A stretch of DNA of 52,729 nt, from positions 1 to 52,729 of the forward strand of contig QCJD01000011.1 in NCBI GenBank assembly GCA_003216255.1, in the 5' to 3' direction. A program made the position numbers and the translations under genes. This DNA comes from Pelagibacteraceae bacterium AG-404-N13. GTDB taxonomy: Bacteria > Pseudomonadota > Alphaproteobacteria > Pelagibacterales > Pelagibacteraceae. Each line of letters starts with the position of its first letter. Positions within the stretch are counted from its first letter, which is position 1. The notes below the pieces were generated by a model. It did not search any database, was not told where the DNA came from, and saw nothing but the letters and a program-made list of their open reading frames with translations. Of this stretch, positions 1-52,729 are shown piece after piece.

Positions 1-1
1 A

Positions 2-445
2 ATAAGAGATAATGAAGAAGCGGCAAGTGCTATGGGAAAAAATATTGTTAAACAGCACTTATTTATATTCATTTTAGGATCAGCAATAGTTGGAATAGCT
101 GGAGCAATGATGGTAACAAATGACGGTCTTTTTACTCCAGGAAGCTATAGACCAATGAGGTATACATTCGTTATATGGGTAATGGTAATTGTGGGAGGAA
201 CTGGAAATAATTTTGGCGCAATCCTTGGAGGATTTGTAGTTTGGTTTTTATGGGTACAAGCTGCTCCAATGGCTCTATTCTTTATAAACTTTTTTACAGC
301 TCATCTTCCAGAAACAAATGAGTTAAGAATACATTTAGTTGAAAGCGCTCCATATTTTAGATTTTTATTGGTGGGAATCGGTCTTCTCTTGATTATGCGT
401 TTTAGACCACAAGGAATTCTTCCTGAAAAAATAATTAAACAATAA
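2..445 (+). CDS. livM: Branched-chain amino acid ABC permease LivM, C-terminal part
   Basis: The reading frame is open from the left edge (first full codon at base 2), so this is the 3' end of a longer gene; the ATG at 32 is internal. Just before it the frame reads RDNEEAASAMG, the conserved cytoplasmic loop by which LivM-type permeases contact the ABC ATPase. About three hydrophobic membrane segments follow, with the LivM-like stretch VGGTGNNFGAILGG and a C-terminal RFRPQGILPE, typical of the family end. LivM is the inner-membrane permease for branched-chain amino acids or related amides. The livF/livG/livH partners would lie upstream, outside the window. It ends facing a Liv-type binding protein on the other strand. 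Confidence 0.9.
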   Translation: MRDNEEAASAMGKNIVKQHLFIFILGSAIVGIAGAMMVTNDGLFTPGSYRPMRYTFVIWVMVIVGGTGNNFGAILGGFVVWFLWVQAAPMALFFINFFTAHLPETNELRIHLVESAPYFRFLLVGIGLLLIMRFRPQGILPEKIIKQ

Positions 446-460
446 TATTTTAGATAATAA

Positions 461-492
461 AAAACCCTGGCAAATTTCTTTGCCAGGGTTTT
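461..492. terminator. Bidirectional terminator hairpin between livM and the Liv-type binding protein
   Basis: A perfect 14-base inverted repeat: arm 461-474 (AAAACCCTGGCAAA) pairs with 479-492 across a 4-base loop. The A-run on one side and T-run on the other let it work as an intrinsic terminator in both directions, which fits the convergent genes ending at 445 and 503. Confidence 0.9.
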
Positions 493-502
493 AAATTAGA
501 TT

Positions 503-1693
503 TTATCTCTGTTTTTTAGTTTTGAATTTACCACCTTTAATTTCCTTCTCAAGGAAAGAACCGGCAGCTTCCCCAACATCTGTAAGCATAACTCCTGTAG
601 CACCTTCGTAATCTACAGCTTTTCCTTTAGCTAACAAATCAAGAGCTTTTTTAAGCTCACCTGGGTAAATTTTCTTACCAGGAGCATTTGCAACGTCCAT
701 CACATTTGCCTGAATAGTAGCTCTATCTGCTTTTCCACCTGCTTGCATTGCAAGAACTATTAAAGCAGCAGCGTCATAAGACTCACCAGTATAAGGTCCA
801 GAAGAGTCAATACCTGCAGCTTTTGCTACATCAGCAAATTTTCCAGCTCCTTTTCCAGTTGACCCTGGTAGAGAACCAAATGATTTATTTAAGTCTTTAC
901 CAAATCTGTCAGTCAAAGAGTCTCCAATCATACCATCAGATAATACAAACCTATCAAATGCGCCTGAGTCCAATGATCCTTGGATTATACTTCCACCAGC
1001 TTGGTCCAAGTATCCTAACACTGCTAAAGCGTCTCCACCAGCAGCAGCTAAAGTTGCAACTTCAGCACCATAATCACCTTTACCTTCTTCGTGAGCAGTT
1101 ACAACAGTTACGTTAATACCGTGAGCTTTTACAGCTGCAACATAAACATCAGCTAATCCTTTTCCGTAATCATTGTTAGTGTGAGTTACAGCAAGTGATT
1201 TAACTTTTCTATCTTTTGTTATGTCAGCTAAAATTTGACCACCTCTAGCATCTGACGGCGCAGTTCTAAAGAAATAACCATTATCATTTAGATCAGTTAA
1301 TCCTGGAGATGTTGCAGAAGGTGAAATCATAACTACACCATTTGGAACAGCAACGTTAGTTGCTATTGCGCCTGTAACACCAGAACAGTCAGCTCCCATA
1401 ATAGCTACAACACCATTTGAAACTAAACCTTCAGCTGCAGCAGTCGCAGCAGCAGAATCTACACATGTAGAGTCAGCTCTTTCAACTTCAATACTTTTTC
1501 CTCCAAGTAACGAACCAGAATCTGAAGCTTCTTTAAATGCAAGCTCAGCAGATGCGGCCATTGCTGGAGTTAGGGACTCAATAGGACCCGTAAATCCTAG
1601 AATGATACCCATTTTAATACCATGTCCATCCGAATGTGCTTTTGTTACAAAACATGATACAAAAACGAACATAGCTAAAACTAATTTTTTCAT
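503..1693 (-). CDS. Branched-chain amino acid-type ABC transporter substrate-binding protein
   Basis: A periplasmic receptor of 396 residues in the Leu/Ile/Val-binding (Peripla_BP_6) family. The start is taken at 1693 rather than the longer frame at 1717, because AAAGGA lies at the right distance upstream and a clean signal peptide begins there (MKKLVLAMFVFVSCF, cleavage probably near KAHSDG). The mature protein opens with the family pattern KMGIILGFTGPIESL and later shows MISPSATSPGLT and GQILADI, typical of two-lobed receptors. It presumably feeds the permease whose end lies at 445, although it is convergent with it. The ligand cannot be told; related proteins bind amino acids, amides or urea. 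Confidence 0.9.
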   Translation of the reverse strand: MKKLVLAMFVFVSCFVTKAHSDGHGIKMGIILGFTGPIESLTPAMAASAELAFKEASDSGSLLGGKSIEVERADSTCVDSAAATAAAEGLVSNGVVAIMGADCSGVTGAIATNVAVPNGVVMISPSATSPGLTDLNDNGYFFRTAPSDARGGQILADITKDRKVKSLAVTHTNNDYGKGLADVYVAAVKAHGINVTVVTAHEEGKGDYGAEVATLAAAGGDALAVLGYLDQAGGSIIQGSLDSGAFDRFVLSDGMIGDSLTDRFGKDLNKSFGSLPGSTGKGAGKFADVAKAAGIDSSGPYTGESYDAAALIVLAMQAGGKADRATIQANVMDVANAPGKKIYPGELKKALDLLAKGKAVDYEGATGVMLTDVGEAAGSFLEKEIKGGKFKTKKQR

Positions 1694-1781
1694 ATTATTT
1701 CCTTTAATTGTTAACAATTTATAAAATTTAATTAAATCTTATTAGATTAAATTTTCAATAAATAATTTTATTTTTTTGATA

Positions 1782-1804
1782 AAAAAAACCGAAGTTTTGG
1801 TTAA
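1782..1804 (-). terminator. Weak intrinsic terminator after the aldehyde dehydrogenase operon
   Basis: On the minus strand a short stem (AAACC pairing with GGTTT around AAAACTTC) is followed at once by a run of eight T, directly after the aldehyde dehydrogenase stop at 1816. The stem is only about 5 bp, so termination may be partial. Confidence 0.45.
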
Positions 1805-1815
1805 AATTTAAGAAA

Positions 1816-3297
1816 TTAACCCATTGTAAAAGGATCATCCATTGGTTTATCAGATGTATTAAACCAAGTAGTTTTAATTCTTGTATAATCTTTTATAGAC
1901 TCAATTCCAGCTTCTTTTCCATATCCACTATCCTTCATTCCTCCAAATGGAGCAGAAGGGGAAATTAATCGATAAGTATTTACAAAAGTAATACCCGCTC
2001 TTATTGCATTTGATACTCTTAAACCTCTGTTTATATCTTTAGTATAAACTCCAGAAGACAACCCATATTGATTATCATTCATTTTATTAATGACTTCCTT
2101 TTCATCATTGAATTTCATTACAGAAAGCACAGGTCCAAACAATTCATTTTCTGCTGTAGGCAGATTGTGATTGTCACATTCAATTATTGTAGGAGGAAAA
2201 TAATATCCTTTATTTGAAAATGTGTGTCTTTTTCCTCCACACCTTAGTTTTCCTCCTTGTTCTAAAGTAAGTTTAATATTTTTTTCAATTATTTCTAATT
2301 GCTTAAGACTATTTAAAGGACCCATTTGAGTTTTAGAATCCATAGGAGGCCCTAACTTAATTTTATTTGCTCTATTTACAATTTTTTCTAAAAAATTATC
2401 ATAAATACTATTTTGTATATAAAGTCTTGATCCAGCTATGCAGCTCTGTCCACTTGCCCCAAAAATACCTGCGGTAATTCCATTTAATGCATTTTCTTGG
2501 TCAGCATCTTCAAAAACAGCAACAGGGCTCTTGCCTCCTAACTCAAGACTTACTTGAGATAAATTGTCGGCTGAGTTTCTAATTATATGTCTGGCAGTTT
2601 CTGGTCCACCAGTAAAGGCAACCCTTTCTACTAATTTATGTGAAGTTAATGCTCTACCACAAGGTTCACCAAAACCTGAAACTATATTTACCACTCCTCT
2701 AGGTATTCCAGTTTTTTCAATTAATTTTCCAAACTCAAATAATGTTGCTGGAGCTAATTCAGAAGATTTAATAACAACGGTATTACCCATTGCAAGTGCA
2801 GGAGCTAACTTTACAGCTGTTAGCAACATCTGAGAATTCCAAGGAATAATTGCTGCTACAACTCCAATTGGAACTCTAGTTGTAATTACTTGCATGTTAG
2901 CTTTATCAATTGGCAAAACTGTACCTTCAACTTTATCTGCAAGTCCAGCATAGTAATCGTAATATTCAGCTATATAATTTGCTTGAGTTTTTGTTTCTTT
3001 AAATAGTTTTCCTGTATCAATTGTTTCTATCTTTCCAAGCAACTCCGCATTTTCTCTTAATTCATTAGCAATTGCTTTTAAATATTTTGCTCTTTCTCTT
3101 GGAAATAAATTAGGCCACGATCCATCAAAAGCTTTTTGTGCTGCATTAACAGCAATATCAATATCTTTTTCACTAGCCTGTGGCACCTCTACCCAAGGTT
3201 CATTATTTTCAGGGTTTAAAGATTTAAATGTTTTTTTACTCTCTGAATCTACCCATTCTCCATCAATAAACATTTTATATTGTTTTAATTCAGACAT
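1816..3297 (-). CDS. NAD(P)-dependent aldehyde dehydrogenase
   Basis: A 493-residue member of the aldehyde dehydrogenase superfamily, the usual length. It oxidises an aldehyde to a carboxylate. Visible motifs are the cofactor segment around PWNSQML, the FTGGPETA turn, the general-base glutamate in LELGGKSP (near residue 260) and the catalytic cysteine in GQSCIAGSR (near residue 295). The start at 3297 is chosen because MSELKQYKMFIDGEW matches the family N-terminus; the frame upstream to 3366 runs antiparallel through the neighbour's C-terminus. The start overlaps the stop of the upstream hydrolase by 8 bases (3290-3297), so the two are translationally coupled. It is the last gene of a four-gene catabolic set with a flavin monooxygenase, a DUF1185 protein and a hydrolase. 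Substrate unknown. Confidence 0.93.
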   Translation of the reverse strand: MSELKQYKMFIDGEWVDSESKKTFKSLNPENNEPWVEVPQASEKDIDIAVNAAQKAFDGSWPNLFPRERAKYLKAIANELRENAELLGKIETIDTGKLFKETKTQANYIAEYYDYYAGLADKVEGTVLPIDKANMQVITTRVPIGVVAAIIPWNSQMLLTAVKLAPALAMGNTVVIKSSELAPATLFEFGKLIEKTGIPRGVVNIVSGFGEPCGRALTSHKLVERVAFTGGPETARHIIRNSADNLSQVSLELGGKSPVAVFEDADQENALNGITAGIFGASGQSCIAGSRLYIQNSIYDNFLEKIVNRANKIKLGPPMDSKTQMGPLNSLKQLEIIEKNIKLTLEQGGKLRCGGKRHTFSNKGYYFPPTIIECDNHNLPTAENELFGPVLSVMKFNDEKEVINKMNDNQYGLSSGVYTKDINRGLRVSNAIRAGITFVNTYRLISPSAPFGGMKDSGYGKEAGIESIKDYTRIKTTWFNTSDKPMDDPFTMG

Positions 3298-4066
3298 TTT
3301 CAATAAATTTTTTGATATTAATATTAACATCATCTGAGCACTCAATACTACAGAGATGTTTTCCATTGTTTATTTCAATGTATGACGAATTAATCATATC
3401 TTTTGACAGATTTTTTGACATTTCAGGAGTAGATCCTGGATCTATAGAACCTGTCATTATAAGAGTTCTAGTCTTTATTTTTTTTATTATTTCAATGTCA
3501 TCTTTATAATATGCAAACAATTCATATGCTTTAATAAAATTTTTTTGATCCTCATCTTTTTTTGTTAATATTTTTATAAACTCCTCATAAACATTTGGAT
3601 TATTTTCAATATAATTATCAGTAAACCATCTTTTTAATGCAAGTTGAGAAATAGGTTTATTTAATTTTGCTAAGTTCACTCTATCTATAACTGCTTGTCT
3701 TTGATTTTCAGATCTTTTGTAAGTTGTTGAGATAAGAGTTAGCGAACTTAATTTTTTTTGAAAGTTTGCAGCAAAGTTTATTGCTATCAAAGAACCTATT
3801 GAAAAACCGACTAAATGAAACTTATTTAAATTTAAAAATTCAGATAATGATAATAATTGATGAACATAGTCTTTCATTTTAATACTTTCTTTTTTGTATG
3901 GAGTCTTTCCATGTCCAAGGAGATCGTATGTTAGTGTAGAGTGGTTTTTGAAATAGTTGATCTGGGGTGACCACATATTGCTATCCAAACCTACTCCATG
4001 AATAAAAACTATTGGTACAGTCTTATTATCTATATATGTATAATGATTTTGATTATTTAGGTTCAA
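3290..4066 (-). CDS. Alpha/beta-fold hydrolase
   Basis: A 258-residue single-domain hydrolase. The oxyanion motif HGVGLDSNMW lies near the N-terminus, the nucleophile elbow is GFSIGS, the acid is probably in the GSIDPGSTPE loop and the histidine in NGKHLCS. The layout resembles 3-oxoadipate enol-lactonase (PcaD) and RutD-type hydrolases, so an ester, lactone or carbamoyl substrate is plausible. There is no ATG before the core domain; the first usable codon is TTG at 4066, inside the end of the DUF1185 gene (14-base overlap), which suggests coupled translation. Family is clear, exact start less so. Confidence 0.85.
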   Translation of the reverse strand: MNLNNQNHYTYIDNKTVPIVFIHGVGLDSNMWSPQINYFKNHSTLTYDLLGHGKTPYKKESIKMKDYVHQLLSLSEFLNLNKFHLVGFSIGSLIAINFAANFQKKLSSLTLISTTYKRSENQRQAVIDRVNLAKLNKPISQLALKRWFTDNYIENNPNVYEEFIKILTKKDEDQKNFIKAYELFAYYKDDIEIIKKIKTRTLIMTGSIDPGSTPEMSKNLSKDMINSSYIEINNGKHLCSIECSDDVNINIKKFIENV

Positions 4067-4640
4067 TACCCATCTCTTTCATATCTTGATATCTGTCACC
4101 AGTTCTAGCATGAGCCCGCCCAGTTGGAGCTCCACCAATTGCAACTACAATTTCATTTTCATTAGGCGCATCATGTATCGTAAATTCGTGAGTTAAATAA
4201 TAAGGTCTTAATCCAGCATCTGTTTTATGCATCATTGGTATTGAAATTTTTGATCCAGCAGGTCCTCTGGTATTTGTAAAACTCAAATAAGAGGTACCAC
4301 CTACAGCATCTCTAAACTTATTTCCAAACCTTAATGTATGAATAAATGCAGACGCATGTTCAATTTCACCATTTAAACCAACGATTGCAGCTTTTCCATA
4401 TGCTAAAATTCTATCACCTGATCCAATTTCTTTTATTAATTCAGGCACCAAAAGATCCCCAAGCTGTGGAGCTAGATCTAAAATTTCTGGTTTTAAATCT
4501 TCTACAAAACCTTTTCCAGCCCAAGGATTCTCTATAACGGCAGCTACAGAAACTAATAAAACTGGATCATTAGCTTTTTTTCCACCTTCAATAAAAGTTT
4601 TATCTACAAATTTTGTAAATTTCCTAAGTTTCAAATCCAT
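4053..4640 (-). CDS. DUF1185 / 'amino acid synthesis' family protein
   Basis: A 195-residue protein whose whole length fits Pfam PF06684 (DUF1185), a family with a chorismate-mutase-like fold and only a tentative link to amino-acid metabolism. Characteristic stretches are ENPWAGKGFVEDL, the glycine-rich GSGDRILAYGKAAIVG, and IGGAPTGRAHARTGDR near the C-terminus. It starts 3 bases after the flavin monooxygenase stop and overlaps the hydrolase, so it belongs to the same operon. The role may be as a small enzyme acting on the monooxygenase product, but this is inferred only from the neighbourhood. Confidence 0.85.
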   Translation of the reverse strand: MDLKLRKFTKFVDKTFIEGGKKANDPVLLVSVAAVIENPWAGKGFVEDLKPEILDLAPQLGDLLVPELIKEIGSGDRILAYGKAAIVGLNGEIEHASAFIHTLRFGNKFRDAVGGTSYLSFTNTRGPAGSKISIPMMHKTDAGLRPYYLTHEFTIHDAPNENEIVVAIGGAPTGRAHARTGDRYQDMKEMGIEPK

Positions 4641-4643
4641 ATT

Positions 4644-5810
4644 TTAGCTAGCTTTTTGAATGTTTGTATTCAAAGGTTTAATATTAGGCATTACTTCTTT
4701 CGTAAATAATTTAATACTTTTCATACAATCTTTGTGATTGATACCAGGAAAATTAGACCAAACTTGTAAATTTTGAAGATTTAACTCTTTTTGAAGTTCT
4801 TCAATTTTTTCAATTACAAACTCTGGAGTGCCAAATAAAAGATTTCTTTTATGAAGAAACTCATAATTTAATAAATCTAATTTATTTTTTGTTTCCGGTA
4901 ATTTTTCATCTGGATCCATATGATTTCCCAAGCCACGCCAATGACAAACCCATCTCATATAATTGACTATATATTCCCCAGCCATTTCTTTAGCTTCTTC
5001 CATTGTCTTCGCCACAAACATGTCCCTTACTAAACTGATACCTTCACCTAAAGGAACTTCTCTATTTTCTGCTTTAGATTTAGCTTCTTTAAAAATTTCA
5101 AATCTTTTCTTTAGTGCTTTTACAGTTGGTATCCACATTATCGTATTAAGTCCATTTTCAGCAGCCCATTGAATTGATCTTTCCCCATCAACAACTTGAG
5201 AAATTGGTGGAAATGGTTTTTGATAAGGTTTTGGCAACACTGATATTTTTTTTAATTCATTAGTTTTTAAATTTACAATATTTTCTTTAGGTGGGCTCAT
5301 GTCATGTTGCCATATAAAATTAGGAGAAGGATAAGTATAAAATTCTCCTTGGTAAGAAAAAAATTCTTCTGACCAGGCTTTTTTCATAACCTCTAATGTT
5401 TCTGAAAATAATCTGAAATTTTTTGCTTGATCTTTTACGTCCGCATCTTTGTTCATATTTACAGCTTCTCTTCCGTAAACACCTCTTCCAATACCAACTT
5501 CTACCCTTCCCATAGACATTTGATCTAGCGTTGCAATATCTTCTGCAAGTCTAATAGGATTATGAAATGTAATTGTATTGCAAGCTTGACCTAATCTAAT
5601 ATTTTTTGTTCTAGCTGCAGCATCTGTACACATCATTAGTGGATTTGTACAAGACTCCATCCCTTCGTGATTGAAATGATGCTCAGTGAACCAAATTGAG
5701 TCCCAATTGTTTTTATCACAATATTCTGTAATCTCTCTAGTTTCATCTAAAAGCTGTGTATAAGATTTTTTATTCCAATTGGTGGTGTTACAAAAGTAAC
5801 CAAACTTCAT
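4644..5810 (-). CDS. Luciferase-like (LLM class) flavin-dependent monooxygenase
   Basis: A 388-residue (beta/alpha)8-barrel protein of the bacterial luciferase superfamily, which uses reduced FMN and O2. The N-terminus KFGYFCNTTNW, the segment WFTEHHFNHEG, the NPIRLAEDIATLDQMS region and GRVEVGIGRGVYGRE are family hallmarks. The start has a strong ribosome site (AAAGGAGG, 6 bases before ATG). It opens the LLM-DUF1185-hydrolase-aldehyde dehydrogenase cluster, so it probably makes the first attack on a ring, amide or C-S/C-N bond, with the hydrolase and dehydrogenase finishing the job. No flavin reductase is adjacent; a genome-wide one must supply FMNH2. Substrate not identified. Confidence 0.9.
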   Translation of the reverse strand: MKFGYFCNTTNWNKKSYTQLLDETREITEYCDKNNWDSIWFTEHHFNHEGMESCTNPLMMCTDAAARTKNIRLGQACNTITFHNPIRLAEDIATLDQMSMGRVEVGIGRGVYGREAVNMNKDADVKDQAKNFRLFSETLEVMKKAWSEEFFSYQGEFYTYPSPNFIWQHDMSPPKENIVNLKTNELKKISVLPKPYQKPFPPISQVVDGERSIQWAAENGLNTIMWIPTVKALKKRFEIFKEAKSKAENREVPLGEGISLVRDMFVAKTMEEAKEMAGEYIVNYMRWVCHWRGLGNHMDPDEKLPETKNKLDLLNYEFLHKRNLLFGTPEFVIEKIEELQKELNLQNLQVWSNFPGINHKDCMKSIKLFTKEVMPNIKPLNTNIQKAS

Positions 5811-5912
5811 TAAAAGCCTCCTTTAAAAACTAATTTAAAGACGACCGATCCCACTTTCGTAGATGAATTTACGACGAGTTATGTATCGCTTTATGGTTAT
5901 ATTTTATTGCTC

Positions 5913-6884
5913 TTACCTTTGATATTCAATGAATTTCTTTAAAGAATTATTGAGAAATTTTTCATAATTTGTGCCTTTATTACTTAATCTAAACCCATTT
6001 AAGAAAGAAAGGTTCATTTTAAAATCATAAGATGGTTCAAAGAAAAAAGGAATCGAAAGTCTTTTCTGTTTATTCCATAAAACTCTATGATTTGTTGCTT
6101 TAAACTTTCCTTTACTTAAATACTGCAGAGCTCTTCCTGTATTTACCACTAAGGCTCTGCTATTAAATGGAACATTATGCCATTTTTTTGTTTTTCGATT
6201 TTGTACTTGTAAACCGCCTTTTCTATCTTGGTAAAGTACCGTAAATATTCCACTATCAACATGTGTTTCGCAACCTAAAGCAACACCATCCTCTTTTGAT
6301 ATTTCAACAGGTTTATTTTGTTTTGGGTAGTAATTAAATCTTAAAGTACTAAGAGTTTTTAATCTCGAAAAGGCTTTTTGAGAGATATCAGGATTTTTTT
6401 TATAAAGTCTTATAATACTTTTAAACAAACTTTCACTTAAAGAAAAAACACTATCAAAATATTTTTCTAAAATTTTAATTGATTGGTTGTCAAAACTTCT
6501 ACTTAAATTCAAATATTCTATATATTGATTTTTTGTCTTTGAAGAATAACTTTTGTCTACTCTCAGATCTCCAATGTCTAAACCTTCTTTTCCATTAACA
6601 TTATTAGGAAAATAACCTCTATAAAGATTTTTATTTTTTTTATTCCATTTTTTAGGTGATAATTTTTTTTTATTATTTTCAGGTGAATTAAAAAATTTAT
6701 AACCCACATCACAAGTTTTTTTAATCTCTTTTAAATCAATGCCGTGTCCAACTACTTGAAAAAACCCTGCATTAATACAAGCTTTTTCAATCTTATTTAT
6801 TGTCTTAATTGCAATTTTTGTATCAAATTTATTTTTTATCAATGATGAAATATTTATTGTTGGAATAAAATTTTCTTTAATCAT
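5913..6884 (-). CDS. 2-oxoglutarate/Fe(II)-dependent oxygenase, isopenicillin N synthase-like
   Basis: A 323-residue oxygenase of the DIOX_N plus 2OG-FeII_Oxy type. The N-terminal part has the FFQVVGHGID motif (residues 41-50). The iron site is H208 and D210 in THVDSG and H266 in NHRV; R275 and S277 in RLSIPFF bind 2-oxoglutarate. It would hydroxylate, desaturate or demethylate a small molecule. It overlaps the upstream EamA-type transporter by 4 bases, so the two form one unit, perhaps acting on the same metabolite. Its own substrate cannot be read; the lysine- and asparagine-rich N-terminal half looks diverged. Confidence 0.9.
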   Translation of the reverse strand: MIKENFIPTINISSLIKNKFDTKIAIKTINKIEKACINAGFFQVVGHGIDLKEIKKTCDVGYKFFNSPENNKKKLSPKKWNKKNKNLYRGYFPNNVNGKEGLDIGDLRVDKSYSSKTKNQYIEYLNLSRSFDNQSIKILEKYFDSVFSLSESLFKSIIRLYKKNPDISQKAFSRLKTLSTLRFNYYPKQNKPVEISKEDGVALGCETHVDSGIFTVLYQDRKGGLQVQNRKTKKWHNVPFNSRALVVNTGRALQYLSKGKFKATNHRVLWNKQKRLSIPFFFEPSYDFKMNLSFLNGFRLSNKGTNYEKFLNNSLKKFIEYQR

Positions 6885-7834
6885 CTATTTGTTGGAGTAT
6901 CAGTTGCTATCATTTGACCAGTAACTTTTTCTCTAAAGAAAATATAAAAACCAGCTCCTATAATCAATGCGGTACCAATAAATGTTCTTGGAACAGGTAT
7001 TGTATCAAATAATAAATATCCAGCTAACATTGCCCACAAGATATAAGAATACTCAAATAAAGACACAATCGATGGAGAGGCAATGCTATAAGCCTTAAAA
7101 ACGCAAAAGAAAGATATAGAAGCAACAATTCCCATAACTAATACGTATGGCCAAGCAACACTGGGGTTGGAAAACCATTCTCTATAAATAAATTGCATTG
7201 TTGGGTCTGAATAATCATTAAACTTTCCATCACCTGAAACTAAATAAATAATAAAACCTGCAAGTAATGCAAAAATATATAACCATGCCATTTGTGTATA
7301 AATACTATCTTTTTCTGAAGTATATTTAGTAATTGTCATTGCTATAGCATAACAAAGTGCACAAGCAACTGGTGCTAATTTAAAAATATTAAAGTCATCA
7401 AAATTTGGATTTAGTACTATTAATACTCCTATAAAGCCAACAACTATTGCGCTCCAACGTCTTATTCCAATTCTTTCTTTTAAAAAAATTATTGCAAGAA
7501 TAGACATAAAAAAAGGACAAGAGAAAAATAATGCACTTGTCATAGCGAGTGACATAAAAGTTAAAGAGATATAAAAAAAACTAAAACCAAAAAAGAAGCA
7601 AAATACCCTCACCAAAGTTAAAACTGGATAGTAAGTTTTTAAAGTAAAACTTTTTTTAGCAATAATTAAAAAACAAGTTAAAAAAAATGTCTGGATTAAA
7701 GTTCTTCCAAAATATAGCTCAAACAAAGCAATATCTTCAAAAATAAATTTTATTAGGGCGTCTTGAATTGAAAAAAAAGCCATGCCTAAAAGTATAAAAA
7801 TAATTCCTTGCGAATTATTATTATTTAAAGTCAT
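6881..7834 (-). CDS. EamA/DMT-family transporter
   Basis: A 317-residue, very hydrophobic protein with about ten membrane segments made of two EamA repeats. The first opens with LLGMAFFSIQDALIKF and ends near FLKERIGIRRWSAIVVGFIGVLIV, a typical end-of-repeat signature; the second ends with FDTIPVPRTFIGTALIIGAGF. DMT proteins usually export or exchange metabolites such as amino acids, nucleosides or S-adenosylmethionine. It sits 24 bases after the amidinotransferase and overlaps the 2OG oxygenase start by 4 bases, so co-expression with both is likely. Confidence 0.88.
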   Translation of the reverse strand: MTLNNNNSQGIIFILLGMAFFSIQDALIKFIFEDIALFELYFGRTLIQTFFLTCFLIIAKKSFTLKTYYPVLTLVRVFCFFFGFSFFYISLTFMSLAMTSALFFSCPFFMSILAIIFLKERIGIRRWSAIVVGFIGVLIVLNPNFDDFNIFKLAPVACALCYAIAMTITKYTSEKDSIYTQMAWLYIFALLAGFIIYLVSGDGKFNDYSDPTMQFIYREWFSNPSVAWPYVLVMGIVASISFFCVFKAYSIASPSIVSLFEYSYILWAMLAGYLLFDTIPVPRTFIGTALIIGAGFYIFFREKVTGQMIATDTPTNR

Positions 7835-7858
7835 AGGCTTCTATTTCATATGCTAAAT

Positions 7859-8968
7859 TTATTGTTTTGGAAAGTAGTCTTGTAATTCACCTTCTCTATA
7901 AACGTCTGTAGTACTACAGTGTAAACTTCCACCAAAACCATAAGCTTCTCTAAAATCTACAGGCAAAACTTCCATTCCTAACTTATCGAGTTGTTCAGCT
8001 TGATATACCTCACTTTTTTCTACACATACTGTTTTTGGATCTAAAACTAGAATATTCATTGATAACCATATTGAATAATAAGTCAAAGGTGGAGGTGAGT
8101 TATGTGCTGGTTGTGCTGCTTCAATAATTTCCCAATCGTTATCTTCAAAAAGTTTTCTTTGTTCTTTTGGAAGTTTTCTAACAGGATTATTTAATATTAA
8201 ACCAGGTCTTACAGGTGTAAATGTTGCATCTATATGAATAGGATAAGGATCACCTGGAAAATTTACAGTATGTATACGATGATCAGGAAAATGTCTTTTT
8301 AACCAGTCAATACCTTTTAAGTTTGTTGTAAAACCATGTTGAACAATTAAATCTTTACCAAATCTTAATATATCTGCTGCATCGAAAAGAGGCTCTTCTT
8401 CAGTTGTTACAAAATATTTTTTTTTTGCCCACTCTAGTCTTTGTTCAATACTTACGTCATCAGACAAATAATTTTTATGATAATCTTTATCTGTCAACCT
8501 AGGTTTAGGAGCTGACTCATGTTTCATACCCGGATCTTCCATGAAGTATTGTTGTAATAGTGGTCTATATGCTAAATATTCAAACCATCGGCATCGAAAA
8601 CTCATAGTAGCTTCTAACATTTCTTTTCCAACGGTAATAATTACATCTCTTGAAGGCATACAACCAAACATATGTTCTACTTTCCAGTCTGGTGTAGCAA
8701 TTTTTTCATCAAATTTTAAAGGAGTTGGTCTATCAACTCTTATCCCTCTTCCCTCTAAAGTTTTAACAAATTTGTCTAAAAGTTCATTTGCTTTATCTAT
8801 AGAGTCTTGAGTTCTTCTTCCATGTTTGCCTTTCATCACTGAGTCTGGAGGTATTTTTACATCTACAGCAGGTTCGGGCGCAGGTATACAGCAATTATCT
8901 GCTCTTCCAACAATTACATGCTTTAAAGGATCCCATTCGTTCCAGCTTTTTACAATAGTTTTTTTCAT
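7859..8968 (-). CDS. Glycine amidinotransferase-like enzyme
   Basis: A 369-residue member of the amidinotransferase family, closely patterned on L-arginine:glycine amidinotransferase. It opens with SWNEWDPLKHVIVG, and the catalytic triad is visible: D199 in LFDAAD, H245 in PIHIDATF, and C351 in SLHCSTTDV. The family moves the amidino group of arginine to an amine such as glycine, giving guanidinoacetate and ornithine; relatives use other acceptors or act as arginine deiminases. There is no creatine or guanidino-compound gene beside it; the neighbours are a 3-hydroxyacid dehydrogenase, an exporter and a 2OG oxygenase. An unusual double cysteine (NCCIP) lies at residues 26-27. Confidence 0.9.
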   Translation of the reverse strand: MKKTIVKSWNEWDPLKHVIVGRADNCCIPAPEPAVDVKIPPDSVMKGKHGRRTQDSIDKANELLDKFVKTLEGRGIRVDRPTPLKFDEKIATPDWKVEHMFGCMPSRDVIITVGKEMLEATMSFRCRWFEYLAYRPLLQQYFMEDPGMKHESAPKPRLTDKDYHKNYLSDDVSIEQRLEWAKKKYFVTTEEEPLFDAADILRFGKDLIVQHGFTTNLKGIDWLKRHFPDHRIHTVNFPGDPYPIHIDATFTPVRPGLILNNPVRKLPKEQRKLFEDNDWEIIEAAQPAHNSPPPLTYYSIWLSMNILVLDPKTVCVEKSEVYQAEQLDKLGMEVLPVDFREAYGFGGSLHCSTTDVYREGELQDYFPKQ

Positions 8969-9030
8969 GTTGTTAAAATAAGTATTTTAATTAACATTAA
9001 TTTTCAATAACTATAATTTTATAAAAATAA

Positions 9031-9945
9031 TTAATCTATTGGGTAATCCCATGCATCTTTACCAATTACTTTTGATATCGCTGAAAAATCTTTGTTATCA
9101 TTACCTTCTTCACAAAATTTATTATAAATATTTAAAGCCATAGCACCAAGTGGAGTAGAGGCATTTACTTGTTTTGCACACTCGTTGGCCAACTTTAAGT
9201 CTTTATTCATCATGCCTGCAGAAAATCCTGGTCTATAATTATTATTTGATGGAGTTCCCTCAATTAAACCAGGTAATGGTGGATATATAGATATCGGCCA
9301 GCTATTACCCGATGCATTTTTCATAATTTCGTGAACTTTTTTAATATCTATGTTTAATCTTTTAGCTAGCATTAATGATTCTGAGGCAGCAATCATTGTA
9401 ATTCCTAAAGACATATTATTACAAATTTTTGCTCCATTGCCACTTCCAAGATCACCTGCATGAAATATATTTTTTCCCATTATTTTTAAAAGAGGAAGGG
9501 CAAGATCAAAAGACTCTTTAGTTCCCCCAACCATAATGTTTAGAGTTGCTTTTTGAGCTCCCATAACACCCCCACTTACTGGAGCATCGATCATTTTTAT
9601 TCCTTTTTCTGAAGCTTTTTTTCCTATTTCGATTGAAGTTTTAATATCAATTGTAGAACAATCAATAAGAAGACAATTTTTGGATACTTTATTAATAATA
9701 CCATTGTCTCCTAAATATACTTCTTTTGAATTTTTACCTTCTGGAAGCATTGTTATTACCGTTGTTACTTCATTTGTAATTAGTTCATCTAAATTTTCTA
9801 CTATATCTAAATTTTTTTCCTTTGCTTGTTCGATTATTTTTTTTGAAATATCAAAAGCTCTGACTTTTTTTCCTGCTTTAACCAAATTTTCTGCCATTGG
9901 ACTTCCCATGTTTCCAATACCAATGAACGCAATAAGTTCAGACAT
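9031..9945 (-). CDS. 3-hydroxyisobutyrate dehydrogenase-family oxidoreductase
   Basis: A 304-residue beta-hydroxyacid dehydrogenase. It has the N-terminal Rossmann motif FIGIGNMGSPMAENL, the substrate-binding DAPVSGGVMGAQ and the catalytic lysine in GSGNGAKICNN (near residue 177). The closest described type is MmsB (valine catabolism), but the family also includes tartronate semialdehyde reductase and others. It sits between the SMR pair and the amidinotransferase on one strand, with gaps of 19 and 62 bases. No methylmalonate-semialdehyde dehydrogenase is adjacent, so a valine role is not supported by context. Confidence 0.88.
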   Translation of the reverse strand: MSELIAFIGIGNMGSPMAENLVKAGKKVRAFDISKKIIEQAKEKNLDIVENLDELITNEVTTVITMLPEGKNSKEVYLGDNGIINKVSKNCLLIDCSTIDIKTSIEIGKKASEKGIKMIDAPVSGGVMGAQKATLNIMVGGTKESFDLALPLLKIMGKNIFHAGDLGSGNGAKICNNMSLGITMIAASESLMLAKRLNIDIKKVHEIMKNASGNSWPISIYPPLPGLIEGTPSNNNYRPGFSAGMMNKDLKLANECAKQVNASTPLGAMALNIYNKFCEEGNDNKDFSAISKVIGKDAWDYPID

Positions 9946-9964
9946 TTTTTCTCCTTAGTTTGTT

Positions 9965-10300
9965 TTAATCAACTCTTCCTAATAAATTTACTATTATCAC
10001 TCCAGCTATAATTAAAGTAATTCCAATTAAGCCATATATATTTGGCATTTGATTGTATTTTATGATTCCAAATATAAGTATTGATGCAACTGTAATAGCA
10101 CTGTAGGTGGCATATGCAAATCCAACTGGAATTGCCGACATTCCTTTTGCAAGAGAGAACATAGTTACACACATAAGTAAAATGCATGCAACCGAAGGTG
10201 TTAACTTTGTAAAACCATCAGATATTTTGGCAAAACTATTAGCAACTATTCCACAAGTTATAGCTATTGCTAAAAAAATATATCCAGTAAATGGTTTCAT
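9965..10300 (-). CDS. Small multidrug resistance (SMR) family transporter, subunit 2
   Basis: A 111-residue protein with four membrane segments in the EmrE/SugE family. The first helix has the short GIVANSFAKISDG pattern, the central one IPVGFAYATYSAI, and the last ends IIAGVIIVNLLGRVD. It lies 1 base after a paralogue of exactly the same length, so the two probably form a heterodimer like EbrAB, MdtIJ or YkkCD. Such pairs export cationic drugs, polyamines or guanidinium-like compounds. The usual membrane-embedded glutamate of helix 1 is not obvious here (the equivalent region reads NSFAK). Confidence 0.85.
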   Translation of the reverse strand: MKPFTGYIFLAIAITCGIVANSFAKISDGFTKLTPSVACILLMCVTMFSLAKGMSAIPVGFAYATYSAITVASILIFGIIKYNQMPNIYGLIGITLIIAGVIIVNLLGRVD

Positions 10301-10301
10301 A

Positions 10302-10637
10302 TTAACCAGTTTTTCCTAATAAATTTACAATTAAGACACCAGCAATAATTAATACAAGTCCAATTAAAGTATATAGATCAGGCATTTGATTAAACTTAAA
10401 CATACCGACTAATGTAGTTGCAATAATACAAAGTCCTGCAAAAGAAGCATAAGTTATCCCAACAGGAATTGATTTCATAACTAGAGATAGAGTATACATG
10501 CATCCTACAATCGTTATTGCAGTTAAAATACTTGGTATTAATAAAGTAAAACCTTGAGCCCCTTTAGCAAAACCATTTGATGCTGTTCCTAAAACAACTG
10601 CAATAATTAATATAATATATGCTGTTAAATTACCCAT
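10302..10637 (-). CDS. Small multidrug resistance (SMR) family transporter, subunit 1
   Basis: A 111-residue four-helix SMR protein, about half identical by eye to its downstream neighbour: GTASNGFAKGAQGFT in helix 1, IPVGITYASFAGL in helix 3 and IIAGVLIVNLLGKTG at the end. Its start overlaps the end of the DsbA-fold gene by 8 bases and its stop is 1 base before the second SMR start. As in its partner, the canonical helix-1 glutamate is replaced, so the substrate may not be a classical lipophilic cation. Confidence 0.85.
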   Translation of the reverse strand: MGNLTAYIILIIAVVLGTASNGFAKGAQGFTLLIPSILTAITIVGCMYTLSLVMKSIPVGITYASFAGLCIIATTLVGMFKFNQMPDLYTLIGLVLIIAGVLIVNLLGKTG

Positions 10638-11226
10638 TTTTCTTCGACCATGTTATAGCATCTTCCATTCTATCATCTCCCCAGAAGATTTCACTATTAA
10701 CTATGAACGATGGACTTCCAAATACTTTATTTTTTCTAGCACTATCAGTATTTGCTAAATATTCTTTTTCAATCTCTTCACTATTAGCTTTAGAAATAAC
10801 TTGTTCTTTATCTATATTTAATTCACTGCAGATTTCAGAAATATTAGGTTCAGTTGCCGGTTCTTTTCCATCTTGAAACCATCTTTTGTAAGTTAACCTT
10901 ACATAATCTATTCCCCATCCTTCTTTTAAACCTAGAATTGCCAACTTATTTGCAAGATCAAATTCACTTAAAGGGTAGGGAACTGGAGTTTTAGCAAAAA
11001 AACCATATCCTTCCGAACGTCTTTCTATATCCCTCCACATGTAATCTACTTTATTTTTTTTGTCTTTAGGAAAAGGAATGTTATTCATTTCTTTCATAAT
11101 TGCTCTAACACTAAAAGGTACCCAATTAAATTTAACACTATTTTTTTTCTGAACATCTAAAATTCTAGTAACAGTTAGATATGTATAGGTACTTCCTATA
11201 GAAAAATAAAAATTTATATCGCTCAT
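10630..11226 (-). CDS. DsbA-fold 2-hydroxychromene-2-carboxylate isomerase-like protein
   Basis: A 198-residue DsbA-family (kappa-class GST-like) protein. It begins INFYFSIGSTYTYLT, the place where HCCA isomerases carry their glutathione-activating serine, and ends with the thioredoxin-fold signature GSPSFIVNSEIFWGDDRMEDA. There is no CxxC motif, so it is not a disulfide oxidoreductase. Family members isomerise bicyclic intermediates of aromatic breakdown or act as glutathione-dependent enzymes. It heads the operon that continues into the SMR pair and the dehydrogenase. Confidence 0.85.
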   Translation of the reverse strand: MSDINFYFSIGSTYTYLTVTRILDVQKKNSVKFNWVPFSVRAIMKEMNNIPFPKDKKNKVDYMWRDIERRSEGYGFFAKTPVPYPLSEFDLANKLAILGLKEGWGIDYVRLTYKRWFQDGKEPATEPNISEICSELNIDKEQVISKANSEEIEKEYLANTDSARKNKVFGSPSFIVNSEIFWGDDRMEDAITWSKKNG

Positions 11227-11248
11227 ACTTTAATCCTTTCCTATCAAA

Positions 11249-11350
11249 TTATATTAAACCAATATCATTTTTGTAAAAATATACCGCCAGAAGCAAAACT
11301 AATATAATGTAAATTAAAGCGTAAATTGTGTACTTAATATATTTTTTCAT
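11249..11350 (-). CDS. Possible 33-residue single-pass membrane peptide
   Basis: A short frame reading MKKYIKYTIYALIYIILVL and ending KNDIGLI. It has a lysine-rich start, one hydrophobic helix and a short charged tail, as in known small membrane proteins. It fills the gap between the TPR protein and the DsbA-fold gene on the same strand. No good ribosome-binding site is seen, so translation is unproven. Confidence 0.4.
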   Translation of the reverse strand: MKKYIKYTIYALIYIILVLLLAVYFYKNDIGLI

Positions 11351-11363
11351 TTAGTTAATTTGT

Positions 11364-11915
11364 TTACACACTTTGATTTTTTATTAATTCCTTTAATTTT
11401 TCAATCATTATAATGGGAGATTTCATAGCTGGATAGATTTTATGTGCTTCAACGTAGCTATCAATCGCTGATTGATAATTTTTTAAAGCTGATTGAACAA
11501 GACCTTGGCCAGACAGTGCTCCAAAATGTCTTTTTTCTAAACTAAGAACTATATTAATATCATTTTGCGAAAGTTCATAATCACCCATCAAATATAGGAC
11601 AGTTGCTCTTTTATTCCAGGCTTCAGCCCAATCAGGATCCAATTCAATAGCTTTAGAAAATATTTCGTGAGCACTTGATAGTTGGTTTTGGGACATATAA
11701 TAAGAACCTTCAGCTAAAAGTTCTGTTAATGATGGCTCGGATGGATGAGTAGTCCAGAGTTTCCAAATTTTACTTTCTATTTTTGATGCAACAGTAATAT
11801 TTTGTTCTTTTTTTAATTTTAAAAATAATTTATCTAGTTCATCTGTTTTGTTCTCAGAATTTGCTGGAAAACCAATTAGTAACAAAAAAGTTATAATATA
11901 AAAAAACTTTGTCAC
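11364..11915 (-). CDS. Exported TPR-repeat protein
   Basis: A 183-residue protein with a signal peptide (KFFYIITFLLLIGFPANSE) followed by tetratricopeptide repeats. The best repeat is AHEIFSKAIELDPDWAEAWNKRATVLYLMGDYE, split here as two helices around residues 80-112, then another around the SAIDSYVEAHKIYP stretch. TPR proteins scaffold other proteins, here in the periplasm. It is 1 base after the cupredoxin stop on the same strand, so the two are co-transcribed. Partner unknown. Confidence 0.8.
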   Translation of the reverse strand: MTKFFYIITFLLLIGFPANSENKTDELDKLFLKLKKEQNITVASKIESKIWKLWTTHPSEPSLTELLAEGSYYMSQNQLSSAHEIFSKAIELDPDWAEAWNKRATVLYLMGDYELSQNDINIVLSLEKRHFGALSGQGLVQSALKNYQSAIDSYVEAHKIYPAMKSPIIMIEKLKELIKNQSV

Positions 11916-11916
11916 T

Positions 11917-12429
11917 TTATTTCGTTATAATTTTGCCTACCATCCCCGATTCATAATGTCCGGGTATATTACAAGCCATTTCTAATTCTATATCTTTAGA
12001 AAATTTCCAAATTATCTCGCCTTGAGTTTTTGGCTCTAGCATAATGCTATTTGAATGCGAGTGTGCTAATGAATGATCTTTTTTAGACATTTCTTTCATT
12101 TTTTTCTTATCAATTTTATCAAATGTAATGATTTCATGATCAATTAATTTTTGCATCTCAGGTTGATGCTTTATGTGCATTTCTTTTGTGCCAATATTGT
12201 ATTCGTGAACCATTTCTCCAAGATTAGTAATTAAAAATTTAATTGTTTCACCCTTTTTAATAGTAATTAAATTTGGTTCATAATAATTATCATACATTTT
12301 AATATTAATAACTCTGTCGATATTGTTTGGATCTCCTTTTTCTCCAATTGATTTTGTTGAAGATGCAATTGAAGTAAGCGGATAGATAAATATAAACAAT
12401 GTTATAAAAAAGCTTAAAATTTTATTCAT
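11917..12429 (-). CDS. Exported cupredoxin-domain copper protein
   Basis: A 170-residue protein with a signal peptide (FITLFIFIYPLTSIASS) and a plastocyanin-like domain. The copper ligands are visible: His in EMVHEYNIG, and the C-terminal loop CNIPGHYESGM giving Cys-x4-His-x4-Met. Between them lies an insertion of about 60 residues rich in His, Met and Lys (for example MHIKHQPEM and HSLAHSHSN), which could bind extra metal. Such proteins move electrons or shuttle copper to oxidases. It shares one base with the upstream NTF2-like gene stop/start. Confidence 0.88.
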   Translation of the reverse strand: MNKILSFFITLFIFIYPLTSIASSTKSIGEKGDPNNIDRVINIKMYDNYYEPNLITIKKGETIKFLITNLGEMVHEYNIGTKEMHIKHQPEMQKLIDHEIITFDKIDKKKMKEMSKKDHSLAHSHSNSIMLEPKTQGEIIWKFSKDIELEMACNIPGHYESGMVGKIITK

Positions 12430-12767
12430 TACAGATCAGGCGCTCTTACTATTTCAAATCTTAAAAGCTTATTATTTGAAATTATGCCGTGAAACATAAT
12501 TGTATCTGGATTTTTATCAGAATCTTTCCATTTAAAAGTTCCAATTAATCTTTTGTCATCTTCATAAATGGATACAATATCGGAGACTATTCCTGGTTTT
12601 GTTTTAATCCAATCCAAACTTTCTTGTAATGTTTCAAAACCTTTTTCAGCCTGGTGAAGATTTATGTGTTTAAAGTTTTCATCAAGTATTTTTGAAATTT
12701 CTGTTGGATCACCAGACTTAAAAGCATTACCCCATGTTGTTAGTAGTGATTGAATTGTTATTGACAT
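12429..12767 (-). CDS. SnoaL/NTF2-like small protein
   Basis: A 112-residue protein with the start of an NTF2-like fold: a first helix IQSLLTTWGNAFKSGDPTEISKILDENFKHIN followed by beta strands ending FHGIISNNKLLRFEIVR (these run over residues 5-36 and 88-105). The pocket of this fold serves as an enzyme site or a ligand-binding site. It overlaps the cupredoxin gene by one base and follows another NTF2-like gene by 9 bases. Function unknown. Confidence 0.72.
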   Translation of the reverse strand: MSITIQSLLTTWGNAFKSGDPTEISKILDENFKHINLHQAEKGFETLQESLDWIKTKPGIVSDIVSIYEDDKRLIGTFKWKDSDKNPDTIMFHGIISNNKLLRFEIVRAPDL

Positions 12768-12776
12768 AAATTAAAT

Positions 12777-13097
12777 TTATTTAGGCATTGGCGTTGCGCC
12801 AGTTTCTAAACTTGTAATTTTTCCATCTTTGTATTTATAAACTGCCATTACAGCTTCAACATTTCCATCATCAAAAGTTACAAATGCATGATGAACTCCA
12901 ACTTCATCATTTTCATAAACTACTCTCGTATCTCTTTGTTTAATGTCACCACTCATGGCCCATTTGATTATATCGCCTTTGCTTAATGTGTTACCAGATT
13001 TATGCATTGTAAATTTAAAATCATCATGCAAAAGTTCATTCATAGCCGCTTCATCTTTGTTTTTTATTGCAGCACTGTATTTTTCTAATATAGACAT
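12777..13097 (-). CDS. SnoaL/NTF2-like small protein
   Basis: A 106-residue protein with an NTF2-like pattern: ILEKYSAAIKNKDEAAMNEL, then LHDDFKFTMHKSGNTLSKGD and a final strand YKYKDGKITSLETGATP. This is the SnoaL-like polyketide cyclase/ketosteroid isomerase type in miniature. It lies 13 bases after a DUF1330 gene in a run of equally small genes. No catalytic residues can be assigned with confidence. Confidence 0.75.
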   Translation of the reverse strand: MSILEKYSAAIKNKDEAAMNELLHDDFKFTMHKSGNTLSKGDIIKWAMSGDIKQRDTRVVYENDEVGVHHAFVTFDDGNVEAVMAVYKYKDGKITSLETGATPMPK

Positions 13098-13110
13098 ATT
13101 TACCCCTTTT

Positions 13111-13398
13111 TTATAATCCTCTTATTATTATTTGATTTGTATTAGAATTATCCATCCTAATTTGTCTCACCGGTTTATATTCTTCAGAGTTGTACCATTC
13201 CAAAGCTCGTTCATAAGATGGAAATTTAACAATTATATTTCTTGAATGCTTCCATTCGCCTTCTACATGCTCAAATTCACCACCTCTTACTAAAAATTCT
13301 CCATCAAATTTTTTAACAATATCAGTTACTTTTGCTAAATACTCTTTATAGTTTTCAGGATTTGTTACTTCAATTTGAGCAATTACATAACCTGACAT
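13111..13398 (-). CDS. DUF1330 dimeric alpha/beta-barrel protein
   Basis: A 95-residue protein that fits DUF1330: it opens YVIAQIEVTNPENYKEY, has the central GGEFEHVEGEW and the FPSYERALEWYNSEEYKP motif typical of the family. The fold is a ferredoxin-like dimeric barrel used by small monooxygenases, isomerases and heme enzymes. It sits 3 bases after the GYD-like gene, in an operon of similar small folds. Activity unknown. Confidence 0.88.
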   Translation of the reverse strand: MSGYVIAQIEVTNPENYKEYLAKVTDIVKKFDGEFLVRGGEFEHVEGEWKHSRNIIVKFPSYERALEWYNSEEYKPVRQIRMDNSNTNQIIIRGL

Positions 13399-13401
13399 TA
13401 T

Positions 13402-13725
13402 TTATTCAGCAGGTTTTGTTACACTTTTTGCTGCATCTGAAGCTTTGCCAAAAGCTTTATTATAATCAAAAACCTCATGGATCATTAATTGTTCCATTAG
13501 GCCTGAATTAAGAAAAGCAACTTTCATCCCAATAACTGTTTCAGCATCACCTTCTACACAACAAATTACATCGTAACGGCCACGAACCCATTCGTAGCTA
13601 ATCATTTTACCACCCGCTGCTTCAACAACTTTTTTAGTTGAAGCAGATCTGTCAGCTGCTGGATCTTTCTGCATTCTTTGTAACAATTCATGACTTATTT
13701 TTCCAATTATGTAAAATTTAGACAT
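13402..13725 (-). CDS. GYD-domain-like small protein
   Basis: A 107-residue protein resembling the GYD family, named for a Gly-Tyr-Asp motif; here the matching segment is VRGRYDVICCVEGD. It starts with the strand FYIIGKISHELLQ and contains the helix following ETVIGMKVAFLNSG. The start is placed at the ATG at 13725; the frame also has a TTG at 13737 but that would overlap the preceding stop at 13727. The fold should be another ferredoxin-like alpha/beta barrel. Confidence 0.7.
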   Translation of the reverse strand: MSKFYIIGKISHELLQRMQKDPAADRSASTKKVVEAAGGKMISYEWVRGRYDVICCVEGDAETVIGMKVAFLNSGLMEQLMIHEVFDYNKAFGKASDAAKSVTKPAE

Positions 13726-13726
13726 T

Positions 13727-14017
13727 TTAGATATCAACTTTAGTTAATTCCCACACATGCATCTTGTTTACACACTCATCATAAATTGGTTTTCCAATTG
13801 GATTTGCTCCAGATACCATCTCTTTCATTTTTTCCATATTATGAACAAATACCTTAAACATAACACCACTTTTATCTGGCTTTACTGCTCCAATAGTTTT
13901 TTCTGGATGAGCTGCTGATTTCCTTACGCTCATTCCTTCATCTGATTGCATCCATCCCATAAATTTTTCAAGCTTTCCTTCTTTCAAATCTACGATCACT
14001 AACACTTCTTTTTCCAT
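13727..14017 (-). CDS. Conserved-looking small protein, probably ferredoxin-like fold
   Basis: A 96-residue protein I cannot name. The alternation of strand (KEVLVIVDLKEG), helix (KLEKFMGWMQSDEG), strand (KSGVMFKVFVHN) and helix (MEKMKEMVSGANP) suggests an antibiotic-monooxygenase-like dimeric barrel. It has a very strong ribosome site (AAGGAGGAAATA before ATG), so it is probably well expressed. It heads the sub-cluster with the GYD-like and DUF1330 genes. Confidence 0.65.
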   Translation of the reverse strand: MEKEVLVIVDLKEGKLEKFMGWMQSDEGMSVRKSAAHPEKTIGAVKPDKSGVMFKVFVHNMEKMKEMVSGANPIGKPIYDECVNKMHVWELTKVDI

Positions 14018-14059
14018 TATTTCCTCCTTATTTTTGGTTTTTTTAATTGTTAACTTTAA

Positions 14060-14107
14060 TTACTTTAGTATTTTTGTTGCACCTATTTCAACTCCTTTAA
14101 TATTCAT
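14060..14107 (-). CDS. Possible 15-residue micro-ORF with strong ribosome site
   Basis: A frame of 15 codons, MNIKGVEIGATKILK, preceded by AAAGGAG at about 4-5 bases and ending in TAA. It lies in the gap between the cupin gene and the 96-residue protein. It could be a translated leader peptide, the stub of a decayed gene, or chance; the quality of the ribosome site is the main argument for it. Confidence 0.3.
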   Translation of the reverse strand: MNIKGVEIGATKILK

Positions 14108-14118
14108 ATTTCTCCTTT

Positions 14119-14520
14119 CTATTTGACTGGTGTCATAATTTTTTGACCTTCAACTCCAATCGCAACAACAATCGCTTTAACAGGGACATCTCCAATATTT
14201 TTTGACTCATGGACTACACCCACATCCTCTACAAATGCGTCTCCAGCTTTATAGATATAGCTTTTACCGCCTTGGGTCAGTTCAATCTCACCTTGTTGGA
14301 TCATTATTAACACTGGAAAAGAGTGAGTATGAGGAACAACTGGACCTCCAACAGGAACGTTAAATTCAAAAGCTGTTATCTTCGCTTTACCTGAGGGATA
14401 TACTATTTCGTTACCCATTCCAGTTTGACTGGTAGATATAATTCTTTTTACATGTCCATCAGCTAAAACTGAATTGTTTATAAAAAATACTGCAAATAAA
14501 GTGACTATTAATTTTTTCAT
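14119..14520 (-). CDS. Exported cupin-domain protein
   Basis: A 133-residue single-domain cupin with a signal peptide (MKKLIVTLFAVFFINNSVLADG). The start at 14520 is chosen over 14553 because AAGGA lies just upstream and the signal peptide begins there. Cupin motif 1 is PHTHSFPVLIMIQQGEIEL, with two of the metal-binding histidines and a glutamate, and motif 2 runs GDAFVEDVGVVHESKN. A metal-bound periplasmic cupin may bind or convert a small molecule. It follows an NTF2-like gene. Confidence 0.82.
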   Translation of the reverse strand: MKKLIVTLFAVFFINNSVLADGHVKRIISTSQTGMGNEIVYPSGKAKITAFEFNVPVGGPVVPHTHSFPVLIMIQQGEIELTQGGKSYIYKAGDAFVEDVGVVHESKNIGDVPVKAIVVAIGVEGQKIMTPVK

Positions 14521-14559
14521 ATTTTTCCTTTTTAATTTAATCAGAACAACCAACCATTA

Positions 14560-14934
14560 CTATTTTTTCATTGAGTTAAAACTACTTAGCGTATCATCAA
14601 AAGCCATAAACATTGACATTTTTCCATCTGTCACTTCAAAATAATGACCGAAAATAGTATCCATTCCTTCAGCTGTTGCTTTACATTTAGCAAATACTTT
14701 GTTTCCTTCTGCAATCATAAATTCAGGAGTTACTGAAAAATTATTCCAATGTTGTGGGATTAGCGACATAGTTTTCATCATTGCCTCTTTTCCTTTGTGA
14801 GTTCCTGACATTGGATGTTTGTCACCAGGAAAAATCCATGTTATTTCATCATGAACAACTTCGGTAAAGAATGTTTCCATATCTCCCTTGCCAAATAATT
14901 CATATCCTCTTTTTACTAGTTCTTTTGGGTCCAT
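14560..14934 (-). CDS. SnoaL-like / ketosteroid isomerase-related protein
   Basis: A 124-residue NTF2-fold protein: VKRGYELFGKGDMETFF as helix 1, then VVHDEITWIFPGDKHPMSG, KGKEAMMKTM, and the strand HYFEVTDGKMSMFMAFDD. This is the SnoaL_2 pattern (compare ketosteroid isomerase-related YybH/EhpA proteins). It is first in the run of small genes that continues to the cupredoxin. The leader carries AATTAACAATTAAAAAAGG, a sequence shared with two other genes in the window. Confidence 0.8.
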   Translation of the reverse strand: MDPKELVKRGYELFGKGDMETFFTEVVHDEITWIFPGDKHPMSGTHKGKEAMMKTMSLIPQHWNNFSVTPEFMIAEGNKVFAKCKATAEGMDTIFGHYFEVTDGKMSMFMAFDDTLSSFNSMKK

Positions 14935-15024
14935 TTTTGTTCCTTTTTTAATTGTTAATTTATTAAAATCTAAATTAGTCTAACAAATAAATGTAATGAT
15001 TTTATTACAAAGCAGATATGCGCC

Positions 15025-16026
15025 TTAAATCCAATCGGGAAAGGGGAGACCTTTTTCTTTTAAAAAATCTTTATTAAACAGTTTTGAGTTGTATTTATCA
15101 GATTTATCACAAAGAATTGTAACAATTGTTTTTCCTGGCCCAAGTTCTTTTCCTAATCTGATGGCGCCAGCAATGTTAACACCGCAACTTGTTCCTAAAC
15201 TTAATCCTTCATTTTGAATTAAATCATAAATAATAGGTAGGGATTCATGGTCACTTATTGAAAAAGCTCCATCTATTTTTGCTTCAGCAAAATTTGCGGT
15301 AACCCTGCTTGACCCTATTCCTTCTGTAATAGAACCACCTTCAGATTTTAATTCTCCATGTTCAATATAATTATAAAGTGCAGATCCTGTAGGGTCTGAT
15401 AAATAAATTTTAATATCTTTATTTTTTTCTTTTAGATATCTACTAGTTCCACTAATAGTACCCCCAGTTCCTGAAGAACAAACAAAACCATCTATTTTTC
15501 CATCTGTTTGATCCCAAATTTCAGGTCCTGTTGTTTCGTAGTGGCCCTTAGCATTAGCAGTGTTATCAAATTGATTGGCCCAAACTACCCCGTGATTATT
15601 TGAACTTTTAAGTTCTTCAGCTAGTCTTCCAGCAAACTTAACGTAATTACCATCATCTTTATAAGGCTTAGGTGGCACCAACCTTAAATCTGCACCAATA
15701 TTTCTTAAAGTATCTTTCTTTTCTTGGGTTTGATTATCATTCATTACTATTACGGTTTTATAACCAAGAGAATTTCCTATTAAGCACAAACCAATTCCAG
15801 TATTGCCTGCTGTTCCTTCAACTATTGTTCCTCCTTTAGAAATTAATTTTTTTTCTTCAGCATCTTTTATTAAAGCAAGAGCTGCTCTATCTTTTACTGA
15901 TCCACCAGGATTTAAATATTCTGCTTTTCCATAAATATTGCATCCGGTAATCTCTGAAGCAGCTTTAAGTTTTATAAGCGGGGTATTTCCAATCGACTGA
16001 ATAAAACTATCGCTATAATTTTTCAT
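15025..16026 (-). CDS. cysK: Cysteine synthase A (O-acetylserine sulfhydrylase)
   Basis: A 333-residue PLP enzyme that makes cysteine from O-acetylserine and sulfide. The PLP lysine is K45 in GGSVKDRAA, the substrate loop is [11 protein letters not shown] (usually TSGNTG), the phosphate loop [12 protein letters not shown], and SLGTSCGVN lies near the C-terminus. ATG at 16026 is preferred over GTG at 16032; either overlaps the end of cysE, so translation is coupled. The C-terminal extension after [18 protein letters not shown] resembles plant/bacterial CysK-like and cystathionine beta-synthase-like forms, so a CysM-type role with another sulfur donor is possible. Confidence 0.92.
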
Positions 16027-16591
16027 TTTCACTTTCGTCTGTTACGGCATAAGGTTTAAATTCTTCACTTGCTATTCCAACATTTTTTGCTGGTATTCCA
16101 ACCATTACAGCATTTTCAGGAACATCTTTAGTAACAACTGCATTAGCTCCAACCTTAGCATTTTTTCCAACTATAACAGGACCTAATATTTGTGCTCCTG
16201 ATCCAACAACAACATTATCCATTAATGTAGGATGTCTTTTTGTATTTCTTTGTTCATTAGATTTTATACTTGGAGCAATTCCTCCTAAAGTAACCATATG
16301 ATAAATAGTTACATTATTTCCAATTTCTGAAGTTTCTCCAATTACCACACCCATACCGTGATCAATAAATAAGTTATCTCCTATCTTTGCTTTAGGATGG
16401 ATTTCTATACCTGTTAAAAATCTTGAAAATTGAGAAATCATTCTTGCAATTAAATCAAACTTTGCAATTGAAAAGAAATTTGCAATTCTATGAAGAAAAA
16501 TTGCTTTAACACCTGGATAAGTTAATATTACACTTAATTTTGATTTTGCTGCAGGGTCTCTATTAATGATGGATTCTAAAAAACTGTTCAT
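16013..16591 (-). CDS. cysE: Serine O-acetyltransferase, short form
   Basis: A 192-residue hexapeptide-repeat enzyme that acetylates serine for CysK. The left-handed helix begins at [17 protein letters not shown], with the catalytic D77-H78 pair; a second histidine lies in KRHPTLMDN. It lacks most of the long N-terminal helical domain of the E. coli enzyme (273 residues), as in many short bacterial and plant-like forms. The end overlaps cysK by 14 bases, so enzyme and partner are made together and may form the cysteine synthase complex. Confidence 0.92.
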
Positions 16592-16627
16592 ATAAATATT
16601 TAAAGATTAATTTATTTAAATAATCAG

Positions 16628-16747
16628 TTAGTTGTTACAACAACAACTTCCTGATTCAGGTCTGCACTTGCACTCTTTAGTACTGTCACATTCACATTTG
16701 TCATAAGTACAGTTTGTACATTTACATTTAGAGTTATTGCATGGCAT
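16628..16747 (-). CDS. Metallothionein-like 39-residue cysteine-rich peptide
   Basis: A short frame on the minus strand encodes 39 residues with 11 cysteines at positions 3, 8, 10, 13, 18, 20, 26, 28 and 35-37. The core reads SKCKCTNCTYDKCEC, then KECKCRPESGSCCCNN to the end. Three Cys-x-Cys motifs, a CCC run, many Lys/Ser/Thr and only one aromatic residue are the marks of a metallothionein, a peptide that chelates Zn, Cu or Cd in the cytoplasm. It does not match the classical bacterial SmtA layout with its histidines. It lies between an ETHE1-type dioxygenase and cysE-cysK on the same strand, so cysteine supply and use are side by side. The ribosome site is weak. Confidence 0.75.
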   Translation of the reverse strand: MPCNNSKCKCTNCTYDKCECDSTKECKCRPESGSCCCNN

Positions 16748-16798
16748 AAGAATAATATAATTATAGATCTATTAAAAACAAGGTCGAATTTACAGCAA

Positions 16799-17491
16799 TT
16801 ATAACTGATTTAACGTTAAACCCTTTAAATTTGCTGGAACCGCAACATCCATCATTTTGGGATTTGGAAGATTTAAATTATTCATGATTTCTGCATATTC
16901 CTCTTTAGATTTTACCTGCAAACGAGGATTGTTATTTTTTTCAATCTCAATAGTTGAGTTTTTTTTTCCATTATAATCGTGAGCTGGATAAACTAAGGTA
17001 TTTTCTGGTAATTTAAGTAATTTATTAAATAACGAGTCATACGCGTCAAGCGGACTCCCACTTTGAAAATCTGTTCTTCCTGTTCCATTTATTAAAAGTG
17101 TATCTCCAGTAAAAACTCTATCATCCATTAGATAGCAATAAGAACAATCAGTATGACCCGGGGTATAAATTGCTTTAAGTTTAATATTTTCAATATTTAA
17201 ATTTTCATCGTCTTTTAATTTTATATCAACCACTTCAGATTTTGATTTTTCTCCCATTACTCTAGCGCAATTTGTTCTTTTATTAAGTTCGTTAAGTCCT
17301 GATATGTGGTCAGCGTGAATATGAGTATCAATAACTTTAACTAATTTTAAATCTAAACTTTCCAGCACTCTTACATATTCATCTGTATATTCAATTACAG
17401 GATCAATAATTAGCGCTTCTCTTCCTTTACCACTTGAAATTATATAAGTGTAAGTTGATGATTTGTTGTCAAATAATTGGTTAAATATCAT
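16799..17491 (-). CDS. Persulfide dioxygenase, ETHE1-type metallo-beta-lactamase fold
   Basis: A 230-residue mononuclear-iron enzyme that oxidises glutathione persulfide to sulfite. The metal site is the THIHADH motif (H57, H59, D61, H62), H113 in YTPGHTD and D130 in FTGD. The segment GTGRTDFQSG, with R139 and D141, and PAHDYNG distinguish ETHE1/PDO from glyoxalase II, which lacks them. The gene precedes the metallothionein-like peptide and cysE-cysK on the same strand and is divergent from a peroxiredoxin, so it fits sulfide/persulfide detoxification linked to cysteine metabolism. Confidence 0.92.
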   Translation of the reverse strand: MIFNQLFDNKSSTYTYIISSGKGREALIIDPVIEYTDEYVRVLESLDLKLVKVIDTHIHADHISGLNELNKRTNCARVMGEKSKSEVVDIKLKDDENLNIENIKLKAIYTPGHTDCSYCYLMDDRVFTGDTLLINGTGRTDFQSGSPLDAYDSLFNKLLKLPENTLVYPAHDYNGKKNSTIEIEKNNNPRLQVKSKEEYAEIMNNLNLPNPKMMDVAVPANLKGLTLNQL

Positions 17492-17513
17492 TGATAAAAA
17501 ATATTATTAAAAT

Positions 17514-17542
17514 TTGCATACCAAATCAATCTTGTTTATAAT
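17514..17542 (+). promoter_or_regulatory. Sigma-70-type promoter of the 1-Cys peroxiredoxin gene
   Basis: TTGCAT at 17514-17519 and a perfect TATAAT at 17537-17542 are separated by exactly 17 bases. The ATG follows at 17574 after AAAGGAGA. This is the clearest housekeeping promoter I see in the window. Confidence 0.7.
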
Positions 17543-17573
17543 AATTCTAAAAAATTAAAAGGAGACAAGTATT

Positions 17574-18233
17574 ATGTTAAAAATAAACAGTGTTTGCCCA
17601 GATTTTCAATGCAAAACTTCAGAAGGAGACATATCTTTTCATGAATGGCTTGGAGATAGTTGGGGCGTATTATTTTCACACCCAAAAGATTTTACTCCAG
17701 TATGTACTACAGAATTAGGTTCTTTAGGACAGATGAAAGCTGAATTTGACGCAAGAAATGTTAAAGTTATTGGATTAAGTGTAGATGGTGTTGAAGATCA
17801 TAAAAAATGGTTAGAAGATATTAAAGATGTATCAGGAACTAAACCAAATTATCCAATTATAGCTGATGAAGATTTAAAAGTTGCAAAACTTTTTAATATG
17901 CTAGAAGGAGATGCGGGAACTACTTCAATGGGTCGTACTGCAGTTGATAACGAAACTGTAAGGACTGTGTTTGTAATAAGACCTGATAAAAGAATTGGTT
18001 TATATCTTACTTATCCAATGGCAACAGGTAGAAACTTTCATGAAATCTTGAGAGCTATCGATTCAATGCAGCTTACTGCAAAACACAAAGTTGCAACACC
18101 TGCAAATTGGAAAAAAGGTGAAGATGTGGTTATTCTACCAGCTGTGAAAGATGATGAAGCTAAAAAAATATATCCAGACGGTTGGGAAACAGTAAAACCA
18201 TATTTAAGAAAAGTACCAGACCCATCAAAATAA
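17574..18233 (+). CDS. 1-Cys peroxiredoxin (Prx6 type)
   Basis: A 219-residue peroxiredoxin that reduces hydrogen peroxide or alkyl peroxides. The peroxidatic cysteine is C44 in FTPVCTTELG, and the Prx6 subgroup is shown by the length, the segment GRTAVDNETVRTVFVIRPDKR and the C-terminal PANWKKGEDVVILPAV. No resolving cysteine is seen in the C-terminal part, consistent with a 1-Cys enzyme reduced by glutathione or another thiol. It is divergent from the persulfide dioxygenase, with its own promoter in the 82-base gap, and it ends at a strong hairpin. Confidence 0.95.
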   Translation: MLKINSVCPDFQCKTSEGDISFHEWLGDSWGVLFSHPKDFTPVCTTELGSLGQMKAEFDARNVKVIGLSVDGVEDHKKWLEDIKDVSGTKPNYPIIADEDLKVAKLFNMLEGDAGTTSMGRTAVDNETVRTVFVIRPDKRIGLYLTYPMATGRNFHEILRAIDSMQLTAKHKVATPANWKKGEDVVILPAVKDDEAKKIYPDGWETVKPYLRKVPDPSK

Positions 18234-18250
18234 TCTGGTATACAGAAATT

Positions 18251-18299
18251 AAAAACCTCAGCATTGAGAATCCTCTCAATTAAGTCTGAGGTTTTTTTT
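18251..18299. terminator. Terminator between peroxiredoxin and racemase
   Basis: An outer stem AAAAACCTCAG (18251-18261) pairs with CTGAGGTTTTT (starting at 18286), and a second inner stem ATTGAGA/TCTCAAT (18263-18269 with 18274-18280) closes the hairpin. Runs of A and T on the two sides make it usable in both directions, between the convergent genes ending at 18233 and 18302. Confidence 0.85.
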
Positions 18300-18301
18300 A
18301 T

Positions 18302-19000
18302 TTAGGATCTTTTATATTTTTTCATTGAAACATTGGCTAATAGTAAATTTGGATCAATAAAAATTTTTGACTGTTTAATTTTTTTAAATGATTTGTAAGC
18401 AAATATTGCTATCGGCAATTCAGTGCAGCCGAGTATTATTTTTTTACAATTAATTTTCATTAAATAATTAACTGCAGGTCTAATAGCTCTTTCTGCTTCT
18501 TTTATTTTGCCCATTTTTACATATTTTATTGATTTGTTAACCGAACTTTTTTGCAAAGACTTTACCGGACTAACTAATTGAAAATTTTTTTCAAAGTATC
18601 TGTGATATACTTTGGTAGCTAGTGTGGCTTCAGTACTTAAAAGTCCAATCTTTGAATTTTTCTTGCATCTTTTTTTCGTATCCAAATATACTTCTTTTGG
18701 CATACTAATTATTGGAATTTTAATTTTCTTTTGAAGGTCATCGTGCCAATAATGAGCTGTATTACAAGGCATTACTATAAATTTACATTTATTTTTTTGT
18801 AGCATTTTACATCCCTTAACAAGAGCATTTAAAACATTGTAATATTTTTTTAAATTTTCTGGTCTTTTGGGCGTATCTGATTTGTTATAAAGAACAAATA
18901 ATGGATATTGTTGATCTAGTTTTCCTCTATTTATTTTTGCTAGTTTATTACAGAAGTCCAAGCCAGCTTGAGTCCCCATTCCACCTAAAATACCGATCAT
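18302..19000 (-). CDS. Aspartate/glutamate racemase-family protein
   Basis: A 232-residue protein with the two-cysteine active site of PLP-independent amino-acid racemases: C79 in VMPCNTAHYW and C192 in ILGCTELP. The N-terminus MIGILGGMGTQAG is the standard aspartate racemase opening. It would interconvert L- and D-aspartate or a similar acid. It is very lysine-rich and slightly short. It is divergent from the hydrolase-MFS-LysE group, with only 64 bases between starts. Confidence 0.88.
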   Translation of the reverse strand: MIGILGGMGTQAGLDFCNKLAKINRGKLDQQYPLFVLYNKSDTPKRPENLKKYYNVLNALVKGCKMLQKNKCKFIVMPCNTAHYWHDDLQKKIKIPIISMPKEVYLDTKKRCKKNSKIGLLSTEATLATKVYHRYFEKNFQLVSPVKSLQKSSVNKSIKYVKMGKIKEAERAIRPAVNYLMKINCKKIILGCTELPIAIFAYKSFKKIKQSKIFIDPNLLLANVSMKKYKRS

Positions 19001-19064
19001 ATATATTTAGTTTTTGATTTTTCTATTAATCATTGATCTATACAACTATATTTTAAAATTATTT

Positions 19065-19817
19065 ATGCAAGAAATTTATATAGATGATGTTGGAAAAGGA
19101 TTTCCTTTAGTTTTAGTTCATGGATACTTAGGTTCTTCAGAAATGTGGAATTTACAAAAAAATTTTTTAAGCAAGTATTTTCGAATAATTACACCTGCCT
19201 TACCTGGCTTTGGGGAAAGTTATAAAGCTCAGTCTTTAGACAATATTAATTTAATTGCAAAATTTATATTAAAATGCCTAGATGAAAAAAAAATAAATGA
19301 ATTTCATTTAATGGGACATTCAATGGGAGGGATGGTAGTTCAAGAAATGGTAAAAATATCTCAAAATAGAGTTAAAAAGTTAATATGTTTTGGGACTGGT
19401 TCAATTGGAGATATTCCTGGAAGATTTGAACCTTTGGAAAAAACAAGAGAAAGATTAAAAAAAGATGGATTAAAAGAAACAGTAAATAGGATTCCTCAAA
19501 ATTGGTTCGTGGAAGGAATTAAGGCTAAATATTATTATTTTTGTGAAAATGCAGTCAAAAATATTTCTATAGAAACGGCAGATAATGCTCTAGTAGCCAT
19601 GAAAAATTGGAGAGGATATGAAAATTTAAAAAACATTAAACAAGATACCTTGATCATTTGGGGTGATAAAGATGTTTCATATAATTTTAATCAAGTTGAT
19701 GCATTAAAAAAAAATATACCTAAAAGTAAATTGGAGATCTTTAAAGGTTGCGCTCACAATGTTCATCTTGAAGAACCTCAAAAGTTCAATGAGACAGTAA
19801 AAAACTTCTTATCATGA
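19065..19817 (+). CDS. Alpha/beta-fold hydrolase
   Basis: A 250-residue hydrolase with HGYLGSSEMW as the oxyanion region, nucleophile S86 in GHSMGGM, the acid in WGDKDVSYN and the histidine in CAHNVHLEEP, so the triad is complete. The start at 19065 gives a normal N-terminus (MQEIYIDDVGKGFPLVLVHG); the frame is open to 19014 but that stretch is not family-like. No ribosome site is visible, so the transcript may be leaderless. It overlaps the following MFS gene by 4 bases. Substrate unknown; the closest shapes are esterases and haloperoxidase-like hydrolases. Confidence 0.87.
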   Translation: MQEIYIDDVGKGFPLVLVHGYLGSSEMWNLQKNFLSKYFRIITPALPGFGESYKAQSLDNINLIAKFILKCLDEKKINEFHLMGHSMGGMVVQEMVKISQNRVKKLICFGTGSIGDIPGRFEPLEKTRERLKKDGLKETVNRIPQNWFVEGIKAKYYYFCENAVKNISIETADNALVAMKNWRGYENLKNIKQDTLIIWGDKDVSYNFNQVDALKKNIPKSKLEIFKGCAHNVHLEEPQKFNETVKNFLS

Positions 19818-20977
19818 ACAGAAATCTTTTAATTCTTACATTAAGTCAAATTTTTAGTTTTACTGCTGCTCCAGTTACAGTATTTTTAAGTGGAATCATT
19901 GGTTCTCAAATTAGCCCTTTAAAATCACTTGCTACATTGCCAATGTCAATATCGGTAGTCGGCATAGCAGTTGGTGCAATCTTTGCAACAAAAGTTATGA
20001 GTTTAATAGGAAGAAAAGCTGGATTTATTTCAGCATCAATTGGAAATTTTTTAGTCTCTATATTGGCAGCCTATTCAATAATAGATCAGAGTTTTATTTT
20101 ATTTTGTTTTTCAAATTTTTTCCTTGGTATTGGTATGGCCTTTACACATCAATATCGTTTTGCTGCAGCTGAAAGTGTAGAAAAAGATAAAGTACCTAGA
20201 GCAATTTCAATTATTTTATTAGGTGGAATTGTTTCAGCATTTTTAGGGCCAAGCTTGGCAAATTATGGAAAAGATATTGTTACTAATCAATTGTATGTTG
20301 GATCTTATTTGTCACTTGCAATTTTAACTATTATTCCAGCGATTTTCTTTTTATTTTATGAAAATACATCAAAATTAGAATCTAATATAAAAAGTTCAGG
20401 AAGAAGTGTTTTAGAATTAATTTCGCAACCTAGATTTTTACAAGCACTTGTAGCTTCGGCATTTGGATATGCAATAATGACATTTTTGATGACGGCAACT
20501 CCTTTAAGTATGCATGTAATGGAAAAAATGAGTCTAAGCAAAACAGGTTTGGTTATACAGTTTCATGTTGTAGCAATGTTTTTACCATCCTTGATAACTG
20601 GAAATTTAGTTAAAAAATTTGGTCACAGCAATATGATGTACGCAGGAGTTTTTCTTTACAGCATAACTATAATAGCAAGTTTCTTTGATCAAACTTATTA
20701 TAACTATATGTTTGCATTAATTTTTTTAGGTTTAGGTTGGAATTTTTTATTTATATCTGGAACGAGTCTACTGGTTTTAACTTATAAAGAAGAAGAAAAA
20801 TTCAAAGCCCAAGGATTAAATGATTTTATTGTATATTCTGTTCATGCTACCGGTAGTTTATCAGCTGGAATTTTAATTGTTCTTACTAACTGGAAAATGA
20901 TGAATTTACTATGTATACCGTTTTTAATAATCATTATCCTAACCACTTTAAGAGCAGATATATTAAGTAAAAAATGA
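19814..20977 (+). CDS. Major facilitator superfamily transporter
   Basis: A 387-residue membrane protein with about twelve hydrophobic segments. The loop after helix 2 reads KVMSLIGRKAGFISAS, a variant of the MFS motif A, and NLVKKFGHSNMMYAG is its counterpart in the second half. It shares ATGA overlaps with the hydrolase before it and with LysE after it, so the three are translated together. The overall look is that of YfcJ/NarK-unrelated drug- or metabolite-efflux proteins; the direction of transport is not known. Confidence 0.88.
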   Translation: MNRNLLILTLSQIFSFTAAPVTVFLSGIIGSQISPLKSLATLPMSISVVGIAVGAIFATKVMSLIGRKAGFISASIGNFLVSILAAYSIIDQSFILFCFSNFFLGIGMAFTHQYRFAAAESVEKDKVPRAISIILLGGIVSAFLGPSLANYGKDIVTNQLYVGSYLSLAILTIIPAIFFLFYENTSKLESNIKSSGRSVLELISQPRFLQALVASAFGYAIMTFLMTATPLSMHVMEKMSLSKTGLVIQFHVVAMFLPSLITGNLVKKFGHSNMMYAGVFLYSITIIASFFDQTYYNYMFALIFLGLGWNFLFISGTSLLVLTYKEEEKFKAQGLNDFIVYSVHATGSLSAGILIVLTNWKMMNLLCIPFLIIIILTTLRADILSKK

Positions 20978-21588
20978 GCTTTCTATTACTTGGGTTTGTA
21001 ACAGGTTTGAGTTTGATTTTAGCTATCGGAGCTCAAAATATTTTTGTTATAGAACAAGGTTTAAAAAAACAATATGTTTTTCTGGTTTGTTTAATTTGTT
21101 CTATATCTGACTTAATTCTAATTTTTTTAGGAATATTTTTATTTGAATATTTTAAAGTTTATTTCACACAATATATTGAATTAATTTTTAATGTTTTGCT
21201 ATTTATATTCTTAGTTTACTTTGTATATAGCAAAGTTAGATCGTTGTATAAAAGATCTAATCTAAACTTTGAAAACAACACTTTTTCTTTAAGCAATATA
21301 ATAGTTAAAACCTTAGGATTTACGTATTTAAACCCACACGTTTATTCAGACACAGTATTTTTTTTAGGAAATTTTTCAAAAAATTTTCTAATTTATCAAA
21401 AATATTATTTTGGAATAGGTGCCTCTATTGCTTCATTTTTGTTTTTTTTCTCATTAGGTTACCTGGCTAAATTTTTTTCAAATAATTTAATAAACTCGAA
21501 TGCATGGAAAACTATTAATTTCTTTATAATTATATTTATGACTGTTTTATCAAGCTATGTGTTTATGGAAATTATTGAATTAATTTAA
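20974..21588 (+). CDS. LysE/ArgO-family amino acid exporter
   Basis: A 204-residue protein with about six membrane segments. The N-terminus GFVTGLSLILAIGAQNIFVIEQGL is the diagnostic LysE/ArgO opening, and LNPHVYSDTVFFLGNF is the conserved second motif with its Asn-Pro-His. LysE exports lysine and arginine; ArgO arginine. It is coupled by a 4-base overlap to the MFS gene. The partner hydrolase suggests that the exported compound could be a hydrolysis product, but that is a guess. Confidence 0.92.
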   Translation: MSFLLLGFVTGLSLILAIGAQNIFVIEQGLKKQYVFLVCLICSISDLILIFLGIFLFEYFKVYFTQYIELIFNVLLFIFLVYFVYSKVRSLYKRSNLNFENNTFSLSNIIVKTLGFTYLNPHVYSDTVFFLGNFSKNFLIYQKYYFGIGASIASFLFFFSLGYLAKFFSNNLINSNAWKTINFFIIIFMTVLSSYVFMEIIELI

Positions 21589-21705
21589 ATATTCTGTATG
21601 TGGCAACTTGCACCATTATATCAACTTGTCAAAATCATTTGAGTGATTACATAAATATTATAATCAATCAGATATTGCGGAAATTATAGAAAGGATCTTA
21701 TACTT

Positions 21706-22146
21706 ATGAAAAAGAAAAACTTAATGGGATTTATAATTTCAATAACTTTATTAATGTTTTCTACTAATTCAATGGCAGCAGACGAAACTATCGAAATGTT
21801 AAATAAACTTGGGAAAGAGTCAATGGTTTACTCAAAAAAGGTAGTAAGAGTTGATGTTGGAGATACTGTTTTTTGGAAAGCAACTGACAAAGGCCATAAT
21901 GTAGAATTTATAAAAGGTGGTATTCCTGAAGGAGTAGATAAATTTAAATCTAAATATAATAAGGATACAGAATATCAGTTTACGGTGCCTGGTATTTACG
22001 CTTATTGGTGCACACCTCACAAAAATATGGGCATGATAGGTTTTGTGGTTGTTGGTGATGACAAATCAAATTTAGAAGCAATTAAAAAAATTAAGTTTAT
22101 GGCTAAATCAAAAAAAATTGCTCCTGATCTAATTAATTCTTTATAA
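21706..22146 (+). CDS. Pseudoazurin-type blue copper protein
   Basis: A 146-residue periplasmic electron carrier. The signal peptide is MKKKNLMGFIISITLLMFSTNSMA. The copper ligands are H64 in KGHNVEF, and C102, H105 and M110 in YWCTPHKNMGM (Cys-x2-His-x4-Met), the pseudoazurin spacing. The mature part begins DETIEMLNKLGKESMVYS, also typical. In other bacteria pseudoazurin feeds nitrite or nitrous-oxide reductases, which are not expected here, so it probably links the cytochrome bc1 or another donor to a terminal acceptor. AAAGGA lies upstream of the start. Confidence 0.93.
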   Translation: MKKKNLMGFIISITLLMFSTNSMAADETIEMLNKLGKESMVYSKKVVRVDVGDTVFWKATDKGHNVEFIKGGIPEGVDKFKSKYNKDTEYQFTVPGIYAYWCTPHKNMGMIGFVVVGDDKSNLEAIKKIKFMAKSKKIAPDLINSL

Positions 22147-22152
22147 AAAATT

Positions 22153-22186
22153 ATAACTAGGGCTAAAATTTATTAGTCTTAGTTAT
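22153..22186. terminator. Hairpin between pseudoazurin and the HisD-family gene
   Basis: Two 14-base arms, 22153-22166 (ATAACTAGGGCTAA) and 22173-22186, pair with two wobble positions around a 6-base loop. AT-rich flanks lie on both sides. It is placed between two convergent stops, so a shared terminator is likely. Confidence 0.6.
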
Positions 22187-22211
22187 ATTTAAAAAATTTA
22201 ATTTAAACTTA

Positions 22212-23498
22212 TTAATTTGAAAATCCGTATTTTCTAAGTCTTACATCACCTGTTCTTGCATGAGCTTCCATTCCTTCATATCTAGAAATTCTTGCACAAG
22301 CAGCACCAACTTCTTTTGTTGAAGCTTTAGTCATTCTTTGAAAACTTAAAGTTTTTATAAATTTACCAACAAATAATCCTCCAGTATATCTTCCCGCACC
22401 CTTAGTTGGTAAAATATGGTTTGTTCCTGAACATTTATCTCCATATGCAACAGTTGTTTCTTCTCCTATAAATAATGATCCATAATTTTTTAATCTTTCA
22501 TGAAACCATTTAAGATTTTTTGTCTGTACTTCTAAGTGTTCAGGAGCATATTCATCGCTTATCTTTGCAATTTCTTCATATGTATCACACAAAATTACTT
22601 CACCATAATCTCTCCAAGCAGCCTCTGAGTTTTCTCTAGGTAATTCTGGTAAATCAGCAATTAATTCTGGAACTCTTTTCATTACATACTCTGCGAGTTT
22701 TCTACTTGTCGTAAATAACCATGCAGGAGAGTTATAACCATGTTCAGCTTGTCCAACTAAATCGAAAGCCACAAGTTCCGCATCTGCTGAGTCATCTGCA
22801 ATAACTGCTATTTCGGTTGGTCCTGCAAATAAATCAATCCCTACTTTTCCAAAAAGTATTCTTTTAGCTTCAGCAACAAATTGATTTCCAGGTCCTACTA
22901 AAATATCTGCTGGAGCATTTCCAAACAATCCATTAGTCATTGCTGCAATTGCTTGAACTCCACCTAAATTCATTATTACATCTGCACCGCATAAGTCAGC
23001 AGTGTAAACAATCGAAGGATGAACACCTATATTTGGTTTAGGAGAGCTACATACTAAAATATTTTTTACACCTGCTACTTTTGCTGTAGTTACACTCATT
23101 ACAGCAGAAGCTATATGAGCATATCTTCCTGCAGGCACATAACATCCGGCTGTATTTACTGGTATTAATTTTTGACCTGCATATAAACCTTCTGATAATT
23201 CTACTTCAAAATCTTGACCATAATTTTTGAGTTGTGCTTCTGCAAATTTTCTAACTCTGTCATGTGAAAATTGAATATCGTCCTTAGTTTTTTGATCTAA
23301 ATTCTTTTTTATTTCTTCAATTTTTTCTTTTGATACTATTACTTCGCCTTCATATTTATCAAATTTTTTTGAAAGTTCTTTACAACCATCCTCTTTTGTT
23401 TTTTCTATATCTTTAAGTATATTTTCTACGATCTGTCTCGTTTTAGTATCATCAGTAGATGAAGTTTTTGGAGATTTTTTTAAAAATTCAATTGTCAT
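22212..23498 (-). CDS. Histidinol dehydrogenase-family enzyme, probably sulfopropanediol 3-dehydrogenase-like
   Basis: A 428-residue zinc enzyme of the HisD family. The metal site residues are visible in GQAEHGYNS and in MEAHARTGDVRL near the C-terminus; the NAD-binding part contains GGVQAIAAMTNGLFGN and VGPGNQFVAEAKR. It differs from biosynthetic HisD in features I associate with HpsN, the 2,3-dihydroxypropane-1-sulfonate dehydrogenase: IEFLKKS at the start, AGCYVPAGRYAHIASA, WRDYGEVILC and YGDKCSGTNHILPT. No other histidine gene is near. Two genes to the right lie an acetyl-phosphate enzyme and an Ldh-family oxidoreductase, both of which occur in sulfonate pathways. A true HisD role remains possible. 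Confidence 0.82.
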   Translation of the reverse strand: MTIEFLKKSPKTSSTDDTKTRQIVENILKDIEKTKEDGCKELSKKFDKYEGEVIVSKEKIEEIKKNLDQKTKDDIQFSHDRVRKFAEAQLKNYGQDFEVELSEGLYAGQKLIPVNTAGCYVPAGRYAHIASAVMSVTTAKVAGVKNILVCSSPKPNIGVHPSIVYTADLCGADVIMNLGGVQAIAAMTNGLFGNAPADILVGPGNQFVAEAKRILFGKVGIDLFAGPTEIAVIADDSADAELVAFDLVGQAEHGYNSPAWLFTTSRKLAEYVMKRVPELIADLPELPRENSEAAWRDYGEVILCDTYEEIAKISDEYAPEHLEVQTKNLKWFHERLKNYGSLFIGEETTVAYGDKCSGTNHILPTKGAGRYTGGLFVGKFIKTLSFQRMTKASTKEVGAACARISRYEGMEAHARTGDVRLRKYGFSN

Positions 23499-23549
23499 TT
23501 ATTTTATATTTATCGTATCTAAGAACTATGTTTTATTCACAATATTTTA

Positions 23550-24461
23550 TTAATCAAGTGCTACTACTGAGGCAGCTATTGATGCTAATCTAGCAGTAGC
23601 GTCATCAGATCTACTTGTTATAACTATCGGTACTTTTCCTCCCACCACTACTCCAGCTGCACATGCACCCATAAAATAGATCATCATCTTAACTAATGCA
23701 TTTCCAGTTTCTACGTTTGGAACAAGCAAAACATCTGCATCACCAGCAACTTCATTTTTTATGCCTTTGATAGCAGCTGATTTTTTTGAAATACTATTAT
23801 CAAATGCTAATGGTCCAAAAATATCTGCATTAAAAGCCTCTTTTTTACAAAGTTCTGTTATTTCTTTAGCTTCAAGAGAGCTTTGCATGCTTTCCAAAAC
23901 TTCTTCCGTTGCAGATAGAATAGAAATTTTTGGTCTTGGAATATTTATTCTATGACAAAAATCTATTACATTTCTGAGTATATGCATTTTTGTTTTTATA
24001 TTTGGATTAACGTTTAAAGCACCATCAGTAATTATTAATGGTTTGTCATCTTTTTCCAAAGTCATGTGCCAGATATGACTCAATCTAGTTTTTCCAATTA
24101 AATTATATTCTCTTTTGAAAACTTCTTTCATTAAAATATCTGTGTGAATATGACCTTTTACAATTATCCTAACTTTATTATCAGCAGCTAGTCGCGAAGC
24201 AACTTTTGCAGTATCATTTTCAATCTTTTCATGAATTATTTCATAACTTGATAAATCAAACTTAAGCTCTTCCGCACATTTTTTTATTTCATTCTCATCA
24301 CCTATAAAAACTGGTTCAATTAAATTTTCCTTCACAGCATCCATAGCAGAAAGCATGGGTAGTGTTTTTCCTGCATTTACAATAGCGGCTTTAACACCTT
24401 TTTTTTGATGCGCAGTATCTAATAGGTTTATTGGGCAAACTGTTGATTTATCTGAAAGCAT
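23550..24461 (-). CDS. Phosphate acetyl/butyryltransferase-family protein
   Basis: A 303-residue protein of the PTA_PTB family. It lacks the long N-terminal domain of the large Pta and matches the short form, with LSATEEVLESMQSS, FGPLAFDNSISKKSAAIKG and the C-terminal GKVPIVITSRSDDATARLAS. It would exchange acyl groups between CoA and phosphate, for example acetyl phosphate to acetyl-CoA. It lies 51 bases upstream of the HisD-family gene on the same strand and is divergent from a BASS-family transporter. If the neighbour works on sulfonates, this could use the acetyl phosphate that Xsc makes; no xsc is in the window. Confidence 0.88.
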   Translation of the reverse strand: MLSDKSTVCPINLLDTAHQKKGVKAAIVNAGKTLPMLSAMDAVKENLIEPVFIGDENEIKKCAEELKFDLSSYEIIHEKIENDTAKVASRLAADNKVRIIVKGHIHTDILMKEVFKREYNLIGKTRLSHIWHMTLEKDDKPLIITDGALNVNPNIKTKMHILRNVIDFCHRINIPRPKISILSATEEVLESMQSSLEAKEITELCKKEAFNADIFGPLAFDNSISKKSAAIKGIKNEVAGDADVLLVPNVETGNALVKMMIYFMGACAAGVVVGGKVPIVITSRSDDATARLASIAASVVALD

Positions 24462-24572
24462 TAAATTTATTTAATTAGATCTAATATTTATAATAGTAAT
24501 AAATTGCAACTTATTTTTAGTGATAATTATAAAAAATAGTTTATTTTAATTTCTAAGTTTACTGAATAGCAA

Positions 24573-25439
24573 ATGGAAATTGTAACTAAAATAGCACCAA
24601 TCATATTGGCTTTAATTATGTTAGGCCTTGGCTTAGGTTTAAGGTTTGAGGATTTTACAAGAGTATTTAAATCACCAAAAGATTTTTTTGTTGGTTTTTT
24701 TTCTCAAATAATAATTCTTCCATTAATAGCTTATTTGCTAATTATTATTTTAAGAACACCACCAGAAATAGCTATAGGTGTAATGATTATTGCAGCAGCT
24801 CCAGGAGGCGTTACATCAAATATTTTAACAAAGTTTGCTAATGGAGATGTTGCATTGTCAATATCTTTAACAGCTGTGATTAGTTTAATTAGCATCATTA
24901 CTGTTCCCTTAATAATATTTACTTCGGCTGATATGCTTGGAATAAAAGAAGTTTCTCAAAATATTTCAATGACAGGCATTGCAATAAAAATGTTTCTAGT
25001 CGTTACAGTACCAGTTATTTTAGGAATGATCATTAGAAAATTTGCTGAAAATTTCGTAGCTTCAAAAGTTGAAATATTTAATAAACTGAACATAATATTT
25101 TTCATAATTTTTTTCATAGCAGCGTTCTATGAAGAAAAAGAAAATATAATAAATTTTATAATCCAAGCAGGTTTAATTGCGTTGATTTTAAATATATCGA
25201 TGATGGTAATTGCATATTATATCGCTAAAGCTTTCACTTCTGGAATTAAACAGATGAAATGTATCGCTTTAGAATGTGGATTACAGAATGGCACTTTAGC
25301 ATTATTCGTATCAACACAAATATTTGGTAAAGATATAATATACGCTATACCAACAGGTGCTTATGCATTGATAATGTATATCACTGGATTTATTTTTATT
25401 TATATTTTGAAAAGTTCTAAATCGAACATAAAAGAATAA
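24573..25439 (+). CDS. Bile acid:sodium symporter (BASS) family transporter
   Basis: A 288-residue membrane protein with eight to ten hydrophobic segments. The family motifs are LGLGLGLRFEDFTRVFKSPK at the start, AAAPGGVTSNILTKFANGDVALS in the first crossover, and ECGLQNGTLALF in the second. BASS proteins take up organic acids with sodium, including pyruvate, pantothenate and sulfonated bile acids. It is divergent from the phosphotransacetylase-family gene across 111 bases, so shared regulation is possible and a sulfonate or carboxylate substrate is a reasonable guess. Confidence 0.9.
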   Translation: MEIVTKIAPIILALIMLGLGLGLRFEDFTRVFKSPKDFFVGFFSQIIILPLIAYLLIIILRTPPEIAIGVMIIAAAPGGVTSNILTKFANGDVALSISLTAVISLISIITVPLIIFTSADMLGIKEVSQNISMTGIAIKMFLVVTVPVILGMIIRKFAENFVASKVEIFNKLNIIFFIIFFIAAFYEEKENIINFIIQAGLIALILNISMMVIAYYIAKAFTSGIKQMKCIALECGLQNGTLALFVSTQIFGKDIIYAIPTGAYALIMYITGFIFIYILKSSKSNIKE

Positions 25440-25551
25440 TTTTTTAAGCTTATAGACCCAATATGAACACTTAAGATTTAAAAAAACCTATTTTGATGAT
25501 TTGAAAATTTGAGAAATAAATTATTTTGTACTAAAATAATTTCTAAGAAAT

Positions 25552-25821
25552 ATGAGTACAGAATCATTATCAAAAGAAAATTTTAAAAATCCAAATTTAG
25601 ACCCCAAAGGATCAGAAAAAAATCTTTCTGGTCCTCAATATTCTAACGTTGATTTAAATAAAGTACAAAAAAAAATTTTTAATAAAAAAAAAACGAAAAT
25701 TTGCATAAATGCTTTAAATGAAAATCTAAGAAAAAAAGAAATAAAAGAAAAATTTGAAAATAGAGTTTTATTTGGTTTGATTATTTCAGCAGTTGCAGTT
25801 CTATTCTACGTTTCCACATAG
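25552..25821 (+). CDS. Small protein with C-terminal membrane anchor
   Basis: An 89-residue protein I do not recognise. The first two thirds are hydrophilic and rich in Lys and Asn (KKIFNKKKTKICINALNENL), and the last 20 residues form one hydrophobic helix (FGLIISAVAVLFYVST), so it is a tail-anchored type. It lies between the BASS transporter (same strand, 112-base gap) and the convergent Ldh-family gene. No clear ribosome site is seen. Confidence 0.6.
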   Translation: MSTESLSKENFKNPNLDPKGSEKNLSGPQYSNVDLNKVQKKIFNKKKTKICINALNENLRKKEIKEKFENRVLFGLIISAVAVLFYVST

Positions 25822-25833
25822 CTAAAAATTTAA

Positions 25834-26838
25834 TTAAGATATTAATATATCCAAATCTCTTTTAACATCCTTGGTTATCAGGATTTCTTTATTATAATTT
25901 TTTATATACCTTTTGAATTTATTTTGACCTGGATATAATATTTCCTTTATTCCCTTAATTTTTGGTAATTTTTTTATTCTCTTTATATTTTCTTTTATTC
26001 TTTGCTTATAATTGTTAACAAAAATATTAGATTTCATTACAATAAATAGATGTCCAATATTTTGTGGACCTGTAAAATCATCAAAAGGATCTTTTACTTT
26101 TCCTCCATGGTTACTGCCAGTTAAGACACCACTTAAAATATCAACCATCCAAGCAAATCCTGATCCTCTAAAACCTGCAATTGGCAATTGAACTCCTTTC
26201 AGAGCTTTTTTTGCGTCCGTTGTTGGATTTCCAAATTTATCCAAGGCAACACCCGAAGGGATTTTTTTTCCATTCCTTGCGGCAACCCTAATTTTTCCTC
26301 TATTAATCATTGAAACTGAGCTGTCTAATATAAATGGAACTTTTGAAGAAGTTGGTGTCCCAAAACAAATTGGATTTGTTCCAAATAAAGTTTTTAAAGC
26401 ACCATGAGGTGCTATTGCTGGTGGAGCGTTAGTAAAAACTAAAGCAGTAAGATTTTTTTTAACTGCTTGTTCTGCATAATAACCAGATAAACCATAATGA
26501 CCACTATTTTTTATTCCAACTAAGCCAAAACCAGTTTTTTTTGCATTCTTTATTGCTTCATTTATTCCAATATGTGCTGCCACAAAACCAATACTATTTT
26601 TTGCATCAATATGAGTAATAGATTGAGAAATTTTTTTAATTTTTATCTTAGGTTTTGGATTTATTAATTTTTTGTTGATTCTATCGCAGTACATTTTTAA
26701 TCTAGACAATCCATGAGAAGGAGCACCTACTAATTCAGCATTTACTAAAGCATTAGCGCATATAATTGCATGATCTTCATTAAGTTTATGATTAATAAAT
26801 ATTTTAGTTATTAATTTTTTTAATTTATTTTTTTTCAT
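25834..26838 (-). CDS. Ldh-family (malate/L-lactate/sulfolactate dehydrogenase type 2) oxidoreductase
   Basis: A 334-residue NAD(P)-dependent dehydrogenase of the malate/L-lactate dehydrogenase type 2 family, which is unrelated to Rossmann-type LDH. Landmarks are ELVGAPSHGLSRLKMY, the catalytic-region NSGHYGLSGYY, HGALKTLFGTNPICFG, and the C-terminal GFRGSGFAWMVDILSGVL. Known members oxidise sulfolactate (ComC), ureidoglycolate, malate and delta1-piperideine substrates. The ATG at 26838 is preferred over a TTG at 26877. Its neighbourhood with a HpsN-like gene makes ComC-like chemistry attractive but unproven. It is notably rich in Lys and Ile. Confidence 0.87.
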   Translation of the reverse strand: MKKNKLKKLITKIFINHKLNEDHAIICANALVNAELVGAPSHGLSRLKMYCDRINKKLINPKPKIKIKKISQSITHIDAKNSIGFVAAHIGINEAIKNAKKTGFGLVGIKNSGHYGLSGYYAEQAVKKNLTALVFTNAPPAIAPHGALKTLFGTNPICFGTPTSSKVPFILDSSVSMINRGKIRVAARNGKKIPSGVALDKFGNPTTDAKKALKGVQLPIAGFRGSGFAWMVDILSGVLTGSNHGGKVKDPFDDFTGPQNIGHLFIVMKSNIFVNNYKQRIKENIKRIKKLPKIKGIKEILYPGQNKFKRYIKNYNKEILITKDVKRDLDILIS

Positions 26839-27267
26839 TGATAAATAACACACTATTCCATAATCAATTTTTAACAAAGAAACTATAAAAATTTTTAATA
26901 TTTGCTCTAAGTATCGCTTGTAATGCTTCCCTAGTAGTTTATTTAAATTAAATTATAAAAGTAAATATATTTATTTTATTAAAATTTTTTGTTGGTTGTC
27001 CAATCTTTTTCATTTCATCTTACAAACGAGTAAATTAGTTAAACAGATGCAGTATTAATGTTTTTAATTTGTCTTTATTTTGAGTTTTAATTTTTTATAT
27101 TTATTGAAGATTTTATTACCAGCCTTATTCTTTTGAAATTAAGTAAATCTTTATAAATACAAATAAAAATACACAACTTGTACGTTAAATTTTTAAGTCA
27201 AAAAAGATTATATCTAATTTTATTTTACTAAATATATGTTACAATTATGTCGCAGTGAGAGACTAAA
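26839..27267. other. 429-base intergenic region without a recognisable gene
   Basis: The longest non-coding gap in the window, between the divergent Ldh-family gene and the exported-protein trio. It is extremely AT-rich. I find no tRNA, no known riboswitch core, no long inverted repeat and only frames under about 15 codons. It must hold the promoters of both sides. Near the trio start the sequence AAATATATGTTACAATTATG contains a possible -10 (TACAAT at about 27239-27244), but I could not place a matching -35. Confidence 0.6.
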
Positions 27268-27969
27268 ATGAATAAATTTTATTCATTAAAATATAATTTT
27301 TATTTTGTTGTAAAGATTTTTCTTCTTACGACAATCATCTCATTTTTTTTAATTTCATTCTCTGAGGCTGGTAAAAAAAAAGATAAAGAGGAAAAAGATT
27401 GTATTTATTGTAAAAAATATGAAAAGTTAAAAGACTGGCCTGAAGACGAACGACCTATAGCTTTTATTTATGAAGAAATAAATTATCCAGAAGGTATGTT
27501 TTCTAAGCAAAGAAAAACAAGCAAATTAAGACAAGAACAGGCAGGAAAAAAAGTTTACGCCAGATTTGTAAAAGCAAAAAGTTCTCTAAATAAATATCAA
27601 CACTTAATGATAAGAGACATGGCTTATTTTGAGGCTTTGTTTAATGAAATGCTTAATGACCCTAAAGCAAGTGTTGAGACTTTAGAAGGACTTAAAAAAG
27701 GAAGAGAAGCAATGAGAATGAGTCTTCAGATTTCACCAAAAGCAAAAGCATCAGAAGCAGTATTAAAGTTTTGGGCTACAGGAAAAATGCTAACAATTGC
27801 TCATAAAAAAAATAAAAAAAAAAGAAAAAAGAAACAAAAAGTTGACCCAGAGATTGCTGAAAGAGCAGCTGTTCTAGCGAATATGAAAAAGCAAATAGCT
27901 ACAGCAAAAGTAAATGCTCAAAGAGCAGCAACAATAGAAGCTCAAAAAAAAATAGAGGAAGCTAATTAA
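27268..27969 (+). CDS. Exported protein of unknown function, first gene of the Met-rich operon
   Basis: A 233-residue protein I do not recognise. A signal segment covers residues 14-35 (VKIFLLTTIISFFLISFSEAG). The mature part starts with a Lys-rich stretch and a CIYCKK motif (Cys-x2-Cys), which could bind metal or form a disulfide. The middle part has short helices, and the C-terminal third is a basic, probably coiled-coil segment with KKNKKKRKKKQK followed by an Ala/Lys/Gln helix. The stop shares one base with the start of the 832-residue Met-rich gene (TAATG), so the two are translationally coupled. Confidence 0.8.
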   Translation: MNKFYSLKYNFYFVVKIFLLTTIISFFLISFSEAGKKKDKEEKDCIYCKKYEKLKDWPEDERPIAFIYEEINYPEGMFSKQRKTSKLRQEQAGKKVYARFVKAKSSLNKYQHLMIRDMAYFEALFNEMLNDPKASVETLEGLKKGREAMRMSLQISPKAKASEAVLKFWATGKMLTIAHKKNKKKRKKKQKVDPEIAERAAVLANMKKQIATAKVNAQRAATIEAQKKIEEAN

Positions 27970-30467
27970 TGATAAAAATAATAATTAAAACTTTTTTAAT
28001 TCTATTTTTATTTTCTAATGTTTTGGTTAAAGCAAACGACATATCTGCAATGGGTGGAATTTCTGATGCAGCAGGAGGTGCTGCTCAAGCGGCTGCTGAT
28101 CAATTATCTTCTGATGCAGGAAAAGTTGCGGAAAATATAGCTGGAGCTACTGAAGCCTTAGGAGAAGCAAATTCTGAAATTGGAAAAGCATTAGATGCAT
28201 CAATATCTCAAGCAGAAACTGCAATGAAATTTGCACAAGAAAGTTTAGCTAAAGGAGATATAACAGGAGCTGTGCAAGCAATGACGTTGGTAGAGGGTGT
28301 AGCTGACATGGCTTTAGATGCTGTGCCTGAGCCTACATCTCTAGATATGTCAGGTATTGATTTTGGAAAAGAATTTTCTCCAGATGAAATGGCTGCTTTG
28401 TCTAGTATAGCAGGACAAATGGGTGCTGGAAAAGTTGTTGCCATGCAAAAATTAGCTGGAACAATGAGTGCAGTTCAAGGTGCGGGATTTGATGCTAAAG
28501 GAATGATGGGAGCTTTAGATGCCAATGGTGTTGGTATTGGAACTGCAATGACAGGATTAGCAAGTGCAGGAATGGTAAGTATGGACTCTATAGTTGGTGG
28601 ATCTTCTTTTAATATGGAGTCATTTGATGCAGGAAATTTTGCATCAATGAATGTTGCAGAAATGGGTATGAGTCCAGCAATGATGGCAGGAGCTCTAGAA
28701 GCATTGCCTGTTGGAGCAGCAACAGCAGCGTTAGAAACTTTAACTGCAAACCCTGGAGCTATGGGTGAAATGGGTGCAGCAATGACAGGAGCTATTGCAG
28801 CAACTATGAGTGCAAAAGGAATGGGAGAAGAAATGTTAGGCGCTATGGGAGCCACTATGGGCATGGACAATATGGCGGATATGGCTAAAGGAATGGAAGG
28901 TATGGCCGGCATGGAGGCAATAGGTAAAGCGATGGGTGGTATGGAAAATATGGCTAAGAGTTTAAGTACAGCTTTTGCATCACCTGCAACAGGAATTACA
29001 ACTGCAATGTCAGGTACCGTTGGCATGATGAGTGGGGCTATCTCAGGAAAAGCTCCAAAAGAAAAATCTGCAATCCAACAAGGAACTGAAGTTAAAGGTT
29101 CTTTTGCTGCAGGAATGGTAGATGGTGGACCAAAAGCATTAGAAATGCCTGAAAATATAAGTGAGTCTGGAATGATGATGGGTGCGATGGTCATGGCAAA
29201 ACCATCTTTAGCAGGTGGATTACCAGGTGCAATGGCACCACCTGATGGAATGACTGCATTAGGTATGGCAGGTACAATAGGAGAAAATGCTCCAGCTGGA
29301 ATGGTAGGTATGGGGGATGTTATGGGTGGAGCAATGGATAAAAATCAAATGAGTGAAGCAATGGCAGGTATGACAGGCATGGATTCTGGCGCTATGGATA
29401 AATTAGGAATGGCTGATATGGCTGCTCAAACTGGTCTGACGCCTGGAATGGTAGCAAGCATGGGTGCAGCAGGAATGGCAGGAATGGATATGACAGCCGT
29501 AATGGCCACAAACGTTGCAGGTTTGGGAAGCAAAGCTGTACAAAACATTGCAGGTATGGCGGCTGAAGGTGCAATGTCAGCTGGCATGATGGGTGATATG
29601 ATGGAAATAGGTTTAGTAAATCAAGGAACAATGGCAGCAATGGGTTCAGAAGGAATGAAAGGTTTAAGTGGAGCTATGGGCATGGAAGGTGGCAACATGG
29701 GACTAGCTGCTATGAGTGGTGGTATGGTTGGAATGGGCGCCTTGGATATGAATGCAGAAATGAATCCAGAAATGGCAGCAAGCATGGGAATTGTAGGTGG
29801 ACCCGAAGGAGCAAAATTAGGTGATATTATGGGTGGACCAAAAGATGCTGTTGATGGAATGGCTATGGGAATGGAAAGTGGAATGAATTTAGGACAGGTA
29901 TCCGCTGCAATGGGTACTGGTATTGATCCAGGAAAAGCTATGGGGTCTGTAGCAGCAGCAGCAGGAGCAGCTTCAGAAGCACAAGCAGGTTTAGCTGGAG
30001 CAGCAATGGGAGCAGCAATGTCTGCTCAAGGCGCTGCAGCAGCATCAATGGGCTCTCACGCAATGGGAGCAGCAATGGGTGTTGGAGGCATGGGTGAAGG
30101 AGCTATGGGCCAAGCTATGGATGGAGCTATGGGTGAAGCCATGGGCGGTGCTATGGGTGGTGCTATGGGAGCAGCCATGGCCGGAGGACCAACAGGACCA
30201 GGAATGGGACCAGGTATGGATGGAGGAGCTATGGGAGATCCAGGTGGAGCCATGGGCGGTGCTATGGGCGATCCAGGTGGAGCCATGGGCGGCATGGGCG
30301 CTATGGGCGGCATGGGTGATGCTCTTGGAGGAGCGCTTGGTGGACCTGATGGAGGACCAGGTGGAGCTCTTGGTGATGCAATGGGAGGACCAGATGGACC
30401 AGGAAACCCAGGACAACCAGGTGAACCAGGAGGACCAGGACCAGAACCTGGTGGTAACAAACCATAA
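27969..30467 (+). CDS. Giant exported Met/Gly/Ala-rich low-complexity protein
   Basis: An 832-residue protein unlike any family I know. It begins with a signal peptide (FLILFLFSNVLVKA), then an Ala-rich helical region to about residue 130. From there to about 770 it is a long irregular repeat of short units such as GAMG, AGMxGM and MGxAM. By hand count roughly 115-120 residues are Met (about 14%). I find no Cys, Trp, Tyr or Arg and a single His. The C-terminal 60 residues turn into a Pro/Gly tract with collagen-like triplets (GQPGEPGGPG). The reading frame is uninterrupted, coupled to the gene before it and 7 bases from the gene after it, so it is real. Possible roles are a secreted structural or surface polymer, a metal (Cu) binder through methionine, or an oxidant sink; none is proven. 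Confidence 0.88.
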   Translation: MIKIIIKTFLILFLFSNVLVKANDISAMGGISDAAGGAAQAAADQLSSDAGKVAENIAGATEALGEANSEIGKALDASISQAETAMKFAQESLAKGDITGAVQAMTLVEGVADMALDAVPEPTSLDMSGIDFGKEFSPDEMAALSSIAGQMGAGKVVAMQKLAGTMSAVQGAGFDAKGMMGALDANGVGIGTAMTGLASAGMVSMDSIVGGSSFNMESFDAGNFASMNVAEMGMSPAMMAGALEALPVGAATAALETLTANPGAMGEMGAAMTGAIAATMSAKGMGEEMLGAMGATMGMDNMADMAKGMEGMAGMEAIGKAMGGMENMAKSLSTAFASPATGITTAMSGTVGMMSGAISGKAPKEKSAIQQGTEVKGSFAAGMVDGGPKALEMPENISESGMMMGAMVMAKPSLAGGLPGAMAPPDGMTALGMAGTIGENAPAGMVGMGDVMGGAMDKNQMSEAMAGMTGMDSGAMDKLGMADMAAQTGLTPGMVASMGAAGMAGMDMTAVMATNVAGLGSKAVQNIAGMAAEGAMSAGMMGDMMEIGLVNQGTMAAMGSEGMKGLSGAMGMEGGNMGLAAMSGGMVGMGALDMNAEMNPEMAASMGIVGGPEGAKLGDIMGGPKDAVDGMAMGMESGMNLGQVSAAMGTGIDPGKAMGSVAAAAGAASEAQAGLAGAAMGAAMSAQGAAAASMGSHAMGAAMGVGGMGEGAMGQAMDGAMGEAMGGAMGGAMGAAMAGGPTGPGMGPGMDGGAMGDPGGAMGGAMGDPGGAMGGMGAMGGMGDALGGALGGPDGGPGGALGDAMGGPDGPGNPGQPGEPGGPGPEPGGNKP
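30222..30300 (+). repeat. In-gene tandem repeat encoding GDPGGAMGGAM units
   Basis: Two nearly identical copies of about 30 bases (unit GCTATGGG(A/C)GATCCAGGTG then GAGCCATGGGCGG) follow each other, encoding AMGDPGGAMGG twice, with a third partial copy after. Unlike the degenerate repeats elsewhere in the gene, these are identical at almost every base, so they arose by recent duplication and may vary between strains. Confidence 0.75.
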
Positions 30468-30474
30468 AAAATAA

Positions 30475-31512
30475 ATGACATTAATAAAAAAATATTTTTT
30501 TATTTTTATTTTTATTTTTTCAATTTTTATAATTAATTTTTCTTTTGCTGACTCAAATTTTGGAGACTTAACAGAAATGCGTGATGACAGGATGCGAGGC
30601 AAAGAAAATCAATGGGTTAGACCTCATCCTGGACCTTTTATATGGAATGGAATTGAAAGAGAAAAAGGAGTTTTTTCATGGGAGGAAGTAGACAAATATG
30701 TTGTTTATGCACAAGAACACAATCAAAAAACTATAGCTACTATTTGGCCTCACGCAAATTGGGAACAGAAATCATGTAAGAGAAAAAAAGCTAGAAGTCC
30801 ATTTGGAAAAAGATTTACAAAATATCTAAGTAAACCATGTTCAATGGAAAGTTATAAAAATTTTCTTGTAAAATTAGTAGACCGTTATGATGGCGATGGT
30901 GAAAATGATATGCCAGGTTTAACAAAACCAATTAAATACTGGCAAATAATGAATGAGCCTGAGTTTAAAATGTTTTTTAAAGGTACAGAGGAAGATTTTG
31001 TTGAAATTTTTAATTTTTCTTCAAAATTAATAAAATCAAAACAAAAAGACTCTGTAATTGTAATGGCTGGTGCAGCTGGAATGTTCCCAGAGAATAAAAA
31101 ATTTTGGAAGTCAGCTTTACCAAAAATAAAAGATCATTTTGATATAGCTGCTATACACCATATAACTCCTCCTGATGGAAAGTGTGATAAAGAATTTTGG
31201 GTAGATGAGTTTTCAAATTTATTAAAATCATTAAATATAACCAAACCCATTTGGGTTACGGAAGCTATGTTAGGAAAATGTAAAGTTATTGCAACTTATG
31301 CAAGAGCTTTTGCAAGTGGAGCCGAAGTAATCATTGATGTTGGTGTTAATGCACCTGGTATGAAAATGACTAAAGGTGCTCGAAAAAAACTGAATAAATT
31401 TATAAAAGAATATGATGGTTTTGATTCAGTTAAATTAATTTCAAAAAATGAAGCTGAATTTACTTACAAAGATGGTTCTAAAAAATCCTTAGATTTTAAA
31501 AAATTTAAGTAA
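30475..31512 (+). CDS. Exported glycoside hydrolase-like protein, clan GH-A type
   Basis: A 345-residue protein with a signal peptide (FIFIFSIFIINFSFA) and the look of a (beta/alpha)8 retaining glycosidase. WNGIEREKGVFSWEEVDKYV is the usual strand-1/2 segment, the acid/base would be E161 in WQIMNEPEF, and the nucleophile E263 in PIWVTEAML, about 100 residues apart as in clan A (families such as GH39, GH5, GH10). Conserved histidines lie in IHHITPP. The exact family and sugar are not clear. It starts 7 bases after the Met-rich gene with no own ribosome site, so it is made with it; its last 8 bases overlap the convergent epoxide hydrolase. Confidence 0.82.
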   Translation: MTLIKKYFFIFIFIFSIFIINFSFADSNFGDLTEMRDDRMRGKENQWVRPHPGPFIWNGIEREKGVFSWEEVDKYVVYAQEHNQKTIATIWPHANWEQKSCKRKKARSPFGKRFTKYLSKPCSMESYKNFLVKLVDRYDGDGENDMPGLTKPIKYWQIMNEPEFKMFFKGTEEDFVEIFNFSSKLIKSKQKDSVIVMAGAAGMFPENKKFWKSALPKIKDHFDIAAIHHITPPDGKCDKEFWVDEFSNLLKSLNITKPIWVTEAMLGKCKVIATYARAFASGAEVIIDVGVNAPGMKMTKGARKKLNKFIKEYDGFDSVKLISKNEAEFTYKDGSKKSLDFKKFK

Positions 31513-32659
31513 TTTTTGGAAAACACTTTAGAAATTTTTTTAAATCATTTATTAAAAGATCAGGCTGTTCAAGGGCAGCAAAATGTCCACCTTTTTTGAA
31601 TTCTGACCAATGTTGAATATTAAATATTCTTTCTATGTATGTTTTAGGAGGCCATTCTGACATCTCTTTAGGGAATATAGCAATTCCAGTAGGTATATTA
31701 ATTTTTTTAAAATTTTTTTTTGGAAACATTCTTCCACCTTCTTCTCTTCTTCCAAAATAGATCCAACTTGCTGTATTAAATGTTTTGGTTATCAAATAAA
31801 TCATAATATTTGTTAATAAAATATCTTTGTCATAAGTTTTTTCTATTTTGCCATTCTTCAAGTCTGACCAGGAATGGAATTTTTCTAATATCCAAGCTGC
31901 AACACCAATTGGGCTATCGATCATTGAATAACTAAGAGATTGTGGTTTTGTTGCTTGAATAGTTCTATAACCTTCTTGCATTATTTGGTCGTTAGCAAAC
32001 TTTTTTTCCCAAGCTAATTCTTTTTTATTTATTGCTCCTTTGGGATGTCTCATTGTTAGACAATTAATATGAATGGCTTTACAATTTTTTGAATGATCAT
32101 ACCCAAGCCAGTTACAAATAGTTGCGCCCCAATCACCTCCTTGAGCTATATATTTTTTATATTTAAGATGATTAACTATTAATTTATTCATTATTTTTGC
32201 TATTTTCCTAGGACCATATGGTTTTGATGGTAAACCCGAAAAACCAAAACCTGGCAAAGAAGGAACAATAACATCAAAAGCATCTTCAATTTTACCTCCA
32301 TACTTTTCTGGGTGAGCTAGTTTTTGAATAATTTCTAAAAATTCAATTATACTTCCTGGCCATCCATGCAGAAGCAAAAGTGGAGTAGGGTTTTTTCCAC
32401 TTCCTTTCTCTTTAATAAAATGAATTTTTAAACCATCTATAGAAGTGGTAAAATTTGAAAAGCTATTTAATTTTTTTTCATACTTTTTCCAATTATATTT
32501 TGAAATCCAATATTTTGAAATTGATTTTAAATACTTATAGTTAGTTCCATGAGTCCAACCATTAAGTTTTTGAATATCTTTCCAAGGATAGTTTTTTACT
32601 TTTTTATAAATATTATTAAGTGTGCTTTTAGGCACACTTATTTTGTATTGTTTTATCAT
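31505..32659 (-). CDS. Epoxide hydrolase with EHN N-terminal domain
   Basis: A 384-residue alpha/beta hydrolase. The first 110 residues are the EHN domain (KISVPKSTLNNIYKKV, then LNGWTHGTNYKYLKSI), which wraps the core in juvenile-hormone/microsomal-type epoxide hydrolases. The core shows HGWPGS, the nucleophilic aspartate in AQGGDWGATIC and the histidine in KKGGHFAALEQPD. It would open epoxides to diols. ATG at 32659 is used; the codon before it is TTG. It follows the aldehyde dehydrogenase stop by 3 bases and is in the same unit. Confidence 0.92.
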   Translation of the reverse strand: MIKQYKISVPKSTLNNIYKKVKNYPWKDIQKLNGWTHGTNYKYLKSISKYWISKYNWKKYEKKLNSFSNFTTSIDGLKIHFIKEKGSGKNPTPLLLLHGWPGSIIEFLEIIQKLAHPEKYGGKIEDAFDVIVPSLPGFGFSGLPSKPYGPRKIAKIMNKLIVNHLKYKKYIAQGGDWGATICNWLGYDHSKNCKAIHINCLTMRHPKGAINKKELAWEKKFANDQIMQEGYRTIQATKPQSLSYSMIDSPIGVAAWILEKFHSWSDLKNGKIEKTYDKDILLTNIMIYLITKTFNTASWIYFGRREEGGRMFPKKNFKKINIPTGIAIFPKEMSEWPPKTYIERIFNIQHWSEFKKGGHFAALEQPDLLINDLKKFLKCFPKIT

Positions 32660-32662
32660 CAA

Positions 32663-34150
32663 TTAATTATGACTTATCCAGATTGTTTTTGTTTGAAGAA
32701 ATGAATTTAGAGCCTCAGTTCCCTGATCTCTGCTTAGAGACCCTGATTGCTTATAACCTCCAAATGGAGTTTTAATATCTCCTTCAGAAAAAGTGTTTAC
32801 CGATACAGTTCCACAAGGCAAGCTTTTAGCTAGATGAAATGCTCTGTTTATGTCTTGAGTAAATACACTAGCATGTAATCCGTATTTAGAATTACTAGCA
32901 ACTTTCAAGGCTTCTTCATCATTTTTTACTGTTAACACACCGAGTACTGGCCCAAATATTTCTTCTTGAGCTATAGTCATATTTTCTTTTAATCCGTCAA
33001 ATAAAGTTGGTTTTGCATAAAAACCTTTTTGCTTGTTATCTGAAACTCCCCCAGTTAAAAGTTTTGCTCCCTCATCTATTCCTTTTTGAATATATCCATC
33101 AACAGTTTGCAAATGTCCTTTTGAAATCATAGATCCCATATTTGATTTTAAATCCAATGGATCTCCCACTTTTAACTTTTTTACTTTTTTAATAACTTTG
33201 TCTAAGAATTCATCTTTAACTTTTTTATGAACTATCTGTCTCATATTAGCTGAACAGTTCTGCCCACCATTCCAAAATGCAGAATTAATAGCATTATCTA
33301 TTAAATCATCAGTAATTTTAGCATCCTCTAAAACTATGAAGGGACTTTTTCCTCCCATCTCTAATGCGACAGGTTTTAAATTGCTTTCACTAGAGTATTT
33401 TAAAAAATAACCACCTACTTCAGTTGATCCTGTAAAAGAAACCGCATCAACATCTTTGTGCCGACCTAAAGCCTCACCAACATCACCATAACCTGGGAGT
33501 ACATTCAAAACTCCATCTGGTATTCCGGCCTCTTTTCCAATCTGAGCAACTCTAATAGCTGTAAGAGGTGTATCCTCTGCGGGTTTAATTATTACTGAAC
33601 AACCAGCTGCAAGAGCTGGTGCCATTTTCCATACCGCCATCATTAAAGGAAAGTTCCAAGGAACAATCCCAGCAACAACTCCTATTGGTTCTTTAACTAT
33701 CAAACTAGTAATAGATGGCTCTGTTGGACCAATTTTTCCAAATACTTTATCAATTAATTCTCCATACCACTGAAAATGCATTGGCGCATCATTTGCAACT
33801 TCATTAATACAATCAGCAATAAGTTTACCTGTATCTATACTTTCTAAAACTGAATTTTCTTCACCATGTTTTCTAAGCAATTCAGCAAATTTTAATAAAA
33901 CTTCTTTTCTATGTTCAGGTGAACTTTTAGACCAAATTCCACTATTAAAAGCTTTCCTTGAAACTTTAACTGCTAGATCAACATCCTTATGATTACATTT
34001 TGCAACAACGCAAAGTTTTTTACCAGTTGCAGGATTGATTGTTTCAAACTTTTTACCATCAATAGCATTTACATATTTGCCATTAATGAATGCTCTTCCT
34101 TCAAATTTAAGTCTACTGGCTATTACTTTATATTTGTTTCCTGCGCTCAT
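32663..34150 (-). CDS. Aldehyde dehydrogenase, gamma-aminobutyraldehyde/betaine-aldehyde type
   Basis: A 495-residue aldehyde dehydrogenase. Key motifs are PWNFPLMMAVWKMAPALAAG, FTGSTEVGG, the general-base glutamate in ALEMGGKSP and the catalytic cysteine in GGQNCSANMR. The overall pattern (AFNSGIWS at the start, NTFSEGDIKTPFGGYKQSG at the end) resembles PuuC and betaine/aminobutyraldehyde dehydrogenases. It lies just before the epoxide hydrolase and divergent from the TRAP transporter, so it could oxidise an aldehyde derived from the imported compound. Confidence 0.92.
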   Translation of the reverse strand: MSAGNKYKVIASRLKFEGRAFINGKYVNAIDGKKFETINPATGKKLCVVAKCNHKDVDLAVKVSRKAFNSGIWSKSSPEHRKEVLLKFAELLRKHGEENSVLESIDTGKLIADCINEVANDAPMHFQWYGELIDKVFGKIGPTEPSITSLIVKEPIGVVAGIVPWNFPLMMAVWKMAPALAAGCSVIIKPAEDTPLTAIRVAQIGKEAGIPDGVLNVLPGYGDVGEALGRHKDVDAVSFTGSTEVGGYFLKYSSESNLKPVALEMGGKSPFIVLEDAKITDDLIDNAINSAFWNGGQNCSANMRQIVHKKVKDEFLDKVIKKVKKLKVGDPLDLKSNMGSMISKGHLQTVDGYIQKGIDEGAKLLTGGVSDNKQKGFYAKPTLFDGLKENMTIAQEEIFGPVLGVLTVKNDEEALKVASNSKYGLHASVFTQDINRAFHLAKSLPCGTVSVNTFSEGDIKTPFGGYKQSGSLSRDQGTEALNSFLQTKTIWISHN

Positions 34151-34344
34151 ATATTTTTTCCTATAAATTATTATTTTATTTTTAAATTTTAATCTAAGAC
34201 ACCTTAAGATTAAAATAAATAGATTAACTAAACATTATTCGCACAACTTTTGATTGTATGCGTTTCTTTTTTGTTTTACATCAGTATAGATTTGAATTTA
34301 AATGTCGATAATTTAATTAATCAAAACTTAGGGAGATAAATTAT

Positions 34345-35385
34345 ATGTTTATAAAAAAATTTTTTAAGACATTACTCACAGGCTTTGCAATTGTTTTCTT
34401 TGCCCAAGCCGCTTATGCAGAGATAACTCTTAAGCTTGGGACTACTGGTAGATTAGGTATGCCAATTGGTGACGCAATAGATCAGGCACTGATACCAGCT
34501 ATGGAGAAAGCATCTGGTGGTAAGATGAAAATTGAACCACATTATCAAAGAAGCCTATGCGCAGAGCAAAAATGTGGAGAACAAGCTAACCAAGGACTTA
34601 TAGCTTTGTGGACTAGTTCTACCGCAAACTATGGTAATTTTGGTCCAGAATTAGCAATCTTTGATTTGCCCTTTATTTTCAAATCACTAGAAGATGCGAA
34701 AAGAATATCAGATGAATGGTTAGCTGAAAGACAGTGCAAACTAGCTCTTGAAAATGCTGGTCATATTTGCCTTTCTGTATATTCAAGTGGAGGATTTAGA
34801 CAGCTTGGGAATGCAACTAAACCTGTTCATGAACCAGATGATATGAAAGGACTGAAATGGCGTACTACAAAGAGTCCAGTTGAGTTCATGCTAGTTAAAA
34901 ATTGGGGCGCAACACCAACACCTTATGACTGGAGCCAATTATACCAAGGTCTTCAATCAGGTGTAGTTGAAGGTCAGTATGTTGCTACTCCATGGCAGCA
35001 CGTAGCAAAACTTCATGAAGTTGCAAAGTATTTCACTGAGATCGGAGGAATGTGGTCTGGAAATATTTTAGCGATGGATGCTAAACAATACAATGCATTG
35101 TCTGATCAACAAAGAAAATGGTTACATGAAGCAGCTGATGCTTATGGAGAAAAAGTAAACGAGTTGGATAACGCTTGGATTAAGAATGGTGAAGAAGCAA
35201 TTAAAGCATCCGCTAAAGAGTGGTATGTACCAACAGAAGCAGAGATGACTAAGTGGAGAGCAGGTGCAATCGGTGCTTGGTTAGACGCTAAAGGTACTTT
35301 TGAACCTGAGGTAGCTAAAAGAGTACTTCTAGAACAAGGTATGGATGGATTTGTAGCTCAGTTAGAAGCAGCTGGCGCTCTGTAA
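34345..35385 (+). CDS. dctP: TRAP transporter solute-binding protein DctP
   Basis: A 346-residue periplasmic receptor of the DctP family. The signal peptide is FKTLLTGFAIVFFAQAAYA; GGGAG-like site GGGAGA precedes the ATG. The mature part contains FGPELAIFDLPFIFKSLEDAKR and GLKWRTTKSPVE, the place of the conserved arginine that holds the ligand carboxylate, and PYDWSQLYQGLQSGVVEGQ. Such proteins bind organic acids or ectoine-like compounds. Of its nine arginines eight are AGA, the usual codon here, in contrast with the two genes after it. Confidence 0.94.
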   Translation: MFIKKFFKTLLTGFAIVFFAQAAYAEITLKLGTTGRLGMPIGDAIDQALIPAMEKASGGKMKIEPHYQRSLCAEQKCGEQANQGLIALWTSSTANYGNFGPELAIFDLPFIFKSLEDAKRISDEWLAERQCKLALENAGHICLSVYSSGGFRQLGNATKPVHEPDDMKGLKWRTTKSPVEFMLVKNWGATPTPYDWSQLYQGLQSGVVEGQYVATPWQHVAKLHEVAKYFTEIGGMWSGNILAMDAKQYNALSDQQRKWLHEAADAYGEKVNELDNAWIKNGEEAIKASAKEWYVPTEAEMTKWRAGAIGAWLDAKGTFEPEVAKRVLLEQGMDGFVAQLEAAGAL

Positions 35386-35405
35386 ACCGTTCAAAGAAAA
35401 ATTGT

Positions 35406-35448
35406 GTAAAGACTATTTAGTTCTATTTTAGAATTAGATAGTCTTTAC
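35406..35448 (+). terminator. Stem-loop between dctP and dctM
   Basis: A perfect 11-base stem (GTAAAGACTAT at 35406-35416 with 35438-35448) encloses an AT-rich loop that can itself pair. There is no T-run after it, so it is more likely to protect the dctP mRNA or cause partial attenuation, giving more binding protein than membrane subunits. Confidence 0.6.
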
Positions 35449-35477
35449 CGAAAACAAGTCATAACATATAAGTATTT

Positions 35478-36761
35478 ATGGAAAGTATTATTCTACTCGT
35501 AGTGCTCCTTTTTCTAATTTTATTAGGAGCTCCCATTGGCTTTATATTAATACTAATTCCATTTGTTTATATTCTTCTCACAGAAGCTGTTCCTCTTGTT
35601 TTAATCCCTAGTCAAATGTTTACGGCTATAGACTCAGTTCCATTGACTGCGATTGCATTTTTTATGTTGACAGGTGAATTAATGACAAGTGCCACGATTA
35701 CAGACCGTTTAGTTGCTTTGAGTAGGGCGTTGATTGGACGTATAAGAGGAGGGTTGGCTCAAGTGAATGTTCTTGTGAGTATGTTTTTTGCTGGCATGAA
35801 TGGTTCTGTGGTAGCAGATACAGCAACAGTTGGAGCATTAGTTTTACCGGCAATGAAGAAAGCAGGTTATCCTGCTGCATTTTCAGCTGCGGTTACAGGT
35901 GTTAGTTCAACTATTGGGGGGATAATTCCACCTAGTATCATGATGATTGTTCTTGCTAACGCAACTGAGATTTCGATTGCAGCATTATTTGCAGCCGGGA
36001 TTATACCAGGTATCTTAATTGGTGTTGTGATAATGGTAATCAACCATTACTTTGCAATTAAATATAACTTTGAACGTAGTGATGAATCATTTTCGATACG
36101 TCGAGCTAGTAAAGAACTATATCGATCCTCTTTCGCCCTTTTGATACCCCTAGTTTTAGTGGGTTCAGTAATGGGTGGTGTTGCTTCTGTTGTTGAGGCT
36201 GGAGCTATTACGGCTTTAGTTGCGTTATTTACAGGTGTATTTGTTTATCGAACTATTAAATGGAAAGATTGCACAGGTGCTTTTCGTCGAGCATTCCGTA
36301 ATTCAGCAATGGTTTTTATTATCATAGCTGCATCAGGACCTTTTAGTTGGTTACTTACTTCTCTTGGTGCAATAGGTGATCTTGAAACATGGCTTTTAGG
36401 CTTAGCGGATTCTCCTATATTATTTATTTTAGCTTTAATATTATTTATTTTTCTTCTTGGAACGGTAATGGACTCAGCAGTTAACATTATCATTGTTGGC
36501 CCAGTACTTGTAAATGTTATGTCTCAAGCAGGCTTTCCTGAGGTACAAGCAGCTATGGTTGTAATAGTAGGATTTTTGATAGGATCAGTTACACCACCAG
36601 TTGGGGTTGCGTACTTTACATCAGCAACTATAGCACAAGTTCGTCTAGAAAAAGTAGCTATTGCTTTAATTCCTTATCTTGTTGGTCTTTTTTTACTTTT
36701 ATTTTTTATATTAGTTGTTCCAGAATTAACAATGTTCCTTCCAAATTTATTGAGTAATTAA
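35478..36761 (+). CDS. dctM: TRAP transporter large permease DctM
   Basis: A 427-residue membrane protein with about twelve segments, the DctM subunit that carries the transport path. Diagnostic motifs are FFAGMNGSVVADTATVGALVLPAMKKAGY (residues about 106-135), TGVSSTIGGIIPPSIMMI, and later IGSVTPPVGVAYF. Of its 13 arginines I count 11 as CGT or CGA, against one of nine in dctP. It precedes dctQ, which is the reverse of the commoner P-Q-M order. Confidence 0.94.
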   Translation: MESIILLVVLLFLILLGAPIGFILILIPFVYILLTEAVPLVLIPSQMFTAIDSVPLTAIAFFMLTGELMTSATITDRLVALSRALIGRIRGGLAQVNVLVSMFFAGMNGSVVADTATVGALVLPAMKKAGYPAAFSAAVTGVSSTIGGIIPPSIMMIVLANATEISIAALFAAGIIPGILIGVVIMVINHYFAIKYNFERSDESFSIRRASKELYRSSFALLIPLVLVGSVMGGVASVVEAGAITALVALFTGVFVYRTIKWKDCTGAFRRAFRNSAMVFIIIAASGPFSWLLTSLGAIGDLETWLLGLADSPILFILALILFIFLLGTVMDSAVNIIIVGPVLVNVMSQAGFPEVQAAMVVIVGFLIGSVTPPVGVAYFTSATIAQVRLEKVAIALIPYLVGLFLLLFFILVVPELTMFLPNLLSN

Positions 36762-37270
36762 TGATAAAAGTTTTAAACAGCATTGATCGTTTTATTCATC
36801 GTATGTTGGAAGCTATGTGCTCACTCTTGTTGGCTGCTATGGTTGGTTTCACACTTTACAATGTTACAATGCGATATGTTTTTAATAACCCTCCTGTTTG
36901 GGGGGATTTGCTAACAGTATTAAGCAATATATGGTTGATGTTTATAGCGCTTTCTTTAACAGCTAGAGATAATGAACATGTAGCTTTAAATTTAATTTAT
37001 GAAAAGTTACCAGAGGGACTTTCATTATACATACGCCAGTTTTGGAAAATTATGATTATGATAATTGGTGTAGTCTTAATTATTTATGGAATTGAACTTG
37101 TAGAGGGTATGCGTGGTAAGTATTGGGAAATGTGGTATTTTGAAATTAGTATGCAAGGTATTGAGTTCAAACCAAATTATATGCCCAAAAAATACGCAGT
37201 TGCTATCCTGCCGCTAGCTGGATTTTTGACTACCATTGGTGCTGCCATTGGTTTTATAAAAAAGGTCTAG
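36761..37270 (+). CDS. dctQ: TRAP transporter small permease DctQ
   Basis: A 169-residue four-helix membrane protein, the DctQ partner of DctM. Typical features are the tryptophans in NNPPVWGDLLTVLSNIW and the segment TARDNEHVALNLIYE. Its start shares one base with the dctM stop (TAATG). Arginine codons are again mainly CGN (five of six). It ends 19 bases before the convergent taurine permease gene. Confidence 0.9.
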   Translation: MIKVLNSIDRFIHRMLEAMCSLLLAAMVGFTLYNVTMRYVFNNPPVWGDLLTVLSNIWLMFIALSLTARDNEHVALNLIYEKLPEGLSLYIRQFWKIMIMIIGVVLIIYGIELVEGMRGKYWEMWYFEISMQGIEFKPNYMPKKYAVAILPLAGFLTTIGAAIGFIKKV

Positions 37271-37289
37271 TTTCTTAAAATTTTTTTGC

Positions 37290-39215
37290 TTAACCCTTGC
37301 CACGCCAAGGAATGGTTTTATCAATTATTTTTCTTAAAGTTATATCAAACAAAAGACCCAACATACCCATTATAAATATTGTTATCCAAATAACCTCGTA
37401 TTGAAAGTATTTTTTTGCAACGTTTTCAACAAAACCAATACCTGTTGTACCCGCTAAAAATTCAGCAGCAACTAAAGTTCCCCAGCACATACCGACTGCA
37501 ACTCTAATTCCTGTTAAAATTTCTGGTAAAGAGTTTGGAAAAATAACATATCTAAGTATTTGTCTTTTTGATGCTCCCAATGAATGTGCAGCATGAATTT
37601 TTGAAAGTTGAGTTCCTGATGCTCCAGCTCTTGCAGATATAATCATTATGGAAAGCGAAACCATGAATAATAAAAATACTTTACCAGTGTTATCAATTCC
37701 AAGGACTGAGATTATTAATGGTGCCCAAGCAAGAGGAGGAACCGGTCTATATAATTCAATTAGCGGGTCAAAGAAACCTTTAGCAAATCTATTTAAACCC
37801 ATAAATAATCCCAAAGGTACTCCAATAATAATTCCAAAAACTAACCCTAAAAACACTCTTAAGAAAGAATCCCAAATATGCCCGTAAGGAACAGGAATTT
37901 TGAATAACTTAAAATCACCTGTAACAATTTTTAAAACTCTACCCTTAAAGTTTTGCTCTACCACTCCATCTTTCGTATGAACAGGATATTCACCTGGCAA
38001 AATATCTGCAATCCAATCAGGTAAAATAAAGCCAATAATTGAGCTAACGTCCATCATATCAATCCAAAGAAGAGGGATATTTTTGTAACCAACACTTGGT
38101 TTTGACATTAAAATAAATTTATTAAATGTATCAGATGGTTTTGGAAGCCATCTTCCTGAACCTTGTTCTGAACAACTCGGCCCGCTTGCAACAATTGTAC
38201 CAGCTGGAAATAAAAGAATATCAACTAATCTTAGACCACCTTGTTGGTCTTTTTGCACATTATCAAACTCAATAATTGCATTTTTCATTTCATCTAATGC
38301 ATCAGGAGGATAAATACTACCGTATTCAATTCTTCTTGCGATTTTAACAATATCTTTTGCGTAAGTAGAGGCTATTTCTTGTGTATCATTTAAACTATTT
38401 CTATATATTTTTATCTCGTTTTTTAGTTCTTTAATTGCAGTTTTAAAATAAGAATTATGATTTCTTAATTTAAAAAATTTATCACTGATAACTTTTAATT
38501 CTAATGCAGCAGCATTAAATTTTAGCCCTCGATCAGTCTCTGGTACTAATGGAACTTCTATAGTATTTTCTATAGATCCAGTTCCTGTTCTAACTGTTAT
38601 AATACCCCAACTACCTTGTTCTGAAATAGCTTTCTGTCTTTCAATTTTTTGTTCTGCCGTTTCAAATGGATAATCTTTTTTTTTAAAATTAAAACTAAGA
38701 AGTTTAATTTCTTCAGTCATTTCTTTAATTTTAGTTTTAGTATCCTTTTCCATTAAGTTTTTGTTTGTAAGTAATGGAATTAATTGTTTGGTTTGATCTA
38801 TATATCCAACCAAAGTATCTTTTTGTTTATCACTTAATTCTAGAGAATTTTGTATTTCAAAAGTAATTTTTTGAAGATTTTTATTTTCGATTTTAATTAT
38901 CGAAGTACTTTTGAATTCTCTCTCCTCAATAGGAAATTGATATTTTAACCCCAATAAAGACTCGTTTACTTTGGCCACTTGGCACAATTCATTTGCTGAT
39001 TTTGGATAAAAACCTTTTGCAATATCCCAAGAATAATAAAGCCAGAGCAATAAGATTGCGCTACTTCCAACAATTACCCAATGTGTACCACCTTTAGCTC
39101 TTTCCGGATTACCAAAAACTGCATCAACCTTTTCTGTTTTGATTAATCTTCTTCCATAAAGAATACACCCAATAATGGCTATAAAAATTATTATAGTTAA
39201 AAATTGTGTTAACAT
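37290..39215 (-). CDS. tauC: Taurine-type ABC transporter permease with large N-terminal extracytoplasmic domain
   Basis: A 641-residue permease, far longer than the usual TauC/SsuC (about 270). Two membrane segments (residues 1-20 and 47-64) frame a short loop; residues 65-430 are hydrophilic, with Glu/Lys-rich probably coiled-coil stretches (130-280) and a Gly/Pro part containing SGPSCSEQGSG. The normal BPD permease domain occupies 445-641, with the ATPase-contact motif AAHSLGASKRQILRYVIFP at 541-560. It overlaps by adjacency the ATPase gene (stop and start are 1 base apart). The extra domain may be a second receptor or docking module. Confidence 0.85.
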   Translation of the reverse strand: MLTQFLTIIIFIAIIGCILYGRRLIKTEKVDAVFGNPERAKGGTHWVIVGSSAILLLWLYYSWDIAKGFYPKSANELCQVAKVNESLLGLKYQFPIEEREFKSTSIIKIENKNLQKITFEIQNSLELSDKQKDTLVGYIDQTKQLIPLLTNKNLMEKDTKTKIKEMTEEIKLLSFNFKKKDYPFETAEQKIERQKAISEQGSWGIITVRTGTGSIENTIEVPLVPETDRGLKFNAAALELKVISDKFFKLRNHNSYFKTAIKELKNEIKIYRNSLNDTQEIASTYAKDIVKIARRIEYGSIYPPDALDEMKNAIIEFDNVQKDQQGGLRLVDILLFPAGTIVASGPSCSEQGSGRWLPKPSDTFNKFILMSKPSVGYKNIPLLWIDMMDVSSIIGFILPDWIADILPGEYPVHTKDGVVEQNFKGRVLKIVTGDFKLFKIPVPYGHIWDSFLRVFLGLVFGIIIGVPLGLFMGLNRFAKGFFDPLIELYRPVPPLAWAPLIISVLGIDNTGKVFLLFMVSLSIMIISARAGASGTQLSKIHAAHSLGASKRQILRYVIFPNSLPEILTGIRVAVGMCWGTLVAAEFLAGTTGIGFVENVAKKYFQYEVIWITIFIMGMLGLLFDITLRKIIDKTIPWRGKG

Positions 39216-40013
39216 TTAATTTTCTTTACCCATAATTTCTTCTTCCATGTTCCAAATCATAGATAAGATCTCTTCTCTTGTTGATGAAAATTCTTTATTT
39301 TTTTTAATTTCTCTTAAGTCTTCTTTTAACCCCATTTCTGCAAAAGGAAGTTTATATTCTTTATGAATTCTGCCTGGTCTTGGAGCCATCACATACAATC
39401 TTTCACCAAGTAATAATGCTTCCTCAACCGAGTGTGTAATTAAGATGATTGTTTTTCCAGTTTCTTTCCAAATTTTTAAAACTAAAGACTGCATTTTTTC
39501 TCTAGTTAATGCATCCAATGCACCCAGAGGTTCATCCATTAAAATTAAATCTGGATCATTAATCAAACATCTTGCAAGCGCCACTCTTTGTTGCATACCA
39601 CCTGACAATTGATAAGTAGGAGTATTGCCAAAACCTTTTAGCCCAACTATATCCAACCATTCTTCAACTTTTTTATCTGTTACTACAGGGTCTTCTTTTT
39701 TCATTCTAAGTCCAAAGTTGACATTTTCAGCAACTGTTAACCATTCAAACAATGCACCTTGTTGAAATACCATTCCTCTTTCAAGACCAGGACCATCAAT
39801 TTCTTTTTCGTTAAGTGTAATTTTTCCAGATGTAGGTCTTAAAAATCCCGCTGTAATATTTAACAATGTTGTTTTTCCGCAACCAGATGGCCCAAGTACA
39901 GTAAGCAATTCACCTTTTTTTAAAGTAAAACTTACATCTTTTAATGCATGAACAGTCTCTCCTTTTGGAGTTTTAAAAATCATATTAAGATTTTGAGAAA
40001 TTAGATCACTCAT
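39216..40013 (-). CDS. tauB: Taurine-type ABC transporter ATP-binding protein
   Basis: A 265-residue ATPase with the Walker A motif GPSGCGKTT, Q-loop FQQGALFEW, signature LSGGMQQRVALAR, Walker B LILMDEP and the switch histidine in ITHSVEEA. The subfamily is NrtD/SsuB/TauB, which serves nitrate, sulfonate and taurine importers. It lies between the binding protein and the permease on the minus strand and works at the inner face of the membrane. Confidence 0.94.
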   Translation of the reverse strand: MSDLISQNLNMIFKTPKGETVHALKDVSFTLKKGELLTVLGPSGCGKTTLLNITAGFLRPTSGKITLNEKEIDGPGLERGMVFQQGALFEWLTVAENVNFGLRMKKEDPVVTDKKVEEWLDIVGLKGFGNTPTYQLSGGMQQRVALARCLINDPDLILMDEPLGALDALTREKMQSLVLKIWKETGKTIILITHSVEEALLLGERLYVMAPRPGRIHKEYKLPFAEMGLKEDLREIKKNKEFSSTREEILSMIWNMEEEIMGKEN

Positions 40014-40041
40014 AAGATCGACTATACATTAGAATTTTTTG

Positions 40042-40087
40042 TAAAAAAATAGGCACCAATTATTAAAATTGGCGCCTATTAAATTTT
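40042..40087 (-). terminator. Partial terminator after tauA
   Basis: On the minus strand a 13-base stem (40067-40079 with 40049-40061, one wobble pair) is followed by a run of seven T. It lies between tauA and tauB of one operon, so it probably ends most transcripts after the binding-protein gene and lets some read through to tauB-tauC. Confidence 0.75.
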
Positions 40088-40101
40088 TCTTTCTCTATAA
40101 A

Positions 40102-41043
40102 TTATAGAGGTAAGAAACTAGTATCTACAGCTCCGCCAGGCGTTCCCATACCTTTAAGGAAACCATCAAGATTACCGCTCTCCATAGATTTTTTAGTTTC
40201 TGCTGGAGTTAGAAATTTAAATCCACCAATAGTTTCTTTCATATCTGCTAACTTCATTTCAGCATCTTTAGCTATTACGTTTAGGTCAGATTTACCTGCC
40301 ATATATCTAGCATTTGCTTCATGAGTTACTTCGATGAAAGTTCTTAACATTCCTGGATTTTCTTTCATGAATTTATCTGTAACAGATGTAATATCTATAC
40401 CCAAGATACCAGCATCTCTTGCTTCTTGAACAGTCAAAAGTCTTGATCCAACTGCAGTTGCTGCTTTGATAGAGTTACCACCAAATAGACAAGCCATAAC
40501 AACGTCACCACTTACTAATGCAGCTGCTCCTTCTTCAGGATCCATTTGAATAACATCCATTTTACTTCTGTCAGCTCCAACAACTTTCATACTTTCATCA
40601 AAAACATACTCAGCCATTGTTCCTAAAGGAACTGCAACTTTCTTTCCTTCTAATTCAGATGCATTTGCTTTTGTTATTCCAGACGCATTTGAAGTTACAC
40701 ATGTAGTTCCACCCATTCCATATTCCATTGCAATATCGACAAGTTTTAATGGTGCGTTAGATTTTACTGCATTGATAAAAGGTACTAAACCTTGCGAGTA
40801 CGAAATATCTATATCTCCAGCCAACATAGCATCAGTCATAGCTCCACCATTAGTGAAGTTTGTCCATTTTACTGGTACACCTAATGCTTTTTCGTATGTG
40901 CCTTTCACTTTATCTTCTTGGTTTGGAGTTGGCCATTCTAGGAAGAAAGCGACTCTAACTTCACTAGCAGCAGCATTAGCTGCAGTTATTGACAAGTTAA
41001 GAGCAAATAAACTTCCAAGAATAAAACTTATTATTTTTTTCAT
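40102..41043 (-). CDS. tauA: Taurine-type ABC transporter substrate-binding protein
   Basis: A 313-residue periplasmic receptor with a signal peptide (ISFILGSLFALNLSITAANA). It has the SsuA/TauA/THI5-like fold pattern: VRVAFFLEWPTPNQ, the pocket segment GALTD-like NGGAMTDAMLAGDIDISYSQG, and GKKVAVPLGTMAEYVF. A good site (ACAGGAGA) precedes the ATG. Genes for taurine:pyruvate aminotransferase and alanine dehydrogenase are divergent from it, which is the main reason for choosing taurine rather than another sulfonate. Confidence 0.9.
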   Translation of the reverse strand: MKKIISFILGSLFALNLSITAANAAASEVRVAFFLEWPTPNQEDKVKGTYEKALGVPVKWTNFTNGGAMTDAMLAGDIDISYSQGLVPFINAVKSNAPLKLVDIAMEYGMGGTTCVTSNASGITKANASELEGKKVAVPLGTMAEYVFDESMKVVGADRSKMDVIQMDPEEGAAALVSGDVVMACLFGGNSIKAATAVGSRLLTVQEARDAGILGIDITSVTDKFMKENPGMLRTFIEVTHEANARYMAGKSDLNVIAKDAEMKLADMKETIGGFKFLTPAETKKSMESGNLDGFLKGMGTPGGAVDTSFLPL

Positions 41044-41246
41044 TTTATCTCCTGTTAATTAAATTTAATTTACGTTAAGCATTAAAGTGTATTCCACAGG
41101 TTAAGTAAACTAAGAATTAACCATTGTTTATTGAAGAATAGACAAATAACAATCTGAAGTTGTATATTTTTTATTGTTTAATTTATTTGCTGTTTAATTA
41201 AAAAAAACTAGTTTAGAAGAAATTGTAAATGTAAAATAAAAAAAAT
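41044..41246. promoter_or_regulatory. Divergent control region between tauA and the aminotransferase
   Basis: A 203-base AT-rich gap between divergent taurine uptake and taurine breakdown genes must hold both promoters and any shared operator. I see no regulator gene next to it and no strong palindrome, so the control mechanism is open. Confidence 0.5.
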
Positions 41247-42590
41247 ATGAGTTCTGAAAAACCAGAAATACCAAATTCACTCAATGAACATTGGATGCCT
41301 TTTTCATCCAATAGAGATTTTAAAGCTAATCCAAGATTGATTACAGAAGCAAAAGGTGTCTATCTAAAAAATCACCAAGGACAAACCCAAATAGATGCTA
41401 GTTCAGGACTATTTTGCAATCCATTAGGCCATGGAAGAGAAGAGATAATAAATGCAGTAACAAATCAATTAAGAAAGTTAGACTATGCCCAACCATTTCA
41501 ACAAGGTTTTGGTGGATCTTTTGAGCTTGCAACAAAAATTGCAAAACATACGCCTGGAAACTTAAATAGAATTTTTTATACAATTTGTGGATCTACTGCA
41601 GTTGAGACAGCAATAAAAATTTCAATAGCTTATCATAAAGCTAGAGGACAAGGTCATAGATTCAGATTTGTTGGAAGAGAAAGAGCTTACCATGGTATGA
41701 ATATTGGAGCTACTTCAGTAGGAGGGATGATTAATAATGTTAAAACATTTGCAAGTGTTTTAATGCCGGGTGTAGTTCATATGAGGCATACTCATTTACC
41801 TGAACATAAGTTTGTTTCAGGACAACCAGAAACTGGTGCAGAGATTGCAAATGACCTTGAAAGAATTTGTACAAACTTCGGTGCAGAAAATATAGCAGCA
41901 TGTATTGTAGAACCAATTGCAGGTTCAACAGGAACATTAGTTCCACCGAAAGGATACTTGCAAAGGTTAAGAGAAATTTGTGACAAACATGGAATATTAC
42001 TAATCTTTGATGAAGTTATTACTGGATGGGGAAGAACAGGCTCACCTTTCGGGTCACAAGAATTTGGAGTTACCCCAGATTTAATTACTATGGCTAAAGC
42101 TACAACAAATGGAATTGTTCCATTAGGTGCAGTTGCTTGTAAAGAAGAAATTTATGATGCAGTAGTCGACAATGCTCCACAAGGTGTTATTGAATTATTT
42201 CATGGTTATACATATTCAGGAATTCCTATTTCAGTTGCAGCAGGATTAGCTGTTCAAGATATATTTGAAAAAGAAGATATATTTAAAAGGGCTAAAGAAA
42301 TGTCACCATATTTTCAAGAAGGTTTGATGTCTTTAAAAGATTTAGACGCTGTTGAAAATATAAGAGGATATGGAATGATGGGTGGAATAGATATGAAAAT
42401 GGACAAAAAACCTGGAGCAGCAGGATTTACTTGCTTTAAACATTGTTATGAGGCTGGAGTAAATTTTAAAGCTACAGGAGATTGTTTAATTATCGCTCCG
42501 ATGTTTATATGTGAAAAAAAACATATAGATGAAATTATTGAAAAACTTAGAACTGGAATTTCTAACTATTCTAAAAGTAAAAAAAACTAA
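41247..42590 (+). CDS. tpa: Taurine:pyruvate aminotransferase (class III)
   Basis: A 447-residue PLP-dependent class III aminotransferase. It has SGLFCNPLGHGREEI, the phosphate-binding CGSTAVETAIKI, the segment LIFDEVITGWGRTG and the PLP lysine in ITMAKATTNG (near residue 283). The class transfers the amino group of omega-amino compounds; with taurine and pyruvate it gives sulfoacetaldehyde and alanine. The neighbours (taurine importer and alanine dehydrogenase) support this assignment; beta-alanine:pyruvate aminotransferase is the alternative. The next step, Xsc, is not in the window. Confidence 0.88.
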   Translation: MSSEKPEIPNSLNEHWMPFSSNRDFKANPRLITEAKGVYLKNHQGQTQIDASSGLFCNPLGHGREEIINAVTNQLRKLDYAQPFQQGFGGSFELATKIAKHTPGNLNRIFYTICGSTAVETAIKISIAYHKARGQGHRFRFVGRERAYHGMNIGATSVGGMINNVKTFASVLMPGVVHMRHTHLPEHKFVSGQPETGAEIANDLERICTNFGAENIAACIVEPIAGSTGTLVPPKGYLQRLREICDKHGILLIFDEVITGWGRTGSPFGSQEFGVTPDLITMAKATTNGIVPLGAVACKEEIYDAVVDNAPQGVIELFHGYTYSGIPISVAAGLAVQDIFEKEDIFKRAKEMSPYFQEGLMSLKDLDAVENIRGYGMMGGIDMKMDKKPGAAGFTCFKHCYEAGVNFKATGDCLIIAPMFICEKKHIDEIIEKLRTGISNYSKSKKN

Positions 42591-42599
42591 TTTAATCTA

Positions 42600-43715
42600 A
42601 TGAAAATCGGTGTCCCACGGGAAATAAAACCGCAAGAAAATAGAATTGGATTAACACCTGAAAGTGTAAAAACTTTAACATCACATGGTCACGAAGTTTT
42701 AATTGAAAATAATGGCGGATATGAAGCTGGTTTTGATAATGATCAATATAAAATTGTAGGTGCTAAAATTGTTGATAAAGCAGAAGACATTTTTAATGAT
42801 GCAGAAATAATTGTTAAAGTAAAAGAACCTTTATCCAATGAAGTAAAAATGATTAGAGAAAATCAAATAATCTTTACTTATCTTCATTTAGCAGCTGCAA
42901 AAGAATTAACCCAAGGATTAATAAATTCTAAATCTGTATGTATTGCATATGAAACTGTAACGGATAAAAATGGAAGACTTCCTCTATTAGCTCCAATGAG
43001 TGCGGTTGCAGGAAGAATGTCTGTTCAAGCGGGAGCTCATTGTTTAGAAAAAAACCAAAAAGGTAGAGGTGTTTTGTTGGGTGGAGCGCCAGGAGGTGAG
43101 CCAGCTGAAGTAGTAATTCTTGGTGGAGGTGTTGTTGGCGAAAATGCAGCAATTATTGCTACTGGAATGAAGGCTAATGTACATATTGTAGATAAATCAG
43201 AAGCTAGACTTAATCAATTAAGTGAAATTTTTGGAGATAAAATTACTCCTCAGTTAAGTAACAAAGTTGACTTAGAAAAATTGGTTTCAAACTGTGATTT
43301 GTTAGTTGGAGGTGTTTTAATACCTGGGGCTGAAGCACCAAAGTTAATTACAAAAAAAATGATAAAAAACATGAAACGCGGATCAGTTATTGTAGATGTT
43401 GCAATTGATCAAGGCGGTTGTGTAGAAACAAGCAAACCAACTACACATGCAGAACCAACTTTTATTGTGGATGATGTTGTACATTATTGCGTTGCTAATA
43501 TGCCTGGAGGTGTTCCAAGGACTTCTACAATTGCTTTAAATAATGCGACACTACCGTTTTTAACTAAATTAGCAAATGATGGTTATAACAAAACTTTAAA
43601 AAATGATTCTAATTTTTTAGCAGGTTTAAATGTTTATAAAGGACAAGTTACATATAAAGCTGTAGCAGATGCTTTTGGGCATACTTACTTTGACGCTAAA
43701 CAACTATTAAATTAA
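42600..43715 (+). CDS. ald: Alanine dehydrogenase
   Basis: A 371-residue NAD-dependent alanine dehydrogenase. The N-terminus KIGVPREIKPQENRIGLTPE, the lysine in IIVKVKEPL, the histidine in FTYLHLAA and the Rossmann segment ILGGGVVGENAAIIA are all conserved. It converts alanine to pyruvate plus ammonium, regenerating the acceptor used by the aminotransferase 9 bases upstream and releasing ammonium and NADH. The coupling of the two genes closes the taurine deamination cycle. Confidence 0.95.
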   Translation: MKIGVPREIKPQENRIGLTPESVKTLTSHGHEVLIENNGGYEAGFDNDQYKIVGAKIVDKAEDIFNDAEIIVKVKEPLSNEVKMIRENQIIFTYLHLAAAKELTQGLINSKSVCIAYETVTDKNGRLPLLAPMSAVAGRMSVQAGAHCLEKNQKGRGVLLGGAPGGEPAEVVILGGGVVGENAAIIATGMKANVHIVDKSEARLNQLSEIFGDKITPQLSNKVDLEKLVSNCDLLVGGVLIPGAEAPKLITKKMIKNMKRGSVIVDVAIDQGGCVETSKPTTHAEPTFIVDDVVHYCVANMPGGVPRTSTIALNNATLPFLTKLANDGYNKTLKNDSNFLAGLNVYKGQVTYKAVADAFGHTYFDAKQLLN

Positions 43716-43735
43716 ATAAATATTTTAATTTATTT

Positions 43736-44125
43736 TTAAATTGAAATTTTTAAGGCTTCATAAATCAATTCTTCTGTTGTTTCACCTATACTTCTATAAA
43801 CTTCTTGATCACCTTTAAAAATTAAAAGTGTAGTTTGATATTGTACATCAAATAAATTAGCGATCTCATTATTTGTTACATCAAATGAAAAGTACTCAAT
43901 ATTTTCAAATTTGATATCTGATAATTTACCTTCTTTTTTTGCTTTTTGTAAAATTTTCATTTGATTTGCGCATGATGAACAATACTTTATCCAAGAGCTT
44001 ACCACTACAATTTTACCTTCAGACTGAGCTTTATTAAATAATTCTTTATCAAAAGTTGTTTTCTTTTCCGTTGCATTGGCACCAAATGCAAATAAACAGA
44101 AAATAAAAATAAATAATTTTTTCAT
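43736..44125 (-). CDS. Exported thioredoxin-like protein
   Basis: A 129-residue periplasmic protein: signal peptide FIFIFCLFAFGANA, then a thioredoxin-type fold with the active-site CSSC in WIKYCSSCANQMK and YQTTLLIFKGDQE with the following strand. CSSC is not the common CGPC or CGHC and points to a DsbD-gamma/TlpA-like or thiol-reductant role. Convergent with ald (20-base gap) and divergent from the riboswitch-controlled thiV. Confidence 0.82.
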   Translation of the reverse strand: MKKLFIFIFCLFAFGANATEKKTTFDKELFNKAQSEGKIVVVSSWIKYCSSCANQMKILQKAKKEGKLSDIKFENIEYFSFDVTNNEIANLFDVQYQTTLLIFKGDQEVYRSIGETTEELIYEALKISI

Positions 44126-44179
44126 ATATTAATCACAAGTTTATAAGCTTTTAAAAAATAAAAAAATACTTTATAGTGA

Positions 44180-44244
44180 CACATGGGGTGCCAATTTAGG
44201 CTGAGAATAACCCAATGAACCTGTCCGGTAATTCAGAAAGGGAG
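44180..44244 (+). promoter_or_regulatory. TPP (thiamin pyrophosphate) riboswitch
   Basis: The THI-box core is complete: GGGGTGCC (44185-44192), GGCTGAGA (44199-44206), ACCC (44210-44213) pairing with GGGT, GAACCTG (44217-44223), CCGGTAAT (44225-44232) and the closing AGAAAGGGAG. The aptamer ends directly at the ribosome site, one base before the ATG at 44246, so TPP binding should hide the AGGGAG and block translation; there is no room for a terminator. It controls the SSS-family transporter behind it. Confidence 0.95.
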
Positions 44245-44245
44245 A

Positions 44246-45676
44246 ATGGATCAAATAAACCTAATAAGTCAATCATCTGCAATTATATTAGTTTTAATTA
44301 TAAGTGGCATCTTTTTATTTGTAGGAATTTTTTATTCTAAAAAACATAAGGGTATTAATAATTATTTAGTTGCAAACAGATCTGTTGGAACATTTTCATT
44401 AACCACAAGTTTGGTGGCCTCAGCATTGGGATCTTGGATATTATTTGGTCCAGCATCCGCAGCTACTTGGGGAGGTATTGGTGCTGTAATTGGTTATGCT
44501 CTAGGTACTGCATTTCCATTGTTTATTTTAATCTATTTAGGAAAAAAAATTAGAACATATTATCCCAAAGGAAAAACCTTAATTGAGGTTATCAGAATTA
44601 GACTTGGTACTAATTTATTTAAACTAATATTGTTTTTGTCTACTTTTTATATGACTATATTTTTGATTGCAGAAGTGACAGCTGTATCAATTTTAATTAA
44701 TTATATCTCTGGAACAGATTTGTGGATTACGGCATTAATTGTAATAATTTGCTCTATTTCTTATACTTTATATGGTGGATTAAGAGCCTCAATTTTTACA
44801 GATAATATACAATTTATCGTATTAATTTTACTATTAATCATAGGCTTTTCTTTCTTAATTTCATACAATTCAAATGATTTTAATATTGAATTTATTCAAA
44901 CTAATAAATCAAATTTATTAAGTTCAAATTATTTGCCAAATTTTACTGCTGGATTGACTTTTTTTATAGCAGTTGCTGCAACTAATCTGTTTCATCAAGG
45001 AAACTGGCAAAGAGTTTATGCAGCAAAAAGTAACAATGTTTTAAAAAAGAGTTTAATATTTTCTTTTTTAATTATTATTCCAATTGTATTTTTAATGGGT
45101 TTTAGTGGATTAGTTGCGGTTTCTCAAAATAGTAGTGTTAATCCAGATCTTGCATTTTTTTTCTTATTGCTAAAAGAGCAAACTATTCATTTATCTATTA
45201 TAATAATAGTATTAGCCATATCTTTAACTATTAGCAGTATTGATACATTGATAAATGCAATTTCAAGCTTAATAGTTGTTGATGGAAATAAAGTTATTAA
45301 ATTAAGGGGAGATTATTTAAATCTATCTAAACAAATAATTATTTTATTATCGTTAATTTCTTTTTTCTTAGCATCCCAAGGATTAAGTATATTATATTTA
45401 TTTTTACTAGCAGACTTATTATGTTGTGCAGCTGTATTAACTATATTTTTTAGTTTTTATTCAAAATCTTTAAATGAAAAAAACTCTTACATTTCAATTA
45501 TTACTGGTCTTGCAGCTGGTATATTGTTTTTTCCAAGTCCAGATTTTTCAAAATCTATTTTAATTGGAATAATTTTTCCTTTAGATTTCTTTCCATCTTT
45601 TTTATCGCAATCACTCTTATTTTGCTCATTTATTTTTGCAACATTTGTTCCTATTTTTACATGGAAATTAAAATAA
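44246..45676 (+). CDS. thiV: Sodium:solute symporter, thiamin-precursor (HMP) transporter ThiV-like
   Basis: A 476-residue SSS-family membrane protein with about thirteen segments; landmarks are TTSLVASALGSWILFGPASAATWGG, the loop YPKGKTLIEVIRIRLG, GGLRASIFTDNIQF and FHQGNWQRVYAAKS. The family imports sugars, amino acids and vitamins with sodium. The TPP riboswitch right before the start shows it belongs to thiamin economy. In SAR11, which cannot make the pyrimidine half of thiamin, such a gene (thiV) is proposed to import 4-amino-5-hydroxymethyl-2-methylpyrimidine; the same role is inferred here. Confidence 0.9.
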   Translation: MDQINLISQSSAIILVLIISGIFLFVGIFYSKKHKGINNYLVANRSVGTFSLTTSLVASALGSWILFGPASAATWGGIGAVIGYALGTAFPLFILIYLGKKIRTYYPKGKTLIEVIRIRLGTNLFKLILFLSTFYMTIFLIAEVTAVSILINYISGTDLWITALIVIICSISYTLYGGLRASIFTDNIQFIVLILLLIIGFSFLISYNSNDFNIEFIQTNKSNLLSSNYLPNFTAGLTFFIAVAATNLFHQGNWQRVYAAKSNNVLKKSLIFSFLIIIPIVFLMGFSGLVAVSQNSSVNPDLAFFFLLLKEQTIHLSIIIIVLAISLTISSIDTLINAISSLIVVDGNKVIKLRGDYLNLSKQIIILLSLISFFLASQGLSILYLFLLADLLCCAAVLTIFFSFYSKSLNEKNSYISIITGLAAGILFFPSPDFSKSILIGIIFPLDFFPSFLSQSLLFCSFIFATFVPIFTWKLK

Positions 45677-45736
45677 CTAAATGAAAGACTATTTTTAAAA
45701 GATTAGTTATTGTTGAAAAGAGCAAAAAAATGAAAA

Positions 45737-47083
45737 ATGAAAAATCTTTATCATTCTGATATTTATAAATTTAATACTCCAGTAAAAAGTTATTGGGAAG
45801 AAACGTCAAATGAAAAATTAAATTTAGAAAAATTAACAAAAAATATTAACTGCGAAATAGTTGTAGTTGGAGGAGGCTATACTGGTTTATTATGTGCAAT
45901 AAATTTAATTGAAAATTACAATCTTGATGTAATTTTAATTGAAGCTGGAAAAATTGGATGGGGAGCATCATCTCGTAATGGGGGTTTTTGTTCTTTTCCA
46001 CCAATTAAGACATCCTTTAAAAAATTACAAAAAATTTATGGAAAAGAAGAAACTAAAAGATTCTTCAGAAATGCTGTAGAAGGATCAAAATATACAAAAG
46101 ATATAATATCTAATTACAATATTGATTGTGATGTAACTGGAGAGTCTAATTTTATTGTAGCCCATCACCCAAATAAATTTAAGCAAATCAAAGAACAAGC
46201 AGAAGTTTATAAAAGTGAATTTGGCATAGAAACAAAAATCTATTCAAAAGAAGAGTTTAATAAATTTGGTCATGGGGGGAATGAACAATTTGGAGCTTTG
46301 TCATATAAACCAGGATTTGCAATTAATCCTTTAAAGTTTGTGAATGGAATTGCAAAATATGCATTATCAAAAAAATTAAAGATATTTGAACATACATTAG
46401 TTGATAAAATTAATAAAAATAATGGATATTACACATTAAAATCAAAAGAAGGATCAGTTAAAGCAAAAAAAGTTGTTGTTGCCACAAATGGTTTTTATCA
46501 GGAAGGTTTAGTACCTCAATTGAATTCAAGAATTTTACCAGTGATTTCAAATATTATTGTAACACGAAAATTAACAGATAAAGAAATTGATTTGCATAAT
46601 TTTAAAACATTTTCACCAATAGTAAATACAAAAAATCTTTTATACTATTATCGTAAGTTACCTGACAATAGAATTTTGTTTGGCACTAGAGGGGATTATA
46701 TTGGTAGCGATCAATCAAATTTAGATAGGGCGAAAATTATGGAAAAATTTTTTAAGAATATTTTTCCAGATTGGGCGAGTATTTCCATTGATTATAATTG
46801 GAGAGGATTAATTGCAATGTCACAGAAATTAACCCCATCAATTGGCAAAATTGAAAATGAAGAAATATATTACGGATTTGGATATCATGGAGTTGGCGTA
46901 AGCTCAGCTCCCTGGACCGGTAACCAGCTGTCAAAATTAGTTTTTTCTTCTAATAGTAAAAATCTTAATATTTCAAAAATATACAAAGGTTTACCAAAAA
47001 AGTTTATTTTTCCTAAATTAAGAATTTTTTATTTTAGATTAGCTGTTTTATTTTATAATATTAAAGACAAATTAAATATTTAG
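45737..47083 (+). CDS. FAD-dependent oxidoreductase, DAO/PuuB-like
   Basis: A 448-residue flavoprotein of the DAO (D-amino-acid/glycine oxidase) family. The FAD-binding motif is IVVVGGGYTGLLCAINL (near residue 40), followed by EAGKIGWGASSRNGGFCS, and GFGYHGVGVSSAPWTGNQL at the C-terminal FAD contact. It most resembles gamma-glutamylputrescine oxidase or similar amine oxidases. The N-terminal YHSDIYKFNTPVKSYW fits the same group. It starts 60 bases after thiV, in the same direction, and so may be under the riboswitch by read-through; a link to thiamin is not established. Confidence 0.88.
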   Translation: MKNLYHSDIYKFNTPVKSYWEETSNEKLNLEKLTKNINCEIVVVGGGYTGLLCAINLIENYNLDVILIEAGKIGWGASSRNGGFCSFPPIKTSFKKLQKIYGKEETKRFFRNAVEGSKYTKDIISNYNIDCDVTGESNFIVAHHPNKFKQIKEQAEVYKSEFGIETKIYSKEEFNKFGHGGNEQFGALSYKPGFAINPLKFVNGIAKYALSKKLKIFEHTLVDKINKNNGYYTLKSKEGSVKAKKVVVATNGFYQEGLVPQLNSRILPVISNIIVTRKLTDKEIDLHNFKTFSPIVNTKNLLYYYRKLPDNRILFGTRGDYIGSDQSNLDRAKIMEKFFKNIFPDWASISIDYNWRGLIAMSQKLTPSIGKIENEEIYYGFGYHGVGVSSAPWTGNQLSKLVFSSNSKNLNISKIYKGLPKKFIFPKLRIFYFRLAVLFYNIKDKLNI

Positions 47084-47121
47084 AACATTGAGTATAAAAT
47101 TAAATTAGGTTAAAATAGATA

Positions 47122-48231
47122 ATGCTTTCATTTATAATTCCATTTATGGTTCTAATACTTGTTGTTGTGTTTATTCATGAATACGGACACTATTATTTTG
47201 CAAGAAGATATGGTGTAGGTGTAACAGATTTTTCTATTGGATTTGGTAAAGAATTATTTGGTTGGAATGATAAATCTGGGACCAGATGGAAAATATGCTG
47301 GATACCTCTTGGTGGTTATGTAAAATTTTTTGGTGACAGAAATGTATTTTCTGAAGCAGATCAAGAAGAATTATTAAAAAAGTATAATAAAGAAGATCAA
47401 GACAAATTATTTGTAACAAAACCTCTGTATCAAAGAGCTTTAATTGTTGCAGGAGGACCTGTTGCTAACTTTATTTTAGCTCTATTTATATTTTTATTTA
47501 TTTATATGTTTGTGGGTAAAGATTTTACTCCTGCAATCATAGATGAAGTTCAAAAAGATAGTCCTGCAGAGATAGCAGGCATGAAAAAAAATGATGTTAT
47601 TGTAGAAATCGATAATATTAAAGTAGAGAGTATTCTTGATGTTTCAAAGCTAATTGCAATGTCAACTTCTGAATTTATTGATTTTAAAGTTTCAAGATAT
47701 GAGAAAGAAATTTTATTAAAAGTTAAACCAAATTTAGTCGAAAGCGAAGATAATCTTGGTAATAAAATAAATAAAAGGATGATTGGTATAATGTTAAGTC
47801 CTTATAATAACGAAATTAAACATATTAAATTAGGACCAGTAAAAGCTTTAGTACATTCCTTAAATGAAGTTTATTTTGTAACAACATCTTCATTGAAATA
47901 TCTAGGTTCAATGTTAACAGGCGCTGGAGACTCATCTCAATTGGGTGGTCCTATAAGGATCGCAAAAATATCTGGTCAAGTTGCTGAGTTTGGCATTATC
48001 CCATTTATTAGTATGATGGCATACATTTCTATTAGTTTAGGTTTAATTAATCTTTTTCCAATACCACTGCTAGATGGAGGACATTTAATGTTTTATGCAT
48101 TTGAAAAGATACTTGGTCGTCCTCTAAGTCAAAAAACTCAAGAAGGTTTTTTTCGAATCGGAATGTTTTTATTACTATCTTTAATGTTTTTTGCTACTTT
48201 CAATGATCTTAAAGATTTGGGCTTATTTTAA
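47122..48231 (+). CDS. rseP: Site-2 protease, RseP family
   Basis: A 369-residue intramembrane zinc metalloprotease. The active site HExxH is in FIHEYGHYYFA (near residue 20) and the third ligand in NLFPIPLLDGGH. One PDZ domain lies about residues 140-210 (DSPAEIAGMKKNDVIVEID). RseP cleaves anti-sigma factors and leftover signal peptides. In many bacteria it sits in the cdsA-dxr-rseP-bamA cluster; here it stands alone between an oxidoreductase and the HU gene. Confidence 0.95.
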   Translation: MLSFIIPFMVLILVVVFIHEYGHYYFARRYGVGVTDFSIGFGKELFGWNDKSGTRWKICWIPLGGYVKFFGDRNVFSEADQEELLKKYNKEDQDKLFVTKPLYQRALIVAGGPVANFILALFIFLFIYMFVGKDFTPAIIDEVQKDSPAEIAGMKKNDVIVEIDNIKVESILDVSKLIAMSTSEFIDFKVSRYEKEILLKVKPNLVESEDNLGNKINKRMIGIMLSPYNNEIKHIKLGPVKALVHSLNEVYFVTTSSLKYLGSMLTGAGDSSQLGGPIRIAKISGQVAEFGIIPFISMMAYISISLGLINLFPIPLLDGGHLMFYAFEKILGRPLSQKTQEGFFRIGMFLLLSLMFFATFNDLKDLGLF

Positions 48232-48257
48232 AGGTTTTTTGACATTAAAAAAACCTT
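48231..48257 (+). terminator. Hairpin after rseP
   Basis: AAGGTTTTTT (48231-48240) pairs with AAAAAACCTT (48248-48257) at the rseP stop, making a 10-base AT-rich stem without a T-run after it. It may end or stabilise the rseP transcript; evidence is limited. Confidence 0.4.
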
Positions 48258-48381
48258 ATAAATAAACACTTTTTTAATACTATATGTTGTTATTTTTTTT
48301 TTTATACATACTAAAAAAAAGCTTGAAATATCAACGATTTTGTTAAGTATGCATTCATAAACCTTTAAAACCGGAGCTAAA

Positions 48382-48657
48382 ATGAACAAGAAACAATTAG
48401 TCGCTAAATTGGCTGGTTCTTTAAACCAAAGTAAAGCTGACGCTGAGCGTACTTTTGATACAATTACCAACACTATACTGGATGCATTAAAAAATGATGA
48501 CTCAGTAAAAATTGCTGGTTTTGGTACTTATAAAGTAGCTAAAAGAAAAGCCCGAATTGGACGAAATCCTAGAACAGGAGAACAAATCCAAATCGCTGCA
48601 TCTCAAAAGGTAAAATTTTTACCTGCTAAAGCGCTTAAAGAAGTATTCAATAAGTAA
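48382..48657 (+). CDS. hup: HU-family DNA-binding protein
   Basis: A 91-residue histone-like protein. KKQLVAKLAGSLNQSKADAERTFDTI is the helical dimer part, GFGTYKVAKRKARIGRNPRTGE the beta arm with the conserved Arg-Asn-Pro, and VKFLPAKALKEVFNK the C-terminal helix. HU bends and compacts DNA as a dimer. ACCGGAGC lies before the ATG. The gene has its own upstream gap of 150 bases and a strong hairpin after it, so it is monocistronic. Confidence 0.96.
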   Translation: MNKKQLVAKLAGSLNQSKADAERTFDTITNTILDALKNDDSVKIAGFGTYKVAKRKARIGRNPRTGEQIQIAASQKVKFLPAKALKEVFNK

Positions 48658-48665
48658 ACTTTTTC

Positions 48666-48707
48666 AACAGCCTTTGTTAGTTTTTTTAAAAATTAACAAA
48701 GGCTGTT
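48666..48707 (+). terminator. Terminator hairpin after HU
   Basis: A perfect 14-base stem (AACAGCCTTTGTTA at 48666-48679 with 48694-48707) closes a 14-base loop containing a T-run. It starts 9 bases after the HU stop and precedes the ammonium transporter promoter region. Confidence 0.7.
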
Positions 48708-48801
48708 ACTATATGCAAGAACTGCATACCTATTTTTCTTAACATTCGTTACTAATTACTTTTTTTAAAATTATAAGAACACTTTTAACAAAAGGAGTTT
48801 T

Positions 48802-50103
48802 ATGATTAAAAATTTAAAAAAATTTATTGGCCCTTTGGTTAGTTTATTTTTTTTACTCAACATGACCAGTGTTGCAAGTGCAGAGACAACTGTGTCAGCA
48901 GAAGTTGGGTTTATATTTAATACATTTTTATTTTTAGTTTGTGGATTTTTAGTTATGTTTATGGCTGCAGGATTTGCCATGCTTGAGTCTGGGATGGTTA
49001 CTTCTAAAAGTGTATCTGTAATCTGTGCAAAAAATATTGGATTATTTTCAATAGCAGGAATTATGTTCTGGTTATTCGGCTATAATCTTGCCTACGGAAT
49101 ACCTGAAGGAGGATTTATAGGTAAATTCATTCCTTGGTCAGATGGAAGCAAAATTGAAACAGGATATTCTGATGGTTCTGACTGGTATTTTCAAATGGTA
49201 TTTTGTGCAACCACAGTATCTATTGTTTCAGGAACTTTAGCTGAAAGAATTAAGTTGTGGCCGTTCTTCTTATTTGCAGCATTATTGTCAGGCATCATTT
49301 ACCCAATCGTAATGGGTTGGCAATGGGGAGGTGGCTGGTTAGCTGTCAGAGGATTTTCTGATTTTGCTGGATCAACACTTGTTCACTCAACAGGTGGTGC
49401 AGCTGCTTTAGCAGGAGCAATTTTATTAGGTCCAAGAATTGGGAGATTCGCAAAAGCAGGTGCTCCAGCTCCAGTTAAACCATTTGCAGCATCTTCTATA
49501 CCACTAGTTACAATAGGGGTATTTATTTTATGGTTAGGTTGGTTTGGATTTAATGGCGGATCTCAACTTGCTATGGGAACAGCAGATGATGCAATTGCCG
49601 TATCAAAAATATTTATCAACACTAATCTAGCGGCATGTGGAGGAGTAATGGCTTGCGCTATAGTAACTAGATTGATGTATGGTAAAACTGATGTGATCCA
49701 AATGTTAAATGGTGCAATAGGTGGATTAGTTGCAATAACAGCTGAACCTTTAATGCCAACTCCAATAGCTGCTATTTTAATTGGTGCAGTCGGAGGAATA
49801 ATAGTAATATTTGGAACTAAACTTTTATTTCACTTTAAAGTTGATGATGTGGTAGGAGCTATTCCGGCACACTTATTTGCTGGTATATGGGGAACATTAG
49901 CAGTACCTATTACCAACTCAGGCGCAAATTTTGGAACTCAGTTACTAGGTGTTATTTCCATAAATGTATTTGTTTTTGTCGTAGCTTTTATAGTTTGGAT
50001 ATTAATGAAAAATACTATGGGTATTAGATTAAGTAAAGAGGCTGAACTAAAAGGTACTGACGTTAGTGAAACAGGTGTGATTGCATACGCTATAAGAGAT
50101 TAA
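48802..50103 (+). CDS. amt: Ammonium transporter
   Basis: A 433-residue Amt/Mep-family channel. A signal peptide or first helix (LVSLFFLLNMTSVASAE) is followed by about eleven membrane helices. FMAAGFAMLESGMVTSKS, the twin pore histidines in VHSTGGAAAL and IPAHLFAGIWGTL, and WFGFNGGSQLAMG are conserved. A strong ribosome site (AAAAGGAG) precedes the ATG. No glnK/PII gene is next to it, unlike most bacterial amtB genes; three hairpins follow. Confidence 0.96.
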   Translation: MIKNLKKFIGPLVSLFFLLNMTSVASAETTVSAEVGFIFNTFLFLVCGFLVMFMAAGFAMLESGMVTSKSVSVICAKNIGLFSIAGIMFWLFGYNLAYGIPEGGFIGKFIPWSDGSKIETGYSDGSDWYFQMVFCATTVSIVSGTLAERIKLWPFFLFAALLSGIIYPIVMGWQWGGGWLAVRGFSDFAGSTLVHSTGGAAALAGAILLGPRIGRFAKAGAPAPVKPFAASSIPLVTIGVFILWLGWFGFNGGSQLAMGTADDAIAVSKIFINTNLAACGGVMACAIVTRLMYGKTDVIQMLNGAIGGLVAITAEPLMPTPIAAILIGAVGGIIVIFGTKLLFHFKVDDVVGAIPAHLFAGIWGTLAVPITNSGANFGTQLLGVISINVFVFVVAFIVWILMKNTMGIRLSKEAELKGTDVSETGVIAYAIRD

Positions 50104-50110
50104 AGAATTT

Positions 50111-50246
50111 ACTTGTTCGACAATTAGTCTCTCTAATAGTTAGCAATTAAAGAACAGGTAAGTATGATGGGTCCTATTTATAGGGCCCTTCATTTTTAAA
50201 GGGACCTTTTGAACCTCCGCTCCTGTGATCGGTCGAAAGGTCTCTT
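50111..50246 (+). ncRNA. Three consecutive hairpins after amt, candidate small RNA with anti-Shine-Dalgarno loop
   Basis: Hairpin 1 pairs 50111-50118 with 50152-50159 and has an inner ATTAG/CTAAT stem. Hairpin 2 is a 12-base stem, 50165-50176 with 50181-50192, with loop TTTA. Hairpin 3 pairs AAGGGACCTTT (50199-50209) with 50236-50246, and its 26-base loop is GC-rich and contains ACCTCCGCTCCTG. CCTCC is the anti-Shine-Dalgarno sequence itself. The region lies between convergent amt and bcp. It may be just amt/bcp terminators, a 3' UTR-derived small RNA, or both. Orientation is assumed to follow amt. Confidence 0.45.
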
Positions 50247-50249
50247 AAA

Positions 50250-50714
50250 TTAGTCATTTTTAATGAAATCTAGGACTTCTAAAGCGTGATCTTTTACTTT
50301 AACAGATCTCCATTCTTTAATGATTTTTTGATCTTTAATTACGAAAGTGCTTCGTATTAAACCCATAAATTCTCTTCCCATAAACTTTTTTTTACCCCAA
50401 GTTTTGTAACCTTTTATTGCCTCCTTTTTTTCGTCAGCCAAAAGATCAAATTTAATATTATATTTTTTTTTAAACTTCAGATGACTTTCAATATTATCTT
50501 TAGATATCCCAATTACCAAGCAGTCTAATTTTTTAAATTTTGGTAATAAAGAATTAAAATCATTAGTTTCTATTGTGCATCCAGGGGTATCGTCCTTAGG
50601 ATAAAAATAGATCACAATATATTTGTTTTTTATTTTGTTTAATTCAAATATTTTACCGTCTGTAGAAGGTATTTTAAAGTTTTGTGCTTTTATAAATTTT
50701 AATTTTTTTTTCAT
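50250..50714 (-). CDS. bcp: Peroxiredoxin, Bcp/PrxQ type
   Basis: A 154-residue thiol peroxidase. The peroxidatic cysteine is in YPKDDTPGCTIETNDF; the second cysteine of typical PrxQ (five residues on) is replaced here by Asn/Asp (TIETN), so it resembles 1-Cys Bcp variants, although another Cys in KKLDCLVIGIS could resolve. VIGISKDNIESHLKFKKKY and GREFMGLIRSTFVI are family-typical. It scavenges organic peroxides with thioredoxin. Divergent from the rhodanese gene. Confidence 0.92.
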   Translation of the reverse strand: MKKKLKFIKAQNFKIPSTDGKIFELNKIKNKYIVIYFYPKDDTPGCTIETNDFNSLLPKFKKLDCLVIGISKDNIESHLKFKKKYNIKFDLLADEKKEAIKGYKTWGKKKFMGREFMGLIRSTFVIKDQKIIKEWRSVKVKDHALEVLDFIKND

Positions 50715-50756
50715 ATTTATTATAGTAATAATTTATTTTTAGTGTAATAAACATTT

Positions 50757-51143
50757 ATGACAATTAAATCACCGCAAACTTTAGTCGCAGATGCTCTTTC
50801 TGAAGTAAAAACCATCTCTCCATCGGAAGCTTTAGAACTTTCTAAAGAGAATAAGTGTAACTTAATTGATATTAGAGATGCAATTGAACTACAAAATTTA
50901 GGTAGAATTGAAAATTCTTTTCATATTTCAAGAGGATTATTAGAGTTCTCAATACATCCTGATAGTGCTTATGTTCAAAATAATAATCTGGATTTAAATA
51001 AAGAATTGGTTTTATTTTGCGCAGCTGGTGGCAGATCAGCTTTAGCAGTGAAAACTTTAAAAGAAATGGGTTTCAATAAAGTTTCTCATGTTGAAGGTGG
51101 ATTTGGAAGTATGTCGAACTCAGGTTTTAAGGTAATTAAATAA
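50757..51143 (+). CDS. Rhodanese-like sulfurtransferase
   Basis: A 128-residue single-domain rhodanese. CNLIDIRDAIELQNLGRIENSFHISRG is the N-terminal part, and the active-site loop is FCAAGGRSALAV with the persulfide-forming cysteine; HVEGGFGSM follows. It may pass sulfane sulfur or trap cyanide-like acceptors. Divergent from bcp across 42 bases. Confidence 0.92.
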   Translation: MTIKSPQTLVADALSEVKTISPSEALELSKENKCNLIDIRDAIELQNLGRIENSFHISRGLLEFSIHPDSAYVQNNNLDLNKELVLFCAAGGRSALAVKTLKEMGFNKVSHVEGGFGSMSNSGFKVIK

Positions 51144-51147
51144 TTTT

Positions 51148-51621
51148 TTAATCAAAAAGGCTAATTTTCTTCGCAAAGAAAATTCTAATTACCCAATATA
51201 AAATAATACCCACTGGTCCAACAAAATAAGTAATAACCAAAGGTATAAAGTTAAAATATTTTGAGATTAAATATTTTTGACTATCTCTTACAATCCATGT
51301 AGCACAAAATAAATTGATGGCTAAAAAGTGTGTCCAAAATAGAATTAAAAAAGCTTCATTTTCAAATAAATTAGCCAAATTATATATACCCAGATATAAT
51401 TCAAAATTTTGAAGAAAGTCATAACCTTCATTAAAAAAGTAATAAATCAAATAAATATATGTAGATCCTAAAATTACAAATGGAACAATTGATGTAACCA
51501 GCAGTCCACTAATTCTTGACTGAGGAAAAAAGATTAATATGAACCAAAAGGGCAAAACACCAAAGTTTAACCATAAATAAATTGTTTCTATTGTAAAAAA
51601 TGCTGAAATTTGCCCAAACAT
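51148..51621 (-). CDS. DUF4281 / ABA4-like membrane protein
   Basis: A 157-residue protein with four membrane helices. The segments NLANLFENEAFLILFWTHFLAINLFCATWIVRDSQ (about residues 79-113) and FVGPVGIILYWVIRIFF match DUF4281, the family of plant ABA4 (neoxanthin formation). In bacteria its function is unknown and a carotenoid or lipid link is only possible. The gene is convergent with the rhodanese (4-base gap) and divergent from recX. Confidence 0.82.
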   Translation of the reverse strand: MFGQISAFFTIETIYLWLNFGVLPFWFILIFFPQSRISGLLVTSIVPFVILGSTYIYLIYYFFNEGYDFLQNFELYLGIYNLANLFENEAFLILFWTHFLAINLFCATWIVRDSQKYLISKYFNFIPLVITYFVGPVGIILYWVIRIFFAKKISLFD

Positions 51622-51649
51622 AATAATTTGTATTATATTAAAAGTATCG

Positions 51650-52213
51650 ATGATTCCTATAAAAAATAAAAAAAAAACTTTAGAGGTAACCGTTGAAGAG
51701 ATGCGTAATTTTGCGTTTAATTACATCGAAAAATTTGCTCCTTCTAAACAACAGTTAAAAACATATTTATTGAAAAAATACCTTAAATCTAAAAATCCTA
51801 GTGTTAAAAAAAGTAATATTAGTGATTTAATTGATATAGTTACTGAAGATCTAGAAAAATCGAAATTTATAAATGATAAGTTTTATTCAGAATCCAAAGC
51901 TAAAAGTCTTATTCAAAGAGGTTCATCAATAAATAAAATTAGAAATTATTTGATTAACAAAGGTATAGGTGAAAAATATATTAAAAATACAATTGATCTA
52001 ATTAAAATAAATAACGAAGACCAAGACTTTTTTTCTGCAATAAAAATATGTAAAAAGAAAAGAATTGGCCCAAACAGAGACGAGGCAAATAGAGGGCTTT
52101 TTTATAAAAAAGATATTGGTGTTTTAGCGAGAGCGGGTTTTGATTTTGAAGTTTCAAGAAGAGTTATGGAACTTGAAAAGGAAGAATATTTAAAAATTAT
52201 AAATCTTCTTTAG
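51650..52213 (+). CDS. recX: RecX-family regulatory protein
   Basis: A 187-residue helical protein. VEEMRNFAFNYIEKFAPSKQQLKTYLLKKYL is the first RecX repeat, and KSKFINDKFYSESKAKSLIQRGSS with NKIRNYLINKGIGEKYI the second; these match the three-helix repeats that bind the RecA filament groove and restrain it. No recA lies nearby. The C-terminal VLARAGFDFEVSRRVME is also typical. Confidence 0.88.
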   Translation: MIPIKNKKKTLEVTVEEMRNFAFNYIEKFAPSKQQLKTYLLKKYLKSKNPSVKKSNISDLIDIVTEDLEKSKFINDKFYSESKAKSLIQRGSSINKIRNYLINKGIGEKYIKNTIDLIKINNEDQDFFSAIKICKKKRIGPNRDEANRGLFYKKDIGVLARAGFDFEVSRRVMELEKEEYLKIINLL

Positions 52214-52356
52214 TTTTCTTTTTTGTTTTTTTGGTTTTTTTCAAGATAATATTGGATTTTGTTTCTTATATAATTTTTTACAAAAACAAATACTAATAAA
52301 CCAAATATTGATACTGAAACTATTATAATTAAAATTATTCTTACTTGTTCGCTCAT
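52210..52356 (-). CDS. 48-residue single-pass membrane protein
   Basis: A short frame reading MSEQVRIILIIIVSVSIFG, then a further hydrophobic run LLVFVFVKN, and a hydrophilic Lys/Asn/Gln-rich tail. One membrane helix, N-terminus short. The start ATG overlaps by one base with the stop of the phosphatase gene upstream (TAATG), so coupled translation is likely, and its end overlaps the convergent recX stop by 4 bases. No family recognised. Confidence 0.6.
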   Translation of the reverse strand: MSEQVRIILIIIVSVSIFGLLVFVFVKNYIRNKIQYYLEKNQKNKKEN

Positions 52357-52729
52357 TAAAGATTTTTGCTTCTTTTTAAAATTATACTTGGATTTTTAAA
52401 TTTTTCTTTTCCATACAATATCTCATCACCATTAAAATCTGTTATAGTTCCACCAGCATCTTGAAGAATAGCATGACCTGCAGCAATATCCCATTCGCAA
52501 GCTCTTGCTTCAGCTACATAACCATCAAACTCACCAGATGCCACTACGCAAAATTTTAATGAACTTTTCATTCTAATAAATTCTTTAACCCCAATCTCAT
52601 TGTGAATTTTTTCAATTTCAGGTTTTATTTTATTTGAGTAACTTACAAATTTAATTGAACCTGATTTAGTTTCAGTATCACATTTTAAATTTGTTAAATT
52701 TCCATCTTTTAATTCATAAGCCATACCCA
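52356..52729 (-). CDS. cysQ: CysQ / inositol monophosphatase-family protein, C-terminal part
   Basis: The frame is open through the right edge, so this is the C-terminal 124 residues or so of a longer gene; the Met near 52724 is internal. The family signature near the C-terminus is CEWDIAAGHAILQDAGG, with the Asp-Ile-Ala metal site of inositol-phosphatase-like enzymes, and SSLKFCVVASGEFDGYV before it is typical of CysQ, the 3'(2'),5'-bisphosphate nucleotidase that removes PAP. SAR11 lacks sulfate reduction, so its substrate could instead be another sugar- or nucleotide-phosphate. Confidence 0.85.
   Translation of the reverse strand, partial: GMAYELKDGNLTNLKCDTETKSGSIKFVSYSNKIKPEIEKIHNEIGVKEFIRMKSSLKFCVVASGEFDGYVAEARACEWDIAAGHAILQDAGGTITDFNGDEILYGKEKFKNPSIILKRSKNL

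What the first reader, a model, noticed from the sequence alone, without database searches (positions are those of the whole stretch)
27969..30467. 832-residue protein with about 14% methionine and no Cys, Trp, Tyr or Arg
By hand count about 115-120 of 832 residues are Met, in short GAMG/AGM-type units, and I find none of four amino acids. In a SAR11-type cell, which needs reduced organic sulfur, such a methionine cost is striking and suggests selection for the thioether itself: Cu(I) binding, reversible oxidation (oxidant sink), sulfur storage, or a hydrophobic self-assembling fold by close Gly/Ala/Met packing.
Basis: partly seen in the sequence, partly recalled or inferred. Interest (0 to 1): 0.85.

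Follow-up and report, generated by a model that had tools for sequence, protein, structure and literature searches.

The report
Methionine-packed secreted protein of ocean bacteria
Some of the ocean's SAR11 bacteria carry a large, apparently exported helical protein in which methionine has taken over many of the greasy positions that its closest relatives fill with leucine, isoleucine or valine, and selection keeps it there although these cells must obtain their sulfur ready-made.

Summary
In detail: 832 aa, 117 Met (14.06%), no Cys, Trp, Tyr or Arg. It is not mutational: GC at fourfold sites equals that of neighbouring genes (0.123 vs 0.121).

It is the second gene of a patchy cassette seen only in SAR11 as far as searched. 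A 233-aa, apparently exported partner lies directly upstream in 36 of 43 relatives; the other 7 start at a contig end. Profiles link the pair to other SAR11 pairs of partner and large protein, and to single ORFs that fuse both domains.

One scan gave 39 Met-rich and 4 Met-poor relatives. The Met-poor keep the partner and lack Cys/Trp too, but hold Ile/Leu/Val in 281 of 405 ungapped cells at Met columns. So the family does not need the thioether. Within the Met-rich branch, however, Met is the least changed residue.

Best reading: an extracytoplasmic helical scaffold whose body packs through Met, Gly and Ala. Shown: anatomy and selection. Inferred: export, assembly, function. Copper looks unlikely; oxidant buffering, hydrophobic binding and nutrient storage remain open. 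No family in four profile libraries matches.

The parts
27268..27969 (+). Partner protein, 233 aa, apparent N-terminal signal peptide (by eye), CxYC motif, conserved core; overlaps the next gene by one base
   Evidence: ORF; upstream of the Met-rich gene in 36 of 43 loci, the other 7 start within 181 bases of a contig end; profile match to partners of other large SAR11 secreted proteins, E 3e-19
27969..30467 (+). Met/Gly/Ala-rich body protein, 832 aa (the finding)
   Evidence: 39 Met-rich and 4 Met-poor relatives
27969..28034 (+). Apparent Sec signal peptide, residues 1-22, cleavage probably after A22 (read by eye, no predictor run)
   Evidence: sequence; a hydrophobic N-terminus is kept in relatives
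28080..28613 (+). Conserved N-terminal domain, about residues 38-215, shared with large coiled-coil proteins and fused forms
   Evidence: hhalign prob 98.2, E 4e-14 over residues 65-191; HMM hits in other bodies and in the fusions
28359..30038 (+). Met-rich, predicted helical body, residues 131-690; Met at positions that are mostly aliphatic in the Met-poor branch
30039..30464 (+). Low-complexity tail, residues 691-832: GAMG units of 12 nt spacing, then Gly/Pro-rich end
   Evidence: (repeat family D1); low pLDDT
30475..31512 (+). Optional third gene, 345 aa, apparently secreted, possible clan GH-A glycosidase (NEPE and TEAM glutamates invariant in 17 of 17 aligned)
   Evidence: present in 24 of 43 related loci, in 0 of the 4 Met-poor (one of these has only 0.6 kb downstream); only weak matches to glycosidases (NF051902 E 0.015; 5z3k E 0.085)

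Best explanation
The protein is the large 'body' component of a two-gene secreted system confined, as far as searched, to the SAR11 family. A small partner protein (27268-27969) goes with the body's N-terminal domain. The C-terminal body differs from version to version: coiled-coil, Asn/Ser/Ile-rich, short, or, as here, Met/Gly/Ala-rich. In the Met-rich branch about two fifths of the hydrophobic positions of a helical body are filled with Met, and many polar and beta-branched positions with Gly or Ala. The result is a flexible, closely packed helical protein, cheap in nitrogen and carbon but costly in sulfur. It most likely works as an extracytoplasmic structural scaffold that self-associates by Met-Gly-Ala helix packing and is held or assembled by the partner. 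Shown: composition, family, partner linkage and fusion, Met on aliphatic positions, selection for Met, amino-acid-level (not mutational) cause. Inferred: export (signal peptides read by eye), helical fold (prediction), physical contact with the partner (from gene fusion), self-assembly and structural role.
For: Partner upstream in 36 of 43 loci, the other 7 being cut by the contig. Partner and N-terminal domain both match the paired genes of about 1140-1650-aa secreted coiled-coil proteins (E 3e-19 and 4e-14), and both domains occur in one ORF in L164 (partner 24-219, N-domain 233-378) and, more weakly, in L016, L018, L167, L168. At 112 Met-majority columns the four Met-poor relatives hold I/L/V in 281 and M in 60 of 405 ungapped cells; 84 of 102 ungapped Met columns are hydrophobic there. 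Met-Met pairs are enriched at i+4 (31 vs 16.5) and depleted at i+1 and i+2, and adding Met to I/L/V/F raises the 100-degree helical signal from z 0.2 to 3.6, as for helix faces. Met is the least changed residue and 61 of 115 Met columns are invariant in 33 proteins. AlphaFold gives mostly helical models with much the same helix map for both kinds. A single branch with support 100/100 divides Met-rich from Met-poor.
Against: No structure or assembly is demonstrated. The Met-rich model has mean pLDDT 57.5 with 359 of 832 residues under 50, the Met-poor one 45.6; each alignment held rows of both kinds (A4: 4 Met-poor of 35; A5: 11 Met-rich of 15), so the likeness of the two helix maps is partly built in. 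The Met-poor protein has its hydrophobic periodicity nearer 120 degrees (z 3.5; 1.1 at 100), unlike the Met-rich one. No convincing PDB relative by sequence (best E 0.073, designed filaments) or by Foldseek; VIA-align finds mostly generic helical bundles over residues 30-120. The tail (691-832) looks disordered and repeat-built, which a packed scaffold does not need. Positional constraint on Met is strong but not unique: the neighbouring GH-like gene has Met at 0.43 times its mean rate, against 0.45 here, and one transporter 0.00; the other ten families tested run 0.65-1.86. The tree model assumes one composition, and six rows, all four Met-poor among them, depart from it. No transcript or protein evidence of expression was seen.
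Confidence: 0.4

Rival explanations
1. Reversible oxidant sink or redox-sensing assembly: Met is almost the only oxidisable side chain, and Met sulfoxide is reduced again by exported Msr enzymes.
For: 117 Met with no Cys, Trp, Tyr and one His. The window's genome has an MsrA and an MsrB with apparent signal sequences. All 21 carriers searched (18 Met-rich, 3 Met-poor) have either an MsrP-family hit or a long, probably exported MsrA. In one locus, L120, an exported-looking MsrB lies about 5 kb from the gene. Precedent: MrpX/BcrX of other Proteobacteria (passages of PMC8315932).
Against: Such repair is nearly as usual without the cassette (15 of 18 non-carriers). By motif, no MsrA or MsrP and only that one MsrB were found among 695 neighbour ORFs of 44 loci. 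The Met-poor branch lacks Cys and Trp too. A sink needs Met content, not the position-by-position conservation seen.
Confidence: 0.2
2. Hydrophobic binding surface of Met side chains (as recalled for the SRP54/Ffh M domain): a chaperone-like or ligand-binding exported protein.
For: Met spaced as on one face of helices; Met replaces I/L/V but is then held.
Against: No ligand, no related known fold found; the size, Gly content and tail are unlike the M domain (recalled, not compared here).
Confidence: 0.15
3. Reserve of amino acids that SAR11 must take up: Gly, Ala and Met make 54.6% of the residues, and are the residues gained over the Met-poor branch.
For: Composition. SAR11 needs reduced sulfur and glycine, with pyruvate/alanine effects (passages of PMC6775983; an alanine requirement is recalled only).
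Against: A reserve needs composition, not sites: dN/dS 0.06-0.13 in the 15 closest pairs, and 61 Met columns invariant in 33 proteins. Secreting a reserve into open water would be wasteful unless it stays in the periplasm. Only the tail behaves like a composition-only region.
Confidence: 0.1
4. Cu(I) or other soft-metal binding through thioethers.
For: Met-rich, apparently exported; a pseudoazurin-like copper protein lies 6 kb away in the window (21706-22146), and its relative near one other locus, L090.
Against: MM and MxM depleted (7 and 8 against about 16.5), MxxM not enriched (20 against 16.4), one His. Only 2 of 44 loci show that copper protein; other copper genes were looked for only by one motif and by eye.
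Confidence: 0.04
5. Elemental economy alone: an abundant exported protein drifted to residues poor in N and C, Met being a cheap import where DMSP is plentiful.
For: Side-chain N 0.088 and C 1.92 per residue are below every one of 627 other ORFs (minimum 0.121 and 2.44).
Against: S is 0.141 per residue against a maximum of 0.077; I/L/V to Met saves no N. The Met-poor branch is fairly N-poor (0.188, background mean 0.334) without Met.
Confidence: 0.11

Closest known systems
MrpX / BcrX periplasmic Met-rich peptides with MsrPQ (Azospira, Brucella)
   Same: Exported, Met-rich; could be oxidised and repaired
   Different: Those are MxKDx-repeat peptides linked to msrPQ and an ECF sigma factor (passages of PMC8315932; the original paper PMC4436054 was not held); here no MxKD, no NCBIfam match, no MsrP motif near the cassette, 832 aa with a conserved partner, and Met-poor relatives exist
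Met-rich low-complexity domain of yeast ataxin-2 (Pbp1)
   Same: Met as packing and redox-sensitive residue in a self-associating protein (passages of PMC8394241)
   Different: Eukaryotic, cytosolic, no sequence relation tested or expected; here the body is predicted helical and conserved site by site
Met-rich seed storage proteins (delta-zein, 2S albumin)
   Same: High Met in an exported protein (search listing only)
   Different: Bacterial, site-by-site conserved, fixed partner gene
Large SAR11 secreted coiled-coil proteins with their partner (own genome, G000 contig 8; L015 5280-10783)
   Same: True relatives: homologous partner and N-terminal domain, same gene order
   Different: About 1140-1650 aa, ordinary composition (Met 1.3-2.4%), coiled-coil bodies, Cys/Trp/Tyr/Arg present

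Membership tests
SAR11 partner + body pair (named here) | Partner gene directly upstream on the same strand | tested here: met
   Window and 36 of 43 loci; the other 7 start at a contig end. In L114 and L122 the partner ORF looks broken
SAR11 partner + body pair (named here) | Shared N-terminal domain of the body | tested here: met
   hhalign prob 98.2, E 4e-14; HMM hits in bodies and fusions
SAR11 partner + body pair (named here) | Partner homologous to the other partners | tested here: met
   hhalign prob 99.2, E 3e-19
MrpX/BcrX Met-rich peptide | MxKDx repeats | tested here: not met
   No MxKD in the protein; no NCBIfam family up to E 0.1
MrpX/BcrX Met-rich peptide | Operon with msrP/msrQ | tested here: not met
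   MsrP motif in 0 of 695 neighbour ORFs of 44 loci. In the 13 carriers with an MsrP-family hit it lies on another contig in 12 and about 17 kb away in one, G388 (places)
MrpX/BcrX Met-rich peptide | Sacrificial oxidation in the periplasm | not testable with these tools
   needs biochemistry
Met-motif copper protein | MxM / MxxM motifs above chance, usually with His | tested here: not met
   MxM 8 vs 16.5 by shuffling, MxxM 20 vs 16.4 (z 1.1), one His; that such motifs define the kind is recalled
Any Pfam, NCBIfam, PHROG or PADLOC family | Profile match of the protein | tested here: not met
   0 families at E up to 0.1 (Pfam, NCBIfam) or 0.01 (PHROGs, PADLOC)
Clan GH-A glycosidase (third gene) | Two catalytic Glu after strands 4 and 7 | tested here: inconclusive
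   N160-E161-P162 and E263 invariant in 17 of 17 aligned (17 of the 25 known), but only weak matches; strand positions are recalled, no fold was predicted

The most novel reading that the evidence does not exclude
A bacterial, extracytoplasmic, redox-switchable protein assembly: a helical scaffold packed by over a hundred methionines that loosens when sea-surface oxidants turn them to sulfoxides and is reset by exported MsrA/MsrB or by MsrPQ, so that one lineage of SAR11 has turned its scarcest nutrient, reduced sulfur, into a reversible structural switch, while a sister lineage runs the same protein on Ile/Leu/Val.
Probability: 0.13. Interest if true: 0.88.

Novelty: new variant of a known kind. 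Interest (0 to 1): 0.62.

Why it matters
It is a clean natural experiment on what methionine is good for in a protein. The same kind of body exists in two sister branches, one mostly with Ile/Leu/Val and one with Met at the same positions, and selection then holds the Met in place in a cell that depends on others for reduced sulfur. The pair makes the question of structure, redox or nutrition directly testable by swapping one body for the other. It also adds a two-gene, apparently exported system, with fused versions, that no family in the four profile libraries searched describes, to one of the most abundant groups of cells in the ocean.

Tried and rejected
Spurious ORF or antisense product: rejected, since the frame is kept with dN/dS 0.06-0.13 in the 15 closest pairs; the antisense ORFs 28475-29194 and 30056-30481 were taken as by-products of the ATG/GGN/GCN composition and not tested further.

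Foreign DNA or GC-biased mutation as cause of the composition: rejected, GC at fourfold sites 0.123 vs 0.121 in neighbours.

Phage origin: a pattern-based scan of viral contigs found no relative (11 stretches matched a pattern, none confirmed); PHROGs none for this protein. Defence system: PADLOC none.

Known fold: Foldseek against PDB, best E 1.7; VIA-align on Foldseek's 67 chains, top Z 8.4 with rmsd 8.5 over 78 residues, mostly helical bundles; profile against PDB sequences, best E 0.073, designed filaments; partner profile, best E 0.88. Regions beyond residue 120 were barely tested by these.

False relatives: two weak hits of the family-wide search (G534 and G039; L081 and L083, E 1e-4 and 8e-4) read as NusA-like proteins and were set aside as chance. 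Its hits in G054, G383, G613 and G630 are N-domain-only matches.

Msr enzymes as a specific companion of the Met-rich protein: tested and not supported, because non-carriers have them nearly as often (15 of 18, against 21 of 21).

Papers: 'SAR11' + 'methionine-rich' gave one unrelated paper (listing); 'Pelagibacter' + 'methionine-rich' none; a search on hypervariable secreted proteins gave one general review (listing); 'methionine bristles' with three more terms none. So I saw no description in print, within that library.

Rows dropped: of 40 Met-rich proteins (window + 39), 7 were left out of the column, rate and tree counts for being under 800 aa (L093, L109, L117, L118, L119, L120, L126); L093 at 767 aa is probably complete. 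The scan of species genomes used two short conserved patterns, so its counts are lower bounds.

Ecology (depth, season, sulfur supply of carriers) was not tested: no sample data were read.
Full report
OBSERVATION. The ORF at 27969-30467 (+) encodes 832 residues with 117 Met (14.06%), 177 Gly, 160 Ala, one His and no Cys, Trp, Tyr or Arg. Among 627 other ORFs of at least 150 aa in the window and 43 related loci (many homologous to one another), Met averages 2.81% (sd 1.22, maximum 7.1%) and none lacks all four of those amino acids. Per residue its side chains hold 0.088 N, 1.92 C and 0.141 S; the first two lie below and the third above the range of all 627 (0.121-0.510, 2.44-3.98, 0.005-0.077). 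The gene has 47% GC in a 31% GC window, but at fourfold-degenerate sites the 40 Met-rich genes have 0.123 GC against 0.121 in the neighbours (window gene 0.117, Met-poor 0.143). So the cause lies at the level of amino acids, not in mutation bias or a foreign origin.

RELATIVES. In 399 genomes of the genus, 24 had a match: 18 with the Met-rich protein, 3 with a distant full-length relative, 3 with the N-terminal domain only, in much larger proteins (with compositions). A pattern-based scan of the species-genome collection found 43 loci, all titled Pelagibacteraceae: 39 Met-rich and 4 Met-poor (L123, L124, L125, L127). Met is 11.9-15.9% in the 33 full-length Met-rich proteins, 11.2-16.0% with the partial ones, and 2.9-3.4% in the Met-poor. 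The Met-poor proteins are 736-764 aa and about 32-35% identical over most of their length. Cys and Trp are absent in 44 of 44 proteins including the window's. In the maximum-likelihood tree of 37 a single branch with support 100/100 divides the two kinds; the tree is unrooted and its model assumes one composition, from which six rows depart, so which state is older is not shown. I take Met-poor as older only because ordinary composition is the rule. Viral contigs gave none.

A TWO-GENE SYSTEM. A 233-aa protein with an apparent signal peptide and a CxYC motif ends at the first base of the Met-rich gene. It is present upstream in 36 of 43 loci; the other 7 begin at a contig end. It is 53-57% identical between the branches while the body is about a third identical. 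Profiles connect it (E 3e-19) with the partners of about 1140-1650-aa coiled-coil secreted proteins, one of which is in the window's own genome (G000 contig 8). The body's N-terminal domain is connected with theirs (E 4e-14). In L164 both domains sit in one 915-aa ORF (partner 24-219, N-domain 233-378), and shorter fused forms occur in L016, L018, L167 and L168 with weaker N-domain scores (4e-9 to 8e-8, in a set of 114 proteins); L169 is doubtful (0.04). Fusion suggests that the two parts work together. The partner family was found in 22 of 297 genomes of the order, all in two genera of the same family, and in 0 of 239 other genomes sampled from the class. The cassette sits at several junctions: in the window between clusters 4 and 9, in L085, L089 and L092 between 34 and 5, while each has the other's junction without it. 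So it is patchy and has moved. A third gene, a possible glycosidase, follows in 24 of 43 loci and in none of the 4 Met-poor ones, one of which has only 0.6 kb downstream.

WHAT METHIONINE REPLACES. At 112 Met-majority columns of 33 full-length Met-rich proteins, the four Met-poor proteins hold 116 Ile, 113 Leu, 52 Val, 60 Met, 64 other residues and 43 gaps. Of 102 Met columns without gaps there, 84 are hydrophobic positions; in all, 84 of 202 hydrophobic columns are Met in the Met-rich branch, 83 are I/L/V/F and 35 something else. Met pairs are enriched at i+4 (31 vs 16.5, z 4.2; z 2.8 without the tail) and depleted at i+1 and i+2 (z -2.8 and -2.5; -2.1 and -1.7 without the tail). Counting Met with I/L/V/F raises the helical 100-degree signal from z 0.2 to 3.6 in residues 60-690. 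The Met-poor protein L124 has its peak nearer 120 degrees (z 3.5) and only 1.1 at 100, so the periodicity is not the same in both. AlphaFold gives mostly helical models with much the same helix map, but low confidence: mean 57.5 with 313 of 832 residues at 70 or more, and 45.6. Both alignments held rows of both kinds, so that likeness is partly built in. Met enrichment grows behind the N-domain: 2.7-6.2% to residue 130, 11.2% in 131-200, 15-17% beyond.

SELECTION. Among 528 pairs the median pS is 0.55 and pN 0.15; for 261 pairs with dS under 1 the median dN/dS is 0.16, and 0.06-0.13 in the 15 closest. Met is changed in 0.110 of comparisons, the lowest of all residues (Gly 0.140, Ala 0.194, Leu 0.226, Val 0.330, Ile 0.381); at neutral rates an ATG would stay unchanged in about 0.09 (a rough calculation). 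Relative to each protein's own mean, Met changes 0.45 times here, 0.43 in the GH-like neighbour, 0.71 in the partner, 0.00 in one very conserved transporter, and 0.65-1.86 in nine other neighbours. So Met is not freely exchanged with Leu/Ile inside the branch, although it is between branches.

FUNCTION. The best reading is a flexible helical scaffold outside the cytoplasm, packed by Met with Gly and Ala and handled by the partner. Export is read from the N-termini, not measured. An oxidant-buffering role is possible: exported Met-rich peptides that are oxidised and repaired are known (MrpX/BcrX; passages of PMC8315932), and the window's genome has MsrA and MsrB with apparent signal sequences. 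But such repair is near-universal in the SAR11 genomes I chose: of 39, 21 have an MsrP-family hit and 15 others a long MsrA (open frame of 192 aa or more), none both, 3 neither; carriers 21 of 21 (3 of them Met-poor), non-carriers 15 of 18. Signal peptides were read in four of the 15, and MsrP and MsrQ were confirmed by NCBIfam in one genome. By motif, one exported-looking MsrB (in L120) and no MsrA or MsrP occur among 695 neighbour ORFs of 44 loci. Copper is unlikely from the motif counts. Storage of Gly, Ala and Met fits the needs of SAR11 (passages of PMC6775983) but not the constraint on single sites.

NOVELTY. No Pfam, NCBIfam, PHROG or PADLOC family matches the protein, and paper searches found no description. 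As a kind, exported Met-rich proteins are known, so I call it a new variant; as a family and as a paired system it appears undescribed in what I could search.

Noticed in passing
39 SAR11 genomes; own genome L134 943-1521, and L138 651-2134: Extracytoplasmic Met-sulfoxide repair seems to alternate: an MsrP-family hit in 21 of 39 genomes (MsrPQ confirmed in one), a long MsrA in 15 (signal peptide read in four), both in 0, neither in 3. Lineage effects were not corrected for.
   Followed up: partly
own genome, L173 1492-1962 (-); L120 6665-7120 (+): MsrB with an N-terminus that looks like a twin-arginine signal, so these organisms may repair both Met-sulfoxide forms outside the cytoplasm.
   Followed up: no
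L015 5280-10783 (own genome, contig 8): Second partner+body pair: 278-aa partner with a weak SHOCT match and a 1555-aa secreted coiled-coil protein; phage tape-measure profiles match only its coiled-coil part.
   Followed up: partly
L164 5427-8174; L016, L018, L167, L168: Single ORFs that fuse the partner domain to the body's N-terminal domain; the shorter ones share a similar C-terminal end, as in GTNYTVDEAKESLGQ.
   Followed up: partly
window 21706-22146 (+); L090 3769-4203 (+): Pseudoazurin-like small exported copper protein, named from its sequence by eye.
   Followed up: no
L114 9251-9992; L122 9410-9955: The partner ORF appears broken in these two single-cell genomes while the Met-rich gene is intact; sequencing error or decay cannot be told apart.
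   Followed up: no
L012, L014, L015 and neighbouring clusters 13, 18: Families of secreted proteins, some with an FNKWLxxNG-type N-terminus, recur near both kinds of body genes and near alginate-lyase-like and sulfatase-like genes; no Pfam match for the three FNKWL-type or related proteins tested.
   Followed up: no
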